DNA of 64,000 nucleotides. Origin: Bifidobacterium primatium. GTDB lineage: Bacteria; Actinomycetota; Actinomycetes; Actinomycetales; Bifidobacteriaceae. The stretch is from the NCBI RefSeq assembly GCF_002802875.1, contig NZ_PEBI01000001.1, forward strand, positions 397,830 to 461,829, in the 5' to 3' direction. The first letter of the stretch is position 1. Every line of letters begins with the position of its first letter. Below the pieces are notes generated by a model, which made no database searches, had not been told where the DNA came from, and saw only the letters and a program-made list of their open reading frames with translations. Below, piece by piece: positions 1 through 64,000 of the stretch. Made by a program: the position numbers and the translations under genes.

Positions 1-197
1 CGATGCTCGTATTCGGGCAGTTCGAGCAGATACTCCCCCGCGTAGGAGTCCCACGCCTTCTGGAGTCGCTTGTCGAGACGGGAGGAGCGGCGCACGAACG
101 ACATGAGCTCGCGGCGGCGCCCCGGCCCGGCCGTTCCCGGCATCGCGCCTTCGACCGCGCGGTATTCGTCAGGTACGGTGTTCGTCGTCTCGCTCAT
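1..197 (-). CDS. trmB: tRNA (guanine-N7-)-methyltransferase, N-terminal part (cut by window edge)
   Basis: Only the first 65 codons are present; the rest lies left of base 1. TrmB is the SAM-dependent enzyme that methylates N7 of G46 in the variable loop of tRNAs. The visible N-terminus contains the stretch RRRELMSFVRRSSRLDKR followed by AWDSYAGEYLLELP, the conserved N-terminal signature of TrmB (the SFVRR...AW...Y pattern), before the Rossmann methyltransferase domain that is off the window. The ATG at 197 is preceded by a GGAG-type ribosome binding site five bases upstream. The gene lies downstream of and in the same direction as galE, with a strong hairpin in between, so it is probably a separate transcript. 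The identification rests on a short piece and is good but not complete. Confidence 0.8.
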   Translation of the reverse strand, partial: MSETTNTVPDEYRAVEGAMPGTAGPGRRRELMSFVRRSSRLDKRLQKAWDSYAGEYLLELPEYEH

Positions 198-273
198 CGA
201 TGCTCCGTTTCGCTTGTCGGGATTGGTATGTCATACGTTGTGTCTGACTACACGATACCGAAGGCATACGAAT

Positions 274-305
274 ACGGGCCGTCCGGTGATATCCGGACGG
301 CCCGT
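274..305. terminator. 13-bp perfect hairpin between galE and trmB
   Basis: Two perfect 13-base arms (274-286 and 293-305) surround a 6-base loop. It lies 32 bases past the galE stop. There is no good T-run on either side, so it may act as a terminator or as an mRNA 3'-end stabiliser. Confidence 0.5.
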
Positions 306-337
306 GCATACGGAAGACGAGGACGAGGCGTCGAACG

Positions 338-1351
338 TCAGTCGGTCTGCTTCCAGTTCTCGACGTCGATGTGATGCTCGGGGTTGGCCTGCCATGCACG
401 CCATGCGGATTCGACGATGTCCTCCACGTCGTACTTGGCGTGCCAGCCCATCTCCTCGTTGATGCGCTTCGGCGAACCGATCAGGTGCGGCGGGTCGCCG
501 GCGCGGCGGCCCTGCACGTGCTCCTCGAACGGCAGGCCGGTGACCTTCTTGAGCTCGTCGACGATCTGGCGCACGGAGGTGCCTTCGCCGGTGCCGACGT
601 TGAAGGCGTCGTACTTGCGCTCGTCACGGTCGAGGTACTTCAGGGCGGCGAGGTGGGCGTCGGCCAGGTCGGAGACGTGGATGTAGTCGCGCACGCAGGT
701 GCCATCCGGGGTCGGGTAGTCGTCGCCGAAGATAAGCGGGGCCTTGCCCTTCTTCAGGCGGTCGAGCAGCATAGGGATGAGGTTGAGGATGGCCGGATCC
801 TCGAGTTCGACGGGGCCGCAGCCGGCGACGTTGAAGTAGCGCAGGGCGCAGAAGCGGATGCCGTAGCGCTCCTCGCAGGCGCGGGCCATCCACTCGCCGA
901 ACAGCTTGGTCTGACCGTACGGGTTGATGGGCAGCATCGGCACGACGTCCTCGGGCACCACGTCGACCGGCGGCACGCCGTAGGTGGCGGCGGAGGAGGA
1001 GAAGACGAGCTTGCGGGTCTTCTCGGACTTGCTCATGCCGGTGAGCACATTGAGCATGCCGCCGATGTTCTGCTGGTAGTACCACAGCGGCTTCTCCACG
1101 GACTCGCCGACCTGCTTGCGGGCGGCGAAGTGGATGACGGCGTCGACGTCCTCGGCGTCGAGAATCTCGGCGAGACGCTCGCCGGCGCCGGGCGCGGAGA
1201 TATCCATGCCGTACAGACGCGAGCCCTCGATGCGGGTGGGCTTGCCGTAGCTCAGATCGTCGACGACGACGACCTTCTCACCGGCCTGATGCAGGGCGTG
1301 GACCACATGTGCGCCGATATAGCCGCAGCCTCCAGTGACCAGAACAGTCAT
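338..1351 (-). CDS. galE: UDP-glucose 4-epimerase
   Basis: GalE interconverts UDP-galactose and UDP-glucose with bound NAD+, closing the Leloir pathway and supplying UDP-hexoses for exopolysaccharide. The 337-residue protein has the NAD-binding GGCGYIGAHV motif at residues 7-16, the FSSSAATYG serine motif and the catalytic YGQTK (YxxxK) motif of extended short-chain dehydrogenases, followed by the usual substrate-domain CVRDYIHVSDLA. The length is standard. I chose the ATG at 1351 because AGGAAGG lies 6 bases upstream; an in-frame upstream extension to 1399 has no homology to the family and no ribosome site. A TTGTCG-16-TATACT promoter lies about 120 bases upstream. It stands alone here, without galT or galK, so it probably serves several UDP-sugar routes. 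Confidence 0.96.
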   Translation of the reverse strand: MTVLVTGGCGYIGAHVVHALHQAGEKVVVVDDLSYGKPTRIEGSRLYGMDISAPGAGERLAEILDAEDVDAVIHFAARKQVGESVEKPLWYYQQNIGGMLNVLTGMSKSEKTRKLVFSSSAATYGVPPVDVVPEDVVPMLPINPYGQTKLFGEWMARACEERYGIRFCALRYFNVAGCGPVELEDPAILNLIPMLLDRLKKGKAPLIFGDDYPTPDGTCVRDYIHVSDLADAHLAALKYLDRDERKYDAFNVGTGEGTSVRQIVDELKKVTGLPFEEHVQGRRAGDPPHLIGSPKRINEEMGWHAKYDVEDIVESAWRAWQANPEHHIDVENWKQTD

Positions 1352-1469
1352 GGTGTTCCTTCCTATTACAATGAGCGAAGATCGTCGACATCGGCCCACT
1401 CGGTCATCGAGCGGCCGGATATCGAGATGTTAATTTTTGCTCGTTTTTGTTACTTTTTCTAACATCTTC

Positions 1470-1497
1470 AGTATAACGCAAATCCAGATGACGACAA
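1470..1497 (-). promoter_or_regulatory. Promoter for galE
   Basis: On the minus strand TTGTCG (1497-1492) and TATACT (1475-1470) are 16 bases apart, giving a leader of about 110 bases before the galE start. The rest of the 400-base gap 1352-1750 is AT-rich on the galE side and shows no further gene. Confidence 0.55.
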
Positions 1498-1688
1498 CCC
1501 CGACATGGCGGGGCCTCGGCCATACAAAAATCGGCTTTGCGGGCCCACCGTTTCGCCAAACCGCCGATTTTGCTCCTCCACATATGCCAAAGACTCGCAA
1601 ATCCGCCAAAATTCACGGAATATCAACGATATTGAGGTCGCATATCCCACCGCAGAACACCTGCGACACGCCGAAGGCCACACCGAAG

Positions 1689-1716
1689 TTGCGTCATTCA
1701 CAGACCTGTGTAATAT
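1689..1716 (+). promoter_or_regulatory. Promoter for the tRNA-Asp/tRNA-Phe pair
   Basis: TTGCGT (1689-1694), a 16-base spacer and TAATAT (1711-1716) lie 34 bases before the first tRNA. The -10 element matches that of the tRNA-Pro promoter at 20378. Confidence 0.65.
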
Positions 1717-1750
1717 ATACATTCGTTGCCTGCACAGCAGACAGCAAGAT

Positions 1751-1824
1751 GGCTCCGTAGCTCAGTTGGTTAGAGCGCCGCCCTGTCACGGCGGAGGTCG
1801 CCGGTTCAAGTCCGGTCGGAGTCG
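1751..1824 (+). tRNA. tRNA-Asp (anticodon GTC)
   Basis: The acceptor stem GGCTCCG/CGGAGTC (one G-U pair), the D-loop AGCTCAGTTGGT, the anticodon stem-loop CCGCC-CTGTCAC-GGCGG giving anticodon GTC, and the GGTTCAAGTCC T-arm all fold. The discriminator is G, as expected for Asp. The CCA end is not encoded. Confidence 0.96.
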
Positions 1825-1837
1825 CTTGGATGATTGA

Positions 1838-1860
1838 AACCCGGTTTGGCCGGGTTTTAC
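1838..1860 (+). terminator. Hairpin with T-run between the two tRNAs
   Basis: AACCCGG-loop-CCGGGTT followed by TT. It lies just 13 bases after tRNA-Asp and 10 before tRNA-Phe, so it may attenuate or mark a processing point. Confidence 0.55.
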
Positions 1861-1869
1861 ATTATTCAT

Positions 1870-1945
1870 GGCTCTGTAGCTCAGTTGGTAGAGCGAGCGA
1901 CTGAAAATCGCTAGGTCAACGGATCGACGCCGTTCGGAGCCACCA
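1870..1945 (+). tRNA. tRNA-Phe (anticodon GAA)
   Basis: The acceptor GGCTCTG/CGGAGCC and the anticodon arm AGCGA-CTGAAAA-TCGCT (anticodon GAA) fold, with discriminator A at 1942 and an encoded CCA at 1943-1945, in contrast to the neighbouring tRNA-Asp. Confidence 0.96.
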
Positions 1946-1950
1946 GCGGA

Positions 1951-1984
1951 ATCCCCGGCGGGCAATGCCCGACCGGGGATTTTC
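1951..1984 (+). terminator. Rho-independent terminator after tRNA-Phe
   Basis: ATCCCCGG pairs with CCGGGGAT and is followed by TTT, five bases after the encoded CCA. Confidence 0.75.
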
Positions 1985-2161
1985 CATATCGAGCCGGCCA
2001 GTCATGGGAAAGACGCAAAAAAACGGGCCGAAATCCACGATACCCACGATCTACGGTCTTGCTGCCGTTTTCAGCTGGGAAAACGGCAGCAAGACACATG
2101 AATCATCCGGTTCGGGAATTTCGGCCCAACATACGGTCTCTACGGTCTCGGCCTCAGGCCC

Positions 2162-2677
2162 TCAGATCTGCGTTTCGATCCAATCGACGATGTACGGTGC
2201 GACCTCCTCGATCTGGTCGATGGCCACGTCGAATTCGCGCGGACCGCCGTACCACGGGTCCACCAGGTCGATCTCGTCCTCATGGCCGGGCTTGGGCGTC
2301 GGCAGGTTCGGATCGAAGCTGCGGTACATGTGCACTTCGGCACGCTTGCCCGCCGGCAGCTGACGCAGCAGGGAATGCATGTGCGAGGCCGTCATGGGCA
2401 GGAACAGGTCGGTCTCCTCGATTTCCCTGCGCGTGATGCGATGCGCGAAATGGTTCGGGTTCACGACGTATCCGCGTTCGCGAAGCACCTTCTGCGCACG
2501 GCGGTCGATGGGATTGCCGTGCTCCTCGTCGCTGACGGCGCTCGACAGCACCCGCACGCGGTCGTCGAGCCCGCGTTCCTCGATGAAGTGCCGGAGGATG
2601 ATCTCCGCCATGGGAGAGCGGCAGATATTGCCGGTGCAGACGGTCATCACGGTGTACTTGTGCGCGGAATCGCTCAT
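2162..2677 (-). CDS. Low-molecular-weight protein tyrosine phosphatase
   Basis: A 171-residue cytoplasmic phosphatase of the low-molecular-weight PTP family, which removes phosphate from phosphotyrosine (or phosphoarginine) through a cysteinyl-phosphate intermediate. The P-loop CTGNICRSP at residues 14-22 gives the catalytic Cys14 and Arg20 (C-x5-R plus S). The general-acid aspartate lies in VDPWYGG near residue 146; many relatives have DPY here. Its ATG overlaps the folA stop in an ATGA tetranucleotide, so it is translationally coupled to the dihydrofolate reductase. That partnership says nothing obvious about its substrate. In other actinobacteria such enzymes act on exopolysaccharide tyrosine kinases; no such kinase is in the window. 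Confidence 0.92.
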   Translation of the reverse strand: MSDSAHKYTVMTVCTGNICRSPMAEIILRHFIEERGLDDRVRVLSSAVSDEEHGNPIDRRAQKVLRERGYVVNPNHFAHRITRREIEETDLFLPMTASHMHSLLRQLPAGKRAEVHMYRSFDPNLPTPKPGHEDEIDLVDPWYGGPREFDVAIDQIEEVAPYIVDWIETQI

Positions 2678-3342
2678 GACTTCCTTTCGTAGTTGACGAA
2701 GCGGTAGCGTCGGATGCCTTCGGCCTTGGCCGGCTTCATCCAGCCGGTCTGTCCGGCGACCTCCCACAGGCCCGCCTCGACGTAGTCCTTCAGCGGAGGG
2801 GCGAAGGTGTCGGCGTCGAACTCGGCGTCGATCTCGGTGACGTACGCCTTCGATGCGAACGGCAGCGCCTCCTTGAAGATCTGCGCGCCGCCGATCACCC
2901 ACAGCTCGTTGCGTTCGATGCCGTCGTCGGGGATGGATTCCTGACGGGCCAGGTCGAGCGCGTCCTCGAGATTGTCCATGACCGTGGCGCCGGCGGCGCG
3001 ATAACGGTCGTCGTGCGAGATGACGATGTTGTCGCGGTTCGGCAGCGGACGGTACTTCTCCCCCAGCGACTCCCACGTCCTGCGGCCCATGATGACCGGA
3101 TGGGAGATCGTCAGATCCTTGAATCGCTTGAGATCCTCGGAAAGATGCCAGGGCATGCCGCCCTCGAAGCCGATCGCGCCCTCGCGACCGTCCTTGGAAC
3201 GGGCCTGTGCCCAGATGAGGTTCACGCGAATCGGGCGCAGACCGTCATCATGCAGGTCCTCGTTCGCCAGCTCCTCCTCGTAACGCCCGGCAGAACCGGG
3301 CTTGGGTTCGTGATAGCCGCTGCGGCTACTGTCATGCTCCAT
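2674..3342 (-). CDS. folA: Dihydrofolate reductase
   Basis: FolA reduces dihydrofolate to tetrahydrofolate with NADPH, regenerating the cofactor oxidised by ThyA just upstream. Of its 222 residues about the first 37 form an acidic extension not found in the compact family members. The DHFR core begins at IRVNLIWAQARSKDGREG. The substrate-site motif MPWHLSEDLKRFK contains the conserved acidic residue, MGRRTWESL is the NADPH-binding helix, and WVIGGAQIF is the second nucleotide motif. The ATG at 3342 has a GAAGGAG site 7 bases upstream, so the extension is probably real. Order on the minus strand is thyA, a 155-base gap, folA, then the overlapping phosphatase: a thymidylate-cycle operon. Confidence 0.95.
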   Translation of the reverse strand: MEHDSSRSGYHEPKPGSAGRYEEELANEDLHDDGLRPIRVNLIWAQARSKDGREGAIGFEGGMPWHLSEDLKRFKDLTISHPVIMGRRTWESLGEKYRPLPNRDNIVISHDDRYRAAGATVMDNLEDALDLARQESIPDDGIERNELWVIGGAQIFKEALPFASKAYVTEIDAEFDADTFAPPLKDYVEAGLWEVAGQTGWMKPAKAEGIRRYRFVNYERKS

Positions 3343-3497
3343 TTCGAAGCTCCTTCGATACCATGTTTATCGTGTGTTCGCGGCCGACGGCGGCCGGCGA
3401 TGCATGCCGGCCGGGCCGCGGCCCCTTCATTTGCGGTCTTACGCATTGTAGACCAAGGTCATAGACCATTTCCCCGGCCATCGACGCCGTCGCCGCG

Positions 3498-4370
3498 TCA
3501 GACGGCGACCGGCGCCTTGATGGCGGGATGATGACGATAGCCGACGATGGTGAAGTCGTCGTAATCGTAGTCGAAGATCGAATCGGCCTTGCGGATGTCG
3601 ATCGTCGGATACGGATACGGCTCGCGGCCAAGCTGTTCGAGCACCTGGTCGATGTGGTTGTCGTAGACGTGGCAGTCGCCGCCCGTCCAGACGAATTCGC
3701 CGGGCTCGAGGCCGGCCTGCTGCGCCATCATGAGCGTGAGCAGCGAATACGAGGCGATGTTGAACGGCACGCCGAGGAACATGTCGCAGCTGCGCTGGTA
3801 GAGCTGGCAGCTCAGTCTGCCGTCGGCCACGTAGAACTGGAAGAGCGCGTGGCAGGGCGGCAGCGCCATGTTCTCCACCTCGGCGGGGTTCCATGCCGAG
3901 ACGATCATGCGGCGCGAGTCGGGATGGTGCTTGATGAGGTCCATCACGTTGGCGATCTGGTCGATGGTGCGGTTCGGGTCGTCGGGAGTGGGGGCCGGCC
4001 AGCTGCGCCACTGCACGCCGTAGACCGGACCGAGGTTGCCGTCGGCGTCGGCCCATTCGTCCCAGATGTGCACATTGTGCTCCTGCAGCCAACGCACATT
4101 GCTGGAGCCCTTGAGGAACCACAGCAGTTCGTAGGCCACGCCCTTGAAGTACACGGTCTTGGTGGTGAGCAGCGGGAACGCGTCCTTGAGGTCGAACCGC
4201 ATCTGCTGGCCGAAGAGGGAGATGGTGCCGGTGCCGGTGCGGTCGGATTTGAGCGTGCCCTCGGTGAGGATCCTGCGCACCAGGTCCTCGTACGGCATGG
4301 GGATGTCGGTCTCGGGCCGGGCGGGGATCGCCGCGCGGATGTCGTCGAGCTGTTCTTGAGTCAAAGCCAT
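3498..4370 (-). CDS. thyA: Thymidylate synthase
   Basis: ThyA methylates dUMP to dTMP using 5,10-methylene-tetrahydrofolate, which is left as dihydrofolate for FolA. The 290-residue protein has [19 protein letters not shown] near the N-terminus (phosphate-binding Arg), the catalytic cysteine in [12 protein letters not shown] (Cys173), and [11 protein letters not shown] as well as [12 protein letters not shown] in the dUMP-binding region. Two in-frame starts compete: GTG at 4376 and ATG at 4370. I prefer the ATG, which has a weak GGTGG-like site just upstream. The neighbouring folA makes the pathway link clear. Confidence 0.96.
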
Positions 4371-4506
4371 GCCCACCAGTCTAGCGGCAGGCCGCGGCGC
4401 GACGCGGGTCTCGACGGCGCATGATCCCTCTGAGCGCTTACCGGCAATGCCCTACGGTACGGGTTACATTGGTATCGGCAATGATATCCACCACAAGGAG
4501 GAAGAC

Positions 4507-4920
4507 ATGGGCAAGCGTATTTGGGTAGAGCGCAACAAGGACGGCTCCTGGGACGCCCGTTCGGAGGACGGCGCCCACATCAAGTTCGGCAAGGGCAAGG
4601 GCCTGTTCACCCCCGGCGACCTGATGAAGGTGGCCCTGGCGGGCTGTGCCGCGCTGAGCAGCCAGTTCGCGGTGGAGCGGGCGCTGGGCGAGGGCGCCGG
4701 CGCGACGATCACCGTGGACGGCACCGCCGACGCGAAGCACAACGCCTACAGCGACTTCAGCGAGAAGGTGGAGATCGACGCCTCCGAGGCCGGTCTGCGC
4801 AAGGCGCAGGTCGACGACCTCAAGGAGCGTGTGCGCCGTCACATCGAGAAGGGCTGCACCGTGCAGCACACGTACGAGCGCGAGACCCCGGTGAGCCTCG
4901 CCATCGACATCAAGGAGTAG
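4507..4920 (+). CDS. OsmC/Ohr-family peroxiredoxin
   Basis: A 137-residue OsmC-type thiol peroxidase expected to reduce organic hydroperoxides in the cytoplasm. The two redox cysteines are visible: Cys47 in LAGCAALS on the long central helix and Cys117 in EKGCTV. The length is typical. The ATG at 4507 follows a strong AAGGAGG site; an in-frame extension upstream to 4369 has no family similarity. In a catalase-poor anaerobe such a protein is a plausible part of oxidative defence, and the Usp protein that follows on the other strand is another stress protein. A terminator lies 25 bases after the stop. Whether it belongs to the OsmC or Ohr subgroup cannot be settled by eye. Confidence 0.9.
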   Translation: MGKRIWVERNKDGSWDARSEDGAHIKFGKGKGLFTPGDLMKVALAGCAALSSQFAVERALGEGAGATITVDGTADAKHNAYSDFSEKVEIDASEAGLRKAQVDDLKERVRRHIEKGCTVQHTYERETPVSLAIDIKE

Positions 4921-4944
4921 CCTCCGTCGTTCATGCGCGCATAT

Positions 4945-4975
4945 GAAAGCCCCCTCGCCGGAGGGGGCTTTCGTC
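4945..4975 (+). terminator. Terminator after osmC-like gene
   Basis: GAAAGCCCCCTC pairs with GAGGGGGCTTTC around a four-base loop, followed by a T-containing tail. It may also serve the convergent Usp gene. Confidence 0.8.
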
Positions 4976-4996
4976 ATATATAAGCCGTTATAGACC

Positions 4997-6070
4997 CTAT
5001 GCCTTGTGCTCGGGGTCGATGGTGGCCTCGATATCGTGCACGGTGGCGTCGTCGGCCGTCGGCACGGTGACCTTCTGCACGCCCTCGATGTCGTCGAGCG
5101 GCTTGGTCGGCACTTCGGCGGGCGATGCCGGCACGGTGTCGAGACGCGACTCCGCGGCCTCCACGTACTTGCGCGGCACCACGTACACGGGGCTGACCGA
5201 ATGCTGCAGCAACCCCTGGCTGGTGGAGCCGAGGATCAGACCGGTGAAGCCGCCGCGGCCGCGGGAGCCCACGACGACCACGTCGCTGGCGTGGCTTGCC
5301 TCGGTCAGCGCGGTGACGGCCGAGCCGGGCACCACGGACTTGGCGATGACCAGGTCGGGGTACTTCTCCTGAATCGGCGCGATGCGCACGTCGAGATCCT
5401 CCAGATAGGATTCCATGATGCTGTTGGCCTCGGTGCCGCCGGAGCCGCCGGACGCGAACATGCCCATGCCGCCGAAGCTCGGCACCGCCGACATCACCGT
5501 GAGCTTGGCGCCCCACTGGTGGGCGAAGTTGGCGGCGATGTCCAGGGCCTTGAGACCCCACTTGGATTCGTCGGAGCCGACGACCACCTTGGTGATGGTG
5601 TTGTTCAGGTGCATGAGGTTGCCGTCGTCGTCGGTGTACGGCACCACCACGATCGGGCAGTACGCGTAGGCCGGCAGGCTGGAGCTCGTGGTGCCGAGCA
5701 GGCGCTCGGCCAGACCGCCCTTGCCGCGGTTGCCGATGACGATGAGGTTGTAGTTGCGGGAAAGCTCGACGAACACGGAGCTCGGGTCGCCCGTGACGAT
5801 CAGCGTGGCGGCCTCGACGCCCTGCTCGTCCGCGATGGCCTTCGCCTTGGAAAGAATCTCCTGCGCATCGGTGTGCGCCACATTGTCATCCCCCATGGCG
5901 GTGTATGTGGCGTCGAATGATACCGCCGCATAGCTGGGCAGCGAGTATGCGCAGACAATCTGCAGAGTCAGACCGGCGTGCTTGGCGTAGTTTGCCGCCC
6001 ACCACGTGGCCTTGTAGCTGGCATCCGAACCGTCTACACCTACAAGAATGGCCTTTTCATTGACAGTCAT
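4997..6070 (-). CDS. Universal stress protein, tandem Usp domains
   Basis: A 357-residue protein made of two UspA-type alpha/beta domains (about residues 6-150 and 160-312), each with the ATP-binding loop: GNRGKGGLAERLLG in the first and GSRGRGGFTGLILG in the second. The N-terminal ILVGVDGSDASY carries the first aspartate. Tandem Usp proteins of this size are common in actinobacteria and bind ATP; several respond to hypoxia, starvation or acid. The acidic C-terminal tail after residue 315 is not part of the fold. The ATG at 6070 has GGGAGGAAC six bases upstream. The gene is alone on its strand and convergent with the OsmC-like gene. Confidence 0.93.
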   Translation of the reverse strand: MTVNEKAILVGVDGSDASYKATWWAANYAKHAGLTLQIVCAYSLPSYAAVSFDATYTAMGDDNVAHTDAQEILSKAKAIADEQGVEAATLIVTGDPSSVFVELSRNYNLIVIGNRGKGGLAERLLGTTSSSLPAYAYCPIVVVPYTDDDGNLMHLNNTITKVVVGSDESKWGLKALDIAANFAHQWGAKLTVMSAVPSFGGMGMFASGGSGGTEANSIMESYLEDLDVRIAPIQEKYPDLVIAKSVVPGSAVTALTEASHASDVVVVGSRGRGGFTGLILGSTSQGLLQHSVSPVYVVPRKYVEAAESRLDTVPASPAEVPTKPLDDIEGVQKVTVPTADDATVHDIEATIDPEHKA

Positions 6071-6195
6071 GATGTTCCTCCCTAGTAGGTCGGGGAATCC
6101 ATGCGCCTGTGCATGGCTCCTACTTGACTAGGATAGCGTCGAAATCGGCAAAACGGGGAACCAACATTCGCGAAACGCGTAACGCCGGGAATACG

Positions 6196-6231
6196 AAAAG
6201 GCGCTCCCTCGACCATGGTCGGGGAACGCCC
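6196..6231 (-). terminator. Terminator downstream of first NlpC/P60 gene
   Basis: On the minus strand GGCGTTCCC pairs with GGGAGCGCC across a self-complementary loop and is followed by TTTT. Confidence 0.75.
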
Positions 6232-6295
6232 GGGAATCCTTCTGCGACGGCCGGTTCGGTCGGTATCCGCATGGAACGCCGACGGCCCGGCGGCG

Positions 6296-7078
6296 TCACA
6301 TCACGCGGTGGAAGGTGTATCCGCCGCCGCCCATCCAGCCGGGCGTCAGGTCGGAGATGGTCACCTCGGTGAACGTCATGTGGATGATCTTGCCGTTGCC
6401 CATGTAGATGGCGGCGTGGCCGGGACGGGCGACGATGTCGCCGGGACGGGCCTCGGATTCGGAGACCGTGGTGCCGAACGTCGTCAGGGCATGGGAGGAA
6501 TGCGGCACGGCGATGCCGGCCTTGGCGAAGACGACCTGCACGAAGCCGGAGCAGTCCCAGCCGGTGTTCGGGTCGACGCCGCCGACGACGTACGGATGCG
6601 GGCCCATGAACGTGGCCGCATAGCTCAGCAGCGCGCTCGCGTCGGCGCTTGCCGGCGTGGAGACGGCCGCCGAGGAAGAACTCGAGGACGCGGAAGAGGA
6701 AGAGGACGACGAACGCTCCGCCGCACGGGACACGGCCTCGGCTGCGGCCTTTTCGGCCTGCTGCTCGGCCTTCTTCTCGGCCTCGGCCTTCTTCTCGGCC
6801 TCGGCCTTCGCCCTGGCCTCCTTTTCGGCCTTGGACTCGGTCTTCGGAACGTTCAGCGATTCGATGCCGCCGTAGTCGGCCTCGGAATCGACGTCGATGG
6901 ATGTCGATTCCTTCAGCAGGCTGCCGTTGCGGGACTCCTGCCCCTTGAACGAACGGGACGACGTGACGGGCTCTTCGGCCTCGGAAGCGCTCGCGGCCGG
7001 AACCACAATGGCCGCGGAAAGCATGGTCGTCGCAATGGCTGCGGAAAGCATGGCAATGGATTTATGTGGTGTAATCAT
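6296..7078 (-). CDS. Secreted NlpC/P60 peptidoglycan hydrolase (paralogue 1)
   Basis: A 260-residue exported protein. Residues 1-32 form a signal peptide ending ASA-S. Residues 36-85 form a conserved linker segment (SSRSFKGQ, LLKESTS, YGGIESLNVPKTESKAEKEA), then a charged Ala/Glu/Lys helix and a serine-rich stretch to about 140. The C-terminal domain is NlpC/P60 with Cys176 in WDCSGFVQ, His221 in RPGHAAIYMGN and His233 in IIHMTF as the catalytic triad. Such enzymes cut the gamma-D-Glu-diaminoacid bond in stem peptides. The next gene upstream has an almost identical N-terminal half but a different catalytic domain variant, so the two arose by duplication. A clear terminator follows. Confidence 0.92.
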   Translation of the reverse strand: MITPHKSIAMLSAAIATTMLSAAIVVPAASASEAEEPVTSSRSFKGQESRNGSLLKESTSIDVDSEADYGGIESLNVPKTESKAEKEARAKAEAEKKAEAEKKAEQQAEKAAAEAVSRAAERSSSSSSSASSSSSSAAVSTPASADASALLSYAATFMGPHPYVVGGVDPNTGWDCSGFVQVVFAKAGIAVPHSSHALTTFGTTVSESEARPGDIVARPGHAAIYMGNGKIIHMTFTEVTISDLTPGWMGGGGYTFHRVM

Positions 7079-7134
7079 CGTTTTCGACCCTAGCAGACGA
7101 GCCCGAACAAAGCATCACATATGCGAAAATACGA

Positions 7135-7165
7135 GAAAACCCCAGCCGTAATCGACTGGGGTTTC
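7135..7165 (-). terminator. Terminator after second NlpC/P60 gene
   Basis: GAAACCCCAG pairs with CTGGGGTTTTC on the minus strand, 20 bases past the stop at 7186. Confidence 0.8.
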
Positions 7166-7185
7166 TGCGAAAGCACGGGTTTCGC

Positions 7186-7986
7186 TCAGAGCGTGCCGCC
7201 ACCCATGAAGGACGAACCGATGCCACGGACCTGAACGCCGCCGCCGGGGGCGGAATCGACCATCATGCCGTTGCCGAGGTAGATGCCCACATGACCCGGG
7301 GAACGGCCGGCGTAGTGGAAGAAGACCAGATCGCCGTACTTCAGCTGGGAGATGTCGGTGGTCTTGTTGGAGACCATGGCGTAGTACTTCTCGGGCCAGT
7401 TGGAGTTGGACGGATAGCCGAGGGCGAAGTCGACAAGACCGGAGCAGGTGAACGAGGACGTGCTCGTGCTGCCGGTCCACACATAGCCGGAGGGCTGGTA
7501 TCCGGAGCCGATGACGGCGAGGGCGCGCTTGACGAAGTCGGAGCCGGCCGGAACGGTCACGCTGCCGGCGTCGGCGGTCGACGAGGAGGCACCGGTCGAG
7601 GAGGATTCGGACGTCGAGGTGCGCTCGCTCGAACGGGACGCCGACTGGGCGGCGGCCTCCTGAGCGGCGGCCTGCTTGGCGGCCTCCTCCTGGGCCTTCT
7701 TCTCGGCCTCGGCCTTCGCCTTGGCCTCCTTTTCGGCCTTGGACTCGGTCTTCGGAACATTCAGGGACTCGATGCCGCCATAGTTGGCGTTGTCCTTGAC
7801 CTCGACCGACGTGGATTCCTTCAGCAGATCGGCGCTGCGGGACTGCTGGCCCTTGAACGAACGGGACGACGTGACCGGTTCGCTTTCGGAAGCGCCGGCG
7901 GCCGGGGCGACAAGCGCCGCGGACATCGTAGCGGCCGCAATCGCAGCGGCAAGAATGGCAATGGGTTTACGTGCTTTCATCATCAT
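7186..7986 (-). CDS. Secreted NlpC/P60 peptidoglycan hydrolase (paralogue 2)
   Basis: A 266-residue exported protein parallel to the gene at 6296-7078. It has a signal peptide to about residue 32, then the same SSRSFKGQ...LLKESTS...YGGIESLNVPKTESKAEKEA segment, a coiled Ala/Gln/Glu-rich linker and a Ser/Thr-rich hinge. The catalytic domain has Cys181 in FTCSGLV, His232 in SPGHVGIYLGN and Asp244 in MMVDSA in place of the second histidine, with a longer insert (YPSNSNWPEKYYAM) before the histidine. The ATG run at the start (MMM) leaves a 6-base uncertainty; there is no strong Shine-Dalgarno. Each paralogue has its own terminator, so they are separate transcripts and may be expressed differently. 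Confidence 0.92.
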   Translation of the reverse strand: MMMKARKPIAILAAAIAAATMSAALVAPAAGASESEPVTSSRSFKGQQSRSADLLKESTSVEVKDNANYGGIESLNVPKTESKAEKEAKAKAEAEKKAQEEAAKQAAAQEAAAQSASRSSERTSTSESSSTGASSSTADAGSVTVPAGSDFVKRALAVIGSGYQPSGYVWTGSTSTSSFTCSGLVDFALGYPSNSNWPEKYYAMVSNKTTDISQLKYGDLVFFHYAGRSPGHVGIYLGNGMMVDSAPGGGVQVRGIGSSFMGGGTL

Positions 7987-8067
7987 TTCGAAATCTTACT
8001 CACATATCTGGAAAAAACCTGACAACCCCTCCCCCTACTAGGACGATGACCCCGAGGGACGGGAAAT

Positions 8068-8103
8068 GAAAACGACCCGCGCGCCACGGGCGCGGGGGTC
8101 GTC
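8068..8103 (-). terminator. GC-rich terminator after CHAP gene
   Basis: Minus-strand CGACCC...CGGGTCG with a GC-rich inner stem, followed by TTTTC, ten bases past the stop. Confidence 0.75.
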
Positions 8104-8111
8104 GATGACGG

Positions 8112-9041
8112 TCAGTAGTGGATGTACTGGAAGTCGTGAACGTTCTTGAACGTACGGCTGAACGGCTTGCCGTTGTAGGTGGCGCCGCACTCGCTGGTGG
8201 TCACGCTGCCGTCGGCGTTGACCTTCTCGACGATGGCCACGTGGCCGTACTGGGCGCTGGCGCCCTCCTGGCCGCGCTGGAAGACCATCACATCGCCGAC
8301 GCGGGGGGTGTTGTCCACCCAGTAGCCGTGGGCGCGGGCGGAATCCGCCCACATGGCGCCGTCGCCGAAGTAGGAGCCGACCGGCAGATTGAGCTGGTGA
8401 CGGCGGGTGTAGGCCCACCAGGTGCACTGGGAGAACGCGTAGGCGTTGCCGGTGTCGCCGGTGTCGTGGTTGGGGTTGAAGCCGGCGGGAACGGCGTCGC
8501 CGTCGCGGTCCATGAACGCGGCGACCTTGGCGTTGTTCGCCTTGGACTTCGACATCTGCGAGGCGTCAAGCGAATCGGTGGCGGAGGAAAGGCTCCACTG
8601 GGCGGAGTCGCTGGCCGCGGCCTGCGTCGTGGCGGAGCGCTCCTCGGAGCGGGAGACCTGGGTCGTGGCCGATTCCGCGGCATCGGCGGATGCCATGGAG
8701 TCGGCGACCAGCGTGGTGCCGCCCTTGTCGGCGGTGGGAAGATTGGCTGAGTTCGCGGTGGAAGCGTAGGTGAGGCTTCCCGCCGTGGCGGCCAGCAATG
8801 CGAAAGCCGAAGCGGTGATGAACTGCTTCTTGTGGGCCTGCTGCCTGGCGGCCTGGCGAATGGCCCTGCGGGTGCGCGGCACGGAGGCGTTCATCGCCTT
8901 GGCCACCTCGGGCACGAGGGCCATCGGGGTATTCGCATACACCACGGCGGCGGTATGCGCCGCGCGCATCTCACGTACACGAGCGGTCACAGCGCTGTTG
9001 ACGCGCTGGGCGCCGCGTGCCTTATGAGCGGCATGTTTCAT
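8112..9041 (-). CDS. Membrane-anchored or secreted CHAP-domain amidase/endopeptidase
   Basis: A 309-residue protein with a long basic N-terminal region (1-73), a hydrophobic segment near 74-93 (FITASAFALLAATAGSLTYA) that can be an uncleaved anchor or a late signal peptide, a low-complexity region, and a C-terminal CHAP domain (about 195-309). Catalytic Cys206 lies in SQCTWWAY and His267 in YGHVAIVEKV. CHAP enzymes cut peptidoglycan as amidases or cross-bridge endopeptidases. The basic 70-residue N-terminus before the membrane segment is longer than a normal signal peptide and might be an intracellular handle. The ATG at 9041 has AAGGAGT 8 bases upstream, and a TTGTGG-17-TATCAT promoter lies just beyond. 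Confidence 0.92.
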   Translation of the reverse strand: MKHAAHKARGAQRVNSAVTARVREMRAAHTAAVVYANTPMALVPEVAKAMNASVPRTRRAIRQAARQQAHKKQFITASAFALLAATAGSLTYASTANSANLPTADKGGTTLVADSMASADAAESATTQVSRSEERSATTQAAASDSAQWSLSSATDSLDASQMSKSKANNAKVAAFMDRDGDAVPAGFNPNHDTGDTGNAYAFSQCTWWAYTRRHQLNLPVGSYFGDGAMWADSARAHGYWVDNTPRVGDVMVFQRGQEGASAQYGHVAIVEKVNADGSVTTSECGATYNGKPFSRTFKNVHDFQYIHY

Positions 9042-9078
9042 TACGAATCACTCCTTGGTTGTTCAATACCAAAAAACG

Positions 9079-9107
9079 ATGATAACCAGCGCAGATGACG
9101 GCCACAA
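9079..9107 (-). promoter_or_regulatory. Promoter for CHAP gene
   Basis: Minus-strand TTGTGG (9107-9102), 17 bases, TATCAT (9084-9079), about 35 bases before the start codon. Confidence 0.6.
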
Positions 9108-9147
9108 GCCGTCGACGAAACATTGCGCCGTCAAACGTTTCATGAAC

Positions 9148-9176
9148 TTGACAGTCTGGATATTAGGTGCTAACAG
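9148..9176 (+). promoter_or_regulatory. Candidate promoter for serC with a long leader
   Basis: A consensus TTGACA (9148-9153), 17 bases, then TAACAG (9171-9176). It would give a leader of roughly 185 bases before serC. The leader holds a small AACCTT/AAGGTT hairpin (9196-9211) and the inverted repeat TTCTCA-CATTA-TGAGAA (9321-9337). I recognise no known riboswitch in this 326-base gap. Confidence 0.4.
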
Positions 9177-9367
9177 CATTGCCCCTTGCAGACGAACCTT
9201 CCAAAAGGTTAAGAGATTGCAGGGTTTTCTCCAAATCGCCCCCGAATATCATCCCTGCGGACGATGGCCGTTCCCTCCTTGTATTTCCAAAGGAAACACC
9301 ACGTTCACCGTATTGTCCAAATTCTCACATTATGAGAAAATACACCGGTCTCACTACGCTGGGGCCC

Positions 9368-10513
9368 ATGATCGACACCGTGAAAATCCCTTCCTCCCTC
9401 CTGCCCGAAGACGGCCGTTTCGGCTGCGGGCCCAGCAAGATCCGTCGCAAGCAGATCGCCGCGCTCACCGAGGCCGGCACCACGCTGCTCGGCACGTCGC
9501 ACCGCCAGCAGCCGGTGAAGCATGTCGTCGCCTCCATCCGCGAGGGTCTGGCGCAGTACTTCTCCATCCCCGACGGATACCAGGTCGCCCTCGGCAACGG
9601 CGGCGCCAGCGCGTTCTGGGAGATGGCCTGCGCATCGCTCATCGCCCGACGCGGCGCGTTCGGCACCTACGGTTCATTCAGCGGCAAGTTCGCGGCCAGC
9701 GCCGCCAACGCCCCGTTCCTCGAGGACCCGGTGATCTACAAGGCAGACTTCGGTTCATGCGCCCTGCCGAAGTACACGGAGGACGTGGACGTCTACTGCT
9801 GGGCGCACAACGAGACCTCCACCGGCGTGATGGCGCCCGTCGAACGCGTCGAGGGCAGCGTGGAGCAGCATGCGCTCACGCTCATCGACGCCACCAGCGG
9901 CGCCGGCGGCCTTCCGGTCGACATCGCACAGACCGATGCCTACTATTTCTCCCCGCAGAAGGTGTTCGGCTCGGACGGCGGCCTGTGGTTCGCCATCCTC
10001 TCCCCCGATGCCGTCGAACGCGCCGGACAGGTGGAGCACAGCGCGACGCTCGAGGGCGCCCGACGCTGGGTGCCGCCGTTCCTCTCGCTCACCAAGGCCC
10101 TCGACAACTCCCGCAAGAACCAGACGCTCAACACCCCGGCCATCGCCACGCTGGTGCTGATGAACGAGCAGGTGACGTGGCTCAACGAGCACGGCGGCCT
10201 CAAGTGGGCGACGAAGCGCTGTGCGAAGTCCGCGAACATCCTGTACTCGTGGGCGGAGCGCTCCGACTACGCCCGGCCGTTCGTCGAGGACAAGTCGATT
10301 CGCTCGAACGTGGTGGTCACCATCGACCTCGACGATTCGATCAGCGCGTCGAACGTCGTCGCCGCACTGCATGCGAACGGCATCGTCGACACGAACGGCT
10401 ACCGCAAGCTGGGTCGCAACCAGCTGCGCATCGGCGTGTTCCCGTCGGTCAAGCCCGGCGACGTCGAGGCGCTGACGTACTGCATCGACTACGTCGTCGA
10501 CCACATGAAGTGA
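9368..10513 (+). CDS. serC: Phosphoserine aminotransferase
   Basis: SerC transaminates 3-phosphohydroxypyruvate with glutamate to give O-phosphoserine, the second step of serine synthesis. The 381-residue protein belongs to the actinobacterial SerC branch. The N-terminal FGCGPSKIRRKQI is the phosphate/substrate loop, SHRQQPVKHVV is typical of the branch, and the pyridoxal-phosphate lysine is Lys198 in FSPQKVFGSDGG. The ATG at 9368 is the start shared by relatives (V-K-I-P-S-S-L-L-P right after it). An in-frame ATG at 9332 would add 12 residues but lacks a ribosome site. serA and serB are not in the window. It is convergent with manA. Confidence 0.95.
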   Translation: MIDTVKIPSSLLPEDGRFGCGPSKIRRKQIAALTEAGTTLLGTSHRQQPVKHVVASIREGLAQYFSIPDGYQVALGNGGASAFWEMACASLIARRGAFGTYGSFSGKFAASAANAPFLEDPVIYKADFGSCALPKYTEDVDVYCWAHNETSTGVMAPVERVEGSVEQHALTLIDATSGAGGLPVDIAQTDAYYFSPQKVFGSDGGLWFAILSPDAVERAGQVEHSATLEGARRWVPPFLSLTKALDNSRKNQTLNTPAIATLVLMNEQVTWLNEHGGLKWATKRCAKSANILYSWAERSDYARPFVEDKSIRSNVVVTIDLDDSISASNVVAALHANGIVDTNGYRKLGRNQLRIGVFPSVKPGDVEALTYCIDYVVDHMK

Positions 10514-10592
10514 CGGATGCCGGCGGCGCGCATACGCGGCCGCGCATTCCATATATATAGGCGGACGATACGAGCCGCCCATATGGAGACGC

Positions 10593-11948
10593 TCATATGC
10601 CGGTGGAGGCCAACAGCAGGCCGCCACCGGCATATTGCGTTCCCGGGCCGCCGCCGTCGCCTGCGACGGGCGCGCCTTCCCCGACCGTGATGCGCATCTC
10701 GCCGTCGGCGGCGGGAACGAAGACGGCCTCGCCGCCGTGCAGCACGGCCGCTCTCCCGCCCCCCGCACTCAGATGTGCCTCGCCCCCGAGGCATATCGCC
10801 ACGCGCGGCCGCGCCGGCGTGGCGAACCCGCCGGCGGAGGCCAGCGTCAGCGAGAACTCGCGCAGGGCCTCGGGCCGGTACGTCACCGCATCCGCGCCCA
10901 GACGCCGGCATTCCGCCCGGTACGGCGGCGCCGGCATGACGTCGACGTTGCGCAGCACGCTCGGCACGTCGCGGTGCTTGACGGTGAGTCCGGCACGCAG
11001 GACGTTGTCCGAGTTCGTCATGATCTCGGCGGCCAGACCATGGATATACGCATGCACGGTCCCCGGCGCGATGGCCACGGCCTCGCCGGGAGCCAGCCGC
11101 ACGGCGTTCATCATCAGCAGGCAGGCCACGCAGGGGTCGCCGGGAAACGCGCTGGCCGCGACGATGGCGTTGTCCAGGGCGTCGAAGGCATGACGATCGG
11201 CCGCGCGTCGCTCCCCGGAACACGATGCGGCCAGCGACGAACGTGCGGCCTGAAGCAGCGGAACCCAGTCGATGGGGCCGGCCGAGGCGCCTGCGGACGT
11301 TTCGCCGTATGCGACGGCCGTGGCGAAGGCGCGGAAGACCCGTCGCTGCGTGAGCGACCATGCACGCGCGGCGATGGGCATGAAGACATCAAGACCGACG
11401 CCCTCGGCATCGAGACCTCCCGACAACGCATCGGCCATACGGTCCGTCAGCGGATGGCCGACCGCCCGCAGCAGGCGAACCTGACGGGGCAGCGGGGCGA
11501 AACCCACCGATGCGGCGAACGGCTCCAACGCCACCACCATCTCGTATTTGTCGACGGCGTCCTTGAACGAGCGACGCGGCGAGTCCACGGGCACGCCGCG
11601 CATCTGCTCGCGGTGGAACCCCGCACGCGCCTCGAAGGCGACCGGATGCACCTGGAGCGAGAGCGGCATGTGGACGGCGATGACCTTCATGAGATACGGC
11701 AGTTCAGGACCCCAGACGGACGAGACCCGCTCCCCCAGCATCGCCAACGGCTCGCGGCAAACAAGCTCATCAAGAGAAACCCCCTCCCCCGAACCTTCGG
11801 GAAGGACCGTGGACGGGGACTGCCGGTGCCCGCTGAACCACAGCTCCGCCAGGGGGCCGTCGACGGCCGTGAAATCGGGGAACATGGCCTGCAGACGATG
11901 CGACGACCCCCACGCGTACCGTTTCGGCACCGGTCGCATCGGCATCAT
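10593..11948 (-). CDS. manA: Mannose-6-phosphate isomerase, class I
   Basis: A zinc enzyme that interconverts mannose-6-phosphate and fructose-6-phosphate, linking mannose use to central metabolism and GDP-mannose supply. The 451-residue protein starts with the family pattern KRYAWGSSHRL, has the zinc-site motif PLSLQVHP (Gln and His), the KYEMVVAL glutamate motif and the C-terminal GTVHAYIHGLAAEIMTNSDNVLRAGLT signature with catalytic Arg. Three methionine codons cluster at the start. AGGAAGG abuts the first (11954) but is 7 bases from the one at 11948, so I place the start there. It is divergent from the small membrane protein gene and convergent with serC. Confidence 0.95.
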   Translation of the reverse strand: MMPMRPVPKRYAWGSSHRLQAMFPDFTAVDGPLAELWFSGHRQSPSTVLPEGSGEGVSLDELVCREPLAMLGERVSSVWGPELPYLMKVIAVHMPLSLQVHPVAFEARAGFHREQMRGVPVDSPRRSFKDAVDKYEMVVALEPFAASVGFAPLPRQVRLLRAVGHPLTDRMADALSGGLDAEGVGLDVFMPIAARAWSLTQRRVFRAFATAVAYGETSAGASAGPIDWVPLLQAARSSLAASCSGERRAADRHAFDALDNAIVAASAFPGDPCVACLLMMNAVRLAPGEAVAIAPGTVHAYIHGLAAEIMTNSDNVLRAGLTVKHRDVPSVLRNVDVMPAPPYRAECRRLGADAVTYRPEALREFSLTLASAGGFATPARPRVAICLGGEAHLSAGGGRAAVLHGGEAVFVPAADGEMRITVGEGAPVAGDGGGPGTQYAGGGLLLASTGI

Positions 11949-12032
11949 GGGCATTCCTTCCTGGCGGGCGCGCCGCCCGTTCCGGCGACGTCATGACCCC
12001 ATAAGGTTACCCCGAGTTGTAAGGTATTCTCT

Positions 12033-12287
12033 ATGAAATTGGCACCCATCATCGATCCAGGCGCCCGCAAGCCCGGTCCGAAACCGGCTCAGGTGGACCT
12101 TCATCGGGTGTTTTTCCTCGGTACGGCGCTGTGGCTTGTGGCCGCGATCGTCTGCCTGATTCTCGTGTTGTGCGGCATCAACGCCGTGAAGTCGCTGATC
12201 GTCTGCGTCGCCGGCATGATCATCGGGGTTCTGCTGCTCACGTGGGAGCATTTCAACCGCTGGTACTACCGCCGTCTCGGCAAGTGA
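12033..12287 (+). CDS. Small two-helix membrane protein, DUF2530-like
   Basis: An 84-residue protein with two transmembrane helices (about 28-48 and 53-70) separated by a very short turn, an Asp/Pro/Lys-rich N-terminus and a basic tail WYYRRLGK. Size, topology and the GINAVKS turn match the actinobacterial DUF2530 family, whose function is unknown. A weak AAGG lies 8 bases before the ATG. It is divergent from manA across an 84-base gap and convergent with the sensor kinase. Confidence 0.6.
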   Translation: MKLAPIIDPGARKPGPKPAQVDLHRVFFLGTALWLVAAIVCLILVLCGINAVKSLIVCVAGMIIGVLLLTWEHFNRWYYRRLGK

Positions 12288-12329
12288 CGCGGCACGGTGC
12301 GGCGTCGATGTCCGACGCCGCACCGGAGC

Positions 12330-13616
12330 CTATTGCGCCAGCGGCAGGGTGAAGGTGAAGGTGCTGCCCTTGCGCGGCGCGCTCCACACCGATACGGAGC
12401 CATGGTGCGTGAGCGCCACATGCTTGACGATCGCCAGGCCGAGGCCGACGCCGTCCTTGGTGACCGACGTCTGATTGCCGCCGCGATAGAAGCGTTCGAA
12501 GATGCGGGGCTGATCCTCGCGGGAGATGCCGCAGCCCTGGTCGACCACGCGGATGACGGCGTGCTTGCCGTCCTTGGATCTCGACACGGCCACGCCGACC
12601 GCCGACTTGCTCGGCGAATATTCGACGGCGTTCTCGATGAGCTTGACCACGGCCCCCTGCAACTGCTCGGATTCGGCATGCACCATGAGCGAATCGTCTC
12701 CGTTGACCACCAGGCGCACATTCTTCGCCTCGGCGGCGGCGCGCACGCCGTCGGCCGCATGGCGCACCTCGGCGAGCAGGTTGACCTCGTTGTCCTTGCC
12801 GGGCACGACCTTCTGCTGCGCCTTGATGAGCAGCAGCAGATCGGCGACGAGATGCCCCATGTGGGCGGCGTACTCGCGCACCTGCGACGCCTCCACCATG
12901 ATGCGGTCGATGTCGACGTCGTCCTGTTCGAGATCCTCGCCCAGCGTCTCCAACGCCTTCGTGGGCCTGAGCAGCTGCTCGGTGACGTTGGCGACGAAAT
13001 CCTCACGCACCTGGGCGAAACGCCGCTCCTCGCTCACGTCGTCGATGAGCACGACGGTCTTGTCGTCGGCGATCTGGCCGACGGTGACCTTCAGCCAGTT
13101 CGGCCGCGACACCACGTTGCCCTCGCCGTCGCGGGTCTCGGATTCCTCGTCGGCATTGATGACGAATGGGTCGGCGAAGCGTTTGGCCGTCTCGGTCATC
13201 AGCTCGCACGAACGCTTTCCGCCGGATTCGCGCACGCTGTGGATCGCGGCAAGCACGCGATCGTTCACGATGGTCTCGTCGTCCACGATGCCGAGGCGGT
13301 ACGCCGCCGGACCGGCGATGAGCACCTCGTCGTCATCGTTGACCACGATGGACGTCGACGGCAGCACGGCCAGCAGACGGATGGTCTCGTAATCGAGATC
13401 GTCGTCGTCATCGTCGTCATCGTCGTCGCGGCCGGACGGCCTGAAGCCGATTCGGGCGCGCCAGTGCGCAATCGTATCGGCGTTGATGTACCGTGAAATA
13501 AACGGATACGCCCAGTTGTATATTTTGGCGATGATCGCGATGAACGCGATGAGGATCATCACACCGAATACGATGAGCACGATCGTCGAGAAGGCATCGG
13601 GGCTGCTGTTGGTCAC
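12330..13616 (-). CDS. PhoR/SenX3-like sensor kinase lacking the phospho-accepting histidine
   Basis: A 428-residue membrane protein: one N-terminal transmembrane helix (about 10-32), a run of ten aspartates near 64-73, a PAS-like region (about 77-195), a dimerisation helix pair and a complete HATPase domain. The ATPase boxes are intact: N-box LIENAVEYSP, G1 DQGCGIS, F-box RIFERFYRG, G2 GVGLGLAIVKH. The H-box reads FVANVTEQLLRP; relatives have FVANVSHELKTP, so the position of the autophosphorylated His is Glu213. No response-regulator gene is adjacent. In other actinobacteria this kinase (PhoR) and PhoU are divergent, as here, and control the phosphate response. The start is uncertain: GTG at 13616 has a GGAAGG touching it and a CACAAT -10-like box just upstream, so it may be leaderless. 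It may act as an ATP-binding scaffold or as a phosphatase-only partner. Confidence 0.85.
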   Translation of the reverse strand: MTNSSPDAFSTIVLIVFGVMILIAFIAIIAKIYNWAYPFISRYINADTIAHWRARIGFRPSGRDDDDDDDDDDLDYETIRLLAVLPSTSIVVNDDDEVLIAGPAAYRLGIVDDETIVNDRVLAAIHSVRESGGKRSCELMTETAKRFADPFVINADEESETRDGEGNVVSRPNWLKVTVGQIADDKTVVLIDDVSEERRFAQVREDFVANVTEQLLRPTKALETLGEDLEQDDVDIDRIMVEASQVREYAAHMGHLVADLLLLIKAQQKVVPGKDNEVNLLAEVRHAADGVRAAAEAKNVRLVVNGDDSLMVHAESEQLQGAVVKLIENAVEYSPSKSAVGVAVSRSKDGKHAVIRVVDQGCGISREDQPRIFERFYRGGNQTSVTKDGVGLGLAIVKHVALTHHGSVSVWSAPRKGSTFTFTLPLAQ

Positions 13617-13703
13617 CCTTCCATTGTGGCACGAGTTTCGATGCGGAAACGCAGGGTCTTCGCAATGGCGGGAAAACCACGGTACGCTAGTCCGTTGGCA
13701 TAA

Positions 13704-13732
13704 GTGAATATCGAGTGAACACGGGGGTAAAC
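13704..13732 (-). promoter_or_regulatory. PHO-box-like direct repeats between the kinase gene and phoU
   Basis: On the minus strand the cores TTTAC, TTCAC and TTCAC are repeated at 12- and 11-base intervals. Streptomyces PhoP binds 11-base direct repeats of GTTCACC type in the same phoU/phoR gap. A further GTTTAC on the plus strand at 13749 forms an inverted partner. Confidence 0.5.
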
Positions 13733-13842
13733 ACTCAGCCAATTCAGGGTTTACTCTCCGGGTCGGTTCTGGGCAATCTCCGTCCCTCCCCTAGAATGGG
13801 AGAGGTTGCACTCAGACCATATATGGAAAGGCAATGAGAACA

Positions 13843-14550
13843 ATGCGCGTTATTTTCAACGAGGAGCTGAAGCAGGTAGCCGACGACCTCGACCGCATGG
13901 CACAGGAAGTGCGTACGGCGATCCTCGGCGCCGGCAAAGCACTGCTCGAGTCTGATGTCGAGGCAGCCCAGAGCGTCATCGATGGCGATCTGGAGATCGA
14001 CGCCCTGGAAACCAGCGTCATCAACCAGTGCGTGCAACTGCTGGCCAAGCAGAGCCCCGTGGCGACCGACCTTCGCGTGGTCGTCTCCACGCTGCGTCTG
14101 GCCTCCACCTTCGAGCGTATGGGCGATCTGGCCCGTCACGTCGCGGAGATCGCACGCCGTACCTACCCGGAGTCCGCTCTGACGCCGGAGACCCGCGAGG
14201 TCTTCTCCCAGATGCAGGCCTTCCTCGACGAGACCACCAAGAAGCTGATCACCGCGCTCGACAACCGCGACGAGAAGCTCGCCGAGCAGCTGATCATCGA
14301 TGACGACAAGCTCGACGACCTGCACCACGAGGTCTTCGATATCGTCAACGGCGAGAACTGGACCGGCAACACGCAGCAGACCATCGACGTGGTGCTGCTG
14401 GGCCGCTTCTACGAGCGTTTCGGCGACCACGCCGTCTCCGTCGCCCGCCGTCTGGTCTACATCGTCTCCGGCTTCGATCCGTCGAAGGCTCCGAAGACCA
14501 AGGCCGACTCCTCCGCCAACGACCCGTACCTGGCCGCTCCGGAGAACTGA
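13843..14550 (+). CDS. phoU: Phosphate transport/signalling accessory protein PhoU
   Basis: PhoU is a peripheral all-helical protein that links the Pst phosphate transporter to the PhoR kinase and represses the Pho response when phosphate is plentiful. The 235-residue protein has two PhoU repeats, each with the metal-cluster motif: FERMGDLARHVAEI in the first and YERFGDHAVSVARR in the second. The length fits the family. Two ATGs are possible: 13834 (GGAAAGG only 2 bases away) and 13843 (11 bases away). Relatives begin MRxxFNxEL, which favours 13843. It is divergent from the kinase-like gene with PHO-box-like repeats between them. No pst genes are in the window. Confidence 0.95.
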   Translation: MRVIFNEELKQVADDLDRMAQEVRTAILGAGKALLESDVEAAQSVIDGDLEIDALETSVINQCVQLLAKQSPVATDLRVVVSTLRLASTFERMGDLARHVAEIARRTYPESALTPETREVFSQMQAFLDETTKKLITALDNRDEKLAEQLIIDDDKLDDLHHEVFDIVNGENWTGNTQQTIDVVLLGRFYERFGDHAVSVARRLVYIVSGFDPSKAPKTKADSSANDPYLAAPEN

Positions 14551-14604
14551 TTTTCTCGGAGCCGAGGCATCGGCTCGCCGAACCACAACAACCGCGATAC
14601 GAAA

Positions 14605-14640
14605 GATCCCCGTCGGGCATGGGCCCTGCGGGGATTTTTC
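14605..14640 (+). terminator. Terminator after phoU
   Basis: ATCCCCG pairs with CGGGGAT across a GC-rich loop and is followed by TTTTT. Confidence 0.8.
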
Positions 14641-14673
14641 GTATCATTCGCCATATCGGCACGGCAACGCATG

Positions 14674-14709
14674 AAAGAGGCCCGCCGATTCATCTCGGCG
14701 GGCCTCTTC
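14674..14709 (-). terminator. Terminator after gpmA
   Basis: Minus-strand GAAGAGGCCCGCCGA pairs with TCGGCGGGCCTCTTTC, a 14- to 15-base stem. It lies back to back with the phoU terminator. Confidence 0.8.
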
Positions 14710-14739
14710 GTCAGAGCTTCAGGCCTTCACGGCCGGAAA

Positions 14740-15477
14740 TCACTTGCCCTGGTTGGCAACGGCGGCGGCACCGGCAGCGGCGGCCTCCGGGTCGAGGTAC
14801 TCGCCACGCGGCTTGATGGGCTTGAAGTTCTCGTCAAGCTCGTAGACCAGCGGGATGGCGGTCGGGATGTTGACCTTGGCGATCTCCTCTTCGGTCAGGC
14901 CGTCGAGCATCTTGACGATGGCGCGAAGGCTGTTGCCGTGGGCGGCGATCAGGACGGTCTTGCCGGACTTGAGCTCGGGGATGATCTCGGACTCCCAGTA
15001 CGGGGTCACGCGGGCCACGACGTTGGCCAGGGCCTCGGTCTCGGGGACCGGGTCGCCGGCGTAACGCGGGTCGTTGTTCTGGGAGTACTGGTCGTTCGGG
15101 TCGATCTCGGGCGGCGGGGTGGCGTAGGAACGGCGCCACAGCATGAACTTCTCGTCGCCGAACTCCTGACGGATCTCGGACTTGTTCTTGCCCTGCAGGG
15201 CGCCGTAGTGGCGCTCGTTGAGGTGCCAGCTGCGCTTGACGGGGATCCACAGGCGATCAGCGGCGTCAAGGGCGATGTTGGCGGTGTTGATGGCACGACG
15301 CAGCAGGGAGGTGAAGACGATGTCCGGAAGGACGTTCTTCTCCTTGAGCAGCTCGCCGCCGCGCTTGGCTTCGGCTTCGCCCTGCTCGGTCAGCGGGACG
15401 TCCACCCAGCCGGTGAACTGATTGGTCTTGTTCCATGCGCTCTGTCCGTGACGGAGCAGTACTAGTTTGTAAGTCAT
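14740..15477 (-). CDS. gpmA: 2,3-bisphosphoglycerate-dependent phosphoglycerate mutase
   Basis: Converts 3-phosphoglycerate to 2-phosphoglycerate in lower glycolysis. The 245-residue cytoplasmic enzyme has the phosphohistidine motif [10 protein letters not shown] (His10), the substrate loop [25 protein letters not shown], the acid-base [10 protein letters not shown] and the second histidine in [11 protein letters not shown]. The C-terminus ends in an Ala-rich tail. The start at 15477 is set by the family ([11 protein letters not shown]); an upstream in-frame extension to 15525 is unlikely. There is no Shine-Dalgarno; TAGACT lies 7 bases before the ATG, suggesting a leaderless transcript. Strong terminator downstream. 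Confidence 0.97.
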
Positions 15478-15585
15478 AGTTAGCAGTCTAAGCCATTCTT
15501 GCGACGAAACTCCACAATCATCCACGCCCGAGGATGACCGGCGGGTGAACTTTTCGACGACCGTCCCATCGCCGAGCCGGCGCCG

Positions 15586-16734
15586 TCACCAGCCGTCGCC
15601 GGCCGCGATGACGTTGAGCGCGACGACGACGGCGAAGACCAGCGTCTGCATGCCGGCATAGCCCAGTGCGCGGCCGAAGTCGCGGCGGGCCATGGCGCGC
15701 AGCATGGCCACCGTCGCCGCCGCGAAGGCGAGCCAGGGAATCAGTCCCCACGGCAGCCACGTCATCATCATGACGAGTATGGAGGCCATCCAGTCGACCG
15801 CGCAGCACACGGCGAGCGCCGCACGCGAGCCGCGCTCCCCCAGTCGTACGGCCAGTGTGCGCTTGCCGTGCAGCCGGTCGTCGTCGATGTCGCGCAGGTT
15901 GTTGATCATCAGCAGCATGACCGCATTGAGACCGACGCATACGGCGGCGTGGATGCCGGTGCCGCTGATGCCGAACTGGCCCTGGTCGAACCAGACCCAG
16001 CTCCATTCGGAGCCGTCGCCGGGCGTGGCGAAGTCGATGACGGCGGCGTTCGGGATGCCGATGCCGTCAAGCGACTGGCAGATGGCGTATTGGGTGCCGA
16101 GCGTGGCCACAAGACCGAAGAACACGAATACGAAGATCTCGCCGAGGCCGGCGTAGCCATAGGGATGTCTGCCGCCGGTGTAGAACCAGCCGGCGAGCAG
16201 GCATACGACGCCGACGGCGATGAACCAGTACTGGCGGGAGACGACGGCGACGGCAAGGCCGCAGATGCAGGCGAGCAGTGCGGCGACGCCGGCGGCGGCG
16301 AGTACGGCCTTCGGCTTCACCAGACCGGAGGCGACGAGACGCTGCGGCCTGCCGGTGCCGGATTCGTCGTCGGCGCGATGGGCGTCGGTGCCGCGGACGC
16401 CGTCGGAATAGTCGTTGGCGAAGTTGACGGCGATCTGGAGGAACAGCGCGACGCCGGCGCACAGCAGGGTCACGCCGAGGAAGCGCGGCAGTGCGCCGTC
16501 GAGGGCGTACCACGGCGTGGCGCAGGGACCGTAGCCGGATTCCATGTCCATCCACACACCTTCGTCGGCGGCGATGCAACGCAGTCCCCAGCCGTCGTAT
16601 CGGGACAAGACGCTCCATGCCGCGGCGGCGCCGACGACGACCGGTGCGATGGATGCGGGCAGCGTCCGCGGACGCGTGCCGCGCAGCCAGAGTCGTATGT
16701 TTGGTTTGGTTCCGCATTTGGTCATGTGCGGCAT
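15586..16734 (-). CDS. menA: UbiA-family prenyltransferase, 1,4-dihydroxy-2-naphthoate polyprenyltransferase type
   Basis: A 382-residue integral membrane enzyme that attaches a polyprenyl chain to an aromatic acceptor, in the classical case making demethylmenaquinone. The first aspartate motif is NFANDYSDGVRGTD and the second is NNLRDIDDDRLHGKRT, both positioned as in MenA; LWLRGTRPRTLPASIAPVVVG is the MenA N-terminus. About eight hydrophobic segments follow. The start ATG at 16734 has ACGGAGG six bases upstream. A roughly 55-residue insert between TM1 and TM2 (CIAADEGVWMDMESGYGPCATPWYALDG) is longer than usual. No other menaquinone genes are in the window, and bifidobacteria are not known for a respiratory chain, so the true acceptor is open. 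Confidence 0.9.
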   Translation of the reverse strand: MPHMTKCGTKPNIRLWLRGTRPRTLPASIAPVVVGAAAAWSVLSRYDGWGLRCIAADEGVWMDMESGYGPCATPWYALDGALPRFLGVTLLCAGVALFLQIAVNFANDYSDGVRGTDAHRADDESGTGRPQRLVASGLVKPKAVLAAAGVAALLACICGLAVAVVSRQYWFIAVGVVCLLAGWFYTGGRHPYGYAGLGEIFVFVFFGLVATLGTQYAICQSLDGIGIPNAAVIDFATPGDGSEWSWVWFDQGQFGISGTGIHAAVCVGLNAVMLLMINNLRDIDDDRLHGKRTLAVRLGERGSRAALAVCCAVDWMASILVMMMTWLPWGLIPWLAFAAATVAMLRAMARRDFGRALGYAGMQTLVFAVVVALNVIAAGDGW

Positions 16735-16765
16735 GATATACCTCCGTCGGGAAGGAGGAGCAAAT

Positions 16766-16792
16766 AAAAAGGCTCCCCCGGGAGGGGGAGCT
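16766..16792 (-). terminator. Terminator after the FHS permease gene
   Basis: Minus-strand GCTCCCCCTCCCGGGGGAGC hairpin followed by CTTTTT. Confidence 0.85.
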
Positions 16793-16841
16793 GGCAAGAG
16801 CCGATCGGGCCGAGAGGCGTGGAACCTGTTCGGCCGAATGG

Positions 16842-18104
16842 CTATCGTGTGGCGCCGTAGGAGCGGAAGAACAGGGCCATGAGGCCGATGTAGACCACGC
16901 CGACCGACATGACCAGAATCGCGCCGAGCTGCATGCCCATGGCGTCGGAGGCCAGGCCCATGAGCGGCGGGAAGATAGCGCCGCCGATGAGGCCGATCAT
17001 CATGAGGCCGGAGACCTCGTTCTGCCGTTCGGGCAGATGCAGCAGGCCGGTGGTGAGCATGATGGAGAACACGTTCGCGTTGCCCATGCCGACGCAGGCG
17101 AGGCCCACGTACGCCAGCCACACGGGCATGCCGGAGAGGCCTGAGAACAGCAGGAAGCACACGGATGCAGCCGCCATGAGCCCGCCGCACACGCGCAGCA
17201 TGGCCTTGCGGCTGAAGCGCTGCAGAAGCACCGATCCGGAGAGACAGCCGAGCGTGCGGAACGCGAAGTAGACGCTGGTGGCGCCGCCGGCGGCCTCGAG
17301 GCCGAGCGTGGAATGCTCCATGAGGATCTTCGGGGCGGTGGCGTTGATGCCGACGTCGACGCCGACGTGGCAGACGATGCCGATGAAGCACAGCAGGATG
17401 ACCGGGTTCCTCAGCAGCGCGAAGCAGCCGGTGATGCTGGTATGGCCGGTGTCGGGCGCGTTCTCCTTGATGTCGTCGAAGCTCAGCATCACATAGGCGA
17501 GCACGGCCACGACCAGATAGATGGGGTACAGCAGCCACCACTTGCCGAACGTGACGGCGGCCCAGCCGGCGATCAGCGGTGCGATGAACGAGGCGATGGC
17601 CTTGACGAACTGGCCGAAGGTGAGCATGCCGGCGAGCTTCTCGTCATGGGCGAGGTTGCCGACGAGCGGGTTGAGCGAGACCTGCATGAACGTGTTGCCG
17701 ATGCCGAGCAGGCAGAACGAGACGACGATGAACGCGAGCTGCGCGGCCTTGGCGGGGATGAGGTAGCCGATGATGGGCAGCAGGCAGCCGAGCGCGGTGA
17801 TGGCGATGCTGACGAGGACGGTGCGGCGGCGGCCGATGCGGTTCATGAGCATGCCGGCCGGCACGGACAGCACGAGGAACCAGAAGAACACCATGGTGGT
17901 GAAGATGTTGCTCACCGAATCGGAGAGCCCGAAGTCGGACTGCACGTAGTTGGACGCGGTGCCGACCAGGTCGACGAAGCCCATCACGAAGAACGACATC
18001 ATGACGGGGACCAGTACGGCGAAGGGGGCGTTGCCGAGCTTGTCGGCCTCGCCTGCGGCGTTCTGAGGCAGGACTTCCTCGGGAACGGTCTGGGAGGTGC
18101 TCAT
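16842..18104 (-). CDS. Sugar:H+ symporter-like MFS permease, FHS (FucP/GluP) family
   Basis: A 420-residue, 12-helix major facilitator. FHS-family hallmarks are the helix-1 segment FVMGFVDLVGTASNYVQSDFGLSD, the loop 2-3 motif MNRIGRRRTVL, and GNTFMQVSLNPLVGNL in helix 5. The family imports fucose, glucose, galactose or N-acetylglucosamine; the substrate here cannot be read from the sequence. A short Gln/Glu-rich cytoplasmic N-terminus precedes the first helix. The ATG at 18104 has an AAGAG site. Upstream lie two perfect 12-base palindromes with a central CG (18222 and 18247), typical of LacI-family operators, so it is probably sugar-regulated. A second FHS permease, FucP-like, is at 39191. 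Confidence 0.88.
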   Translation of the reverse strand: MSTSQTVPEEVLPQNAAGEADKLGNAPFAVLVPVMMSFFVMGFVDLVGTASNYVQSDFGLSDSVSNIFTTMVFFWFLVLSVPAGMLMNRIGRRRTVLVSIAITALGCLLPIIGYLIPAKAAQLAFIVVSFCLLGIGNTFMQVSLNPLVGNLAHDEKLAGMLTFGQFVKAIASFIAPLIAGWAAVTFGKWWLLYPIYLVVAVLAYVMLSFDDIKENAPDTGHTSITGCFALLRNPVILLCFIGIVCHVGVDVGINATAPKILMEHSTLGLEAAGGATSVYFAFRTLGCLSGSVLLQRFSRKAMLRVCGGLMAAASVCFLLFSGLSGMPVWLAYVGLACVGMGNANVFSIMLTTGLLHLPERQNEVSGLMMIGLIGGAIFPPLMGLASDAMGMQLGAILVMSVGVVYIGLMALFFRSYGATR

Positions 18105-18221
18105 CGGTTACTCTTTTCTAGCGTTGCGTGGCGCCGGTGGGCCACGACGGGTCTGCGATGCCGGTAGCGCCTTCATGGGCCCGCCCGCATGAGCATCTGC
18201 GGCAAATATGAAGTAACGCCC

Positions 18222-18258
18222 TTAATCGATTAACGGAGTTTATTTATTGAACGTTCAA
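18222..18258. promoter_or_regulatory. Two LacI-family-type operators upstream of the FHS permease
   Basis: TTAATCGATTAA (18222-18233) and TTGAACGTTCAA (18247-18258) are both perfect palindromes with central CG, 25 bases apart, 120-155 bases before the permease start. A related GAACGTTC palindrome occurs before rpiA (about 61478). No regulator gene is adjacent. Confidence 0.5.
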
Positions 18259-18376
18259 ACCGCAAATCGTGACACGCTGACGCCGATGTACGGATTCGCC
18301 GGACGGAGCGCGAACACACCGCACACACTGCGAAACGCCCCCGGAAACACCTCGAAGCGTCTGCCGAAAAGCAAAC

Positions 18377-18401
18377 GAGGCTCCCCATACAGGGGAGCCT
18401 C
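18377..18401 (-). terminator. Terminator after lysS
   Basis: GAGGCTCCCC pairs with GGGGAGCCTC; on the minus strand it is followed by GTTTGCTTTT. Confidence 0.7.
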
Positions 18402-18467
18402 GCATCGAATCGAATCAGGTCGCCGCACGGGCCGCCGCAACACGGCCCCATGACCTTTCCGCGCGGA

Positions 18468-20159
18468 CTACAGCGCCAGCGGCTTGACCAACGGGAAGGT
18501 GATGGTCTCGCGGATGGTGGCGCCGGTCAGGGCGATGAGCAGTCGGTCGATGCCCATGCCCATGCCGCCGGCCGGGGGCATGCCCACGCCGAGGGCCTCG
18601 AGGAAGTCCTCGTCGATGTCGCAGGCCTCCTCGTCGCCGGCGAGCGCATCCTTGGCCTGGGCCACGAAACGCTCACGCTGCACGACGGGGTCGTTGAGCT
18701 CGGAGTAGCCGGTGGCCAGCTCGAAGCCACGCACATAGAGGTCCCACTTCTCCACGACGCCGGGCTTGGAACGGTGGCCCTTGACCAGCGGGGAGGTCTC
18801 GACCGGGAAGTCGCGCACGAAGGTGGGCTCGTAGAGCTTGTCCTCGTAGAAGTGCTCCCACAGGTGCTCGACGAGCTTGCCGTGGTTCTCCACGTCGTCG
18901 CGTTCGACGCCGAGCTTGTCGGCGATGGCGCCGAGGTGCTCCACGGAGGTGCCGGGATGCTCGGGGCCGCCGTTGGGCACGATCTCCTCGCCGAGGGCCT
19001 CGGAGAGGGAGTCGTACATGCTGATGGTCCTCCATTCGCCACCGAAGTCGTATTCGGTGCCGTCGAGCAGCGTGACCTTGTGCGAACCGTAGACGTCCAT
19101 GGCGGTCTTCTGCACGAGCTCCTTGACGAGGTCGCCGATGGTGTCGTACGTGCCGTACGCCTGGTAGGCCTCGACCATGGTGAACTCGGGGGCGTGCGTG
19201 GCGTCGACGCCTTCGTTGCGGAAGTCGCGGTTGATCTCGAACACGCGGTCGATGCCGCCGACGAGGCAGCGCTTGAGGAACAGCTCCGGCGCGATGCGCA
19301 GGTAGAGGTCGAGGTCGAACGCGTTCATGTGCGTGGTGAACGGACGGGCCGCGGCGCCGCCGTGCACGGTCTGCAGCATCGGGGTCTCCACCTCGATGAA
19401 GTCGTGGCCGGCGAAGGTGTGACGCAGCGAGGCGACGGCCTTGGAGCGGTTGCGCACCATGTTGCGGATGTTCTCGTCGGCGATCATGCCGATGTAGGGC
19501 TTGCGGGTGCGGGTGTCCTCGTTGAGGTCCTTGTGCAGGGCGGGCAGCGGCTGCAGCGCCTTGGAGGCGATGGCCCACTCGGTGGCGAACACGGAGAGCT
19601 CGCCCGTCTTGGAGGCGATCACGCGGCCGCGGATGTACAGGTGGTCGCCGAGGTCGACGAGCTGCTTGAACTGCTTGAGCGAATCGGCGCCGATCTCGCG
19701 CTTGGAGATCATGCCCTGGATCTTGGTGCCGTCGCCGGCGGAGAGCTGCACGAAGCACAGGCCGCCCGCGTTGCGCAGGAACAGCACGCGTCCGGCGATG
19801 CCGACCACGTCCTCGGTCTCGTCGCCGGCCTCGAGCTTGCCGTCGTACTTGGCGCGCACGGCCTCGATGGTGTCGGTCACGTCAAGATGGACCGGGTAGG
19901 GCTCCATGCCGCTGTTGAGCATCATGGCGCGCTTGGCGACGCGCATCTGCACCTGCTCGGAGTGGGCGAGCGGGCCGAATTCCTTGTTGGAGGGGTCGAC
20001 GGCGTCATCGAGGGAGGCGCCGTTCCTCACGCGCTCGGTGATGGCGGCGTCCTGCTTGAGGAGCATCTCGGCGCGTTCGACGGTGGTCATGCGGGGGGTG
20101 GATTCCTGCTCGTTCTCGGCGGAATCAGCGATGGGAGTGTTCTCATTCGACTCAGTCAT
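18468..20159 (-). CDS. lysS: Lysyl-tRNA synthetase, class II
   Basis: Charges tRNA-Lys. The 563-residue protein is about 60 longer than typical LysRS because of an acidic N-terminal extension (TESNENTPIADSAENEQEST and onward). Then come the OB-fold anticodon-binding domain (about 118-235) and the class II catalytic core. Motif 2 is RVFEINRDFRNEGVDATHAPEFTMVEAY and motif 3 is GMGIDRLLIALTGATIRETITFPL. GxGMDR in relatives is GMGIDR here, a conservative change. The ATG at 20159 lacks a Shine-Dalgarno but has TACACT 8 bases upstream, so the mRNA may be leaderless. A terminator follows. A normal housekeeping gene. Confidence 0.97.
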   Translation of the reverse strand: MTESNENTPIADSAENEQESTPRMTTVERAEMLLKQDAAITERVRNGASLDDAVDPSNKEFGPLAHSEQVQMRVAKRAMMLNSGMEPYPVHLDVTDTIEAVRAKYDGKLEAGDETEDVVGIAGRVLFLRNAGGLCFVQLSAGDGTKIQGMISKREIGADSLKQFKQLVDLGDHLYIRGRVIASKTGELSVFATEWAIASKALQPLPALHKDLNEDTRTRKPYIGMIADENIRNMVRNRSKAVASLRHTFAGHDFIEVETPMLQTVHGGAAARPFTTHMNAFDLDLYLRIAPELFLKRCLVGGIDRVFEINRDFRNEGVDATHAPEFTMVEAYQAYGTYDTIGDLVKELVQKTAMDVYGSHKVTLLDGTEYDFGGEWRTISMYDSLSEALGEEIVPNGGPEHPGTSVEHLGAIADKLGVERDDVENHGKLVEHLWEHFYEDKLYEPTFVRDFPVETSPLVKGHRSKPGVVEKWDLYVRGFELATGYSELNDPVVQRERFVAQAKDALAGDEEACDIDEDFLEALGVGMPPAGGMGMGIDRLLIALTGATIRETITFPLVKPLAL

Positions 20160-20355
20160 ATCATCACAGTGTAGCGATGCGGCGATACACAGTCCCTCCG
20201 TCCACGAACACCTGAGTTTTGTGGTTTTTCACGGTCGGCGCGAAGCTTTTCGAGGCGAATGGGGCCTGATTCGGACGCGCCGGGTCACGGAAAACCGCAA
20301 AAACCGACCGCCCGCAGGTACGAATCCGCGAAATCATGCGCGACACGCCGATGTT

Positions 20356-20383
20356 TTGCCATAAATGACGACTCGTGTAATAT
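20356..20383 (+). promoter_or_regulatory. Promoter for tRNA-Pro
   Basis: TTGCCA (20356-20361), 16 bases, TAATAT (20378-20383), 15 bases before the tRNA. Confidence 0.65.
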
Positions 20384-20397
20384 CTATCGAGGTCTTA

Positions 20398-20474
<77 letters not shown>

Positions 20475-20477
20475 GAC

Positions 20478-20508
20478 AAAAACCCCGCTCATTGCGAGCG
20501 GGGTTTTT
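20478..20508 (+). terminator. Terminator after tRNA-Pro
   Basis: AAACCCCGCTC pairs with GAGCGGGGTTT and runs into TTTT, starting three bases after the CCA end. Confidence 0.85.
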
Positions 20509-20595
20509 CATTATCTTCGCAACAGGCATCACGTCATTCGGATACCAGGAATCCGATGTCAGGGAAAAGACACCACACACCCCGGAAGAGGCATC

Positions 20596-21783
20596 ATGAA
20601 GAAGAGTCTTATCGCACTGGCGTTCGGCGCATTCGCCCTCGGCGCCGCGGAGTTCGTGATGATGGGCATCCTCTCGCAGGCCGCCCGCGACATGCACGTC
20701 ACCATCCCCCAGGCCGGCAACTTCATCTCCGCCTATGCCATCGGCGTATGCGCCGGCACGCTCATCCTCGTCTTCGGACGGCGCATACCTCCGAAGCGAC
20801 TCATCCTGCTGTTCATGGCGCTGGTCGTCATCGGCAATGCGCTGTCCGCGTTCTCCGTCAGCGCCGGCATGCTCGTCGTCGCCCGCTTCATCTCGGGCCT
20901 GCCGCACGGCGCGTTCTTCGGCACGGCCACGCTCATCGCCAAGACCGTGGCCGACAAGGGCAGGGAGGCGCAGTCCGTCTCCATCATGGTGGCCGGTCAG
21001 ACCATCGCCAACATGCTCGGCGTGCCCGCCGGCACCATGCTCGGCGAATTCCTCTCCTGGCGGCTCGCATTCGGCGCGCTCGCCGCATGGGCGGCCGTCA
21101 CCATCGCGCTCGTGCTCGCCTGGATTCCGGCGCTGCCCGCCGTGAAGGACGTCGGCCTGGCCGGCCAGTTCGAGTTCCTGCGCAGGCGCGGCCCCTGGCT
21201 CATCCTCGCCGCCGTGTTCCTCGGCAATTCCGGCGTGTTCTGCTGGTGGAGCTACGTCTCCCCCTGGCTGACCAACGTCGGCGGATACGCCTCCGGCCTC
21301 GTGCCGATGCTCATGATGCTCGCCGGTCTCGGCATGGTCGTCGGCGGACTCATCGGCGGCAGGATCTGCGACGCGTGGCGCTACGCCGGCACCGCCGCCC
21401 TCGGCCAGAGCATCTCCATGCTCGGTCTCGTCATCATCTTCCTCGTTCCCGGCGGCCACCTCGGCACCGCCGTCATGACGTTCGTCGTGGCGTTCGGCCT
21501 GTTCTTCGTCTCCTCGCCGCAGCAGCTGCTCATGGCCAACGCCGGCAAGGGCGGCGGCGAGCTCATCGGCGGCGCCGCCGTGCAGGTGGCGTTCAATTTC
21601 GGCAACGCCGTCGGCTCCATCATCGGCGGCGCGGCGCTGAACGCCACCGGCATGGACTATCACTATCCCGCGCTGGCGGGCGCGCCGCTGGCGCTGCTGG
21701 CCGTCGTCTGCCTCGCCGTGTATTCGGTGCGCCACGAAACCAACACCGGCGCCTACGAACGCATGCGCCGCATCGAGGTGTGA
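20596..21783 (+). CDS. MFS transporter, AraJ-like DHA1 family
   Basis: A 395-residue, 12-helix exporter-type major facilitator. The N-terminal ALGAAEFVMMGILSQAARDM is the hallmark of the AraJ/YdhP branch of drug:H+ antiporters (helix 1 AEFxxxGxLP pattern); FGRRIPPKRLILLF is the loop 2-3 motif, and the later GVPAGTMLGEFLSWRLAF is antiporter motif C-like. The ATG at 20596 has GGAAGAGG four bases upstream. Substrates of this branch are poorly known (arabinose polymers, drugs, purine nucleosides in relatives). The stop codon lies inside the stem of a long hairpin (21777-21823). The codon usage is GC-rich like its neighbours. Confidence 0.88.
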   Translation: MKKSLIALAFGAFALGAAEFVMMGILSQAARDMHVTIPQAGNFISAYAIGVCAGTLILVFGRRIPPKRLILLFMALVVIGNALSAFSVSAGMLVVARFISGLPHGAFFGTATLIAKTVADKGREAQSVSIMVAGQTIANMLGVPAGTMLGEFLSWRLAFGALAAWAAVTIALVLAWIPALPAVKDVGLAGQFEFLRRRGPWLILAAVFLGNSGVFCWWSYVSPWLTNVGGYASGLVPMLMMLAGLGMVVGGLIGGRICDAWRYAGTAALGQSISMLGLVIIFLVPGGHLGTAVMTFVVAFGLFFVSSPQQLLMANAGKGGGELIGGAAVQVAFNFGNAVGSIIGGAALNATGMDYHYPALAGAPLALLAVVCLAVYSVRHETNTGAYERMRRIEV

Positions 21784-21828
21784 TATTACCGCCGCATCCC
21801 TTCGCTGTGGGTAATATCACACCGTTTT
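21777..21828 (+). terminator. Long hairpin overlapping the MFS stop codon
   Basis: GGTGTGATATTACC (21777-21790) pairs perfectly with GGTAATATCACACC (21810-21823), then GTTTTC. The TGA stop (21781-21783) is inside the left arm. Confidence 0.7.
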
Positions 21829-21869
21829 CACGCCCCTCCCCTGTTTCCCGAGCCCGCCGACATCTAGAC

Positions 21870-21898
21870 TTGACGTGGATATGACAACCCGTTATCGA
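21870..21898 (+). promoter_or_regulatory. Promoter for the TPR/nucleotidyltransferase gene
   Basis: TTGACG (21870-21875), 17 bases, TATCGA (21893-21898), 23 bases before the start codon. Confidence 0.6.
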
Positions 21899-21920
21899 TC
21901 ACCGAAATCAAGGGGGATGC

Positions 21921-24017
21921 ATGGGCAACGAAGCGTTTGACGTCAATGGTTTCATTCAGGGTCTCGACGCGATCTTCTCCGCGCACGACGCGGCCACGAA
22001 GGCCGAGCCGTATCTGCTGGATTCGCTGGCCGAGGCGCGTCGGCTCGCCGACGACGCCGGCCAGCTGACCGTCATCAACGAACTGCTGGGATTCTACCGT
22101 TCGCAGGGCCGACACGACGACAACCTGCCGCTGGTGAAGGAGTCGCTGGAACTGGCGAAGCGCATGGGGCTCGAAGGCAGCGACGCGTGGGCGACGACGC
22201 TCATCAACGCGGCCACGGCAACGCGTGCGGCCGGCAAGTACGACGAGGCCGAGAAGCTCTACCGCGAGGCGTTGGAGTCCAGTGAGAAGACGCTGCCGCC
22301 GACAGACCGTCGTCTGGCCGCGCTGCACAACAATCTGTCGATCCTCTATTCCGAGACGAACCGCCTGGAACCGGCCGAGCAGGAATTGCGCAAGGCGCTG
22401 TCGATTCTCGAATCGTCGAGCGTGAACGCGACCGAGGATGTGGACGTGGCATCCACGCACACGAACCTCGCGCTGATCCTCATGAACGAGGGACGTGACG
22501 ACGAAGCGCTGAAACACGCGGCCGAGGCGCTGCGCATCTACAAGCGCGGGCATCTGGAGAACAGCGCCCACTTCGCGTCGGCCCTGGCCGGCTACGCGCA
22601 GGCCTGCTTCCACGCCGGCGACCTGGCGAACGCGGTGCGCGCCTACCGCAAGTCGCTGGCCGTGATCGAGGAATGCTACGGCCACAACGACTACTACACA
22701 ATCACAAAGGAGAACCTCGACAGCGTGGAAGCGGCCGCGGCCAAGGCCGGCGTCGCCGTGCCGGCCGACGACGGCTCCGACTTCTGGGATGACGAAGGCT
22801 CGCGGTTCGCCGACGATTCGACGACCGCGACGAAACTGGCGGGCGCGGCGCAGTCGTTCGACTGGCATGTGGACAAGGAACGGCAGGCGATGACGTCGTC
22901 GGCCGCACAGGCCGCGCCGGCGGCCGCGGGCGCCGAGAACACGGCGGCTCCGAGCGTGCCGGCCGCCAAGCCCGTCGCCACGGCCCGACCGGCCATCACC
23001 GGGCTGAAGCTGGCGAAGGAATACTGGAAGAACTGCGGCAAGCCGATGATCGCCGACCGCTATCCGGAATACAAGGGCCGCATCGCCGCCGGCCTGGTCG
23101 GCCACGGTTCGGAATGCTACGGATTCGACGACGAGATCTCGCAGGACCATGACTTCGGCCCGCGTTTCTGCATGTGGCTGACCGACGAGGACTACGCGAA
23201 GATCGGCGAGCAGCTGCAGCATGACTACGAGACGCTGCTGCCGAAGGAGTTCATGGGCTTCACGGTGAAGGGCGCCGATTCGGCGACGCCGCGCGCGCAG
23301 GGCGCGGGCCGCCGCGAGGGCGCGTTCTCCATCGGCGACTTCTTCGAGGGCATCACCGGCTATCGCGAGGCGCCCGGCGACGATCCCGCCAAGGCGCACG
23401 AGTGGCTGATGCTTGACGAGGCGACACTGGCCGCCGCGACCAACGGCCAGATCTTCGCCGACCCGCTCGGCGCGTTCTCCAAGACGCGTCAGGGATTCAA
23501 GGACATGCCCGACGACGTGCGCATCGCGCTGATCTCGCGCCGCATCGGCATGATCTCGCAGGCCGGGCAGTACAACTTCCCGCGCATGATCAAGCGCGGC
23601 GACGGCGCAGCCGCCTGGCTGTCCATCGAGGAGTTCGTCAAGGCGGTCTCGTCGTTCGTGTACCTCATCAACGAACCGATCACCGTGGGGTATCTGCCGT
23701 ACTACAAGTGGCAGTTCGCCGCACTGCGCAAGCTGTGCCGCGGACCGGTCACGCGCATGGACGACGCGGCCGAGCAGCTGGAGACGCTGCTTCGGCTCTC
23801 CTCGGCGGCCTGCTTCGGCGGCGCCGGATTCGGCGAGGGCGGCAAGGGCGCGGGCCCGGTCGTCAGGCAGGTGACGGAGGTCATCGACCACCTGTGCGCC
23901 GAGGTGCTTACGGAGCTGCGCCGCGACGGACTGACCCGCAGCGACGAGACGTTCCTCGAATGGCAGCGCCCGTACGTGGAGGAGCACATCACCAACCCCT
24001 GGCTCAAGAGCCTGTAA
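21921..24017 (+). CDS. TPR-repeat protein with C-terminal nucleotidyltransferase-like DUF4037 domain
   Basis: A 698-residue soluble protein. Residues 1 to about 270 are tandem tetratricopeptide helices (LINAATATRAAGKYDEAEKLYREAL, LHNNLSILYSETNRLEPAEQELRKAL, THTNLALILMNEGRDDEALKHAAEAL and more). A 100-residue Ala/Asp linker follows, then a DUF4037-type domain from about 365. That domain has the minimal nucleotidyltransferase motif: Gly396-Ser397 in GHGSECYGF and Asp409-x-Asp411 in SQDHDFG, spaced as in the GS-x(9-13)-DxD rule. The biochemical role is unknown: it could nucleotidylate a small molecule or protein recruited by the TPRs. GGGGAT lies before the ATG and a good promoter upstream. The downstream partner is a DUF4125 protein. 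Confidence 0.8.
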   Translation: MGNEAFDVNGFIQGLDAIFSAHDAATKAEPYLLDSLAEARRLADDAGQLTVINELLGFYRSQGRHDDNLPLVKESLELAKRMGLEGSDAWATTLINAATATRAAGKYDEAEKLYREALESSEKTLPPTDRRLAALHNNLSILYSETNRLEPAEQELRKALSILESSSVNATEDVDVASTHTNLALILMNEGRDDEALKHAAEALRIYKRGHLENSAHFASALAGYAQACFHAGDLANAVRAYRKSLAVIEECYGHNDYYTITKENLDSVEAAAAKAGVAVPADDGSDFWDDEGSRFADDSTTATKLAGAAQSFDWHVDKERQAMTSSAAQAAPAAAGAENTAAPSVPAAKPVATARPAITGLKLAKEYWKNCGKPMIADRYPEYKGRIAAGLVGHGSECYGFDDEISQDHDFGPRFCMWLTDEDYAKIGEQLQHDYETLLPKEFMGFTVKGADSATPRAQGAGRREGAFSIGDFFEGITGYREAPGDDPAKAHEWLMLDEATLAAATNGQIFADPLGAFSKTRQGFKDMPDDVRIALISRRIGMISQAGQYNFPRMIKRGDGAAAWLSIEEFVKAVSSFVYLINEPITVGYLPYYKWQFAALRKLCRGPVTRMDDAAEQLETLLRLSSAACFGGAGFGEGGKGAGPVVRQVTEVIDHLCAEVLTELRRDGLTRSDETFLEWQRPYVEEHITNPWLKSL

Positions 24018-24030
24018 CGCGGTTTGGTAG

Positions 24031-24203
24031 GGCTCCCCTCAGTCGGCTGGCGCCGACAGCTCCCCTCCGCCGGGAGGGGAGCCAATGAAGATGGAACTTC
24101 TGCTCCAGATCCCCACCGGCTCCCCGCCGAGGCCGAAATGCCCTTCCCCATTGGCTCCCCTCGTTGAGGGGAGCTGGCCGCCGAAGGCGGACTGAGGGGA
24201 GTC
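24031..24203. repeat. Inverted pair of GGCTCCCCTC-type palindromic repeats
   Basis: Two roughly 52-base units (24031-24083 and 24153-24203) in opposite orientation. Each holds a hairpin of the CTCCCCTC/GAGGGGAG type and a second variable hairpin (GTCGGCTGGCGCCGAC in one, CCGCCGAAGGCGG in the other). The same family appears at 35846, 56369 and 60024. The pair sits between the two genes of the DUF4037/DUF4125 module. Confidence 0.85.
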
Positions 24204-24261
24204 CACCATGCCCATCCGTCCACTTCAGCTTCATCACATTTCACAATCCAAGGAGATTCCG

Positions 24262-24957
24262 TTGTCCGAAGCAACCAACGCAACCCACGAAAGCGCCGAC
24301 CACACGCTCACCAGCACGCTGTGGTACGACGAACAGAGCGACATCAACGAGCAGGCGCATAAGGCCGAACTCATCGTGCGCCACGAATGGAACCAGTTCC
24401 AGGAGGTCAACAACCAAGGAGGCCGCGCCAACTGCCAGGGCAACTGGCCGACGTTCCATCAGATGCGCATCAGCCAGTTCCTCACCTGGCGCATCGACCT
24501 GCTCGACAGCTACGCGCAGGACCTCGACGACGCCGACAAGGACGGCCGCAATCTGCTGACCGAGAAGTACGCGCGCATGATGGAATCCACCGAGCCGGAA
24601 CGCTATCATGCCGAGCTCGAGCCCTCGCTGCCGAAGCTCGACCATGAGCGCGTGGAGGCACAGGAGGCCGTCATCAAACAGCAGGTGCAGTGGGCGCGCG
24701 AGTTCCGCGAGCGCTACCCGAAGCTCGGCGAGGCGATGCGCGTGCTGACCACCGACCAGGACGAAATCGGCACGACGTCGTTCGAGACGTATCTGCGCGG
24801 CGAGCTCGGCACGTATTCCGACCGCACGTTCCACAAGTACGCGCTGATGATCATCGACCTGCGCAACGCGGGCGTGAACATCACCGAGCAGACCATCGCC
24901 ACGACGGTGATTCTCGGCGGCTTCGACGGCCTCGACGAGGCGGAAGCCGCGCAATAG
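24262..24957 (+). CDS. DUF4125-family protein, partner of the TPR/DUF4037 protein
   Basis: A 231-residue, predominantly helical soluble protein with no signal peptide. The aromatic-rich centre (NWPTFHQMRISQFLTWRIDLLDSYAQDL, LTEKYARMMESTEP) and the C-terminal TYSDRTFHKYALMIIDLRNAGVNITEQT match the DUF4125 family, which has no assigned function. The start is TTG at 24262: AAGGAG lies 6 bases upstream and the protein then begins S-E-A-T-N. An in-frame ATG at 24208 has no ribosome site and lies right at the edge of the repeat unit. DUF4037 and DUF4125 genes recur together as far as I recall, so a common function is likely. A helical partner next to a nucleotidyltransferase resembles HEPN/MNT pairs in layout only. 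Confidence 0.75.
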   Translation: MSEATNATHESADHTLTSTLWYDEQSDINEQAHKAELIVRHEWNQFQEVNNQGGRANCQGNWPTFHQMRISQFLTWRIDLLDSYAQDLDDADKDGRNLLTEKYARMMESTEPERYHAELEPSLPKLDHERVEAQEAVIKQQVQWAREFRERYPKLGEAMRVLTTDQDEIGTTSFETYLRGELGTYSDRTFHKYALMIIDLRNAGVNITEQTIATTVILGGFDGLDEAEAAQ

Positions 24958-25087
24958 TCCCGCAGCCGCGTCCGTACGGGCCGGGGCCGGTATCATACGG
25001 CCCCGGCCCAATGCGTCCGACGGTCCACGGACGCGAATCGGCAGGGCCATCCCGACCGATAGGGTTTTCCTATATGTGGAATAGGTA

Positions 25088-25116
25088 TTCACTTGGGAGG
25101 CAATCTGACCTATGAT
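25088..25116 (+). promoter_or_regulatory. Candidate promoter for gdhA
   Basis: TTCACT (25088-25093), 17 bases, TATGAT (25111-25116), giving a leader of about 125 bases. A GGGCCGGGGCCG/CGGCCCCGGCCC hairpin without T-run at 24978-25009 separates it from the preceding gene. Confidence 0.45.
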
Positions 25117-25177
25117 GAGACTGTTCTCACCAATCAGAGCGTTGCCGCCCTTCCCCGCGATTACGTCACGACCATGA

Positions 25178-26593
<1,416 letters not shown>

Positions 26594-26683
26594 TCAACGC
26601 ATCCATCGCCCTTCGGCGATCGGCGACGCTCCCTCTGGTCTTGAATTGATTTCATAACCAGAGCCCCGCCCATCAAACGCAAC

Positions 26684-26724
26684 GTGTGGCTGCCAAGACC
26701 GGTTCTCGGCAGCCACACGCATAT
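26684..26724 (+). terminator. Terminator after gdhA
   Basis: GTGTGGCTGCC (26684-26694) pairs perfectly with GGCAGCCACAC (26708-26718), followed by GCATATTT. An extra CTCTGGT/ACCAGAG inverted pair lies just upstream (26632-26662). Confidence 0.65.
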
Positions 26725-26834
26725 TTCGCGACAAGCACCCCCTGAATATCGGCCACGTTAATTGAATAAAGATTCAGAAAGGGGACACCGAACATTCAGG
26801 TTCTCGAACACTCGTCGTAATACAGTGAGGAAGT

Positions 26835-28268
26835 ATGACCCTTCGATTTCGCGAGAACGGCACGTTCCGTGTGCTGCAGATGGCCGACATCCAGGACGGC
26901 CCGAACGTCAACGAGGACACGATCCGCCTGATTCGCGAGGCCATCGCGGTTGCCGACCCGGACCTCATCGTGCTCACCGGCGACCAAATCCGCGGATACG
27001 ATCCCGCCTTCATCGACACGTTCCTGCGTCGGCGCGGCGACCGGCCGGGCGCGCACGTGCGCTCGGTCACGAAGTTCGAGGCGGCCGTGCAGGGCGTGCA
27101 CCCCGAGGATGTCGACGCCGTGACGGCCATGAACCATACGCGTGAGAAGGTGCGCGAGGCGTTCGCCTCGTTCCTCGAGCCGGCCACGACCGCCGGCGTG
27201 CCGTTCGCCGCCACCTACGGCAACCATGACTTTCAATGCGGCGTGCTCGCCGACGAGCAGGACGACATGTACCGCGAATTCCCCGGCTGCCTGAACCCGC
27301 GCAGCACTCCCGACGCCCCAAGCGCGCTGGCGGCCGATCACGCGAATCCATTGGCCTGCGAGCCGGGCACGTTCGCTCTGCCGGTCGAAGCCTCCGACGG
27401 CGGCGGACGCATCGCCATGAGCGTGATGATGGTGAACTCCGGCGACTATGCCGGCGAGGCGGGCGCCGAGGACGGCGAGCCCGGCCCCTACGTGGAAAAC
27501 GACGAGACGGCGAGGGAGCAGCATCCCATCACCTTCAGCCTGTATGCGAACCATTCGCGCGCCATCGACCTCGCCGACAGCGCCGGCTACGGCTCCCCCA
27601 GCCCCGAGGCACTGCAATGGCTCGGCGACGTCCAGCGGCATCTTGGCGAGCGCAACGGCGACGGCCAACCGGTGCCGGCGATCGCGTTCCAGCACATCCC
27701 CCCGCAGGAGTTCTACCAGTGCCTGCGCGAGGTCCCCGCATGGACGCCGTACGCGGTGGAGGGCGCCCGCGCCTTCGCCGGCAAATGCTATCTGCTCGAC
27801 GAATCGAAATGCCGTCCCGGTTCGATGCTTGGCGAAGCCATCGGCTGCGCCGACACGAACTGCGGCGAGGTGGCGGCCATGCGCGAGGCCGGCGGCTATT
27901 TCGCCCTGTTCGCCGGCCATGATCACAAGAATGCGTTCGTCGGCCGCGTCGACGGCTTCGACCTCGGCTATGCGCCGACCTGCGGCTTCACGTCATATGG
28001 TCCGAAGTCGGCGCTTCGCGGCATCCGCCTGTTCACGTTCCATGAGGATAATCCGGCCGCATACGACACCCGCATGCTCACGTACGGTGAGCTTATCGGC
28101 CGGCACAGCGGCAACGAGGTGCGCGTGTTCGTCGGCGACCATCTGGTGACCGACGGTGCCTCGCTGCGCAACGAGCTGCGCAAGCCGAAGGTCGCGGCGA
28201 CGGTCGCGTTCTCCGGCGCCGCGCTCGCCCACGTCATCTGGCATGGGTTGATTCGGCGTCGGCACTGA
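26835..28268 (+). CDS. Calcineurin-like metallophosphoesterase
   Basis: A 477-residue protein with the binuclear-metal phosphoesterase fold. The metal ligands are visible in order: QMADIQDGP (first Asp, with Gln in place of the usual His of DxH), LTGDQI, YGNHDFQ, the histidine in AFQHIPPQEFY, and FAGHDHKN. This layout matches the DCR2/PhoD-like purple-phosphatase-related subfamily, whose bacterial members are mostly uncharacterised. No signal peptide or lipobox is visible, so it appears cytoplasmic. About 80 residues between the GD and GNHD motifs, and the block around 170-230, are longer than in small phosphoesterases. GAGGA lies 3-4 bases before the ATG. It is convergent with the HAD gene, six bases apart. 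Confidence 0.85.
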   Translation: MTLRFRENGTFRVLQMADIQDGPNVNEDTIRLIREAIAVADPDLIVLTGDQIRGYDPAFIDTFLRRRGDRPGAHVRSVTKFEAAVQGVHPEDVDAVTAMNHTREKVREAFASFLEPATTAGVPFAATYGNHDFQCGVLADEQDDMYREFPGCLNPRSTPDAPSALAADHANPLACEPGTFALPVEASDGGGRIAMSVMMVNSGDYAGEAGAEDGEPGPYVENDETAREQHPITFSLYANHSRAIDLADSAGYGSPSPEALQWLGDVQRHLGERNGDGQPVPAIAFQHIPPQEFYQCLREVPAWTPYAVEGARAFAGKCYLLDESKCRPGSMLGEAIGCADTNCGEVAAMREAGGYFALFAGHDHKNAFVGRVDGFDLGYAPTCGFTSYGPKSALRGIRLFTFHEDNPAAYDTRMLTYGELIGRHSGNEVRVFVGDHLVTDGASLRNELRKPKVAATVAFSGAALAHVIWHGLIRRRH

Positions 28269-28274
28269 CCGACG

Positions 28275-28934
28275 CTAGAGCCTTACGCCCGCCTGCGCCA
28301 GCTGCGTGCGGGCGTCCATAGCGTTGACGAACACGAACGACCGGAATCCGGCGTCCCGTGCCGCCTCCACGTTCCACGGCTTGTCGTCGATGAACACCGA
28401 CCGCGCGGGGTCGACGTTGAACCGTTCGGCGGCCAGCTCGTAAATGCTCCGGTCCGGTTTCTTGAGGCGTTCGACCGACGAGACGACCACGTCGTTCAGC
28501 AGCCGCATCGCCGGATACCGCGCCTGCGCGTATTCGACCGCGTCGGCGGTGAAGTTCGTCAATCCCCATGTGGGGATGCCGCGCGTATGCAGCAGTTCGA
28601 GCAGTGTATCCATGCCGGGAATCATGCCGCGGAAGGCGAGCTCGCGATGGGCGAGGTACAGATCGAATGCGTTCTCGTCCGGGGCGCCCTGATGATGACT
28701 GCGATAGTCGGCGGCCGCTTCGTCGGCGTCCATGCCGCCGTCAAGCAGGCCGTCGTAATGCCAGAATCCATGGTCGGCGTCCTCATCGTAGAACCGCTTC
28801 CATACGTCGACGGACGACTGTTCGGCGAACAGATCGTAGGTGCCGCCCTTGGGATCCCATTGCAGCAGCACGTCGCAGAAATCGAAGATGACGTTGATGT
28901 CGTCGGATTTACGGCTTTTCGGCGTATATGGCAT
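28275..28934 (-). CDS. HAD-superfamily phosphatase, YihX-like
   Basis: A 219-residue HAD hydrolase with an alpha-helical cap (subclass IA). Motif I is VIFDFCDVLLQWD with nucleophile Asp18; the +2 position is Cys where many HADs have Asp, as in the YihX group (DLGNV). Motif II is TWGLTNFT, the motif III lysine lies in RLKKPDRSIY, and motif IV is FIDDKPWNVEAA. E. coli YihX hydrolyses glucose-1-phosphate, but this is only a suggestion. The start ATG at 28934 follows GGGGGAT; longer in-frame extensions run into the tRNA-Ser region and are not believable. Confidence 0.85.
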   Translation of the reverse strand: MPYTPKSRKSDDINVIFDFCDVLLQWDPKGGTYDLFAEQSSVDVWKRFYDEDADHGFWHYDGLLDGGMDADEAAADYRSHHQGAPDENAFDLYLAHRELAFRGMIPGMDTLLELLHTRGIPTWGLTNFTADAVEYAQARYPAMRLLNDVVVSSVERLKKPDRSIYELAAERFNVDPARSVFIDDKPWNVEAARDAGFRSFVFVNAMDARTQLAQAGVRL

Positions 28935-29019
28935 GGAATCCCCCTGATATCGGTTGCTACTAGGCCACTGTACTCCCTGCCGGCGTTCGCTCTTTTCGTC
29001 GGTCCGTAACGAGCGAACG

Positions 29020-29052
29020 AAAAAGGCTCCCGGGCGAAAGACCCGGGAGCCA
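29020..29052 (-). terminator. Terminator after tRNA-Ser
   Basis: Minus-strand GGCTCCCGGG/CCCGGGAGCC with a 7-base loop followed by TTTTT, directly after the tRNA CCA end. Confidence 0.85.
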
Positions 29053-29053
29053 T

Positions 29054-29141
29054 TGGCGGACAGGGCGAGATTCGAACTCGCGGAAGCTTGCGCTTCAACG
29101 GTTTTCAAGACCGTCTCTTTAGACCGCTCAGACACCTGTCC
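29054..29141 (-). tRNA. tRNA-Ser (anticodon TGA)
   Basis: An 88-base gene including encoded CCA. Acceptor GGACAGG with CCTGTCC, anticodon loop CTTGAAA (anticodon TGA), and a long variable arm (GAAGCGCAAGCTTC) as expected for tRNA-Ser. Confidence 0.95.
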
Positions 29142-29191
29142 ATGTGATGCGCGGACGCCGCAGGCGACATCCGCGTGAAAGCACGCGTTAC

Positions 29192-29220
29192 ATCATAATC
29201 CATAACGCTGGTTTCGACAA
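29192..29220 (-). promoter_or_regulatory. Promoter for tRNA-Ser
   Basis: Minus-strand TTGTCG (29220-29215), 17 bases, TATGAT (29197-29192). Confidence 0.6.
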
Positions 29221-29307
29221 ACCAAATCGTCGATATCGACGGTTTCCTCGCGCAAATCGTCGCAATCAGGGCGGGAAAACGACAAGTCGGACGAGGAAAC
29301 CACCGGA

Positions 29308-30609
29308 TTACGACTTCGCGGCAGCAGCCTCGCGACGCTTGAGGTCGGAGTTCAGCCATACGGCGGTCAGCCACGCGCATACGGCGAAGACGGCGCCGAA
29401 CGGACCGAGCCAGCGCAGGCCGACATGGTCGGTCACGAGACTGCCGACGGCGGAGCCGAGCGCGATGCCGATGTTGAACGACATGGAGTTGAACGACGAG
29501 GCGAGGTTCAGCGAGCCGGGATGGGTGGCGGCGGCCACGTCCATGTACAGCACCTGCGAGGCGGTGTTCTGCAGATACATGAGGAAGCCGAGCACCAGCA
29601 GCACCACGCAGCCGATGACGCCGTTCATCACGGCGAACGGCAGCGCGACCATGAACACCGCCTGGATCAGATAGATCGGACGGCCCTTGACCAACGGCAC
29701 GACGCCGCGGCCGCGGTCGCCGAGCCTGCCGCCGTACAGGTTGCTGGCGAGGCAGGCCACGCCGTATGCGGCCAGCGCAAGAGAGATGTACCGCGCGGGG
29801 ATGCCGATCTCCTGTTCGAGGATCGGCGTGAGATACGTATAGAACACGTACGTGGATGCGGCGGCGAACACGACGGCGAGGATGCCGCCCCAGATGCGCT
29901 TTTCGGTGAAGATGAAGAACTGCGCGAGGAAGCGCGACTTCGGACCGTAGTGGTTCTTCGGCAGCACGATGCACATGATGACGATGAGCACGACGGTGAG
30001 GATGTTGATGACGTGGAACGACCAGCGCCAGCCGAACGTGTTCGCGATGGACGTGCCGATCGGCACGCCGAACACGGAGGCGATGGAGAAGCCGGAGAAC
30101 ACCCAGGCCACGAATTTCGTGCGGTTCTTCTGCGTGGCCACGTCGTCGGCGAAGGTCATGGAGATGGCGACCGTGGTGCCGGAGATCAGCGCGATGACGA
30201 TTCGCGCGGCAACGAGCATGCCGTATCCGACGGCGAACGCGCACATGAGATTGCCGATGAGAAAGACCACGGCGAGGAAGAGGAGCGTGCGGAAGCGTTC
30301 GAACCGCGAGCTGATGGACGCGCCGATCGGGGTCGCCGGCGCGTAGACGAACGCGAACAGGGACACGAGGCCGCCTACGGTGGTCAGCGACACGTTGAGC
30401 CCTTCGGCGATGTCGGGCAGGATGCCGACGATGATGAATTCGCTCATGCCGAGCAGGAAGCTCATCGAGACCAGCGAGATGACCGGCAGCGTGAAGAACC
30501 GGTCGTCACGAAGGGCGGGACGGCCCGCGGATGCGGCGGACTTCGCCGCGGCCTTGGACGATTCGCTCTTGACGTTCTTCTGGCTGGCGCTGTTCTGCTC
30601 CTGCGTCAT
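29308..30609 (-). CDS. MFS transporter, DHA1 family exporter
   Basis: A 433-residue major facilitator. After a 35-residue Ser/Lys/Ala-rich cytoplasmic tail, helix 1 reads FLLGMSEFIIVGILPDIAEGLNVS, the classical DHA1 signature (SEFxxxGxLP). The conserved loop segment between helices 2 and 3 is SSRFERFRTLLF, and GVPIGTSIANTFGWRWSF is antiporter motif C. Related proteins export drugs or sugars. It differs strongly from the AraJ-like protein at 20596 apart from this signature. There is a good ribosome site (upstream AAGAGACC) and no partner gene. The upstream gap to 31168 is filled with palindromes rather than genes. Confidence 0.86.
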   Translation of the reverse strand: MTQEQNSASQKNVKSESSKAAAKSAASAGRPALRDDRFFTLPVISLVSMSFLLGMSEFIIVGILPDIAEGLNVSLTTVGGLVSLFAFVYAPATPIGASISSRFERFRTLLFLAVVFLIGNLMCAFAVGYGMLVAARIVIALISGTTVAISMTFADDVATQKNRTKFVAWVFSGFSIASVFGVPIGTSIANTFGWRWSFHVINILTVVLIVIMCIVLPKNHYGPKSRFLAQFFIFTEKRIWGGILAVVFAAASTYVFYTYLTPILEQEIGIPARYISLALAAYGVACLASNLYGGRLGDRGRGVVPLVKGRPIYLIQAVFMVALPFAVMNGVIGCVVLLVLGFLMYLQNTASQVLYMDVAAATHPGSLNLASSFNSMSFNIGIALGSAVGSLVTDHVGLRWLGPFGAVFAVCAWLTAVWLNSDLKRREAAAAKS

Positions 30610-30716
30610 CGTTGGTCTCTTCCATACGAAGCCCCGTCTCGATCGACGCCGGCTGATTTACGGACACGCCGAACGATACTGGACGGGATTGGTGATTACT
30701 GAAACGAGAAAAAAGT

Positions 30717-30780
30717 AACGCTGTCTTCCGACAATTACCAACGCCTGCGACACGCCGTCAACCGCAATGGAGACAGCGTT
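30717..30780. repeat. Inverted repeat upstream of the MFS gene
   Basis: AACGCTGTCT (30717-30726) and AGACAGCGTT (30771-30780) enclose a 44-base loop. It could be a cruciform or regulatory site; no T-run follows. Confidence 0.6.
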
Positions 30781-30840
30781 TGCGCAAACTATGAGGGACG
30801 GTCAAGGCGGGAAAGAACGTCGTTCGCGTCATACGCCTTT

Positions 30841-31124
30841 GGCACGGAGTAAAGATTCATGATGACGTTTCGTTCCGTGCCATGTGACGTGGCACGGAGT
30901 GGAATTGGGCCTTGAAAATCCATTCCCTGCCATGATTTTCCGGCAGGGAACGCGACATCTCGGCGATATTGCGTTCCGTGACAGAATCCTGGGCGACCAA
31001 CGTTCGGGAATCATTGAAATTCCAATGATTCCCGAACTTGACTGTGCAGGGAATCCGGCACGGAACGACGATAGATACGATGATGCGGTTCCGTGCCAGA
31101 TATCCGTGGCACGGAACCGCATCA
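30841..31124. repeat. Cluster of palindromes in a 559-base gene-free gap
   Basis: At least four hairpins follow each other: TTCCGTGCCA/TGGCACGGAG (30873-30899), TTCCCTGCC/GGCAGGGAA (30923-30950), a perfect 15-bp stem GTTCGGGAATCATTG/CAATGATTCCCGAAC with a 6-base loop (31002-31037), and a stem of about 20 bp at 31078-31126 with GGTTCCGTGCCA/TGGCACGGAACC and loop GATATCCG. The last recurs at 35757. No gene is seen in 30610-31168. Confidence 0.85.
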
Positions 31125-31168
31125 TGAATCGATTATCGATCCCCCGATGAAGGACGAGAAGGCCGGCA

Positions 31169-33400
31169 TCACTCGCCCACGGCGGCGGCGTAGTCAGCGA
31201 GGACGGTCTCCTTGAACCAGCGGCCCTTCGGCCCGACGAACGTGGTGATGCTGTTCAGCGGCACGGTGTAGAAGAACATGCGGTTCACCTCGTCGGTCGG
31301 CCAGAAGACGCCGCCGTTTCGTTCGAATTCGGCGGCACGATCGTTGAAGATCCGGGCGCCGACCGGGTCCTCGGACCACTCCTTGAGCGTGGACATGTCG
31401 GTCAGGTGCAGCGTCTTGCCATCGCCTTCGAGTTCGACGGCGGCCACGGCCTCCACGTCGCGCGAGGAGGAGGCGAATTCGATGACGTATTCGCCGGGCT
31501 CCACGTGCCAGTCCTCGAAGCGCTCGGACCAGTAGGCGAAGGCACGGTCGTCGAGGTCGAACGTCACCTCGCGGCTCTCGCCTGGCTTGAGGCTCACCTT
31601 GGCGAAGGCCTTGAGCTCGTGGCTGGGACGCACGGCCGGCGATTCATGGTTCGGGGCCACGTACAGCTGCACGACCTGCGAGCCTTCGCGCATGCCGGTG
31701 TTCGTCACGGTGACACTGGCCCTGGCACCGGTCGGTCCGGTGGCCTCGGCCTTCGCGTCGGTCATTTCGAACGTGGTGTAGCTCAGTCCGTAGCCGAACG
31801 GGTAGGCGACCTCGAGATTGCGGGTGTCGTAGTAGCGGTAGCCGACGAAGATGCCCTCGCCGTAGTCCACGTAGCCTTCGCCGCCGGGGAAGTTGACCAT
31901 GGAGGGGTTGTCCTCGATGCTCACGGGGATGGTCTCGGAGAGTCGGCCCGTGGCGTCGACGTCGCCGTAGAGCACGTCGGCGGTCGCCTCGCCGCCCGCC
32001 TGGCCGAGCAGCCACGCCTCAAGGAGTCCCTTGGCGTCGGCCTGCCAGTCGCTGACGGAGACGACGGCGCCGTTGGACAGCACGACGACCACGTTCGGGT
32101 TGACGACGGACACGGCGTGCAGCACCTCGACCTGCTTGGCGGGGATGTCGATGTTCTCGCGGTCGTAGCCTTCGGATTCGGCGATGTCGGGAAGACCGAG
32201 GAACATGACCACCTTGTCGGCGTTCTGCGCCACGGCCACGGCCTCGCCGGTGAGGGCACCGTCCTGCGCGGCGTCGTCGAGCGTGAAGCCGGGGGCGAAG
32301 GCGTAGTCGGCGCCGCGTTCGTCGAGCGCATCAAGGAAGGAGCTCAGCTTCGTGGGGTTGATGTGCGAGGAGCCGCCGCCCTGGTAGCGCGGGGTGCGAG
32401 CGAATTCGCCGACGACGGCGATCTTCTCGCCGGCGGCGAGCGGCAGCACCGCGCCTTCGTTCTTAAGCAGCACGATGGATTCCTGCGCTGCGCGGCGGGC
32501 GAGGGCGTGGTGGGCGGCCACGTCGAACGTGTAGTCACGCTCCATGGCGGGGCGGGTCTTTTCGATGAGCCTGAGCATGCCGTCGGCCATGCGGTCGAGC
32601 TGGCGCTCGTCGAGACGCCCCTCCCGCACGGCGATGACCACGTCGTCGTCGGTGTTGCTCGGCGGCATCTCGAGGTTGAGGCCGGCGTCGAGCGAGGCGA
32701 CGCGGTCGTGCACGGCGCCCCAGTCGCTCATCACGATGCCGTCGTATCCCCATTCGTCGCGTAGCACGTCGGTGAGCAGCCAATGGTTCTCGGAGGAGAA
32801 CGTGCCGTTGATCTGGTTGTAGGAGCACATCATCGTCCACGGCTTGGCGTTCTTGACGATGTATTCGAACGCGGCAAGGTAGATCTCGCGCAGCGCACGT
32901 TCGGTGATGCGCGCGGAGACGCGCATGCGGTCGGTCTCCTGGTTGTTGGCGGCGAAATGCTTGAGCGAGGTGCCCACGCCCTGCGACTGCACGCCTTCAA
33001 TGAGCGCGGCAGGCAGGTGGCCAGCGAGCACAGGGTCCTCGGACCAGTATTCGAAGCATCGACCGCCGAGCGGATTGCGCTTGATGTTCACGCCGGGGCC
33101 GAGGATGACGGCCACGTTCTCCTGCACGCATTCCTCGCCCATGGCCACGCCGACCTCACGTACAAGTTCGGTGTTCCACGAGTTGGCGAATCCGGCCGCC
33201 GGCGGGAAGCAGGTGGAGGGAACGGTGTCGTAGAGACCGTTGACGCCGTCGGCCTGCCGCATCTTGCGCAGGCCGTGGGGGCCGTCGGTGATCATATAGC
33301 CGGGGATGCCCTTGGATTCCACGCCGTTGAGATGCCAGGCGTCGGCACCGGAGGTCAGTGCGGCCTTCTCCTCGAGGGTCAGTTCGTTGATGTCCACCAT
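31169..33400 (-). CDS. Beta-glucosidase, glycoside hydrolase family 3
   Basis: A 743-residue cytoplasmic GH3 enzyme that removes terminal beta-linked glucose (or a related sugar) from short oligosaccharides or plant glycosides by a retaining mechanism. The first GH3 domain has ITDGPHGLRK, LGPGVNIKRNPLGGRCFEYWSEDP, SLKHFAANNQE and the nucleophile Asp226 in GIVMSDWGAV. The second domain (about 310-540) carries the acid/base region, probably Glu in AESEGYDREN. The C-terminal fibronectin-like domain is at about 580-660 (VTNTGMREGSQVVQLYV). No signal peptide, so the substrate is imported intact by the neighbouring permease. The ATG at 33400 has AAAGGAG seven bases upstream. It is transcribed after the MFS gene, opposite the TetR regulator. 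Confidence 0.95.
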   Translation of the reverse strand: MVDINELTLEEKAALTSGADAWHLNGVESKGIPGYMITDGPHGLRKMRQADGVNGLYDTVPSTCFPPAAGFANSWNTELVREVGVAMGEECVQENVAVILGPGVNIKRNPLGGRCFEYWSEDPVLAGHLPAALIEGVQSQGVGTSLKHFAANNQETDRMRVSARITERALREIYLAAFEYIVKNAKPWTMMCSYNQINGTFSSENHWLLTDVLRDEWGYDGIVMSDWGAVHDRVASLDAGLNLEMPPSNTDDDVVIAVREGRLDERQLDRMADGMLRLIEKTRPAMERDYTFDVAAHHALARRAAQESIVLLKNEGAVLPLAAGEKIAVVGEFARTPRYQGGGSSHINPTKLSSFLDALDERGADYAFAPGFTLDDAAQDGALTGEAVAVAQNADKVVMFLGLPDIAESEGYDRENIDIPAKQVEVLHAVSVVNPNVVVVLSNGAVVSVSDWQADAKGLLEAWLLGQAGGEATADVLYGDVDATGRLSETIPVSIEDNPSMVNFPGGEGYVDYGEGIFVGYRYYDTRNLEVAYPFGYGLSYTTFEMTDAKAEATGPTGARASVTVTNTGMREGSQVVQLYVAPNHESPAVRPSHELKAFAKVSLKPGESREVTFDLDDRAFAYWSERFEDWHVEPGEYVIEFASSSRDVEAVAAVELEGDGKTLHLTDMSTLKEWSEDPVGARIFNDRAAEFERNGGVFWPTDEVNRMFFYTVPLNSITTFVGPKGRWFKETVLADYAAAVGE

Positions 33401-33522
33401 GATGAGTCTCCTTTGCTGATGATTGTCGATGAAGCGTTGATGATTTGTCGTTATCGATGATTTCGGTGAAACGGTTGGGACGATCGCGCCGATGATCGCG
33501 TATCGCCGATGCCGACGGCCGC

Positions 33523-34842
33523 CTACTTCGCCTTGCGGATGATGGCGATGAACACGCAGGACACGGCCAGCACGATCGCGCCGATGAGGAACGCGAGCTG
33601 GTAGCTGCCGAACGCCATCACGATGAGCGAGGTGGCGACGGGTCCGGCCATCTGGCCCACGGTGTTGGAGAGGTTGAGAATGCCGAGATCCTTGCCGGCC
33701 TCCGCCTTGCTGGGCAGCACGTCGACGTTCAGCGCCTGGTCGCAGGCGTTGTAGACGCCGTATCCGAAGCCGTAGAGGCCAGCCCATGCGTACATGGCCC
33801 ATGCGGTCGGGAAGAACGCGGGGATGAGGAAGCCAACGGCGATGATGAGCGCGGCACCGATGACGAGAATCTTGCGACGCTGGATGAAGTCGGAGAGCGG
33901 ACCGGTGACGGCGGATGCGATGAGCGAGGCGATCATGATGATCACGGCGGTGATGGAGAGCACGGCGGCGGAGCCGGTGGCGTCGAGGCCGATGTACTTC
34001 TGCAGGATGTACAGCTGGTAGTTGACGATCATGTACATGGACGTGACCATGAACAGACGTCCGAACAGCGCGAGGTAGAAGTCGCGGCAGTTCTTCGTCG
34101 GCGGGGTGAACGCCTTGATGAGCGAGCCGAGGCCCTCGTTGGCGGCGGGCAGGTTCTGTGCGGAGGGCTCCTTCGGCCAGATGATGACGACGAGCAGGCC
34201 GGTGACGCCGAGCAGCACGCCGGAGAGCAGGATGCCGAAGCCGAGGTTGTGGATGAGCTGGGCGCCGACGATCTGACCGACCGACTGGCCGACGGTGACG
34301 CCGAGGCCGTAGGCGGCGGACATGCTGGCGCGGTTGTTCTCGGGCACGCGGTCGGAAAGCACGGCGAGGAACGGGGCGAGCAGCATGTTGAGGAACAGCT
34401 GGGCGCCGCACCAGCACAGGATGATCATGGCGGGGCTGCCGACCACGGAGGTGAGCCACAGGAACAGGCCGGCGAGCGCGGCGCCGACGACCATGAACGG
34501 CGAGCGGCGACCGAAGCGCGAGCGGGAGCGGTCGGAGAGCGTGCCCCACAGCAGGTTGGCGGCCAGGGCCACGAACGCGCCGATGGAGTTCAGCTGGGCG
34601 ACGAGCGCGGTGGGGTTGCCCACGCCGTCGTCGAGGAAGCGCTGTGGCAGCAGGATGCCGATGGCGGCGGCGAACGGCGCGTACCACAGGATGCCGCACA
34701 GCAGGAATCCGAAGAGGAACCTTGCGCGTTGCGCCACGCCGATGGTCTGGTTGGCGAGTTCGTGCAGCGCCCCTTCGACGCCGGAGCTCTTGCCGGATGT
34801 CGAATCGTCGTGCCCGGCTTCGATTGATTGCGATGCGCTCAT
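33523..34842 (-). CDS. MFS permease of the beta-glucoside cassette
   Basis: A 439-residue, 12-helix major facilitator with a 35-residue hydrophilic N-terminus. Visible features are WGTLSDRSRSRFGRRSPFMVVGA (loop 2-3 motif of the GPH/SV2-like sugar porters) and SAVTGPLSDFIQRRKILVIGA in the second half. By position, 122 bases before the GH3 gene on the same strand, it should import the beta-glucoside substrate. Two starts are possible: ATG at 34848 (3 bases after GGAG) and 34842 (9 bases after); I list the latter. Three TetR-type operators lie 90-185 bases upstream, shared with the divergent regulator. Confidence 0.88.
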   Translation of the reverse strand: MSASQSIEAGHDDSTSGKSSGVEGALHELANQTIGVAQRARFLFGFLLCGILWYAPFAAAIGILLPQRFLDDGVGNPTALVAQLNSIGAFVALAANLLWGTLSDRSRSRFGRRSPFMVVGAALAGLFLWLTSVVGSPAMIILCWCGAQLFLNMLLAPFLAVLSDRVPENNRASMSAAYGLGVTVGQSVGQIVGAQLIHNLGFGILLSGVLLGVTGLLVVIIWPKEPSAQNLPAANEGLGSLIKAFTPPTKNCRDFYLALFGRLFMVTSMYMIVNYQLYILQKYIGLDATGSAAVLSITAVIIMIASLIASAVTGPLSDFIQRRKILVIGAALIIAVGFLIPAFFPTAWAMYAWAGLYGFGYGVYNACDQALNVDVLPSKAEAGKDLGILNLSNTVGQMAGPVATSLIVMAFGSYQLAFLIGAIVLAVSCVFIAIIRKAK

Positions 34843-34929
34843 ACCCATGTTCTCCTTTGAAACGAGCCCTCTCCCGCATTCCCCCATCGGGGCCGTCCTG
34901 CGGAACAGGTTTTTTGACGCTCGGTAAAA

Positions 34930-34945
34930 TTTACCGTTAGGTAAA
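34930..34945. promoter_or_regulatory. TetR operator 1
   Basis: TTTACCGTTAGGTAAA, near-perfect dyad, first of three copies between the permease and the regulator. It overlaps a second pairing CGGTAAAATTTACCG (34922-34936). Confidence 0.75.
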
Positions 34946-34948
34946 AAC

Positions 34949-34964
34949 TATACCAATCGGTAAA
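34949..34964. promoter_or_regulatory. TetR operator 2
   Basis: TATACCAATCGGTAAA, 19 bases from the centre of operator 1, close to two helical turns. Confidence 0.75.
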
Positions 34965-35010
34965 ATTTTGCAAGAACGGCGAAATTTCAGGCGTGTCGGA
35001 GACGTGTTGA

Positions 35011-35026
35011 TTTACCGATTGGTAAA
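35011..35026. promoter_or_regulatory. TetR operator 3
   Basis: TTTACCGATTGGTAAA, the best dyad of the three, nearest the regulator gene; probably used for autoregulation. Confidence 0.75.
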
Positions 35027-35110
35027 AACATGGGATATGATGGCAACGTCGACAGCCAACGATGGGTGGTCGACATGCATCATCAGAGAATTTCCGAGGA
35101 GAACGAGGCC

Positions 35111-35710
35111 ATGAGCAAATTCGACAGCAAGCTCGACGTCATCCTCGACGCCGCCACCGAACTGATCTCAAAATACGGCTTCTACGGCACCTCGCTCGAA
35201 CGCGTCGCCGAGCAGACCGGCATGAGCAAACAGAATCTGCTGTACTACGTGAAGAACAAGAACAATCTGATGACGCTCGTCATCCGCGACCGATACGACG
35301 ATACGCCGGAGATGATAGAGCGGTTCAACGCGCATAAGACAGGCGACCCCCATTACATCGGACCGCTCACCCTGCCCGAATACTATCGGATCATCGCCGA
35401 GGTCAACGCCAAACGACCGGTGTTCGTCAAACTGTTCACCGTCATCAACGCGGAGGCGCTGGAACCGTCGCACCCCGCCCACGACTACTTCACCCACCGT
35501 GACGAGATGACCCGCGAACGCATACGCTCCGGCATCGACTGGAAGCTCCCGCCCGGCGTGGACCTATGGCAGGCCGTGCGCATCTGCGACTCGACCATGG
35601 ACGGCATGCAGATCAAATGGCTTCGCGACACCAGCGTCCCGCTGACCGAGCTCTGGGCGGGGTGCGAGGAGATGCTCTTCCCCTCCCCCATCTGGGACGG
35701 CTATCGCTGA
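35111..35710 (+). CDS. TetR-family regulator of the beta-glucoside cassette
   Basis: A 199-residue repressor: N-terminal helix-turn-helix (about residues 8-52, LDVILDAATELISKYGFYGTSLERVAEQTGMSKQNLLYYVKNKNNL) and a ligand-binding helical C-terminal domain. The YYVKNKNNL segment is the TetR recognition-helix end. It is divergent from the permease/GH3 pair, with three operator-like TTACCnnTnGGTAA dyads in between, so it very likely represses both directions until the sugar or a metabolite binds. The ATG at 35111 has AGGAG about 10 bases upstream and GAGG closer in. An in-frame upstream extension reaches into operator 3 and is not credible. Confidence 0.92.
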   Translation: MSKFDSKLDVILDAATELISKYGFYGTSLERVAEQTGMSKQNLLYYVKNKNNLMTLVIRDRYDDTPEMIERFNAHKTGDPHYIGPLTLPEYYRIIAEVNAKRPVFVKLFTVINAEALEPSHPAHDYFTHRDEMTRERIRSGIDWKLPPGVDLWQAVRICDSTMDGMQIKWLRDTSVPLTELWAGCEEMLFPSPIWDGYR

Positions 35711-35756
35711 CCGGCAGCCGATTCATGGCACGGAATAAAAACCCGTTACGATGTTT

Positions 35757-35809
35757 ACGCATAATGCGGTTCCGTGCCAGATATCCGTGGCACGGAACCG
35801 CATTATGCG
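35757..35809. repeat. Long palindrome, second copy of the 31078 element
   Basis: Arms of about 22 bases (core GGTTCCGTGCCA/TGGCACGGAACC) around GATATCCG. Together with the copy at 31078-31126 it frames the GH3/MFS/TetR cassette. A preceding GGCACGGAATAAA at 35726 resembles the GGCACGGAGTAAA at 30841. Confidence 0.85.
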
Positions 35810-35845
35810 TAATTCAAGTATTCGCTGACGGGATCTCCGAGAGTC

Positions 35846-35899
35846 AACTCCCCTCAGTCCGCCTTCGGCGGCCAGCTCCCCTCAATCATGAGGGGAGCC
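35846..35899. repeat. GGCTCCCCTC-type palindromic repeat, single unit
   Basis: Same family as at 24031, 56369 and 60024: CTCCCCTCAG, a CCGCCTTCGGCGG hairpin, then a CTCCCCTCA/TGAGGGGAG hairpin. Confidence 0.85.
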
Positions 35900-35910
35900 T
35901 ACGGGAAACA

Positions 35911-36049
35911 GCCTTCGTCGTGGAATACTACGGCCTGATGAAATCAGGCCTTCCACTTGGACGAACAGTCCAGTGGACTGTTCGTAGCAGGAGACGAAGC
36001 ATCGAGCCTCCGTCGCGGAATACTGTAGGCCGTCAGGCCTCCCACTTGG
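35911..36049. repeat. Duplicated serS 3' end flanking an AGTCCAGTGGACT palindrome
   Basis: Copy A (35911-35960) and copy B (36006-36049) are the same sequence apart from a 6-base indel and about seven substitutions. Copy B contains the last codons and stop of serS; copy A repeats them with a G-to-A change on the coding strand. The 45 bases between contain the perfect palindrome CGAACAGTCCA-G-TGGACTGTTCG (35962-35984). The gap 35711-36032 holds no gene. Confidence 0.75.
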
Positions 36050-37319
36050 TCGGCTCGATGACCTCGCGGCCGCCCATGTAGGGACGCATGGCCTGCGGAA
36101 TCACGATGGAACCGTCCTTCTGCTGGTGGTTCTCGAGGATGGCGACGAGCCAGCGGGTGGTGGCCAGCGTGCCGTTGAGCGTGGAGACGGCACGGGTGCC
36201 GCCGTCCTCGGTGCGCTCGCGGATGTTGAGGCGGCGGGCCTGGTACTCGGTGCAGTTCGAGGTGGAGGTCAGCTCGCGGTAGCGGCCCTGCGTCGGCACC
36301 CAGGCCTCGCAGTCGAACTTGCGGGCGGCGGAGGAGCCGAGGTCGCCGGCGGCGGTGTCGATGATGCGGTACGGCACCTCGACCTTGCCGAGCATCTCCT
36401 GCTCCATGGCCAGCAGCGCCTGGTGCTGCGCGCGGGAGTCCTCCTGCTTGCAGTAGACGAACATCTCGACCTTGTCGAACTGGTGCACGCGGATGATGCC
36501 GGAGGTGTCCTTGCCGGCGGCGCCGGCCTCGCGGCGGTAGCAGGAGCTCCAGCCGGTGTAGCGCAGCGGGCCGTTGGACAGGTCGAGGATCTCGTTCTCG
36601 TGCATGCCGGCGAGCGCCACTTCGGAGGTGCCGACGAGGTACTGGTCGTCGGGCTCGCGCAGGCGGTAGATCTCATCGGCGTGGGAGTTGAGGAAGCCGG
36701 TGCCGGCCATGACCTCGGGACGCACGAGCGTCGGGGTGATGGCGAGGATGAAGCCGTTCTTCTCGGCCTGGTCGACGGCCATGGTGAGCATGGCGATCTG
36801 CATGCGGGCCACGGCACCGCGCAGGAAGTAGAAGCGGGAGCCGCCGACCTTGACGCCGCGGCGCATGTCGATGCCGGCCACGCCGGTGCCGAGGGTCAGG
36901 TGGTCCTTGGGCTCGAAGCCTTCGGCCGCGAAGTCGCGGATCTGGCCGACCTTCTTGACGACCACGTAGTCGTCCTCGCCGCCTTCGGGGGCCTCGGGCT
37001 CCACGATGTTGGACAGCTTCCACATGGCGGTGGTGTATTCCTCGGAGGCCTTGTCGGCCTCGGCCTTGAACTCGGTGACCTTGTTGGCGAGTTCCTTGGT
37101 CTGGGCGATGATGGCGGCCTTCTCGTCAGCCGGGGCGGAGGCGACCTTCTTGCCCATGGCCTTCTGTTCGGCGCGGGCGGTCTCGAATTCCTTCAGCGCG
37201 GTGCGACGCGCCTCGTCGGATCGCAGGACTTCATCGACGAGCTCAACAGACTCGCCGCGCTTGCGCTGGGATTCCTTGACGATATCTGCATGTTCACGAA
37301 TGAATTGAATATCAAGCAT
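36033..37319 (-). CDS. serS: Seryl-tRNA synthetase
   Basis: Charges tRNA-Ser and tRNA-Sec-type acceptors; tRNA-Ser is at 29054. The 428-residue enzyme has the N-terminal antiparallel coiled-coil arm (about 28-105) that grips the long variable arm, then the class II core: GSRFYFLRGAVARMQIAML, motif 2 CYRREAGAAGKDTSGIIRVHQFDKVEMF, and TSTSNCTEYQARRLNIR with the motif 3 segment GTLATTRWLVAILENHQ. The C-terminus ends EVIEPTKWEA. The start at 37319 is the family start (M-L-D-I-Q-F-I-R). No clear Shine-Dalgarno. The 3' end is duplicated immediately downstream (see repeat at 35911). Confidence 0.97.
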   Translation of the reverse strand: MLDIQFIREHADIVKESQRKRGESVELVDEVLRSDEARRTALKEFETARAEQKAMGKKVASAPADEKAAIIAQTKELANKVTEFKAEADKASEEYTTAMWKLSNIVEPEAPEGGEDDYVVVKKVGQIRDFAAEGFEPKDHLTLGTGVAGIDMRRGVKVGGSRFYFLRGAVARMQIAMLTMAVDQAEKNGFILAITPTLVRPEVMAGTGFLNSHADEIYRLREPDDQYLVGTSEVALAGMHENEILDLSNGPLRYTGWSSCYRREAGAAGKDTSGIIRVHQFDKVEMFVYCKQEDSRAQHQALLAMEQEMLGKVEVPYRIIDTAAGDLGSSAARKFDCEAWVPTQGRYRELTSTSNCTEYQARRLNIRERTEDGGTRAVSTLNGTLATTRWLVAILENHQQKDGSIVIPQAMRPYMGGREVIEPTKWEA

Positions 37320-37445
37320 AGGGCTTACGATAATGCCCGCGTAAGACACGCCCAGAGCGTGCGGACGGCCGAATTCGTGCAGAAAACGAAGAAATCGGAA
37401 CGTTTGCGAGGCGGCCGTGAATCGATTCGTATGACAATGGGCTAC

Positions 37446-38561
37446 ATGTCTGTTGGATGGATCATCGTCATCGCTATCGTCGCCGTAGCAGCCCTGGCGG
37501 CAATCGTCGCCGCCGCAGTCGCCACGTATCGCCGCAGGAGGCTGATCACCACCATCGAGCAGCGCGACAAGGCGACCGCCACGTACGCGTTCATCCTCAA
37601 TCCCTCCAAGCCCGGGGCGGAGGACATCCGCAATCAGATCATCGCGTTCTTCAAGGCCCGCGACCTCGGCTCCCCCATGTTCGTCGACACGCAGCTCGAC
37701 AAGGACGGCAAGGCGTGCGCGCTCGAGGCGATGGACCGCGGCGCCGACGCCATCGTGGCGGTCGGCGGCGACGGCACGGTGCGCACGGCGGCGAGCGCGG
37801 TGGCCGGCACGGACCGTCCGTTCGGCATCATCCCCATCGGCACCGGCAATCTGTTCGCCCGCAACATGGGCATTCCGCTCGGCGACATCGACGCCGCGCT
37901 GCAGGTGGCCATCTCGCATGGTTCGCGCAAGGTCGACATGGGCCGCATGACGCTGCTGGACTCCGACGAGCCGCAGCGCCGCCATGCGTTCCTCATCATC
38001 GCCGGCATCGGCTTCGATGCCGCGATGATCGACGACACCGATCCGGCGCTGAAGAAGAACATCAGCTGGCTGGCGTATTTCGTGGGCGGTGTGAAGAACC
38101 TGTTCACGCCGAAGTATCGGGGCACGTTCACCATCTGCGGGCCGGACGGCAAGGAGCAGAAGTCCAGGACTACGGCGTTCCGCACGTTCATGGCCGGCAA
38201 CTGCGGCCAGATACCCGGTTTCGCGCTCATGCCCGAGGCCTCGTATGACGACGGCATCCTCGATTTCGAGCTTATCGACACGACCGGCGGCATCATCGGC
38301 TGGGCGAATCTGTTCGGCGACGTGCTGCATCAGACGATAACGAGGAAGGCGGAGCAGAATCCGCTGTCGACGAATTCGTCGGTCGACCAGATCCAGGGGT
38401 CGCGTGCGGAAATCCGTCTGGAGAAGCCGGCGTTGGCGCAGGTGGACGGCGATATCCTCGGCAAGACCGCGCATATCGAGTTCACCGTGGAGCATCGTGC
38501 GCTGTGCGTGCGCGTGCCCGAGCCGGCGGCGCCGGCGGCGGCCGCCACGGCGACGGCATAG
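37446..38561 (+). CDS. Diacylglycerol kinase-family lipid kinase
   Basis: A 371-residue protein with one N-terminal transmembrane helix (about 3-26) and a DAGK-type catalytic domain. The ATP-binding VAVGGDGTVRTAASA and the following IIPIGTGNLFARNMGIP motifs are the family signature, and AGIGFDAAMIDDTD and the C-terminal QVDGD segment complete the fold. Relatives phosphorylate diacylglycerol or sphingosine, or make phosphatidylinositol-type lipids. A membrane tether is less common in this family. Starts at 37431, 37437 and 37446 are all possible and none has a Shine-Dalgarno; GACAAT lies 7 bases before 37446. It is divergent from serS with 126 bases between. An Ala-rich tail ends the protein. 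Confidence 0.88.
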   Translation: MSVGWIIVIAIVAVAALAAIVAAAVATYRRRRLITTIEQRDKATATYAFILNPSKPGAEDIRNQIIAFFKARDLGSPMFVDTQLDKDGKACALEAMDRGADAIVAVGGDGTVRTAASAVAGTDRPFGIIPIGTGNLFARNMGIPLGDIDAALQVAISHGSRKVDMGRMTLLDSDEPQRRHAFLIIAGIGFDAAMIDDTDPALKKNISWLAYFVGGVKNLFTPKYRGTFTICGPDGKEQKSRTTAFRTFMAGNCGQIPGFALMPEASYDDGILDFELIDTTGGIIGWANLFGDVLHQTITRKAEQNPLSTNSSVDQIQGSRAEIRLEKPALAQVDGDILGKTAHIEFTVEHRALCVRVPEPAAPAAAATATA

Positions 38562-38595
38562 ACCCTGAAACGGGCGCAGCGACCATAACGATTTC

Positions 38596-38622
38596 GGCCG
38601 GCGAATGTCGCCGGCCTTTTAT
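38596..38622. terminator. Terminator between the lipid kinase and ptsH (convergent)
   Basis: GGCCGGCGA/TCGCCGGCC stem with TTTTATTT on the plus side and a CGAAAT tail on the minus side; it mainly serves the lipid kinase. Confidence 0.75.
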
Positions 38623-38625
38623 TTA

Positions 38626-38913
38626 TCATTCGTCGAGATTCGACGCGAGCATGGCGGCGAGCGCGTCCATCGCCGTACCGATGGCGGTGCGGTCGGCGTC
38701 GGGTCGTCCGTCGGCGTCCGTCGTCAATGTGACGACGTCGCCGCCGACGACGTTCAGCGACATGACGGCGAGGATCCCGCCGGCGTCGATCTCACGACCA
38801 TCATGGTCCATGGTCACGTGAAGTCCGGAGTCGATGACGGCCTGCACGAACCGTGCGGCCGGCCGGGCGTGCAGCCCGAGCGGGGTGCCGATGGCGACCG
38901 TGCGCGTGATCAT
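38626..38913 (-). CDS. ptsH: Phosphocarrier protein HPr
   Basis: HPr carries phosphate from Enzyme I to the EIIA domain of the sugar PTS; the only enzyme II in the window is at 42465. The 95-residue protein has the active-site His15 in PLGLHARPAARF. The regulatory serine of low-GC Gram-positive HPr (KS at 45-46) is absent: both positions are Gly (IDAGGILAVMSL), so HPr-kinase control is unlikely. The ATG at 38913 has GGAAAGG 7 bases upstream. ptsI is not adjacent, although the two are often neighbours. The C-terminus is slightly longer than the 85-88 of typical HPr. Confidence 0.93.
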   Translation of the reverse strand: MITRTVAIGTPLGLHARPAARFVQAVIDSGLHVTMDHDGREIDAGGILAVMSLNVVGGDVVTLTTDADGRPDADRTAIGTAMDALAAMLASNLDE

Positions 38914-39190
38914 AGCGAATCCTTTCCACTGTCCCGTTGTCGAGGTCTCATCGAAGTCTCGAAGTTTCGTTGTCGAAATTTCGCCGCCGAATGACGACAT
39001 GCTATTGCGCCGCACGGACCGGGCCGCATCACTCGGGACGGGTCTTGTCGCGAGGTACGGGCCGTGGGCCACGCAGGACGGGCGGTCCATGCGACAAGAC
39101 CCGGCCCACATAACGTGAACCGGGTCGTCATCATGCCTTGCGTGATGGGCGGCGGCATCCGTCCTTCCGGGCGCCCACCTCGACAGGGGC

Positions 39191-40603
39191 TTATTCGGCG
39201 GTCTCGTCCTTCTCGGCCATGTCCTTGAGCTGGGCGGGGGTGTACTTGTCGCGCTTGAACTCGGTGATGAAGTACAGGCCCACGATGGCGAGCTCGATGG
39301 CCGGCAGGATGAAGGAGAACTGCATGGTGGAGGCGTCGGAGAGGGCGCCCTGCAGGGTGGGCAGGAAGGCGCCGCCGACCAGGGCCATCACGATGATCGC
39401 GCCGGCGGTCTCGGTGTGGCGACGGTCCTCGACGGTCTTCAGCGTGCGGGAGTAGATGGTCGGCCAGCCCGGTCCGAGGAAGAAGCTCACGGCCACGGCG
39501 AACCACACGGCGGTCATGCCGGGCAGGAACGCGGTGCCGAGCAGCACGATGGCGCCGCCGATCATGAAGATGGCGAGGACGCGGGTCTCGCGGAACCTGG
39601 AGAGCAGGTAGCTGGCGCCGAGTCGTCCGACGAAGAACACGATGTAGCTGATGATCATGAAGTTCGCGGCGTCACGGTCGGTCATGGAGGCGCCGCCCTG
39701 GTTGAGGGCGAGTCGGATGGTGAAGGACCAGATGCCGGTCTGGGCGCCCGCGTAGATGAACTGGACGGCGATGCCCTTCCAGAAGCGGCCGTTGTGGAAC
39801 AGGTAGTTCATGGTCTCGCCGAGAGTGGCCTTGGCGACGGTGCCCTCCTTGGTGGCGGGGCGGCACTTCGGGAACTTGGTGATGGCGAACAGCACGATGA
39901 GCACGGCCAGCACGATGAGCAGGTACTTGTACGGCTCCAGCGTGCGGCTGAGTTGTTCGGCACCATAGGCCTTGGCGGCGTCGGGGGCCATCTTGGCCAT
40001 TTCGGCGTGCAGGTTGGAGTCCTGGAACACGAGGTACTTGCCGAGCAGGATGCCGGTGATCAGGCCGAGGGCGTTCATGGTCTGGGCCACGTTGAGTCGC
40101 ACGGTGCCGAGGCGCTTCGGACCCATCAGGGTAGCGTAGGTGTCGGCGGAGGTCTCAAGGAAGCTCAGGCCGATGGCCTCGACGAAGATGGCGAAGAGGA
40201 AGACCTCGTACGTCACCAGTCGGCTCGCCGGGAAGAAGATGAAGCAGCCGACGGCGAAGAACGACAGGCCGGCGATGATGCCGATCTTGTAGCTGGTCTT
40301 CTTGATGAACAGCGATGCGGGGATGGCGATGAGGAAGTAGCCGCCGTAGAAGGCGCTCTGCACGAACGCGGTGGCGAGGTCGCTCAGCGAGAACACGGCC
40401 TTGAACTGGGTGATGAGCACGTCGTTGAGGCTGGAGGCGACGGCCCAGATGCCGAACAGAATCGCCGTCATGGCGAACTGGAGCACCGGGGTGCGGTCGA
40501 GGTAGCCGTCGGAGAACTCGATCCACTTGGTCTTCCTGCCGGCGGCCTTGGTGGATTCGGCTTCCGGGGTCTCCGGAATATCGGTTGCGATTGCTTCGGT
40601 CAT
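39191..40603 (-). CDS. fucP: L-fucose:H+ symporter-like permease
   Basis: A 470-residue FHS-family permease. The helix-1 signature WAVASSLNDVLITQFKAVFSLSD contains the essential Asp of FucP, AFYGGYFLIAIPASLFIKKTSYK is the helix 2-3 region, and GLSFLETSADTYATLMGP includes the second key acidic residue. The C-terminal half carries an extra loop (residues about 200-235, EMAKMAPDAAKAYGAEQLSRTLE). Fucose import fits human-milk-oligosaccharide or mucin use. The start is ATG at 40603 with GAGAGAAG upstream; a GTG 15 bases earlier is in frame. No fucose catabolic gene is adjacent, so the substrate remains a family inference. A 394-base gap without genes follows upstream. Confidence 0.88.
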   Translation of the reverse strand: MTEAIATDIPETPEAESTKAAGRKTKWIEFSDGYLDRTPVLQFAMTAILFGIWAVASSLNDVLITQFKAVFSLSDLATAFVQSAFYGGYFLIAIPASLFIKKTSYKIGIIAGLSFFAVGCFIFFPASRLVTYEVFLFAIFVEAIGLSFLETSADTYATLMGPKRLGTVRLNVAQTMNALGLITGILLGKYLVFQDSNLHAEMAKMAPDAAKAYGAEQLSRTLEPYKYLLIVLAVLIVLFAITKFPKCRPATKEGTVAKATLGETMNYLFHNGRFWKGIAVQFIYAGAQTGIWSFTIRLALNQGGASMTDRDAANFMIISYIVFFVGRLGASYLLSRFRETRVLAIFMIGGAIVLLGTAFLPGMTAVWFAVAVSFFLGPGWPTIYSRTLKTVEDRRHTETAGAIIVMALVGGAFLPTLQGALSDASTMQFSFILPAIELAIVGLYFITEFKRDKYTPAQLKDMAEKDETAE

Positions 40604-40965
40604 GATGTCTTCTCTCACGAGGCGCGCAACCAGACGATGATTGTCGGTGCATCGGTGTGCCGACCATGGCCGTCAACATCTGTCGTTGGCCTTGGCTCTG
40701 GCAAACACGCCGGGTTACGCGAATGGGTAATCAATACTCAGGCCCGCCGCCGCTTCGCCGCGACCGCCCGATACGGCCATGGCGTCGGCGTGCGTTCGTC
40801 GCATGCCATGCCGTGCCGCATCGGCTAGGAGCCTGGAGGATTCGCCGTAACCCGCAGAAAGCTAAGGCCAACGAAAGAAAAGGGCTTTCAGTTATGGATG
40901 TTCAGTTATATCGGTTATGGATTCGTACGTTTCGAATTCGGGATTTCAAATTCTCGGGGGCTCTC

Positions 40966-40983
40966 GGGATTCCGCGGAATCCC
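40966..40983. repeat. Perfect 18-bp palindrome downstream of the VOC gene
   Basis: GGGATTCCGCGGAATCCC, 15 bases past the VOC stop. The remaining gap 40604-40965 shows no gene; it may be a weak terminator or a protein-binding site. Confidence 0.5.
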
Positions 40984-40997
40984 TCGGGGACGCCGCC

Positions 40998-41387
40998 TTA
41001 GAGGATCTGGCAGAATTCGATGGTCTCGTGGTTCGGTCCGAGGACGTTGAAGTAGCGGATGCCGTTCTCGTGGAACGTGGGGATGTGCTGGACGGAGCCC
41101 TCGACGAGGTTCAGACCGAGCTTCTCGGCCTCCGCGAACGCTGCATCGATGTCGGTGACATCGATGGCGAAGTGGTTGATTGCGCCGGTGACGCCGGCCG
41201 GTTCCGCCATCGTCCACACCTCGAGGACGAGGTTGTTCAGATGCAGGAAGGTGCAGCGGTCGTCGCCGTTCGGGTAGATGCCCTCGCACTCGAAGCCGAG
41301 CTTCTCGTAGTATGCGATGGTGCCTTCGAGATCGTTGGTGGGAATGCCGACATGGCCGATTCCTGTCAGGTGATCGCGAATGCTCAT
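40998..41387 (-). CDS. VOC-superfamily protein (glyoxalase/epimerase-like)
   Basis: A 129-residue two-repeat betaalphabetabetabeta protein. All four predicted metal ligands are in place: His in GIGHVGIP, Glu in VLEVWTM, His in INHFAIDV and Glu in ETIEFCQ. Members with this pattern are lactoylglutathione lyases, methylmalonyl-CoA epimerases or sugar-acid processing enzymes; I cannot tell which. The ATG at 41387 is preceded by a sharp promoter with an operator placed between -35 and -10 (41432-41460), so it is strongly regulated. FucP is 395 bases further on the same strand, which may hint at a deoxy-sugar route. Confidence 0.85.
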   Translation of the reverse strand: MSIRDHLTGIGHVGIPTNDLEGTIAYYEKLGFECEGIYPNGDDRCTFLHLNNLVLEVWTMAEPAGVTGAINHFAIDVTDIDAAFAEAEKLGLNLVEGSVQHIPTFHENGIRYFNVLGPNHETIEFCQIL

Positions 41388-41431
41388 GATTCGTAGCCTC
41401 CATTGCCTACAGATTGATGTTTGCGAGATTC

Positions 41432-41460
41432 AATATACATTAACGTCGTTAATTGGTCAA
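41432..41460 (-). promoter_or_regulatory. Promoter with operator in the spacer, for the VOC gene
   Basis: Minus strand TTGACC (41460-41455), exactly 17 bases, TATATT (41437-41432). The spacer contains the 13-base palindrome TTAACGACGTTAA (41440-41452), so a repressor bound there would block polymerase directly. The dyad is of GntR or LacI type. Confidence 0.7.
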
Positions 41461-41596
41461 TCTCGGAAATAGCGGCGTGTCGAACGTTCGACGAATCAGC
41501 TGAATGATTTTCGAATAACGCGTGCGGCATCGGTGCAGTGGCAGACGAAGGCGTACGAAGGTACGTCGAGTCTGCCGATGTGCCGATGACGCTCCG

Positions 41597-42445
41597 TTAT
41601 TCGGAAATCCCGCTGACGCGGGCAATGTGGAGGGCCAGATACGCAATCTCGTCCTGCGTCAGATTCGCGTCGAGGCGCATCTCCAGTATCGCGGCGATGC
41701 GTTGGGCGCACTGCATGGCGCGGGGGTAGGACTGGGTGATGGCGTGGATGATGGGCGCGGGTTCGTCGGCGAGCTGGTTGTTCTGGCGGATGCGGACGAA
41801 GAGGTAGCGCACGTGGGTGATGAAGCGGCTGACGTTGACGGAGTCGCGGTCGAAGACGATGTTGAAGGTCGCTTCGATGATGGTCATCATCTGTTGGATG
41901 ACGCCGGTCATCGTGTACGTGTAGGAGAGGTCGCCGGTGGCGAATCCGGCGTTGACGAGGTGCATGGCGAGGGCGGTTGCCTCGTCGTCGGGCAGTGTCG
42001 TCCGGCCGGCGGCGGCGAGTCGGGTGTTGACTGCGGCGAGGAGACGCTGCCCCTGGGCGAATTCATCCGGGTAGAGGTTGCTGACTTCGGCGCGCAGCGG
42101 ATAGGTGATGTGGGTGTCGTCGGCGAGACGCCGCAGGGCGTTGTCGATGTGGTCGCTCAACGATGCGATGACGGTGGTGTTGCCGGCGAGTTCCTCGAGG
42201 CCGGCCTCACGCAGGGCGTCGATGACGAGCCGCACGGTCTCGGGTTCGATGCCGGCGAGCATCTGGGCGAGATGGTCGGGGTCACGGCCGTCGGACGGCA
42301 CGAATTTACGTACGATCTTCGTCGCGTCGATGGGTTTTCCGGGCTTGCCCTGGAATCCGATGCCGCGGCCGGTGAGCACGATCTCGGTGCCGTCGTCGTC
42401 TTTGGCGAGGACGACGTTGTTGTTGAATACGCGAAGAATCTCCAT
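41597..42445 (-). CDS. BglG/LicT-family transcriptional antiterminator
   Basis: A 282-residue RNA-binding antiterminator. The N-terminal CAT domain (1-55) has MEILRVFNNNVVLA and EIVLTGRGIGFQGKPG, the RNA-binding signature. Two PRD domains follow; LSDHIDNALRRL and MHLVN in PRD1, and FITHVRYLFVRI and LALHIARV in PRD2, give the PTS-phosphorylated histidines. Such proteins open a terminator in front of a PTS operon when the sugar is present. It begins 20 bases after the EIIBCA stop with an AAAGG site, so the two are co-transcribed, as in the fruA-fruT pair I recall from B. breve. The RNA target should lie in the leader upstream of 44840. Confidence 0.93.
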   Translation of the reverse strand: MEILRVFNNNVVLAKDDDGTEIVLTGRGIGFQGKPGKPIDATKIVRKFVPSDGRDPDHLAQMLAGIEPETVRLVIDALREAGLEELAGNTTVIASLSDHIDNALRRLADDTHITYPLRAEVSNLYPDEFAQGQRLLAAVNTRLAAAGRTTLPDDEATALAMHLVNAGFATGDLSYTYTMTGVIQQMMTIIEATFNIVFDRDSVNVSRFITHVRYLFVRIRQNNQLADEPAPIIHAITQSYPRAMQCAQRIAAILEMRLDANLTQDEIAYLALHIARVSGISE

Positions 42446-42464
42446 GCTGCTGCCTTTCGCCGCT

Positions 42465-44840
42465 TCACCGCCGGACCGCAATCACCGGGTCGCCGACGGC
42501 GGCATCGAATCCGGTGAGGGGGGTGACCGACGTCATCTTGGCGGTGTTGGTGATGGTCATCATCGTGGTGGCGTCGACGCCGGACCGACGCAGTTCCGCG
42601 AAATCGACCGTGGCCAGCGGATCGCCGGCCCTTACGCGTTCGCCTTTGGACACCGTCATGGTAAAACCCTCACCTTCCAGTCTTACTGTATCAACACCGA
42701 CGTGCAGAAGGACCTCGATGCCGTCGTCGGCGCGGATGCCGAAGGCGTGTCCGGTGCCGGCGACGGTTTTCAACACGCCGGCGACGGGGGCGGCTATCGT
42801 ACGGGGACCGTCATCGGCTTCGACGTCGGGACGGATGGCGACGCCGTCGCCGAGTGCACGCGAGGCGAAGACGGGGTCGGAAACGTCGTCGATCGGCAGC
42901 ACGGCGCCGGCGACGGGCGCGACGACGGCGACGGCATCGTCGGCATCGGCATCAGCGGCGACGGCGGACCCAACGCCGACGGTGCCGTCGGCGCCAACGG
43001 CATCGGCATCGTCAACGGCATCGGCGTGGCCAGCGACGATGCCATCATCATCCGGTGCGTTTTCGGATATCCCCAGCGTTATCCCCTTCTCCCCCGTCGT
43101 TTGCGGATTATCGGCGTCTTGACCACCGACGCGTGAATCATCGACGTTTTCCGCGGAGGCTTTCGTACGATAGTCGAATATCGCGATAAGCGCCATCGGC
43201 ACGACGAACGCGACCGCTATGGACGCCACATACACCCACATGCGGCTGAACAGCGGGATGGTCAGCAATGACGTGAACGCGAACGACCATGCGATGACGC
43301 CATGCATGACGCCGCCGGAAGGCGTGACCGACGGGAAGAACCAGCCAAGCAGCGCGCCGGTCAGGCCGCCGGCCGCACATCCGACGAGCATGCGCCGGTA
43401 GACGAGGCGATGCCGCAGATGGATGCCGTACAGGCTCGGCTCGGTCAGTCCGCCGAGCAGTCCGGCCAGCAGCGCGCCCGTGGCGGTGCGGCGCATGGCA
43501 TCGTCGCGTTCTCGCACGGCGAGGAGCAGCACGCCGGCGGTCGAGCCGAAGCAGGCGAAGTTCCATACGGCCATCGGTCCCTGGATGAAGTCGTAGCCAA
43601 GCGTCTGCACGTTGACGATCATGAGGGCGTTGAGCGGCCAATGCAGGCCGATGGGCACGATGAACGGGTAGATGAGCGGCAGAAGCACGGCGAATGCGAA
43701 CGGTGCGTGCATGCTCAGCCAGGCCAGCGAGACGCCAATGCCGTTGCTCAGCCACGCACCGAAGGGTCCGAGCACGAACGCGGTCAGCGGCGTGATGACG
43801 ACCATGCTGACGAACGGCAGAAACACGATGCGTATGCTGCGCGGCAGCACGCGTTTGAGACCGCGATACAGCGCGGCGAGCGCCAGCACCATGATCAGAG
43901 GCACGAACACGTTGCCGCTGTAGTCGTTGAGATGCATGGGCAGGCCGAATACATGCACCGTGCAGGAACGCACGCCCAGCGTGGGGTCGGTGACGCAATC
44001 GGCGTCGGCGGCGTTCATCAGACCGGTGAACTGCGGGGTCATGAGCGCGGCCATGATCATCGCGCCGAGCCATGGGTCCACACGCAGTTTGTTCGAGGCG
44101 TTGTAGGCCACGATGATCGGCAGGAAGACGAACACGCCCTTCCACATCGCCTTGACGAACACCCAGCCGGCCGACGCCTCGTCGTTCGGCATGACGCCGA
44201 GCGCGAGGCACAGGTTCACCAGCGCGATGATGATGGACGCGCCGAGCAGCACGCCGATGATGGGACGGAACGAGTCGGACAGATACTCGAAGAACCAGTT
44301 GAGGCAGTGGGCTATGCGGCGGGTGATTCCGCGTTTCCCGTGAAACATGGCGAAGACGCCGGACGAGGGGAAGACGGTCGTGTCCATCTCGTGCGCAACG
44401 GGCGTGGAATCCGTGCGGTCGGGGGCATCGGGGGCGGCAGCAGCGGGGTCGGCAGCGGACGAATCGGCCTTCGCGGGCGCGGCGGCGAGCACGGCATCGG
44501 GCACATGCGGGACGGGCGCATCATCGGCCATGCCGCCGTCGCCCACGACATCGCAATCACCGTCGCACGACGATATCGCGTCGCGTACGGCCGGCATGGC
44601 CATCATCGCGTCATAGACGTCCTCGACGGCGCCGCCGATAACCACCTGATAGCGCTCGCCGTACTGGGCGACGGCGCCGAGGACGGCGGGATCGGCGTCG
44701 AGCGCGCGGGCGTCGACGCGCGAGGCGTCGCGCAGCTCGAATCGCAGTCTCGTGGCGCAATGGGTCAGCCCCCGGATGTTGCCGGCGCCGCCGAGTGCGA
44801 CGACGATGGCCCGCGCCACCCGTCTGTCTTCCGTCCTCAT
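42465..44840 (-). CDS. PTS sugar-specific enzyme IIBCA, beta-glucoside (Glc) family
   Basis: A 791-residue membrane protein that phosphorylates sugar during import. Domain order is IIB (about 1-80, phospho-Cys28 in LTHCATRLRFEL), a Ser/Ala/Asp linker, IIC (about 145-485, about 8-10 helices, including GLHWPLNALMIVNV and GLLGGLTEPSLYGIHL), a second long Asp/Ala linker of low complexity (about 500-625), and IIA (about 630-775, phospho-His in IEVLLHVGVDTV). The substrate could be glucose, fructose or a beta-glucoside. The IIC glutamate motif is GLTEPSLYG rather than GITEPAIYG. The ATG at 44840 has GAGGAGG 6 bases upstream. HPr at 38626 is the phosphate donor. The Asp-rich linkers are unusually long. 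Confidence 0.92.
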   Translation of the reverse strand: MRTEDRRVARAIVVALGGAGNIRGLTHCATRLRFELRDASRVDARALDADPAVLGAVAQYGERYQVVIGGAVEDVYDAMMAMPAVRDAISSCDGDCDVVGDGGMADDAPVPHVPDAVLAAAPAKADSSAADPAAAAPDAPDRTDSTPVAHEMDTTVFPSSGVFAMFHGKRGITRRIAHCLNWFFEYLSDSFRPIIGVLLGASIIIALVNLCLALGVMPNDEASAGWVFVKAMWKGVFVFLPIIVAYNASNKLRVDPWLGAMIMAALMTPQFTGLMNAADADCVTDPTLGVRSCTVHVFGLPMHLNDYSGNVFVPLIMVLALAALYRGLKRVLPRSIRIVFLPFVSMVVITPLTAFVLGPFGAWLSNGIGVSLAWLSMHAPFAFAVLLPLIYPFIVPIGLHWPLNALMIVNVQTLGYDFIQGPMAVWNFACFGSTAGVLLLAVRERDDAMRRTATGALLAGLLGGLTEPSLYGIHLRHRLVYRRMLVGCAAGGLTGALLGWFFPSVTPSGGVMHGVIAWSFAFTSLLTIPLFSRMWVYVASIAVAFVVPMALIAIFDYRTKASAENVDDSRVGGQDADNPQTTGEKGITLGISENAPDDDGIVAGHADAVDDADAVGADGTVGVGSAVAADADADDAVAVVAPVAGAVLPIDDVSDPVFASRALGDGVAIRPDVEADDGPRTIAAPVAGVLKTVAGTGHAFGIRADDGIEVLLHVGVDTVRLEGEGFTMTVSKGERVRAGDPLATVDFAELRRSGVDATTMMTITNTAKMTSVTPLTGFDAAVGDPVIAVRR

Positions 44841-44853
44841 ATCACGCCTCCTC

Positions 44854-44880
44854 GCGTCTGCCTGACACTGTACCCAACCC
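44854..44880 (-). promoter_or_regulatory. Possible ribonucleic antiterminator-like element before EIIBCA
   Basis: On the minus strand GGGTTGGGTAC-AGTGT-CAGGCAGAC lies just before the ribosome site and partly resembles LicT-type targets (GGATTGTTACTG...CAGGCAAAACC). No clear overlapping terminator was found, so this is weak. Confidence 0.2.
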
Positions 44881-45004
44881 GTCGCGCCGCCGCCATATCG
44901 GCCACGTAAACGGAACAATAACGAACATTAATGATTGCCCGAACAACCGCAACACGGGGAAGCGAACACGACGGATTTGAATCGGCCTGTGGCAGAATGG
45001 ATTC

Positions 45005-46681
<1,677 letters not shown>

Positions 46682-46708
46682 TCTTCGGCCGATTCGTCCA
46701 TCTCATCG

Positions 46709-46747
46709 AAGGGGTGTCCGATGCTTCACGCGTCGGACACCCCTTTC
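46709..46747 (+). terminator. Terminator after pgm
   Basis: GGGGTGTCCGA (46711-46721) pairs with TCGGACACCCC (46733-46743), followed by TTT. Confidence 0.85.
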
Positions 46748-46796
46748 ATTTCATGCCCATCTCTTCTGTGTCGGCATAACGTCGCCTAACGTCTGT

Positions 46797-46964
46797 GTCG
46801 GTTATAACGCACGCGTGCGCAAAACCCGACACCAACGATATCTGACCGTCGGTTATAACGCATGAATCCGTTATAACCGACGCAAGGAATCTCTTAGCGG
46901 CGGTTTTCCCACACGCGTGCGTTATAACCGACGCTTAGCGGTCGTCAGAGTCGGTTATAACGCA
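46797..46964. repeat. Left array of 34-bp palindromes at 51-bp period
   Basis: Units at 46797-46830, 46848-46881 and 46899-46932 and a half-unit at 46950-46964. Each unit begins GTCGGTTATAACGCA or its variant and ends as the inverted copy (TGCGTTATAACCGAC or CAAAACCCGAC). Spacers are exactly 17 bases and unlike each other. The centre of each palindrome varies but stays roughly self-complementary. Together with the right array (48135) it frames a single gene. The gap 46682-47114 holds no other gene. Confidence 0.95.
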
Positions 46965-47114
46965 TTTCCGTCATTTGATACGACCACACGCACGTGCGAC
47001 GATAAACATCACGCACAGACCAGCGCGCACCTCATCATCATCCGAGGGTGGTCCATCCGTCAACATTTTCCGTACCACTTGCACTTGCATATGCGCCACA
47101 CATACCGTCGAATC

Positions 47115-48071
47115 ATGAAGACACATGCACCGACGGAACTACTGCTCGACGAAGCGGAACGAGAGCAACGGTGCGTCGTGGGAATGAACGAAAGACAGCG
47201 CAAACCGCTCCGCAGACGACGGGATACCGGCCTGCTCATATCGCCATACCGCAATCTTTATGCACGCGCATCATACTGGGAAACCCTCAATCCCATACAA
47301 CGCCATATGCATATGCTGAGGTCGTTGTCACTGCTGCATCCGAATTGGTCGTTCGCGGGACTCAGCGCCGCATGCGCACACGGTCTCGAACATACGTATT
47401 CTTTGCATGACAACGGCAACATCACCATAGCCAGTCCTTTCCATCCGAATCATTGCGGAGGATCTCTTCGACGAATCTATATGAACGACATAGATGGAAT
47501 ATCGGAATGGCATTCATCATTGCGTGTGACGAACATATACCGCACACTGCTGGATTGCTCAATGCTGTATCCGTTTGCACAGGCATTGCCCATCTTCGAT
47601 TCGGCGGCACGCCAAGGAACCGACATATCAGAGCTTCCCGAATACTGTCGTTCCCTGGGAATGGACAGCGCGGCGATAACGAAACTCTGCCTGAACACCG
47701 ATCCTTTAAGCGAGAACGGCGGGGAATCATTCATACGGGCCATGATCGAGGAAACGAATTTCGTGATTCCACGTCTGCAGCGGCCGTTTCGCAATCCCCG
47801 TAATCCCGATGCCCCGTTCCGCGCGGATTTCTCGTGGGAACTGCCCGACGGAACCATCATCGTGGCCGAGTTCGACGGCATGGGCAAATATGTGATCGAC
47901 GACGGGACGCGTCGGGGAATCCGAGCCCGAGTGTATGCCGAGCGCGAACGGGAGACGGCTTTGCGAGCAGATGGCGTTCGACGTATCGTCCGATTGGAAT
48001 ATGAGGACGCTTTGTATCCGGAACGACTGCGACGCAAACTGCTCGATGCCGGAGTGCCGCAACGTCGATGA
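47115..48071 (+). CDS. AT-rich orphan protein with PD-(D/E)XK-like (DUF559-type) nuclease domain
   Basis: A 318-residue protein of unknown role. The N-terminal half resembles AbiEi-type antitoxin/nuclease-linked proteins of actinobacteria (PYRNLYARASYWETLNP, WSFAGLSAACAHGL). The C-terminal half has the order ENGGESFIRAMI (Glu204), RADFSWE (Asp238), IIVAEFDGMGKY (Glu252, Lys258), which fits a restriction-endonuclease-like PD-(D/E)XK core, then a basic helix-rich end. Base composition is clearly lower in GC (30-32 G+C per 60 bases in sampled lines, against about 42 in pgm), with many rare A/T-ending codons, which suggests transfer. The start is uncertain: ATG 47115 has no Shine-Dalgarno; ATG 47091 is in frame. 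The gene stands alone, between the two palindrome arrays. Confidence 0.65.
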   Translation: MKTHAPTELLLDEAEREQRCVVGMNERQRKPLRRRRDTGLLISPYRNLYARASYWETLNPIQRHMHMLRSLSLLHPNWSFAGLSAACAHGLEHTYSLHDNGNITIASPFHPNHCGGSLRRIYMNDIDGISEWHSSLRVTNIYRTLLDCSMLYPFAQALPIFDSAARQGTDISELPEYCRSLGMDSAAITKLCLNTDPLSENGGESFIRAMIEETNFVIPRLQRPFRNPRNPDAPFRADFSWELPDGTIIVAEFDGMGKYVIDDGTRRGIRARVYAERERETALRADGVRRIVRLEYEDALYPERLRRKLLDAGVPQRR

Positions 48072-48134
48072 TGAGACGCTGCGGAGAGAACGCTGCCGCA
48101 AATACACTGCGCAACCGTATTGACGCCCGTCGCC

Positions 48135-48368
48135 GGCGGTTATAACGGATGCATCCGCAAAACCCGCCCCGCAATCACCGGTAGTGGCGGTTATAACGTA
48201 CACGTATGTAAAACCCGCCCCGTAGCACCTTCTAGAGTCGGTTTTTACGGATGTATGCGTTATAACCGACCCTTATCCACCACCAATGGCGGTTATAACG
48301 CATGCTTGCGTAAAACCCGACGCTCACCATTCGCAGGAGTCGGTTATAACGCATGCGTTATAACCGAC
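48135..48368. repeat. Right array of 34-bp palindromes at 51-bp period
   Basis: Units at 48135-48168, 48186-48219, 48237-48270, 48288-48321 and a 30-bp perfect palindrome at 48339-48368 (GTCGGTTATAACGCA followed by its exact inverse). The four spacers are each 17 bases. Left halves read GGCGGTTATAAC or GTCGGTTATAAC; right halves are either GTTATAACCGAC or AAAACCCGCC/AAAACCCGAC. Spacing and unit type match the left array. Confidence 0.95.
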
Positions 48369-48484
48369 ACGGTTGGAATGGTGGCCGAAGCGGCAGGACG
48401 ACATCATCGACGGGGACGAGCACGGCGTCGCCAACGAGGTCGGAGCCGCTTTACGGCCCCATGACGGCCGCATCGGGGGGCTGT

Positions 48485-48586
48485 GGGCACGGTTCGGTCC
48501 CTGTTTGTTGGATGCCGTGGGCACGGTTTGGTTCCCGTCCGTTGGATGCCGTAGACGCGGTTCGGTTCCCGTTCGTCGTATCCCGG
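48485..48586. repeat. Three 34-bp tandem repeats abutting the HtaA gene end
   Basis: Units 48485-48518, 48519-48552 and 48553-48586, sharing GGGCACGGTTYGGT, CCYGT and GTTGGATGCCGT; the third is diverged. The last unit ends one base before the stop codon of the minus-strand gene at 48587. Bases 48369-48484 show no clear gene. Confidence 0.85.
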
Positions 48587-51502
48587 CTATAGGCCGAGAC
48601 GGGAGTCGAGGGCGGCGGAGGGGTCGAGACCGAGACGGCGGCGGATGAACCAGCCGAGTCCCAGGGGCAGGCCCGCCGCAGCGGCCACGCCGCCGGAACC
48701 GATGGCGATGGTCTTCGCATTGTCGGCGATCAGCGGAGCGGTGGAGGAACCGGACGCCGAGGCATCCGCCGAACCGTCATCGGCAGCGTCGGGCGTCGGA
48801 TCCGCAGAGGCCGCATCGGATTTCGTCGAAGCCGACTTCTTGCCGGATTTCTTTCCCGAGGACGAGCCCGCGGCAGAACCGGCGGAAGCCAGCGCACCAC
48901 CGCCGAGTCCCGACGACGAGCCCGCCGAACCGCCGGAGGCCGATGCCGCCGCGGGGCTGCCGGAGCCGGCGCTCACCTTGAACGAGGAGTCGTACTGCAC
49001 GGAAAGCGGCAGCGTGGGCTTGGCGAAGTCGCGCTGGCTGTTCGCCGTGTACCAGTAGGCCGACTGGCCGGTCTCCACCTGGAAGTCCACGAACGACTGC
49101 GGGAACGCGCCCCAGTAGGCTGCGTTCGCGGAGTCCTTGGCCGCCTGCGCACCGTGGTCGCCGCTGGCCTTCACGGCGACGCCCAGGTATTCGGGCGTCT
49201 TGGTGAAGCCGTGCGCATCGGCCGCCTTCTTCATGTCCACGCCCTTGAAGTCGGCGAGATGAATCGTGCGCGCCGAAAGCGTGACCCATTTGCTGGAGTC
49301 GTTCATATCGGCGCCGTATCCGGAGGCGGTGGCGGTGAGTGCGCCGTTTCCGGAGACGTCAAGTGTGAGCTTCGGGTCGGTGACGCTCCAGTAGGTCATG
49401 CCGCCGTAGTAGGCGACGGTGAACGAACCCGTCCACGAGATCTCGACCGAGCCGTCGGCCTGCACCGTGCCAACGCCCTTGGAAAGCACCACCTGCGATT
49501 CCGTGTTGATGGAGCGACCGTCGGCGCGCTTGGCCATCTTCACTGTCGAACCGTCACGGGCGAGGCACTTGCTGTTCCACGAGGCCGCAGCCCATTTGCC
49601 GGACGAATCCGGCTTCTCGATGGTCACGTTGCCGGCCTTGGCCTTGTAGAAGGACGCATCCCAGGTCTTCGAGGAACCGGTGTTGCCGGCCTTGCCCGCC
49701 GAGATGAAGTTGCAGCCGCCGTAGTAGGCCGCGGAGTTCGTCTCGTCATTGATGCCCCAGCGCAGGGTGACGTTCTTGTAGGTCGTGCCGCCGTTTGCGG
49801 AGCCGCCGTTCGTCGTACCGCCCGAACCGGAACCAGAACCGTCGTCCGAACCGGAACCGCTGCCGTCCGAACCGCCCGCCGTCGTGGTGACGGTCATGGC
49901 GTTTGATGCGGCGCCGGGTCCGAGTGCGTTGGTCGCGGCGATGGTCACGTCGTAGGTGGTCGAGGCCTTGAGCCCGGTGATCATGCCGCTGCGTTCCTTC
50001 TTGCCGAAGGATGCGATGACGGTATCCCCGCCGGATCGCGGCTTCGCGGTGGCTACGAATCCGGAAAACTTCGGATCGCCCTTCTCGCCCGGCGCCTTCC
50101 AGAACAGTTCGACACGGTCGCTGCCTTCGGCGTCGTGACTGGTCAGCGTCGGCGCGCCCGGCAGCCTGCCGACGACGAACGTGGTGCTCGTCACGGCGGC
50201 CGAGTCATCGCCGGCGGCCGCATCGTACAGTTCGAAGGTGTAGGTGCCGGCGAGTGCATCGGCGGGGATCGTGTATTCCCATGTGGCCGATCCGGCGGAG
50301 GCGGAGGCGGAGCCCGGTTTCAGATCCTTCGCCACGGTTTCGCCGGCGGGGCTGATGATGCGGCCGGCGTATGTCGTATCCTCGGCGAGGTTCTTTCCGG
50401 TGAAGGTGATGGCCTTGCCGCGTTCGACCGATTGCGCGCCGGCGGTCACGCCTGGTTTGGCTGTGCTTGGCTGCGACTTCCATGCGACGGTGATCGGCGA
50501 GGCGACCTTGCGCGGCTGGATGGTGTTCTTGCCGCCGCTGGTCGTGTACCAGTAGGACGACTGGCCGGTGGCGTTGTTGAATTGCACCCATGTGGCGGGG
50601 AACGACCCCCACCATGCGGCGTTGTCGCTGGTTTTCTCGGCCTGTCCGGCATGGGCGTCCGCTCCGGCGTCGGCGGTCACGCCGAGGTAGTCGGGCGTCG
50701 CGGTGAGTGTGCCCTTGTCGGCGTCGAACGTTATCTGCTGGTCGACGCCGCTGGCCGAGCCGGTGGTGAAATCGGCCAGATGGATGGTCGTGGCCGGCAG
50801 CTTCTCCCATTTGCTGACGTCGTTCATGTCGGCGGCGTATCCGGATGCGGTGCCGGTGAGCGTTCCCTTGCCGTTGCTGATGTCGAGCACGGGGTCGGCG
50901 ATGGACCAGTAGGTCATGCCGCCGTAGTAGACGATGGTGAACGAAGCGCCCTTCCATTCGATGTGCGCGGAGTTCGTGGCGGTGTCGACGGTACCGGTGC
51001 CGTCGGTGAGCCGGACGATGTTTTCGGAATACGTGGGTTCGTCGCCGTTCATCGTCATGCCGCCGGTCTTACCGGCGATGGATGCGCCGTTGCGGTTGGT
51101 GCAGCGTTCGGCGAATCCGCCGACGCGTTCCATCGTGTCGTCGGCGTTGGGTTTGAGGATTTCGGCGTGGGCGGATTCGTCGACCGTGCGGTACAGCGTC
51201 TTGCCGTCGGTGCCGGTTTTGTTCGCCGTCCATACGCCGCTGCCGCCCGCGTCGCCGGCCGTGCCGGCGGACAGGGCGTTGCAGCCGCCGAAATACGATC
51301 CGCCGCCGGTTTCGGGGTTGACGCCCCATTCGAAGACGACGTCGGTCACGGCGGTGGACGACGAAGCGTTCGCCGACGTGTTCGTGTCGGTCGTGGCGTC
51401 GGCGGCGAAGGCCGGCGCGATCGCGGCGACCGATCCGGCGCAGACGGCCACGATGGAGGCACTGGCGCAGATGGTCTCGAGAATGGTCCGTCCGATGTTC
51501 AT
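48587..51502 (-). CDS. Membrane-anchored surface protein with two HtaA (heme-binding) domains
   Basis: A 971-residue exported protein. Signal peptide to about residue 34, first HtaA domain (about 50-345; VVFEWGVNPETGGGSYFGGCNALSAG to SSYWYTTSGG), an Ig-like segment (about 350-455), a fibronectin type III domain (about 465-555; VELFWKAPGEKGDPKFSGF), a Gly/Ser linker, a second HtaA domain (about 580-845; VTLRWGINDETNSAAYYGGCNFISAG to SAYWYTANSQ), a long Ser/Ala/Lys stalk and a C-terminal transmembrane helix with a basic tail. Each HtaA domain has its own Cys pair region (GGCN...CTNRNG or CLARDG). HtaA proteins of Corynebacterium bind heme and hand it to HmuTUV. The ATG overlaps the upstream stop by four bases: last gene of a five-gene operon. 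Confidence 0.85.
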   Translation of the reverse strand: MNIGRTILETICASASIVAVCAGSVAAIAPAFAADATTDTNTSANASSSTAVTDVVFEWGVNPETGGGSYFGGCNALSAGTAGDAGGSGVWTANKTGTDGKTLYRTVDESAHAEILKPNADDTMERVGGFAERCTNRNGASIAGKTGGMTMNGDEPTYSENIVRLTDGTGTVDTATNSAHIEWKGASFTIVYYGGMTYWSIADPVLDISNGKGTLTGTASGYAADMNDVSKWEKLPATTIHLADFTTGSASGVDQQITFDADKGTLTATPDYLGVTADAGADAHAGQAEKTSDNAAWWGSFPATWVQFNNATGQSSYWYTTSGGKNTIQPRKVASPITVAWKSQPSTAKPGVTAGAQSVERGKAITFTGKNLAEDTTYAGRIISPAGETVAKDLKPGSASASAGSATWEYTIPADALAGTYTFELYDAAAGDDSAAVTSTTFVVGRLPGAPTLTSHDAEGSDRVELFWKAPGEKGDPKFSGFVATAKPRSGGDTVIASFGKKERSGMITGLKASTTYDVTIAATNALGPGAASNAMTVTTTAGGSDGSGSGSDDGSGSGSGGTTNGGSANGGTTYKNVTLRWGINDETNSAAYYGGCNFISAGKAGNTGSSKTWDASFYKAKAGNVTIEKPDSSGKWAAASWNSKCLARDGSTVKMAKRADGRSINTESQVVLSKGVGTVQADGSVEISWTGSFTVAYYGGMTYWSVTDPKLTLDVSGNGALTATASGYGADMNDSSKWVTLSARTIHLADFKGVDMKKAADAHGFTKTPEYLGVAVKASGDHGAQAAKDSANAAYWGAFPQSFVDFQVETGQSAYWYTANSQRDFAKPTLPLSVQYDSSFKVSAGSGSPAAASASGGSAGSSSGLGGGALASAGSAAGSSSGKKSGKKSASTKSDAASADPTPDAADDGSADASASGSSTAPLIADNAKTIAIGSGGVAAAAGLPLGLGWFIRRRLGLDPSAALDSRLGL

Positions 51503-52926
51503 CGTTCGCCTTCCTTCCCTGCCGTATCAGCCGTCGTGCCGACGCCGGCGTTCGCCGCGCGGCGGGCGAAGAAATCGCGGACTCCGGCTGCGACGGACGA
51601 GCCGCCGGCCGCGGCACCGCCGACGTTCGCGGCCGTACGGTCGCCGGATGTTCCGACACCGTCGCCGGACGGTGCCGTATTGCCGACGCCGTCGCCGGAC
51701 GATACCGGCGGCATGGCCTGCGTGGCCGCCGACGTGCCGAACGGCGCGGGCAGCGGGGCGTCCTCCACCAGCGACTGCACCTGGTCGGCGCGCCCCTGCT
51801 CCTTGAGCAGACGCTGATACTGCCTGCGGCGGCGTCTGGCCGATTTCATGGCCTCGCGCGCCCGCACGTCCTCGGCATGACGTTCACGCCTGGCTATCTC
51901 CTTGTCGAGCGCGGCCGGCGAGACACCGAGCAGCACCGACTTCATGGCGAGGTAGCCGCCGATGCCGGCCGCCAGCACGATGATGGCGATGCCGAAGATG
52001 ATGATCGCGGCGACGATCAGCCATCCCGCGACACCCAACACCGGAATCTGCGCGCTCATTTCATTCCCTTCCGTCGTCTGCGATGCTGCCGCCGCCTCGG
52101 CGGCCTTCCTGGCGGCCTCTTCCTCGGCTTTCTTCTTCGCCGCCGCCTGGGCCGCGGCCTGCTTCTTCTTCGCTTCCTCGGCCGCCTTGGCCGCCGATTC
52201 GTCCGACGAATCCGAGGATGCCGTGTCGTCGGACGAATCGGATCCGGAATCCGAGGACGACTGCTCCGATGATTGGGCGGCGAAACTCAACGGCGTGAAC
52301 GTCTCGTTACTGGAGTTGACGACGCCGTGGGCGCCGATGGTGATGATGCCGCATTGCACGGCCGTGCAATCGACTTCGGTCGGATTGTTCGACCGGTCGT
52401 AGCTGGTGAATTTCGCGCCGGGCACGGTGATCTTCGCGCTCCATGTGCCGTTCGCGGCGATCTGGCCGCCGTTCGCGGCCGACGCCGTCGAATCGCCGGG
52501 GAACGCGACGAACACGTCGTAGCCGGCGGGGTTGTTCTCGTCGTCGGGCACGTAACGGTAGTCCTCGCCGGTCACGCCGCCCTTCGACGGCTTCCACGAG
52601 TCGCCGTTCGGGTCGCTGACCCAGCCGAACAGCACGTAGATACCGCCGAATCCGCCCTGCACGGACTGGAATCCGCTGCCCGCAAGGTCGACGGTCGTCT
52701 TGCCGTTCGGATTGAGCGAGCCGCCTTCGACGGTCGCGCTCACCTGGGCGCCGGCCGCCTGTGCGGTGGGAACGCCGCGCACGGCGTCGACGGCGAACAT
52801 CGCGACGAGCATAACGACGGCGACCGCGAATGCGGCCAGCCGCGTCGTCAACGGCCTTGCCGTCGTGCGCTTTCGCGCGGATGAAGGAACTAATCCGGCG
52901 ATCATCCGTCGCATATACCGCGTCAT
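51499..52926 (-). CDS. Exported membrane-anchored protein of the heme locus, function unknown
   Basis: A 475-residue protein. Signal segment to about residue 58; a compact extracellular domain (about 60-217; VEGGSLNPNGKTTVDLAGSGFQ, GGIYVLFGWVSD, Cys187 and Cys192 in VDCTAVQCGI); a Ser/Asp-rich stretch; a Lys/Ala/Glu coiled coil (about 246-280); a transmembrane helix (299-327); and a basic then Gly/Ala-rich cytoplasmic tail. The extracellular domain resembles the TVTGKGYTGS/TVKGTGFTGG modules that occur twice in the HtaA protein at 56519, so it may contact the same partner. Its ATG shares a base with the hmuV stop (TGATG), so it is translationally coupled to the transporter. It may dock surface heme proteins to the transporter. 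Confidence 0.75.
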   Translation of the reverse strand: MTRYMRRMIAGLVPSSARKRTTARPLTTRLAAFAVAVVMLVAMFAVDAVRGVPTAQAAGAQVSATVEGGSLNPNGKTTVDLAGSGFQSVQGGFGGIYVLFGWVSDPNGDSWKPSKGGVTGEDYRYVPDDENNPAGYDVFVAFPGDSTASAANGGQIAANGTWSAKITVPGAKFTSYDRSNNPTEVDCTAVQCGIITIGAHGVVNSSNETFTPLSFAAQSSEQSSSDSGSDSSDDTASSDSSDESAAKAAEEAKKKQAAAQAAAKKKAEEEAARKAAEAAAASQTTEGNEMSAQIPVLGVAGWLIVAAIIIFGIAIIVLAAGIGGYLAMKSVLLGVSPAALDKEIARRERHAEDVRAREAMKSARRRRRQYQRLLKEQGRADQVQSLVEDAPLPAPFGTSAATQAMPPVSSGDGVGNTAPSGDGVGTSGDRTAANVGGAAAGGSSVAAGVRDFFARRAANAGVGTTADTAGKEGER

Positions 52927-53858
52927 CACGCCGCCTCCTGACCGCGCGAACGCGCCAGCTGTCCCAGTTCGGCGGCGGATGCGCCGGGGAATCCGCGATG
53001 GCGGCCGTAGACGTTGCGACGGACCGCCGGCCGTTTCGGCAGGATGACCAATCCGCCGTCCGGATGCGGCATCACCTCGATGGGACACTGATACACGTCG
53101 GTGAGCATGACGGACGTGAAGACCTCCTCGGGCGTGCCCACGGCGCGAAGCCGGCCACGCTCAAGCAGCGCGACGCGGTCGGACCATGCGGCCGCCGCGT
53201 CGAGCGCATGCACGATGACGACGACCGCGCATCCGGCCGCCGCGTAGTCGCGGCCGATGCGCATGAGCATCTCCTGATGCTTGATGTCCATGGCCGCGGT
53301 CGGCTCGTCGAGCAGCAGGATCGGCGCCGCCTGCGCGAGCACGCGCGAGAAGGCGGCACGGCCGCGCTCGCCGCCCGACAATGACGTATAGACGCGGTCG
53401 GCAAGCGGCGTGACCTCGGTCATCGACATCGCGGAATCGACGATCATGTCGTCGTCCATCTCCTCGGCGGTGCCCTCCCATGGGGAACGGCCCATGCGCA
53501 CGATGTCGTCCACGCTGAACGGGAACGTCACGTCGACCGACTGCAGCAGCACCGAGCGGCGCATGGCCAGTTCGGTGGCGTCCCACGATGCGGCCGGCAA
53601 TCCGAACAGCGAGATCTCGCCGTCGGCAAGCGGCATGTCGCCGGTGATGGCGTTCAGCAGCGTCGACTTGCCGGCGCCGTTCGGACCGACCAGCGACAGC
53701 ACCTCGCCGGCGCGGACGTCCAGATCGATGCCGGAGAGAATGCGGCGCTCGCCGATTTCGACGCTTACGTCCTTGAGTTCGAGCACGCAGTCGCCGGGAT
53801 TCGGCATCTGCGGCGTGCGATGGACGGTGTTCCATGGCATGCGGAGAGCCACGCTCAT
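52926..53858 (-). CDS. hmuV: Heme/iron ABC transporter ATP-binding protein
   Basis: A 310-residue ABC ATPase energising the HmuU permease. Walker A is GPNGAGKST, the Q-loop lies in VLLQSVDVTFPFSVDDIVRMGRSPW (a FecE/HmuV-type segment), the signature is SLSGGERGRAAFSRVLAQ, Walker B is ILLLDEPTAAMD and the switch histidine is in VIVHALD. The N-terminal 25 residues before VLELKDVSVEIG are an extra extension, and the C-terminal 45 residues are Arg-rich. GERGRAA in the signature differs slightly from the usual GEQQRV. AGGAGG lies 6 bases before the ATG. The start overlaps hmuU by four bases (ATGA). HmuV versus other siderophore-class ATPases is decided by the HtaA neighbours. Confidence 0.9.
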   Translation of the reverse strand: MSVALRMPWNTVHRTPQMPNPGDCVLELKDVSVEIGERRILSGIDLDVRAGEVLSLVGPNGAGKSTLLNAITGDMPLADGEISLFGLPAASWDATELAMRRSVLLQSVDVTFPFSVDDIVRMGRSPWEGTAEEMDDDMIVDSAMSMTEVTPLADRVYTSLSGGERGRAAFSRVLAQAAPILLLDEPTAAMDIKHQEMLMRIGRDYAAAGCAVVVIVHALDAAAAWSDRVALLERGRLRAVGTPEEVFTSVMLTDVYQCPIEVMPHPDGGLVILPKRPAVRRNVYGRHRGFPGASAAELGQLARSRGQEAA

Positions 53859-55069
53859 GCCCAACCTCCTGACTTGGATCGGCTGCGGCGAAGCAGCCAG
53901 AAGAAGAACGGTCCGCCGACAAGCGAGGTCAGCATGCCGATGGGCAGGTCGGCGAACTGGATGGTCGTGCGGGCGGCGAAGTCGGCGATGGTGAGCAGCA
54001 GCGCGCCGCCGAGCGCGGAGGCCGGCAGCAGCGTGCGGTGGCCGGGGCCGATGATCATGCGCAGCAGATGCGGCACGACCAGTCCCACGAACGAGATGAT
54101 GCCGGCGAAGGCGACCGCGGACGAGACCAGCAGTGCCACGGCAAGCATGGAGAGGAAACGCAGGCGTTCCACGTTCACGCCGAGGTGACGGGCCGGCTTC
54201 TCGCCGAGCGAGAGCAGGTCGAGCCGGCGGGCCATGAACTGCACGGCGATGATGCCGATGAGGCACATGGGCGCCACAAGCGCCACCTGCTGCCAGCGGC
54301 TGCCGTTGAACGAGCCCATCTGCCAGAACACAATCTGGTCGCGCGCGTTGGTGGGCGCGGCGAAGGTGAAGAACGAGATGAGCGCGCCGGCGATGGCGTT
54401 GACGGCCACGCCGGTCAGAATCAAGGTGACGATTTCGGTGCGGCCGCCGCGCCGGGCCAGCAGATACACCGACATGGTGGTGGCCAGACCGCAGGCGAAG
54501 GCGAGGAACGGCGTGGTGAACGCGCCGAGGAACGTCCATCCCATGAGGATGGAGCAGCTGGCGCCGACGGCCGCGCCGGAGGAGACGCCGACGGTGCCGG
54601 GTTCGGCGAGCGGATTGCCGAACACGCCCTGCATGACGGCGCCGGCGACGCCGAGGGCCGCGCCGACGACGATGGCCATGACGATGCGCGGGAAGCGCAC
54701 GTTCCACAGCGCCTCGTTGCCGAACGCGCGCGTCGGGCCTTCGAGCCAGTGGATGCCCATCTTGTTGAGCACAGAGCCGATGACCTGGTCGAACGGGATG
54801 ATGAGCTGGCCGAGCGATGCGGAGACGACGGTCATGACGAGCAATCCGACGATGAGTATGACGAAGGTCATCGCCGTCTTGCCCATGCGCGGCTTGCCGG
54901 CGAGGCCGAGGTCGGCGGCGTTGGCGGCGATGTGCCGGCTGCGGGCCCGGTCGACGCGGGCTGCGGCGGCACGGATGTCGCCCGTGCCGGAGCCATCGGC
55001 CGCCGCACGCGGGGTGTCGCCGGCCACGCGTGGGGCCGATGCACTGGGGGCGTTGCCCGTCTTCTCCAT
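53855..55069 (-). CDS. hmuU: Heme/iron ABC transporter permease, FecCD family
   Basis: A 404-residue polytopic permease (about 10 helices). After a 70-residue Ala-rich cytoplasmic N-terminus come the family motifs WNVRFPRIVMAIVVGAALGVAGAVMQGVFGNPLAEPGTVGVSSGAAVG and ISFVGLVVPHLLRMIIGPGHR, which includes the conserved GLVxPH coupling loop to the ATPase. It belongs to the BtuC/FecD/HmuU class of type II importers. The ATG shares one base with the hmuT stop (TGATG). The N-terminal extension is longer than usual, but the Ala/Arg composition looks like a normal GC-rich tail. Confidence 0.92.
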   Translation of the reverse strand: MEKTGNAPSASAPRVAGDTPRAAADGSGTGDIRAAAARVDRARSRHIAANAADLGLAGKPRMGKTAMTFVILIVGLLVMTVVSASLGQLIIPFDQVIGSVLNKMGIHWLEGPTRAFGNEALWNVRFPRIVMAIVVGAALGVAGAVMQGVFGNPLAEPGTVGVSSGAAVGASCSILMGWTFLGAFTTPFLAFACGLATTMSVYLLARRGGRTEIVTLILTGVAVNAIAGALISFFTFAAPTNARDQIVFWQMGSFNGSRWQQVALVAPMCLIGIIAVQFMARRLDLLSLGEKPARHLGVNVERLRFLSMLAVALLVSSAVAFAGIISFVGLVVPHLLRMIIGPGHRTLLPASALGGALLLTIADFAARTTIQFADLPIGMLTSLVGGPFFFWLLRRSRSKSGGWA

Positions 55070-56307
55070 CACTTGGTGTTCTCCTGCTTCATCTCGTTCA
55101 GCCGGTTTTCGACGACTTCCGGCTTGGTCTTGGGCTGGTAGGCCTGTTCGGGCACGTAGACGGCCGTGGCGAGCGCGGCGAGGACCTGTGCCGTCTGCGG
55201 GCCGAAGCTCATGATCTCGTAGTCGCTCATGTCGACGACGCGTCGATGCTGGCCGGCGGGCGTCTCCTTGATGCCGGGCAGTTCGAGCATGCCGTCGAGT
55301 CCGCCGGCCGATTGCACGCCCAGCGTCATGGCGAAGATGACGTCGGGCTTGGCCTTGATGAGCGCTTCGGCGTTGGTGGCGGCCATGCCCTTGAACCCGA
55401 CCTCCTTGGCCACGTCGTTCGCGCCGATGGACTGGATGAGCGAGTCGGCGCCCGAGCCTTCGCCGAACCAGTAGTAGATGGATTTGCCGCGCACGTAGAG
55501 GAACACGATGCGTGGCTTGCGGTTCACGTCGGCCGGGGCCATGGTTTTCTGGATGGTCTGGATGGTTTTGCTTATTTCGCTGTTGGTGCGTTTGACGAGC
55601 TGCTTGCCGAGGTCGCTGACGCCGAGCGCGTCGGCGACCGCCTGGATCTGCGTGCCGACGCCGCTGACTCCGTCGTTGCTGGTGAGCGGCACGAACACGA
55701 CGGGCACACCCGACTGTCGCAGCTGCAGCTGCACGTCGTAGGGGCCGATGCTGGTGTCGGTGATGATCACCGTGGGTTCGAGCGCGAGGATGGCTTCGGC
55801 GTTGAGGTCCATGCCGTTGACGGTGACCTTGGGAAGCTTGTCCATGCCGGAGGAGCCGGTGGCGGTGTCGCGGCCGACGAGGTTGCAGCCGAATCCGAGC
55901 GCGTAGACGGCGGCGGCGAGACCCCCGTTCTGGTTGAGCGCGAGGATGCGCGTGGTGTCGGTGACGGTCTGCTTCGGGCCGTCGGAGCTTTTGACGGTGA
56001 CGGGCAGCTTCTGCTGCTCGAACGGCGCGTTGGAGATGGGTATGATCTGGTCGGAGCGCGTGTAGGCGGTGGTGGGGCCGGTGATCTCGCGCGGGTTCCT
56101 GAGCTTCGACTGCGTGACGTCGGGCAGTTTCGGCGGATTGGGCGTGGTGGAGGCGTCGGGCACATCGCACGAGTCGAGGCTGGATTCGGATATGGTGCCG
56201 ATGTTGGCGCAGCCGGCCATGCCCATCAGGCACGCGACCGCGAGGAGCGACGCCAGCAGGGCTTTCGCGCGGCGTCGCGCATCGACGATCAGATGTCCGA
56301 TGTTCAT
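55069..56307 (-). CDS. hmuT: Heme-binding lipoprotein, periplasmic-binding-protein class III
   Basis: A 412-residue lipoprotein. Signal sequence with lipobox MAGC at about residue 32 (SLLAVACLMGMAGCAN); the mature protein is tethered outside the cell. The class III two-lobe fold is indicated by LALEPTVIITDTS, VPVVFVPL, VVDMSDYEIMSFGPQTAQVL and a long connecting helix. A Tyr/His pair for heme is not clear by eye. Residues 90-130 (PTTAYTRSDQIIPIS) form an N-terminal extension before the first lobe. The ATG at 56307 has AAGGAATC 8 bases upstream. It opens the five-gene operon hmuT-hmuU-hmuV-surface protein-HtaA protein. Confidence 0.88.
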   Translation of the reverse strand: MNIGHLIVDARRRAKALLASLLAVACLMGMAGCANIGTISESSLDSCDVPDASTTPNPPKLPDVTQSKLRNPREITGPTTAYTRSDQIIPISNAPFEQQKLPVTVKSSDGPKQTVTDTTRILALNQNGGLAAAVYALGFGCNLVGRDTATGSSGMDKLPKVTVNGMDLNAEAILALEPTVIITDTSIGPYDVQLQLRQSGVPVVFVPLTSNDGVSGVGTQIQAVADALGVSDLGKQLVKRTNSEISKTIQTIQKTMAPADVNRKPRIVFLYVRGKSIYYWFGEGSGADSLIQSIGANDVAKEVGFKGMAATNAEALIKAKPDVIFAMTLGVQSAGGLDGMLELPGIKETPAGQHRRVVDMSDYEIMSFGPQTAQVLAALATAVYVPEQAYQPKTKPEVVENRLNEMKQENTK

Positions 56308-56368
56308 GAAGCGGGATTCCTTGGGATGGGTTTGATGACGGATGAGCGGGGGCCGAGCCAATGGAATC

Positions 56369-56491
56369 AACTCCCCTCAGACCGCCTTCGGCGGCCAGCT
56401 CCCCTCATTCATGAGGGGAGCCAGATGATGTGCCGCTTGGCTCCCCTCAGGATTGAGGGGAGCTGTCGGCGATAGCCGACTGAGGGGAGTC
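56369..56491. repeat. Inverted pair of GGCTCCCCTC-type palindromic repeats
   Basis: Units 56369-56422 and 56439-56491 in opposite orientation, same family and geometry as at 24031. They separate the first HtaA gene from hmuT and could act as an attenuator between them. Confidence 0.85.
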
Positions 56492-56518
56492 GAAAGGACA
56501 CCCTCTCAGCCCCATCGC

Positions 56519-59500
56519 TTAGCGCAGGGCACGGCGACGGGCGGCGAGCACGACGCCCGCTCCGGCGGCCAGCACGACGGCTGCGGCGACGATGCCCATG
56601 ATGGCGGAGCCGGTCTTGCTCAGCGCGTTGGGCTTCGTGGCGGTGCCGTTGGCCTTGGCGGCGGCGTTCGTCTTGTTGGACGAGGTGGTGCCGGTCGTGG
56701 AGCCGGAGGCGTTGCCGTTGGCGGAACCGTTGTTGTTGGAACCGTTGTTGTTGGAACCGTTGTTGCCGTTGTTGTTCTGGTTGCCGTTGTTGTTGGCGGT
56801 CGGGTCCTTCACGGTGACGGGCAGGGTGGCCGTGACCTTCTTGCCGTCGATGGTCGCCGTGATGGTGATGGTGGCGGAACCGGCCTTGCCGGCGACGACC
56901 TTCTGCTCGTCGTAGCCGACGGCGGCGGTGGCCGGGGTGTCGGCGTCGTCGGATTCGGCCGGGAAGCCGACGACCGACTTGTCGGAGGACTCCCAGGTCA
57001 CCTTTTCGCCGCCGACGTTCTCGCCCTGGGCGAAGGCGTAGATGGTCTTCTCGTCGTTCACGTTGAGCGTGAGCGAGGTGATGGCCTTCTTGTTCGCGTC
57101 GGCGAAGGCGAGCTTCGGCTCGATTGCGGCGGGCTTGGCGGCTTCGGAGGCCGATGCGTCGGCGGAACCGGCGGCGTTCACGGCCGTCACGGTTGCCGTG
57201 TACTCGGTGTTCGGGTCGAGCTCAGTGAAGACGTGCTGGAAGGTGTTCGCGTCCACGTCCTGGGTGACGGCGTCGCCCTTGGACGGGGTGAGCGTGACGG
57301 TGTAGCCGGTGATGGCGCTGCCGCCGTCGGAGGCGGGCTTGGACCAGCTGACGAGCAGCTCGTGGGCGCCGGCCTGCTTCACGGTCACGTTCTGCGGGGC
57401 GTCAGGAGCGACGGCCGCGATCTCAAGGTCCTTGGCGGCGACGGCCGCGGACTGCCGGCCTTCGGCGTCGATGGCGACGACGGTGGCCTTGAGCGTGGTG
57501 CCGGGCTTGGCGATGCCGGCGAAGTCGGCGGTGTACTCGCTCTGGCCGTCAACGGCCTCGACGGTCTTGGTGGCGACCTGCTTGCCGTCCTTGTCGGAGA
57601 CGACGACCGTGTACTTGGCGACCTTGGAGTCGTAAGAGCCGGCGGCCGGGGCCTTCCAGCTCACCTTGGCGTCGGCGTTGCCGGACTTGGCGAGGGTCAC
57701 GTCGCTCGGCGCGGTCGGGATCTGGGCCTTGAGGGTGATGGCCTGGGCGGTGTCGAGGCGACGGTCGGTGATGGCCAGCTGGTGCGCGGCGATGGTGCCG
57801 ACGATGTAGGTCTTGCCGTATTCGAGCTTGTTGGCGTCCACGTCGACGGTGCCGGTGAAGGCGCCGTCCTTGATCTGGCCGGGCTGAATCCATGCGGTGC
57901 CGACGAGCTTGCCCATGTAGGCCATGTTGAAGGCCTGGCCGGGCTTCCACACGGAGGAGTCGACGACGATCAGGTAGGTGCCGTTCGCGGCGGCGCCGCC
58001 GGTGAAGCCGGTGCCCTTGACGGTGAAGGTGTTCTTGACGGACGGGTCGATGTTCGAGGCCGGGCTGACCTTGATGCCCAGGTCGGACGCCGGATCGGGG
58101 TTCGGGGTCACGGCGTCGGAAGCCGGGGATGCGGCCGAGGAGCCCTTGGCATTCTTGGCCGTGACGGTGGCGGTATAGGAGACGCCTGCGGCGAGGTCGC
58201 CGAATGTAGCGGTGGTGGTGTTCGCATCGACGTCCTTGGTGACGGCGTCGCCCTTGGACGGGGTGAGCGTGACGGTGTAGCCGGTGATGGCGCTGCCGCC
58301 GTCGGAGGGGGCCTTCCAGTCGACCTTCACCGACGTGGCGGAGGCGACGGAGGCGGTCGGCTTGGCCGGGGCGGCGGGCGCGGTGGTCTCCGGCTCGGCG
58401 GTCTTGAGCGTCAGGTCGACGGCGTGGTCGAGGTTGCGGTTGGTCACGGAGAGCATGTGCGCGGCGAACGTGCCGACCACGTACTGCTTGGAGGCGTCAA
58501 GCGTGTTGGCGGGGATGTCGAGCACCTGGGTCCAGTTGCCGTCCTTGTCGAGGTTGGCGTAGCCGTCCTTCGGATCGTTGGCGGGACGCACCCACTTCTG
58601 GATGGTGAAGGCGCTCTGGTCGGTCGGGACCTTGCCCGGCTGCCACACGGACTTGTCGGCGATCACGACGTAGGTGCCGAAGGCGGCGCCGGAGCCGGTG
58701 TAGCCCTTGCCGGTCACGGTGATCTGCTGGTCCTTGGTCGGGTTGATGACGGTCGGGTCGGCGGAAAGCGTGCCGACGTTGCCCACCTTGGTCGGGTCCT
58801 CGGCCGTCTTGGCGGTGTAGGAGACGGCGATCTCGGTCGGGGCCTTGCGCTGGTCCGCGGCGCCGCCGGAGGCGTACCAGTACGGACCGGAACCGGTCTT
58901 GGAGACGAAGTCGAGGAACGGCTTCGGCCAGCTCTTGGCCTTGGTTCCCTGGCCGTCCACGTCGTTCTCGTTGAAGTCGGGGGTGACGACGGTGCCGTCG
59001 TCCTTCACGTCCACGTTGGAGAGCGTGGCGATCTCCACGTTCTTCTCCTCGGCGATCTTGCTGAACACGGTGGCGTCGTTCATGTCGGTGGCCCAGCCGC
59101 CCAGCGTGGCGGTGACGGTGCCCTTGCCGCCGGTGACGTTCAGCTTGAGGTCCTTGGCGTACCACTGGACCTGGCCGGAGTAGTAGGAGACGGTGAAGGA
59201 ACCGGTCCAGGAGATCTCGGCGTTGTCCTTGTCGGCGTCGATGGTGCCGGTGCCCTTGGTCAGCTTGACGCGGTTGCCGCTGCCCTCGCCGGTGGCGGAA
59301 TAGGCGGCGGGAAGGTCCTTGCCGTCGGGCGTGGTCTTGAGGCCGGCCCAGGTGGCGGCCGCATACGTGCCGTCGGCCTGCTTCTTCTCGATGGAGACGT
59401 TGCCGTCCGACTGCTTCCATTCGCTTTCCTCGACGAGGTCGTCGGCCGAGGTCTTGTCGACGACGCCGGCGCTCAGGAAGTTGAACGTGCCGGGATTGTA

Positions 59501-59668
59501 GGCGCGCCAGTTCGTCTCCTTGTTGAGGCCCCATGTCAGGGTGGCGTCGTCGGTGGTCTTCGCGGTCGAGTCGGCGGCGGAGGCGGCCGGCACGACGAGG
59601 CCGGCGCCGAGCGTCGCCACGGCGATCGCCGAGGCGAGTGCCGCGCTGCGTTTCTTGTTCAAGAACAC
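56519..59668 (-). CDS. Cell-wall-anchored surface protein with HtaA and fibronectin-like domains
   Basis: A 1049-residue exported protein. Signal peptide (about 1-31, KRSAALASAIAVATLGAGLVVPAAS), one HtaA domain (about 40-290; ATLTWGLNKETNWRAYNPGTFNFLSAG ... GPYWYASGG), two TVxGxGFTG modules (about 305-420 and 550-660), three fibronectin type III-like domains, a bacterial Ig-like domain (about 870-960), an Asn/Gly linker, and a C-terminal sorting signal LSKTG followed by a hydrophobic helix and RRR. LSKTG departs from LPxTG. I place the start at GTG 59668, which has AAAGGA 6 bases upstream; ATG 59689 has no spacing to its GGGGA. It probably captures heme at the cell surface for HmuTUV. Two FnIII repeats are nearly identical at DNA level. 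Confidence 0.85.
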   Translation of the reverse strand: MFLNKKRSAALASAIAVATLGAGLVVPAASAADSTAKTTDDATLTWGLNKETNWRAYNPGTFNFLSAGVVDKTSADDLVEESEWKQSDGNVSIEKKQADGTYAAATWAGLKTTPDGKDLPAAYSATGEGSGNRVKLTKGTGTIDADKDNAEISWTGSFTVSYYSGQVQWYAKDLKLNVTGGKGTVTATLGGWATDMNDATVFSKIAEEKNVEIATLSNVDVKDDGTVVTPDFNENDVDGQGTKAKSWPKPFLDFVSKTGSGPYWYASGGAADQRKAPTEIAVSYTAKTAEDPTKVGNVGTLSADPTVINPTKDQQITVTGKGYTGSGAAFGTYVVIADKSVWQPGKVPTDQSAFTIQKWVRPANDPKDGYANLDKDGNWTQVLDIPANTLDASKQYVVGTFAAHMLSVTNRNLDHAVDLTLKTAEPETTAPAAPAKPTASVASATSVKVDWKAPSDGGSAITGYTVTLTPSKGDAVTKDVDANTTTATFGDLAAGVSYTATVTAKNAKGSSAASPASDAVTPNPDPASDLGIKVSPASNIDPSVKNTFTVKGTGFTGGAAANGTYLIVVDSSVWKPGQAFNMAYMGKLVGTAWIQPGQIKDGAFTGTVDVDANKLEYGKTYIVGTIAAHQLAITDRRLDTAQAITLKAQIPTAPSDVTLAKSGNADAKVSWKAPAAGSYDSKVAKYTVVVSDKDGKQVATKTVEAVDGQSEYTADFAGIAKPGTTLKATVVAIDAEGRQSAAVAAKDLEIAAVAPDAPQNVTVKQAGAHELLVSWSKPASDGGSAITGYTVTLTPSKGDAVTQDVDANTFQHVFTELDPNTEYTATVTAVNAAGSADASASEAAKPAAIEPKLAFADANKKAITSLTLNVNDEKTIYAFAQGENVGGEKVTWESSDKSVVGFPAESDDADTPATAAVGYDEQKVVAGKAGSATITITATIDGKKVTATLPVTVKDPTANNNGNQNNNGNNGSNNNGSNNNGSANGNASGSTTGTTSSNKTNAAAKANGTATKPNALSKTGSAIMGIVAAAVVLAAGAGVVLAARRRALR

Positions 59669-59811
59669 TGATGTTCCTTTCGTCTTCATGTCCCCATGCC
59701 CTCATCCAACGGAAACCTGATGCGGATGCGGGGTCCAACACTTGTCCTCACGGGGGCGTCGCCTCGAAAAAATGCAGAGCTGACAGGCATGCTCCGTGAA
59801 GTTCGTACGCA

Positions 59812-59841
59812 CGATACGACAAGGAAAAAATCATTCTCAAG
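59812..59841 (-). promoter_or_regulatory. Promoter of the HtaA surface-protein gene
   Basis: Minus-strand TTGAGA (59841-59836), 18 bases, TATCGT (59817-59812). The AT-rich spacer ATGATTTTTTCCTTGTCG with the -35 reads TTGAGAATGATTTT, loosely like half of a Fur-type iron box. Confidence 0.4.
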
Positions 59842-59912
59842 TCTTGTTTTTTTCAGATTCATCCCGTAGTCGCGCACGCGCGATATCAAGAATCGTTCCC
59901 AAATTCAAGAGC

Positions 59913-59928
59913 TGTGATATACATCACA
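59913..59928. promoter_or_regulatory. CRP/GlxR-type palindrome upstream of the HtaA gene
   Basis: TGTGATATACATCACA fits TGTGA-N6-TCACA exactly, 70 bases upstream of the HtaA promoter. No CRP-family gene is in the window. Confidence 0.4.
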
Positions 59929-60023
59929 TATCGAGATTGTGATGGGACCGGCCAGACGTGACGGCTCCCCTCTCCCGCGTGAAGTCGGACGGCAGCGGAT
60001 TCGACGAACCGTCTCAGCCACTC

Positions 60024-60149
60024 GGCTCCCCTCCCTGAGGGGAGCTGTCGAACGAAGTGAGACTGAGGGGAGAACACCCCACACAGCACACCACCAACTC
60101 CCCTCAGTCAGGCTGCGCCTGACAGCTCCCCTCATGCATGAGGGGAGCC
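60024..60149. repeat. Inverted pair of GGCTCCCCTC-type palindromic repeats
   Basis: Units 60024-60072 and 60096-60149 in opposite orientation, same family as 24031, 35846 and 56369. The gap 59690-60204 holds this pair and the promoter elements and no other gene. Confidence 0.85.
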
Positions 60150-60204
60150 AACGAGATGAACCGTCCCAGCCGTGTCGGCCAAGGCATCCACTACCCTGAC
60201 AATC

Positions 60205-60360
60205 ATGACGATCACGGTATCCACGGATGGCAGCGCGTTGGGCAATCCTAATGCTGAGCCGTCAAGCAGACAGTCCAGTGGACCGTCTGTAGGCGAAGGG
60301 AGAGGCCGCCAAGGCCTCGACGGGACCGGTTGGATTGTCCAAACCACCACAAGGAGCTGA
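60205..60360 (+). pseudogene. Truncated duplicate of the rnhA 5' end, 51-codon open frame
   Basis: Bases 60205-60251 are identical over 47 bases to 60364-60410, the start of rnhA. After that the frame runs through a GACAGTCCAGTGGACCGTC palindrome (core around 60270-60292) and ends at TGA 60358-60360, four bases before the real rnhA start. AAGGAG for rnhA lies in this tail. A TACCCT hexamer lies 7 bases before the duplicated ATG, as for other leaderless candidates. Either a relic of duplication or now a leader peptide coupled to rnhA. The translated peptide after residue 16 has no resemblance to RNase H. Confidence 0.7.
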
Positions 60361-60363
60361 AAC

Positions 60364-61440
60364 ATGACGATCACGGTATCCACGGATGGCAGCGCGTTGG
60401 GCAATCCTAACGGTCCTATGGGCTGGGCGTGGGCGGACCACGAGACGAACGCGGGCGGCAGGCCCGGCCATGAGCATCCCGGCGACTGCGATGCGGGCGG
60501 CGCCACGAACGGCACGAACCAGATCGGCGAGCTGTGCGCGGTGCTCGAGGCGCTGCGCGCGCATCCGGGCGAGGAGCCGCTCGTCATCGAGACCGATTCG
60601 CAGTACGCCATCAACTGCTCGACCAAGTGGGTGCATGGCTGGAAGCGCAACGGTTGGAAGAACTCGCAGAAGAAGCCGGTGAAGAACGCGGAGCTTGTCA
60701 GGGCCATCGATGCGGAGATCTCCCGCCGCGCCGGTTCGGTGAAGTTCGTGTGGGTCAAGGGCCATGCGGGCAACGCCGGCAACGAGAAGGTGGACGAACT
60801 GGCGCGCACGTATGCGGGCGACTGCCGGTCCAAGGCGCGCGACGGGTATCTGCCGAAGGAGGGATGGCAGTCATTGCTGGGCTCCCCGTATTCCAAGGGC
60901 ACCGACGTGCCGGCCGATGCACGGATGCTCCTGGACGGCAGCATCACGGCGGAGGAATACCATCTCGGCCGCGGCGAATCCAGCGGCGACGGCGCAGTCG
61001 GAGGCAATGGCACAAGCACCGGTTCGAAGACGACGAAACCGGCAGAGAAGCCAAAGTCCGCATCGGCGACGACGTCGAAGCCGATTGCGAAACCATCATT
61101 GGCCGAACTGCTCAGGGAACCCGAGGGCGTGCCCGACTACGATGCGGAGCCGCCGGCATCAGCAGCGACCGCGTCGGCGGCGCCGACACTCCAGCCGGAA
61201 CCGGCACAGGAGTCGAAGCCGGAATCCGCGACGACGCCCCCACCCTCAACCCCGACCCCAACCGCCCACCGTCCCTCCGGTCTTCGGGCGCAGGGCACCG
61301 TGCGCATCACTCCCCCGCCGTCGAGCAGCCCGTCGTTCCAAGGCAGGCCCATCACCATCACCGGCACCATCACGTTCACCGGCACGGTGGCGGCGGACGG
61401 CACGATGGAGCTTGACGGCGACGTCTTCCTCGGCCGCTGA
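60364..61440 (+). CDS. rnhA: Ribonuclease HI with long C-terminal tail
   Basis: Degrades RNA in RNA-DNA hybrids. The catalytic carboxylates are all present: Asp8 in STDGSALGN, Glu56 in NQIGELCAVLEAL, Asp78 in IETDSQYA and Asp144 in EKVDELA, with His134 in KGHAGNAGN. The RNase H core ends near residue 155. Then come a conserved-looking short segment (YLPKEGWQSLLGSPY) and a tail of about 180 residues rich in Pro, Ala, Ser and Thr, ending in a hydrophobic Thr/Ile/Gly stretch (ITITGTITFTGTVAADG) of unknown role. At 358 residues it is more than twice the usual size. SD AAGGAG 8 bases upstream. Its first 47 bases are duplicated upstream. Confidence 0.92.
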   Translation: MTITVSTDGSALGNPNGPMGWAWADHETNAGGRPGHEHPGDCDAGGATNGTNQIGELCAVLEALRAHPGEEPLVIETDSQYAINCSTKWVHGWKRNGWKNSQKKPVKNAELVRAIDAEISRRAGSVKFVWVKGHAGNAGNEKVDELARTYAGDCRSKARDGYLPKEGWQSLLGSPYSKGTDVPADARMLLDGSITAEEYHLGRGESSGDGAVGGNGTSTGSKTTKPAEKPKSASATTSKPIAKPSLAELLREPEGVPDYDAEPPASAATASAAPTLQPEPAQESKPESATTPPPSTPTPTAHRPSGLRAQGTVRITPPPSSSPSFQGRPITITGTITFTGTVAADGTMELDGDVFLGR

Positions 61441-61513
61441 CCGCACCGTTGCATACACTTGGTTAATGAATGTGTAGAACGTTCAAAAATCCGGTCCACC
61501 GAAGGAGAGAACC

Positions 61514-62212
61514 ATGGACAAGGCACAGCAGGATGCATTGAAGAAGGCGGCGGGCATCGAGGCCGCCAAGCTGGTGACGAACGGCATGATCGCAGGTCTG
61601 GGAACCGGCTCGACCGTGCGCTTCCTCGTCGATGAGCTCGGCCGCCGCGTGCAGGAGGAGGGCCTTCAATTCACCGGCGTGACCACGTCCCGTCGCACGC
61701 AGGAGCAGGCCGAGGGCTACGGCATCAAGATCGTGGACGTCGACGATGTCGACCACATCGACGTGACCATCGACGGCGCCGACGAGGTGGACAAGAACTT
61801 CGACGGCATCAAGGGCGGCGGCGCGGCCCTGCTGTGGGAGAAGATCGTGGCCACGAACTCCAACAAGATCGTCTGGATCGTGGACGAGTCCAAGGTCGTC
61901 GACACCATCGGCGCGTTCCCGCTGCCGGTCGAGGTCATTCCGTTCGGCGCCGGCCACGTCATCAAGAAGTTCGAGGCCAAGGGCTACAAGCCCGTGCTGC
62001 GCCTCGACGCCGACGGCAAGGAAGTGCGCACCGACGAGAACAACTTCGTCGTCGACCTGCACCTGGGCCGCATCGACCACCCGCGCGAGCTGGCCGAGGA
62101 TCTCATCAACACGGTCGGCGTGGTGGAGCACGGCCTGTTCCTCAACATGGTCGACACCGTGATTGTAGGCGATCCGAACGGTCCGCGCGTCATGACCAAC
62201 GGCAACAAGTGA
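61514..62212 (+). CDS. rpiA: Ribose-5-phosphate isomerase A
   Basis: Interconverts ribose-5-phosphate and ribulose-5-phosphate; needed for nucleotide precursors and for the bifid shunt, in which pentose phosphates are reshuffled. The 232-residue enzyme has the phosphate loop [15 protein letters not shown] near the N-terminus, the catalytic [10 protein letters not shown] (Asp) segment, [11 protein letters not shown] and the C-terminal [24 protein letters not shown] lies 5 bases upstream of the ATG. A GAACGTTC palindrome at about 61478 lies in the promoter region, like the one before the FHS permease. A good terminator follows. Confidence 0.97.
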
Positions 62213-62230
62213 CGCAACGTCACCTATGAC

Positions 62231-62266
62231 AAAAGCCCCGGAACCGTAAGGTTCACGGGGCTTTTT
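62231..62266 (+). terminator. Terminator after rpiA
   Basis: AAAAGCCCCGGAACC pairs with GGTTCACGGGGCTTTT (one bulge), followed by a T-run. Confidence 0.85.
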
Positions 62267-62305
62267 CCTGCGTCTGCCCGACGCTGCGCCATACGGCGCT
62301 GAAGA

Positions 62306-62395
62306 CTACTTGCGCTGGTGGCGAGTCTTACGCAGCAGTTTGCGGTGCTTCTTCTTGCTCATCCGCTTGCGGCGCTTCTTGATGACCGAACCCAT
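62306..62395 (-). CDS. bS22-like ribosomal small-subunit protein (AURKAIP1/COX24 domain)
   Basis: A 29-residue, extremely basic peptide: [21 protein letters not shown] then RKTRHQRK. This is the conserved actinobacterial mini-protein annotated as AURKAIP1/COX24-domain or bS22, found on the 30S subunit of mycobacteria; the KKRxKRMxKxKHRKLLxKTR pattern is diagnostic. ACGGAGG lies 5 bases before the ATG. Too short for ordinary gene finders, so easily missed. Confidence 0.92.
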
Positions 62396-62519
62396 CTCAG
62401 CCTCCGTTCTATATGTATCGAAAAGATTGCAACTTGCCCAATAGTACTACGGCTTTCGGACGAACACCACCCACGGCGCCAATCCGTGCCGCGGCCCCGC
62501 GCAGCCGGGCGCATGGGGA

Positions 62520-63122
62520 CTACATGGGGAACTTCTGGTAGAACGCCATCACCGCGTCCTTGCCGCCCGTCACCTGGAAGACCACGGTGTCGTTCTGCCA
62601 GACGGCGACGGCCTTGGTGTCGTCGTCGGCGTCGGCCTTGACCACGTACGTGCCCTTGTTCGCGCCGGACACCTTCACGTTGCCGTGCGCCAGGGTGTCG
62701 CCCTCCAGAGCGGCCGTCAGCTTGTCGTACTGGGTCTTCGCACCGGAGGAGTTCGACCACTGGCCGATGACCATCGCCACGTCCTTCGACTTGGCGCCGG
62801 TGGAATACGTGACCGCATACTCCTCGACCGGCTTGGCGGATTCCCAGTCCTTCGTGGCCTCGACGCCGGTGCGCGCGTAGTTGGCGACGGCGTCGGGGAA
62901 CGCCTTGACCAGTTCGCTGGCGTTCTTCGGCAGCGCGGACGCCTCGATGGTCGGGGTCGCCGCCGCGGACTGCGTCTGCATGCTCCGCGCATCGCCGCCG
63001 TTGTCCTTCATCGCCCAGCCGGGCCAGACGAACGCGCTGAACAGCGCGATGATGATGATCACCGCCGCGGTGACGATAACGATCAGACGACGTCGCGAGG
63101 AAGAAGAATTGGAATTTGGCAT
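62520..63122 (-). CDS. Membrane-anchored exported protein, function unknown
   Basis: A 200-residue protein with a basic N-terminus (SSSSRRR), one transmembrane helix (about 12-35, LIVIVTAAVIIIIALFSAFVWPGW) and an extracytoplasmic domain (about 60-200) with no cysteines. Segments such as VAVWQNDTVVFQVTGGKDAVMAFYQKFPM suggest a small alpha/beta domain. I do not recognise the family; size and topology resemble actinobacterial secreted proteins of unknown function. The ATG at 63122 overlaps no other gene. Divergent from radA by 183 bases. It is followed on the same strand by the tiny bS22-like gene. Confidence 0.7.
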   Translation of the reverse strand: MPNSNSSSSRRRLIVIVTAAVIIIIALFSAFVWPGWAMKDNGGDARSMQTQSAAATPTIEASALPKNASELVKAFPDAVANYARTGVEATKDWESAKPVEEYAVTYSTGAKSKDVAMVIGQWSNSSGAKTQYDKLTAALEGDTLAHGNVKVSGANKGTYVVKADADDDTKAVAVWQNDTVVFQVTGGKDAVMAFYQKFPM

Positions 63123-63305
63123 AGCGCGATTCTCTCACGCCGTTAGGACGCTGGCCGACAGGCATTGCATGCGCCGACGCCTGCAATGCCAACGGCCGCG
63201 ATGTCCCTCCCGGCGAATCGCGTCGGCGTCTCCCGCCACCGCGACGAAACAGGAGGCGAGGGCCCCGCGGGGATTTTGTCGTTCAACGCCAATAGCGTTG
63301 GCGGC

Positions 63306-64000
63306 ATGGCGAAATCCTCTACTCAGTTCCTGTGCTCCGAATGCGGATGGAGCGGCGGCAAATGGTTCGGACGCTGCCCCGAATGCGGTGAATGGGGCAC
63401 CATCGAGGAGTTCCGCGAGGCACGGCCCCGCGCCGCCGCACGGACGCGCGGCACGGCGATGGCCGCCGGTTCCGCCGGCGCGGCCGCAGGCTCGCGTTCG
63501 GGCATCGGAGCCGCCACGTCGCATACGCAGGCGGCGCATGTGCCCGATTCCATGGTCGTGCCCATCACCAAGGTGAGCGAGGCCGACGTGACGCGCGTGC
63601 CGACGGGCTTCGGCGAATTCGACCGCGTGCTCGGCGGAGGCATCGTGCCCGGTTCGGTGGTGCTGGTGGCCGGCGAGCCCGGCATCGGCAAGTCCACGCT
63701 GCTGCTGGAGACGGCCGGCCGCGTGGCCAAGGCCGCGGCCGATGCGTCGGGGACTGGCAGCGACGCCGCTGGCGGCGCCACCGCCACCGGCGGCAAGGTC
63801 CTGTACGTCTCGGGCGAGGAGTCCACGTCGCAGGTGCGCATGCGCGCCAGCCGCATCGGCGCCGTCAACGACCATCTGCTGCTCGCCTCCACCACCGACC
63901 TCGCCACCGTGCTCGGTCTTATCGAACAGGTGAATCCGGTGCTGGCCATCGTCGATTCGGCGCAGACCATCATCTCGCAGGACGTCGATGGCATCTCGGG
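63306..64000 (+). CDS. radA: DNA repair protein RadA, N-terminal part (cut by window edge)
   Basis: RadA (Sms) is a RecA-like helicase that promotes branch migration in recombination. The N-terminal zinc finger is CSECGWSGGKWFGRCPECGEW (four Cys in two CxxC pairs). Then comes a linker richer in Ala/Gly than usual (AGSAGAAAGSRSGIGAATSH), TGFGEFDRVLGGGIVPGSVVLVAGEPGIGKSTLLLE with Walker A GEPGIGKST, an inserted Ala/Gly/Ser-rich loop between about 145 and 160, and VLYVSGEESTSQVRMRA. The rest lies right of the window. The ATG at 63306 has TAGCGT 7 bases upstream and no Shine-Dalgarno, so it may be leaderless. Confidence 0.95.
   Translation, partial: MAKSSTQFLCSECGWSGGKWFGRCPECGEWGTIEEFREARPRAAARTRGTAMAAGSAGAAAGSRSGIGAATSHTQAAHVPDSMVVPITKVSEADVTRVPTGFGEFDRVLGGGIVPGSVVLVAGEPGIGKSTLLLETAGRVAKAAADASGTGSDAAGGATATGGKVLYVSGEESTSQVRMRASRIGAVNDHLLLASTTDLATVLGLIEQVNPVLAIVDSAQTIISQDVDGIS

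Follow-up and report, generated by a model that had tools for sequence, protein, structure and literature searches.

What do two arrays of palindromes with the same exact period do on either side of a single gene? This question is raised by a locus in the window, by which we mean the whole stretch of 64,000 nucleotides that was analysed. An earlier note, made from the letters alone, had taken the gene for a nuclease gene and the arrays for its DNA or RNA substrate. We propose here, with a probability of about 0.7, that the arrays are multiplied cognate operators of the protein whose gene they flank, a predicted fusion of an AbiEi-like part with a nuclease-like domain.

Arrays, gene and predicted protein in the window

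The features of the locus are the following.

46770..46781, plus strand: degenerate half-site GTCGGCATAACG, outside the 51-bp register, read by eye
46797..46965, no strand: left array, with 34-bp units at 46797, 46848 and 46899 and a terminal half unit at 46950
47115..48071, plus strand: gene for the 318-residue protein, ATG at 47115, with a predicted AbiEi-like part followed by a predicted Vsr-like nuclease domain
47118..47288, plus strand: codons of the predicted winged-helix domain (model residues 1-57)
47715..48059, plus strand: codons of the predicted Vsr/I-Bth0305I-like domain (model residues 200-314), with the invariant residues E203, D237, E251, D253 and K257
48135..48368, no strand: right array, with 34-bp units at 48135, 48186, 48237 and 48288 and a perfect 30-bp palindrome at 48339-48368
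48480..48581, plus strand: F2 (GGTTCCCGTCCGTTG, a second family), represented by three half-sites at a step of 34, probably a remnant

When the nine units and the spacers between them were read again, the coordinates, unit lengths and 51-bp period given in the earlier note all proved exact, and the seven spacers of the left and right arrays are 17 bp each. The left array lies 150-318 bp upstream of the start codon and the right array begins 64 bp 3' of the gene end. The core CGGTTATAACG is present in 11 copies in the window, against a mean of 0.00 in 100 dinucleotide shuffles. The neighbours of the gene are a phosphoglucomutase and a convergent fn3 protein; a scan of the window neighbours found no AbiEii (DUF1814) toxin gene beside it, and there are no cas genes among the three nearest large genes around the array. 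Since the units vary at most positions, the spacers are short with fixed ends and cas neighbours are lacking, a CRISPR-Cas array was rejected, as was an origin of the window arrays as a plain tandem repeat, in agreement with what the earlier note had concluded on both counts.

A third family of palindrome arrays (TGGCACGGAAC and its inverse, step about 51) is located at 30840-31115 of the window, between genes named by eye from their reading frames as MFS-like and glycosidase-like. It recurs in further stretches of the same genome (L128, L136), and no homologue belonging to this family was found.

The window protein alone has no match in Pfam or NCBIfam, and the family profile has no sequence match in the PDB. 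In the predicted structure the N-terminal two thirds are similar to the AbiEi antitoxin and the C-terminal domain to Vsr and I-Bth0305I, so that the model combines the AbiEi fold of the AbiE type IV toxin-antitoxin systems with a Vsr/PD-(D/E)XK, homing-endonuclease-like fold with conserved acidic residues. The five putative catalytic residues listed above (model numbering starts at the second codon of the window gene) are invariant in 49 of 49 family members. The guess of a PD-(D/E)XK enzyme thus fits the model; the AbiEi-like two thirds had been missed, and they indicate double-stranded operator DNA and not a folded substrate. In some homologues the frame carries one internal stop (L194 in G080, and copies in G095, G103 and G120); the L194 copy is still adjoined by an array.

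Association of gene and arrays across the Bifidobacteriaceae

Homologues of the 318-residue protein (E <= 1e-30) were found in 108 of 189 Bifidobacteriaceae genomes. To find arrays irrespective of their sequence we used a detector of chains of palindrome centres at a constant step. Detector and thresholds were set during the analysis, and 162 kb of dinucleotide-shuffled DNA yielded 0 chains. An array lies within 600 bp at 40 of 69 homologue loci, and on both sides at 19 of them; these loci were picked down the rank list of homologues without prior sight of their flanks, are biased towards close homologues, skip some rows (contig ends, further copies in one genome), cover part of the homologues found and, being related by descent, are not independent. 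The homologue flanks contain 66 arrays in 279 kb. Control stretches, at arbitrary, not randomised, positions, contain 6 arrays in 400 kb (19 of the same genomes) and 13 in 739 kb (the source genome, G000, and G001), which makes the density in the flanks 14.2-fold higher. This enrichment is conservative because some of the control chains are compositional.

Arrays within 650 bp are present at 41 loci, which represent 17 neighbourhoods; at 16 of the 41 loci the array is confined to the 3' side and at 6 to the 5' side. Period-62 arrays are present on both sides of the homologue in B. leontopitheci (L060 = L161) and Bifidobacterium sp. ESL0763 (L061 = L162). A paralogue clade (14 tree rows) has arrays in none of its members. 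Among 35 homologue loci outside Bifidobacterium (L062-L096) no convincing flanking array was seen; weak chains occur at four of them (L067, L078, L094 and L096), the one at L096 lying 100-176 bp before its match. Arrays are also found far from homologues, at about 1-2 per 100 kb.

The lack of the window-type family (F1) at most relatives' orthologues might imply that the arrays have no link to the gene. This proved wrong, since those orthologues carry other arrays, which became visible only by eye and with the sequence-blind detector. All seven close orthologues in the genus, among them those of G000 and G002, are framed by arrays on either side, and five sequence families are represented. F2 (GGTTCCCGTCCGTTG-N9-CAACGGACGGGAACC, period 52) replaces F1 on both sides of the orthologous gene in B. 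saimiriisciurei (G005) and B. pluvialisilvae (G004), as read at 2704-3052 and 4139-4546 of L049 and in L052; these two genomes contain 78 and 45 units of it, respectively. B. vansinderenii has one more family to the left of the orthologous gene and another to the right; the latter is the left-hand family in B. callimiconis (G001), whose right-hand family is found in turn on both sides of the gene in G007. Other Bifidobacterium carry a family GGCGGTTnTTACGGA-N14-TCCGTAAnAACCGCC with an F1-like half-site and, again, a 17-bp spacer; its unit is 10 bp longer than that of F1 and its period of 61 amounts to one helical turn more. Eight places with weak model matches in other Bifidobacterium comprise six F3-like ones, one F4 and one (G056) with nothing. 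The repeat GCGTTGAAAAGCAGA, counted with up to one mismatch, is multicopy in 4 of 189 genomes (46 copies in G115, 43 in G105, 28 in G112 and 11 in G108; 0-3 in the others). It stands on both sides of a homologue in G112 and G115 and 1.35 kb from a homologue in G105, with another frame between; in G108 it lies apart from the listed homologues.

Array period and sequence are coupled to the protein tree. On a tree of 83 proteins, in which 18 rows have a period of 51-54 and 23 rows a period of 61-63, the period class changes 3 times, whereas 300 label shuffles gave a mean of 13.8 changes and a minimum of 9. The sole row out of place in its clade, L175, has a step of 61 between one arm pair and 51 between the other. 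Array similarity drops with protein distance (Spearman -0.38, 41 loci, reached in 0 of 2000 permutations), and some protein pairs of about 70% identity carry unrelated arrays. In a scan with 30-column windows, residues 31-58 track the array sequence best after the overall distance is removed (partial correlation -0.217, reached by 1 of 1000 permutations; -0.238 among the more distant pairs, 702 of 820); the nuclease domain gives at most -0.107 and residues 131-160 give -0.171. In the model, residues 31-58 run from the end of helix 25-36 through wing strands 40-44 and 47-50 into the helix that follows. The counts at homologue loci against sparse controls thus show that the link between array and gene extends beyond what the letters of the window could reveal, and the earlier note's idea of a nuclease-like protein with its own array, REP/RAYT-like in logic and of another protein family, is supported by the bracketing, the 17 neighbourhoods and the coupling to the tree.

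Candidate operators, their possible role and the rival readings

The published operators of AbiEi-like proteins offer a measure for these arrays. The site bound by AbiEi consists of two inverted repeats of 23 bp with a 3-bp gap, and Rv2827c binds two pairs of 23-bp repeats, with 13 bp within and 4 bp between pairs; both proteins autoregulate through such repeats, AbiEi bends the DNA, and the extra 10 bp in the Rv2827c operator are suggested by the authors to make room for its larger C-terminal domain (PMC7319586). Laid head to tail, these operators would give a step of 26 (period about 52) or a period of 63, close to both classes seen here. Exactly four half-sites, the number in the Rv2827c operator, are present in 12 of the 20 dispersed GCGTTGAAAAGCAGA arrays, and 11 of these 12 have steps of 31, 31 and 31 or the same with one step of 30.

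We infer that each half-site of about 23 bp would be bound by one monomer. Along an array the half-sites would face one way and the other in turn, with steps of about 26 bp where the period is 51-54 and 31 bp where it is 61-63. A pair would then span five or six helical turns, which would put the bound pairs on much the same side of the duplex. The arms would be read by the winged helix, arm sequence and protein changing together, and the 5'-side array probably autoregulates the gene, by analogy with AbiEi. Copies of these operators scattered 3' of other genes would form a genome-wide set of docking sites. As to the nuclease, our guess is that the domain, held at the arrays, makes breaks whose repair lets the arrays grow, shrink and persist, and the benefit of such action is likewise guessed.

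Dispersal was analysed in the source genome and in the four genomes with GCGTTGAAAAGCAGA. The exact core CGGTTATAACG occurs 44 times in the source genome, in 13 arrays, namely the two of the window and 11 at other places; a variant array was seen at a twelfth further place (L116). The step between full units is 51 in 32 of 33 cases and 100 in one. For the 13 exact-core arrays no divergent place was read; in two cases inspection by eye overruled the heuristic gene caller, which had made L007 divergent and had placed L008 within a frame. By the earlier note's own reckoning, arrays lying mostly far from such a gene would speak against a link. To the letter this is the case in the source genome, where 11 of the 13 exact-core arrays lie away from the gene; but REPs also disperse, and the link appears across genomes, not within one.

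The 20 GCGTTGAAAAGCAGA places lie between 11 convergent, 9 tandem and 0 divergent gene pairs, compared with 22 convergent and 24 divergent among 117 control gaps of at least 150 bp (P 0.0003 for convergent and 0.010 for divergent, places counted singly). Five groups of these places are orthologous between species; with each group counted once, 13 sites are left, of which 7 are convergent (P about 0.005) and 0 divergent (P about 0.05). At the L010 place of the source genome only the last half unit is kept in G004 and G005, and at the L011 place G005 is empty and G004 keeps a degenerate array, which makes loss likelier than insertion there; no target duplication or fresh insertion was seen at these two places. 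The partial and missing arrays thus indicate that arrays grow, shrink, get lost and persist by descent.

Several further observations concern the genomic setting. In the source genome the exact-core F1 arrays are confined to contigs C1 and C2, the other contigs making up 40% of the genome, a possible positional bias on the chromosome. A further phased family (AACGYGTCTTTT and its inverse, step about 26) is present at L126 16862-16966 of the same genome. At L037 (G002) the gene enclosed by the arrays has, with respect to the surrounding genes, the opposite orientation to that in G000 and G005, as though the two arrays had recombined and flipped it. In G005 one set of genes with its array is present in two copies that lie 130 kb from each other and run in opposite directions (L042 and L043; C1:96000-106000 and 226000-236000), either an assembly artefact or a real inverted duplication (contamination estimate for G005, 9).

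Since the arrays are dispersed at gene ends and bracket the gene, and since the putative active site is invariant, a pair similar to REP and RAYT is the most likely role of arrays and protein; taken alone, it falls somewhat short of even odds. We tentatively put the fuller version of this role, a RAYT-free repeat-nuclease system based on double-stranded operators, on the same footing: AbiEi-nuclease fusions would maintain, diversify and spread their phased arrays in the genomes of bifidobacteria, and the operator would switch as the winged helix evolves. Two other roles are serious rivals. The arrays could be chromosomal or gene-end elements that, when bound, bend or insulate the DNA between convergent genes, kept by the host with the protein as a nucleoid-type factor. 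The placement between convergent genes, the conservation of arrays at the same places between species and the DNA bending by AbiEi (PMC7319586) agree with this; however, array sequences are replaced between related species, several families coexist within one genome and arrays are lost at single places, and we rate such an element as unlikely. Slightly less probable still is a plain regulator, an AbiEi-like repressor whose operators were amplified at its own gene and regulon and whose nuclease domain is a relic or a ligand sensor. Autoregulation by AbiEi and Rv2827c through such repeats (PMC7319586) and the left array upstream of the start codon in the window are what a regulator would predict, but the dispersed arrays avoid divergent promoters (0 of 20 against 24 of 117 control gaps, and 0 divergent with 7 convergent among the 13 sites counted once), 3'-only arrays outnumber 5'-only arrays at the 41 loci, and the putative catalytic residues are invariant in all 49 members.

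A further reading sees the working form of the arrays in RNA or single-stranded hairpins, like the REPs that serve RAYTs, or in guide RNAs of the TIGR-Tas kind. The units are palindromic, and the earlier note had read their central changes as compensated, so that structure is kept. An alignment of 70 distinct F1 units from four genomes contradicts this. Positions that mirror each other are invariant or almost so (G4, G5, T7 and T9 with A26, A28, C30 and C31, and others), and the arms are fixed around short variable centres. The inner pairs 6-29, 8-27, 10-25 and 11-24 are anti-correlated (pair 8-27 is Watson-Crick in 13 of 70 units with 29.6 expected if independent, and pair 10-25 in 11 of 70 with 27.4 expected), because the majority of units consist of an A half (GGTTATAACG) and a B half (for instance GGGTTTTGCG). 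Clear covariation is limited to the outer pairs 2-33 and 3-32, where it holds inside a unit and scarcely between positions on either side of the spacer; the covariation score of the structure drawn without the anti-correlated pairs was reached by 6 of 500 shuffles, which with the outer pairs speaks for a hairpin. RNAalifold predicted no consensus pair on F1 units, and a search of 8 loci against Rfam gave a single match, below its cut-off and outside the array, and no family at the array. The spacers, previously called unlike one another, in fact show weak self-complementarity and almost invariant ends (C36 in 68 of 70 and G50 in 60 of 70). The uncompensated inner pairs and the missing consensus fold thus favour a duplex site with two half-sites over a folded strand, the genomes with F1 lack Y1_Tnp, the 49 members lack Nop matches, and we regard a hairpin or guide RNA as very improbable. 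Chance meeting or shared tolerance of insertion, both arrays and genes being common in Bifidobacterium and arrays occurring far from homologues too, is the least probable reading of all and is largely refuted by the 14-fold enrichment, the two-sided bracketing and the agreement of both period and sequence with the protein tree.

Comparison with known systems

The sequences suggest that the protein family and its evenly spaced palindrome arrays form an undescribed protein-repeat partnership, the parts of which are known. No description of such a pair came up in searches of the open-access literature on AbiEi with DUF559 or nuclease domains, on palindromic or interspersed repeats of Bifidobacterium, or on MTES_1575. 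A possible earlier sighting of a member of these arrays is GGGACAG(N)15TGTCCC of B. animalis subsp. lactis, with 21 copies, 20 of them intergenic and mostly nearer a 3' end, left unexplained and linked to no gene in the available portion of its description (PMC5217627); the motif has 0 matches in the loci fetched here.

TIGR-Tas systems resemble the locus in that arrays adjoin a nuclease gene and end units are truncated (PMC12045711). Their repeats are fixed and their 9-nt spacers vary (PMC12045711), whereas here the arms are fixed and short centres vary, and no Nop family is among the Pfam matches of the 49 members at E 0.1. The Vsr and I-Bth0305I endonucleases differ in that the DNA-binding part is predicted to be AbiEi-like in our protein. 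The AbiEi (S. agalactiae) and Rv2827c (M. tuberculosis) operators are akin in the predicted fold of the protein and in a spacing that fits both period classes (PMC7319586). In contrast, the window gene has no adjoining toxin gene and has a fused nuclease domain, and its putative operators are multiplied on both sides of the gene and across the genome.

REP/BIME elements and RAYTs are similar in that palindromes are dispersed between genes in arrays, with a gene bracketed by its own repeats and with repeats and protein evolving together (PMC2817692, PMC3733652). RAYT genes are flanked by their REPs (PMC2817692), and a gene bracketed by repeats that are also dispersed is likewise what we found. 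As to the GTAG or CGTC foot of REP hairpins, the F1 consensus contains none in fixed form. A RAYT origin of the F1 arrays was rejected because PF01797 (Y1_Tnp, the IS200/IS605-like tyrosine transposase domain of RAYTs) is absent from the four F1 genomes, G000, G002, G004 and G005; it was found in 1 of 9 genus genomes searched (G003). The protein here is predicted to be AbiEi-like and Vsr-like and not a tyrosine transposase, the period is strictly 51/52 or 61/62, and the evidence favours duplex DNA.

A protein family barely recognised by curated libraries is now linked to a large set of unexplained intergenic palindromes, and the persistence of REP-like repeats in bacteria becomes testable with a partner unrelated to RAYTs. 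The natural series of candidate protein-operator pairs may allow recognition residues to be read against DNA sequence. If the RAYT-free system is real, it would be an AbiEi protein freed from its toxin, and a second, independent invention of the way of life of REPs and RAYTs.
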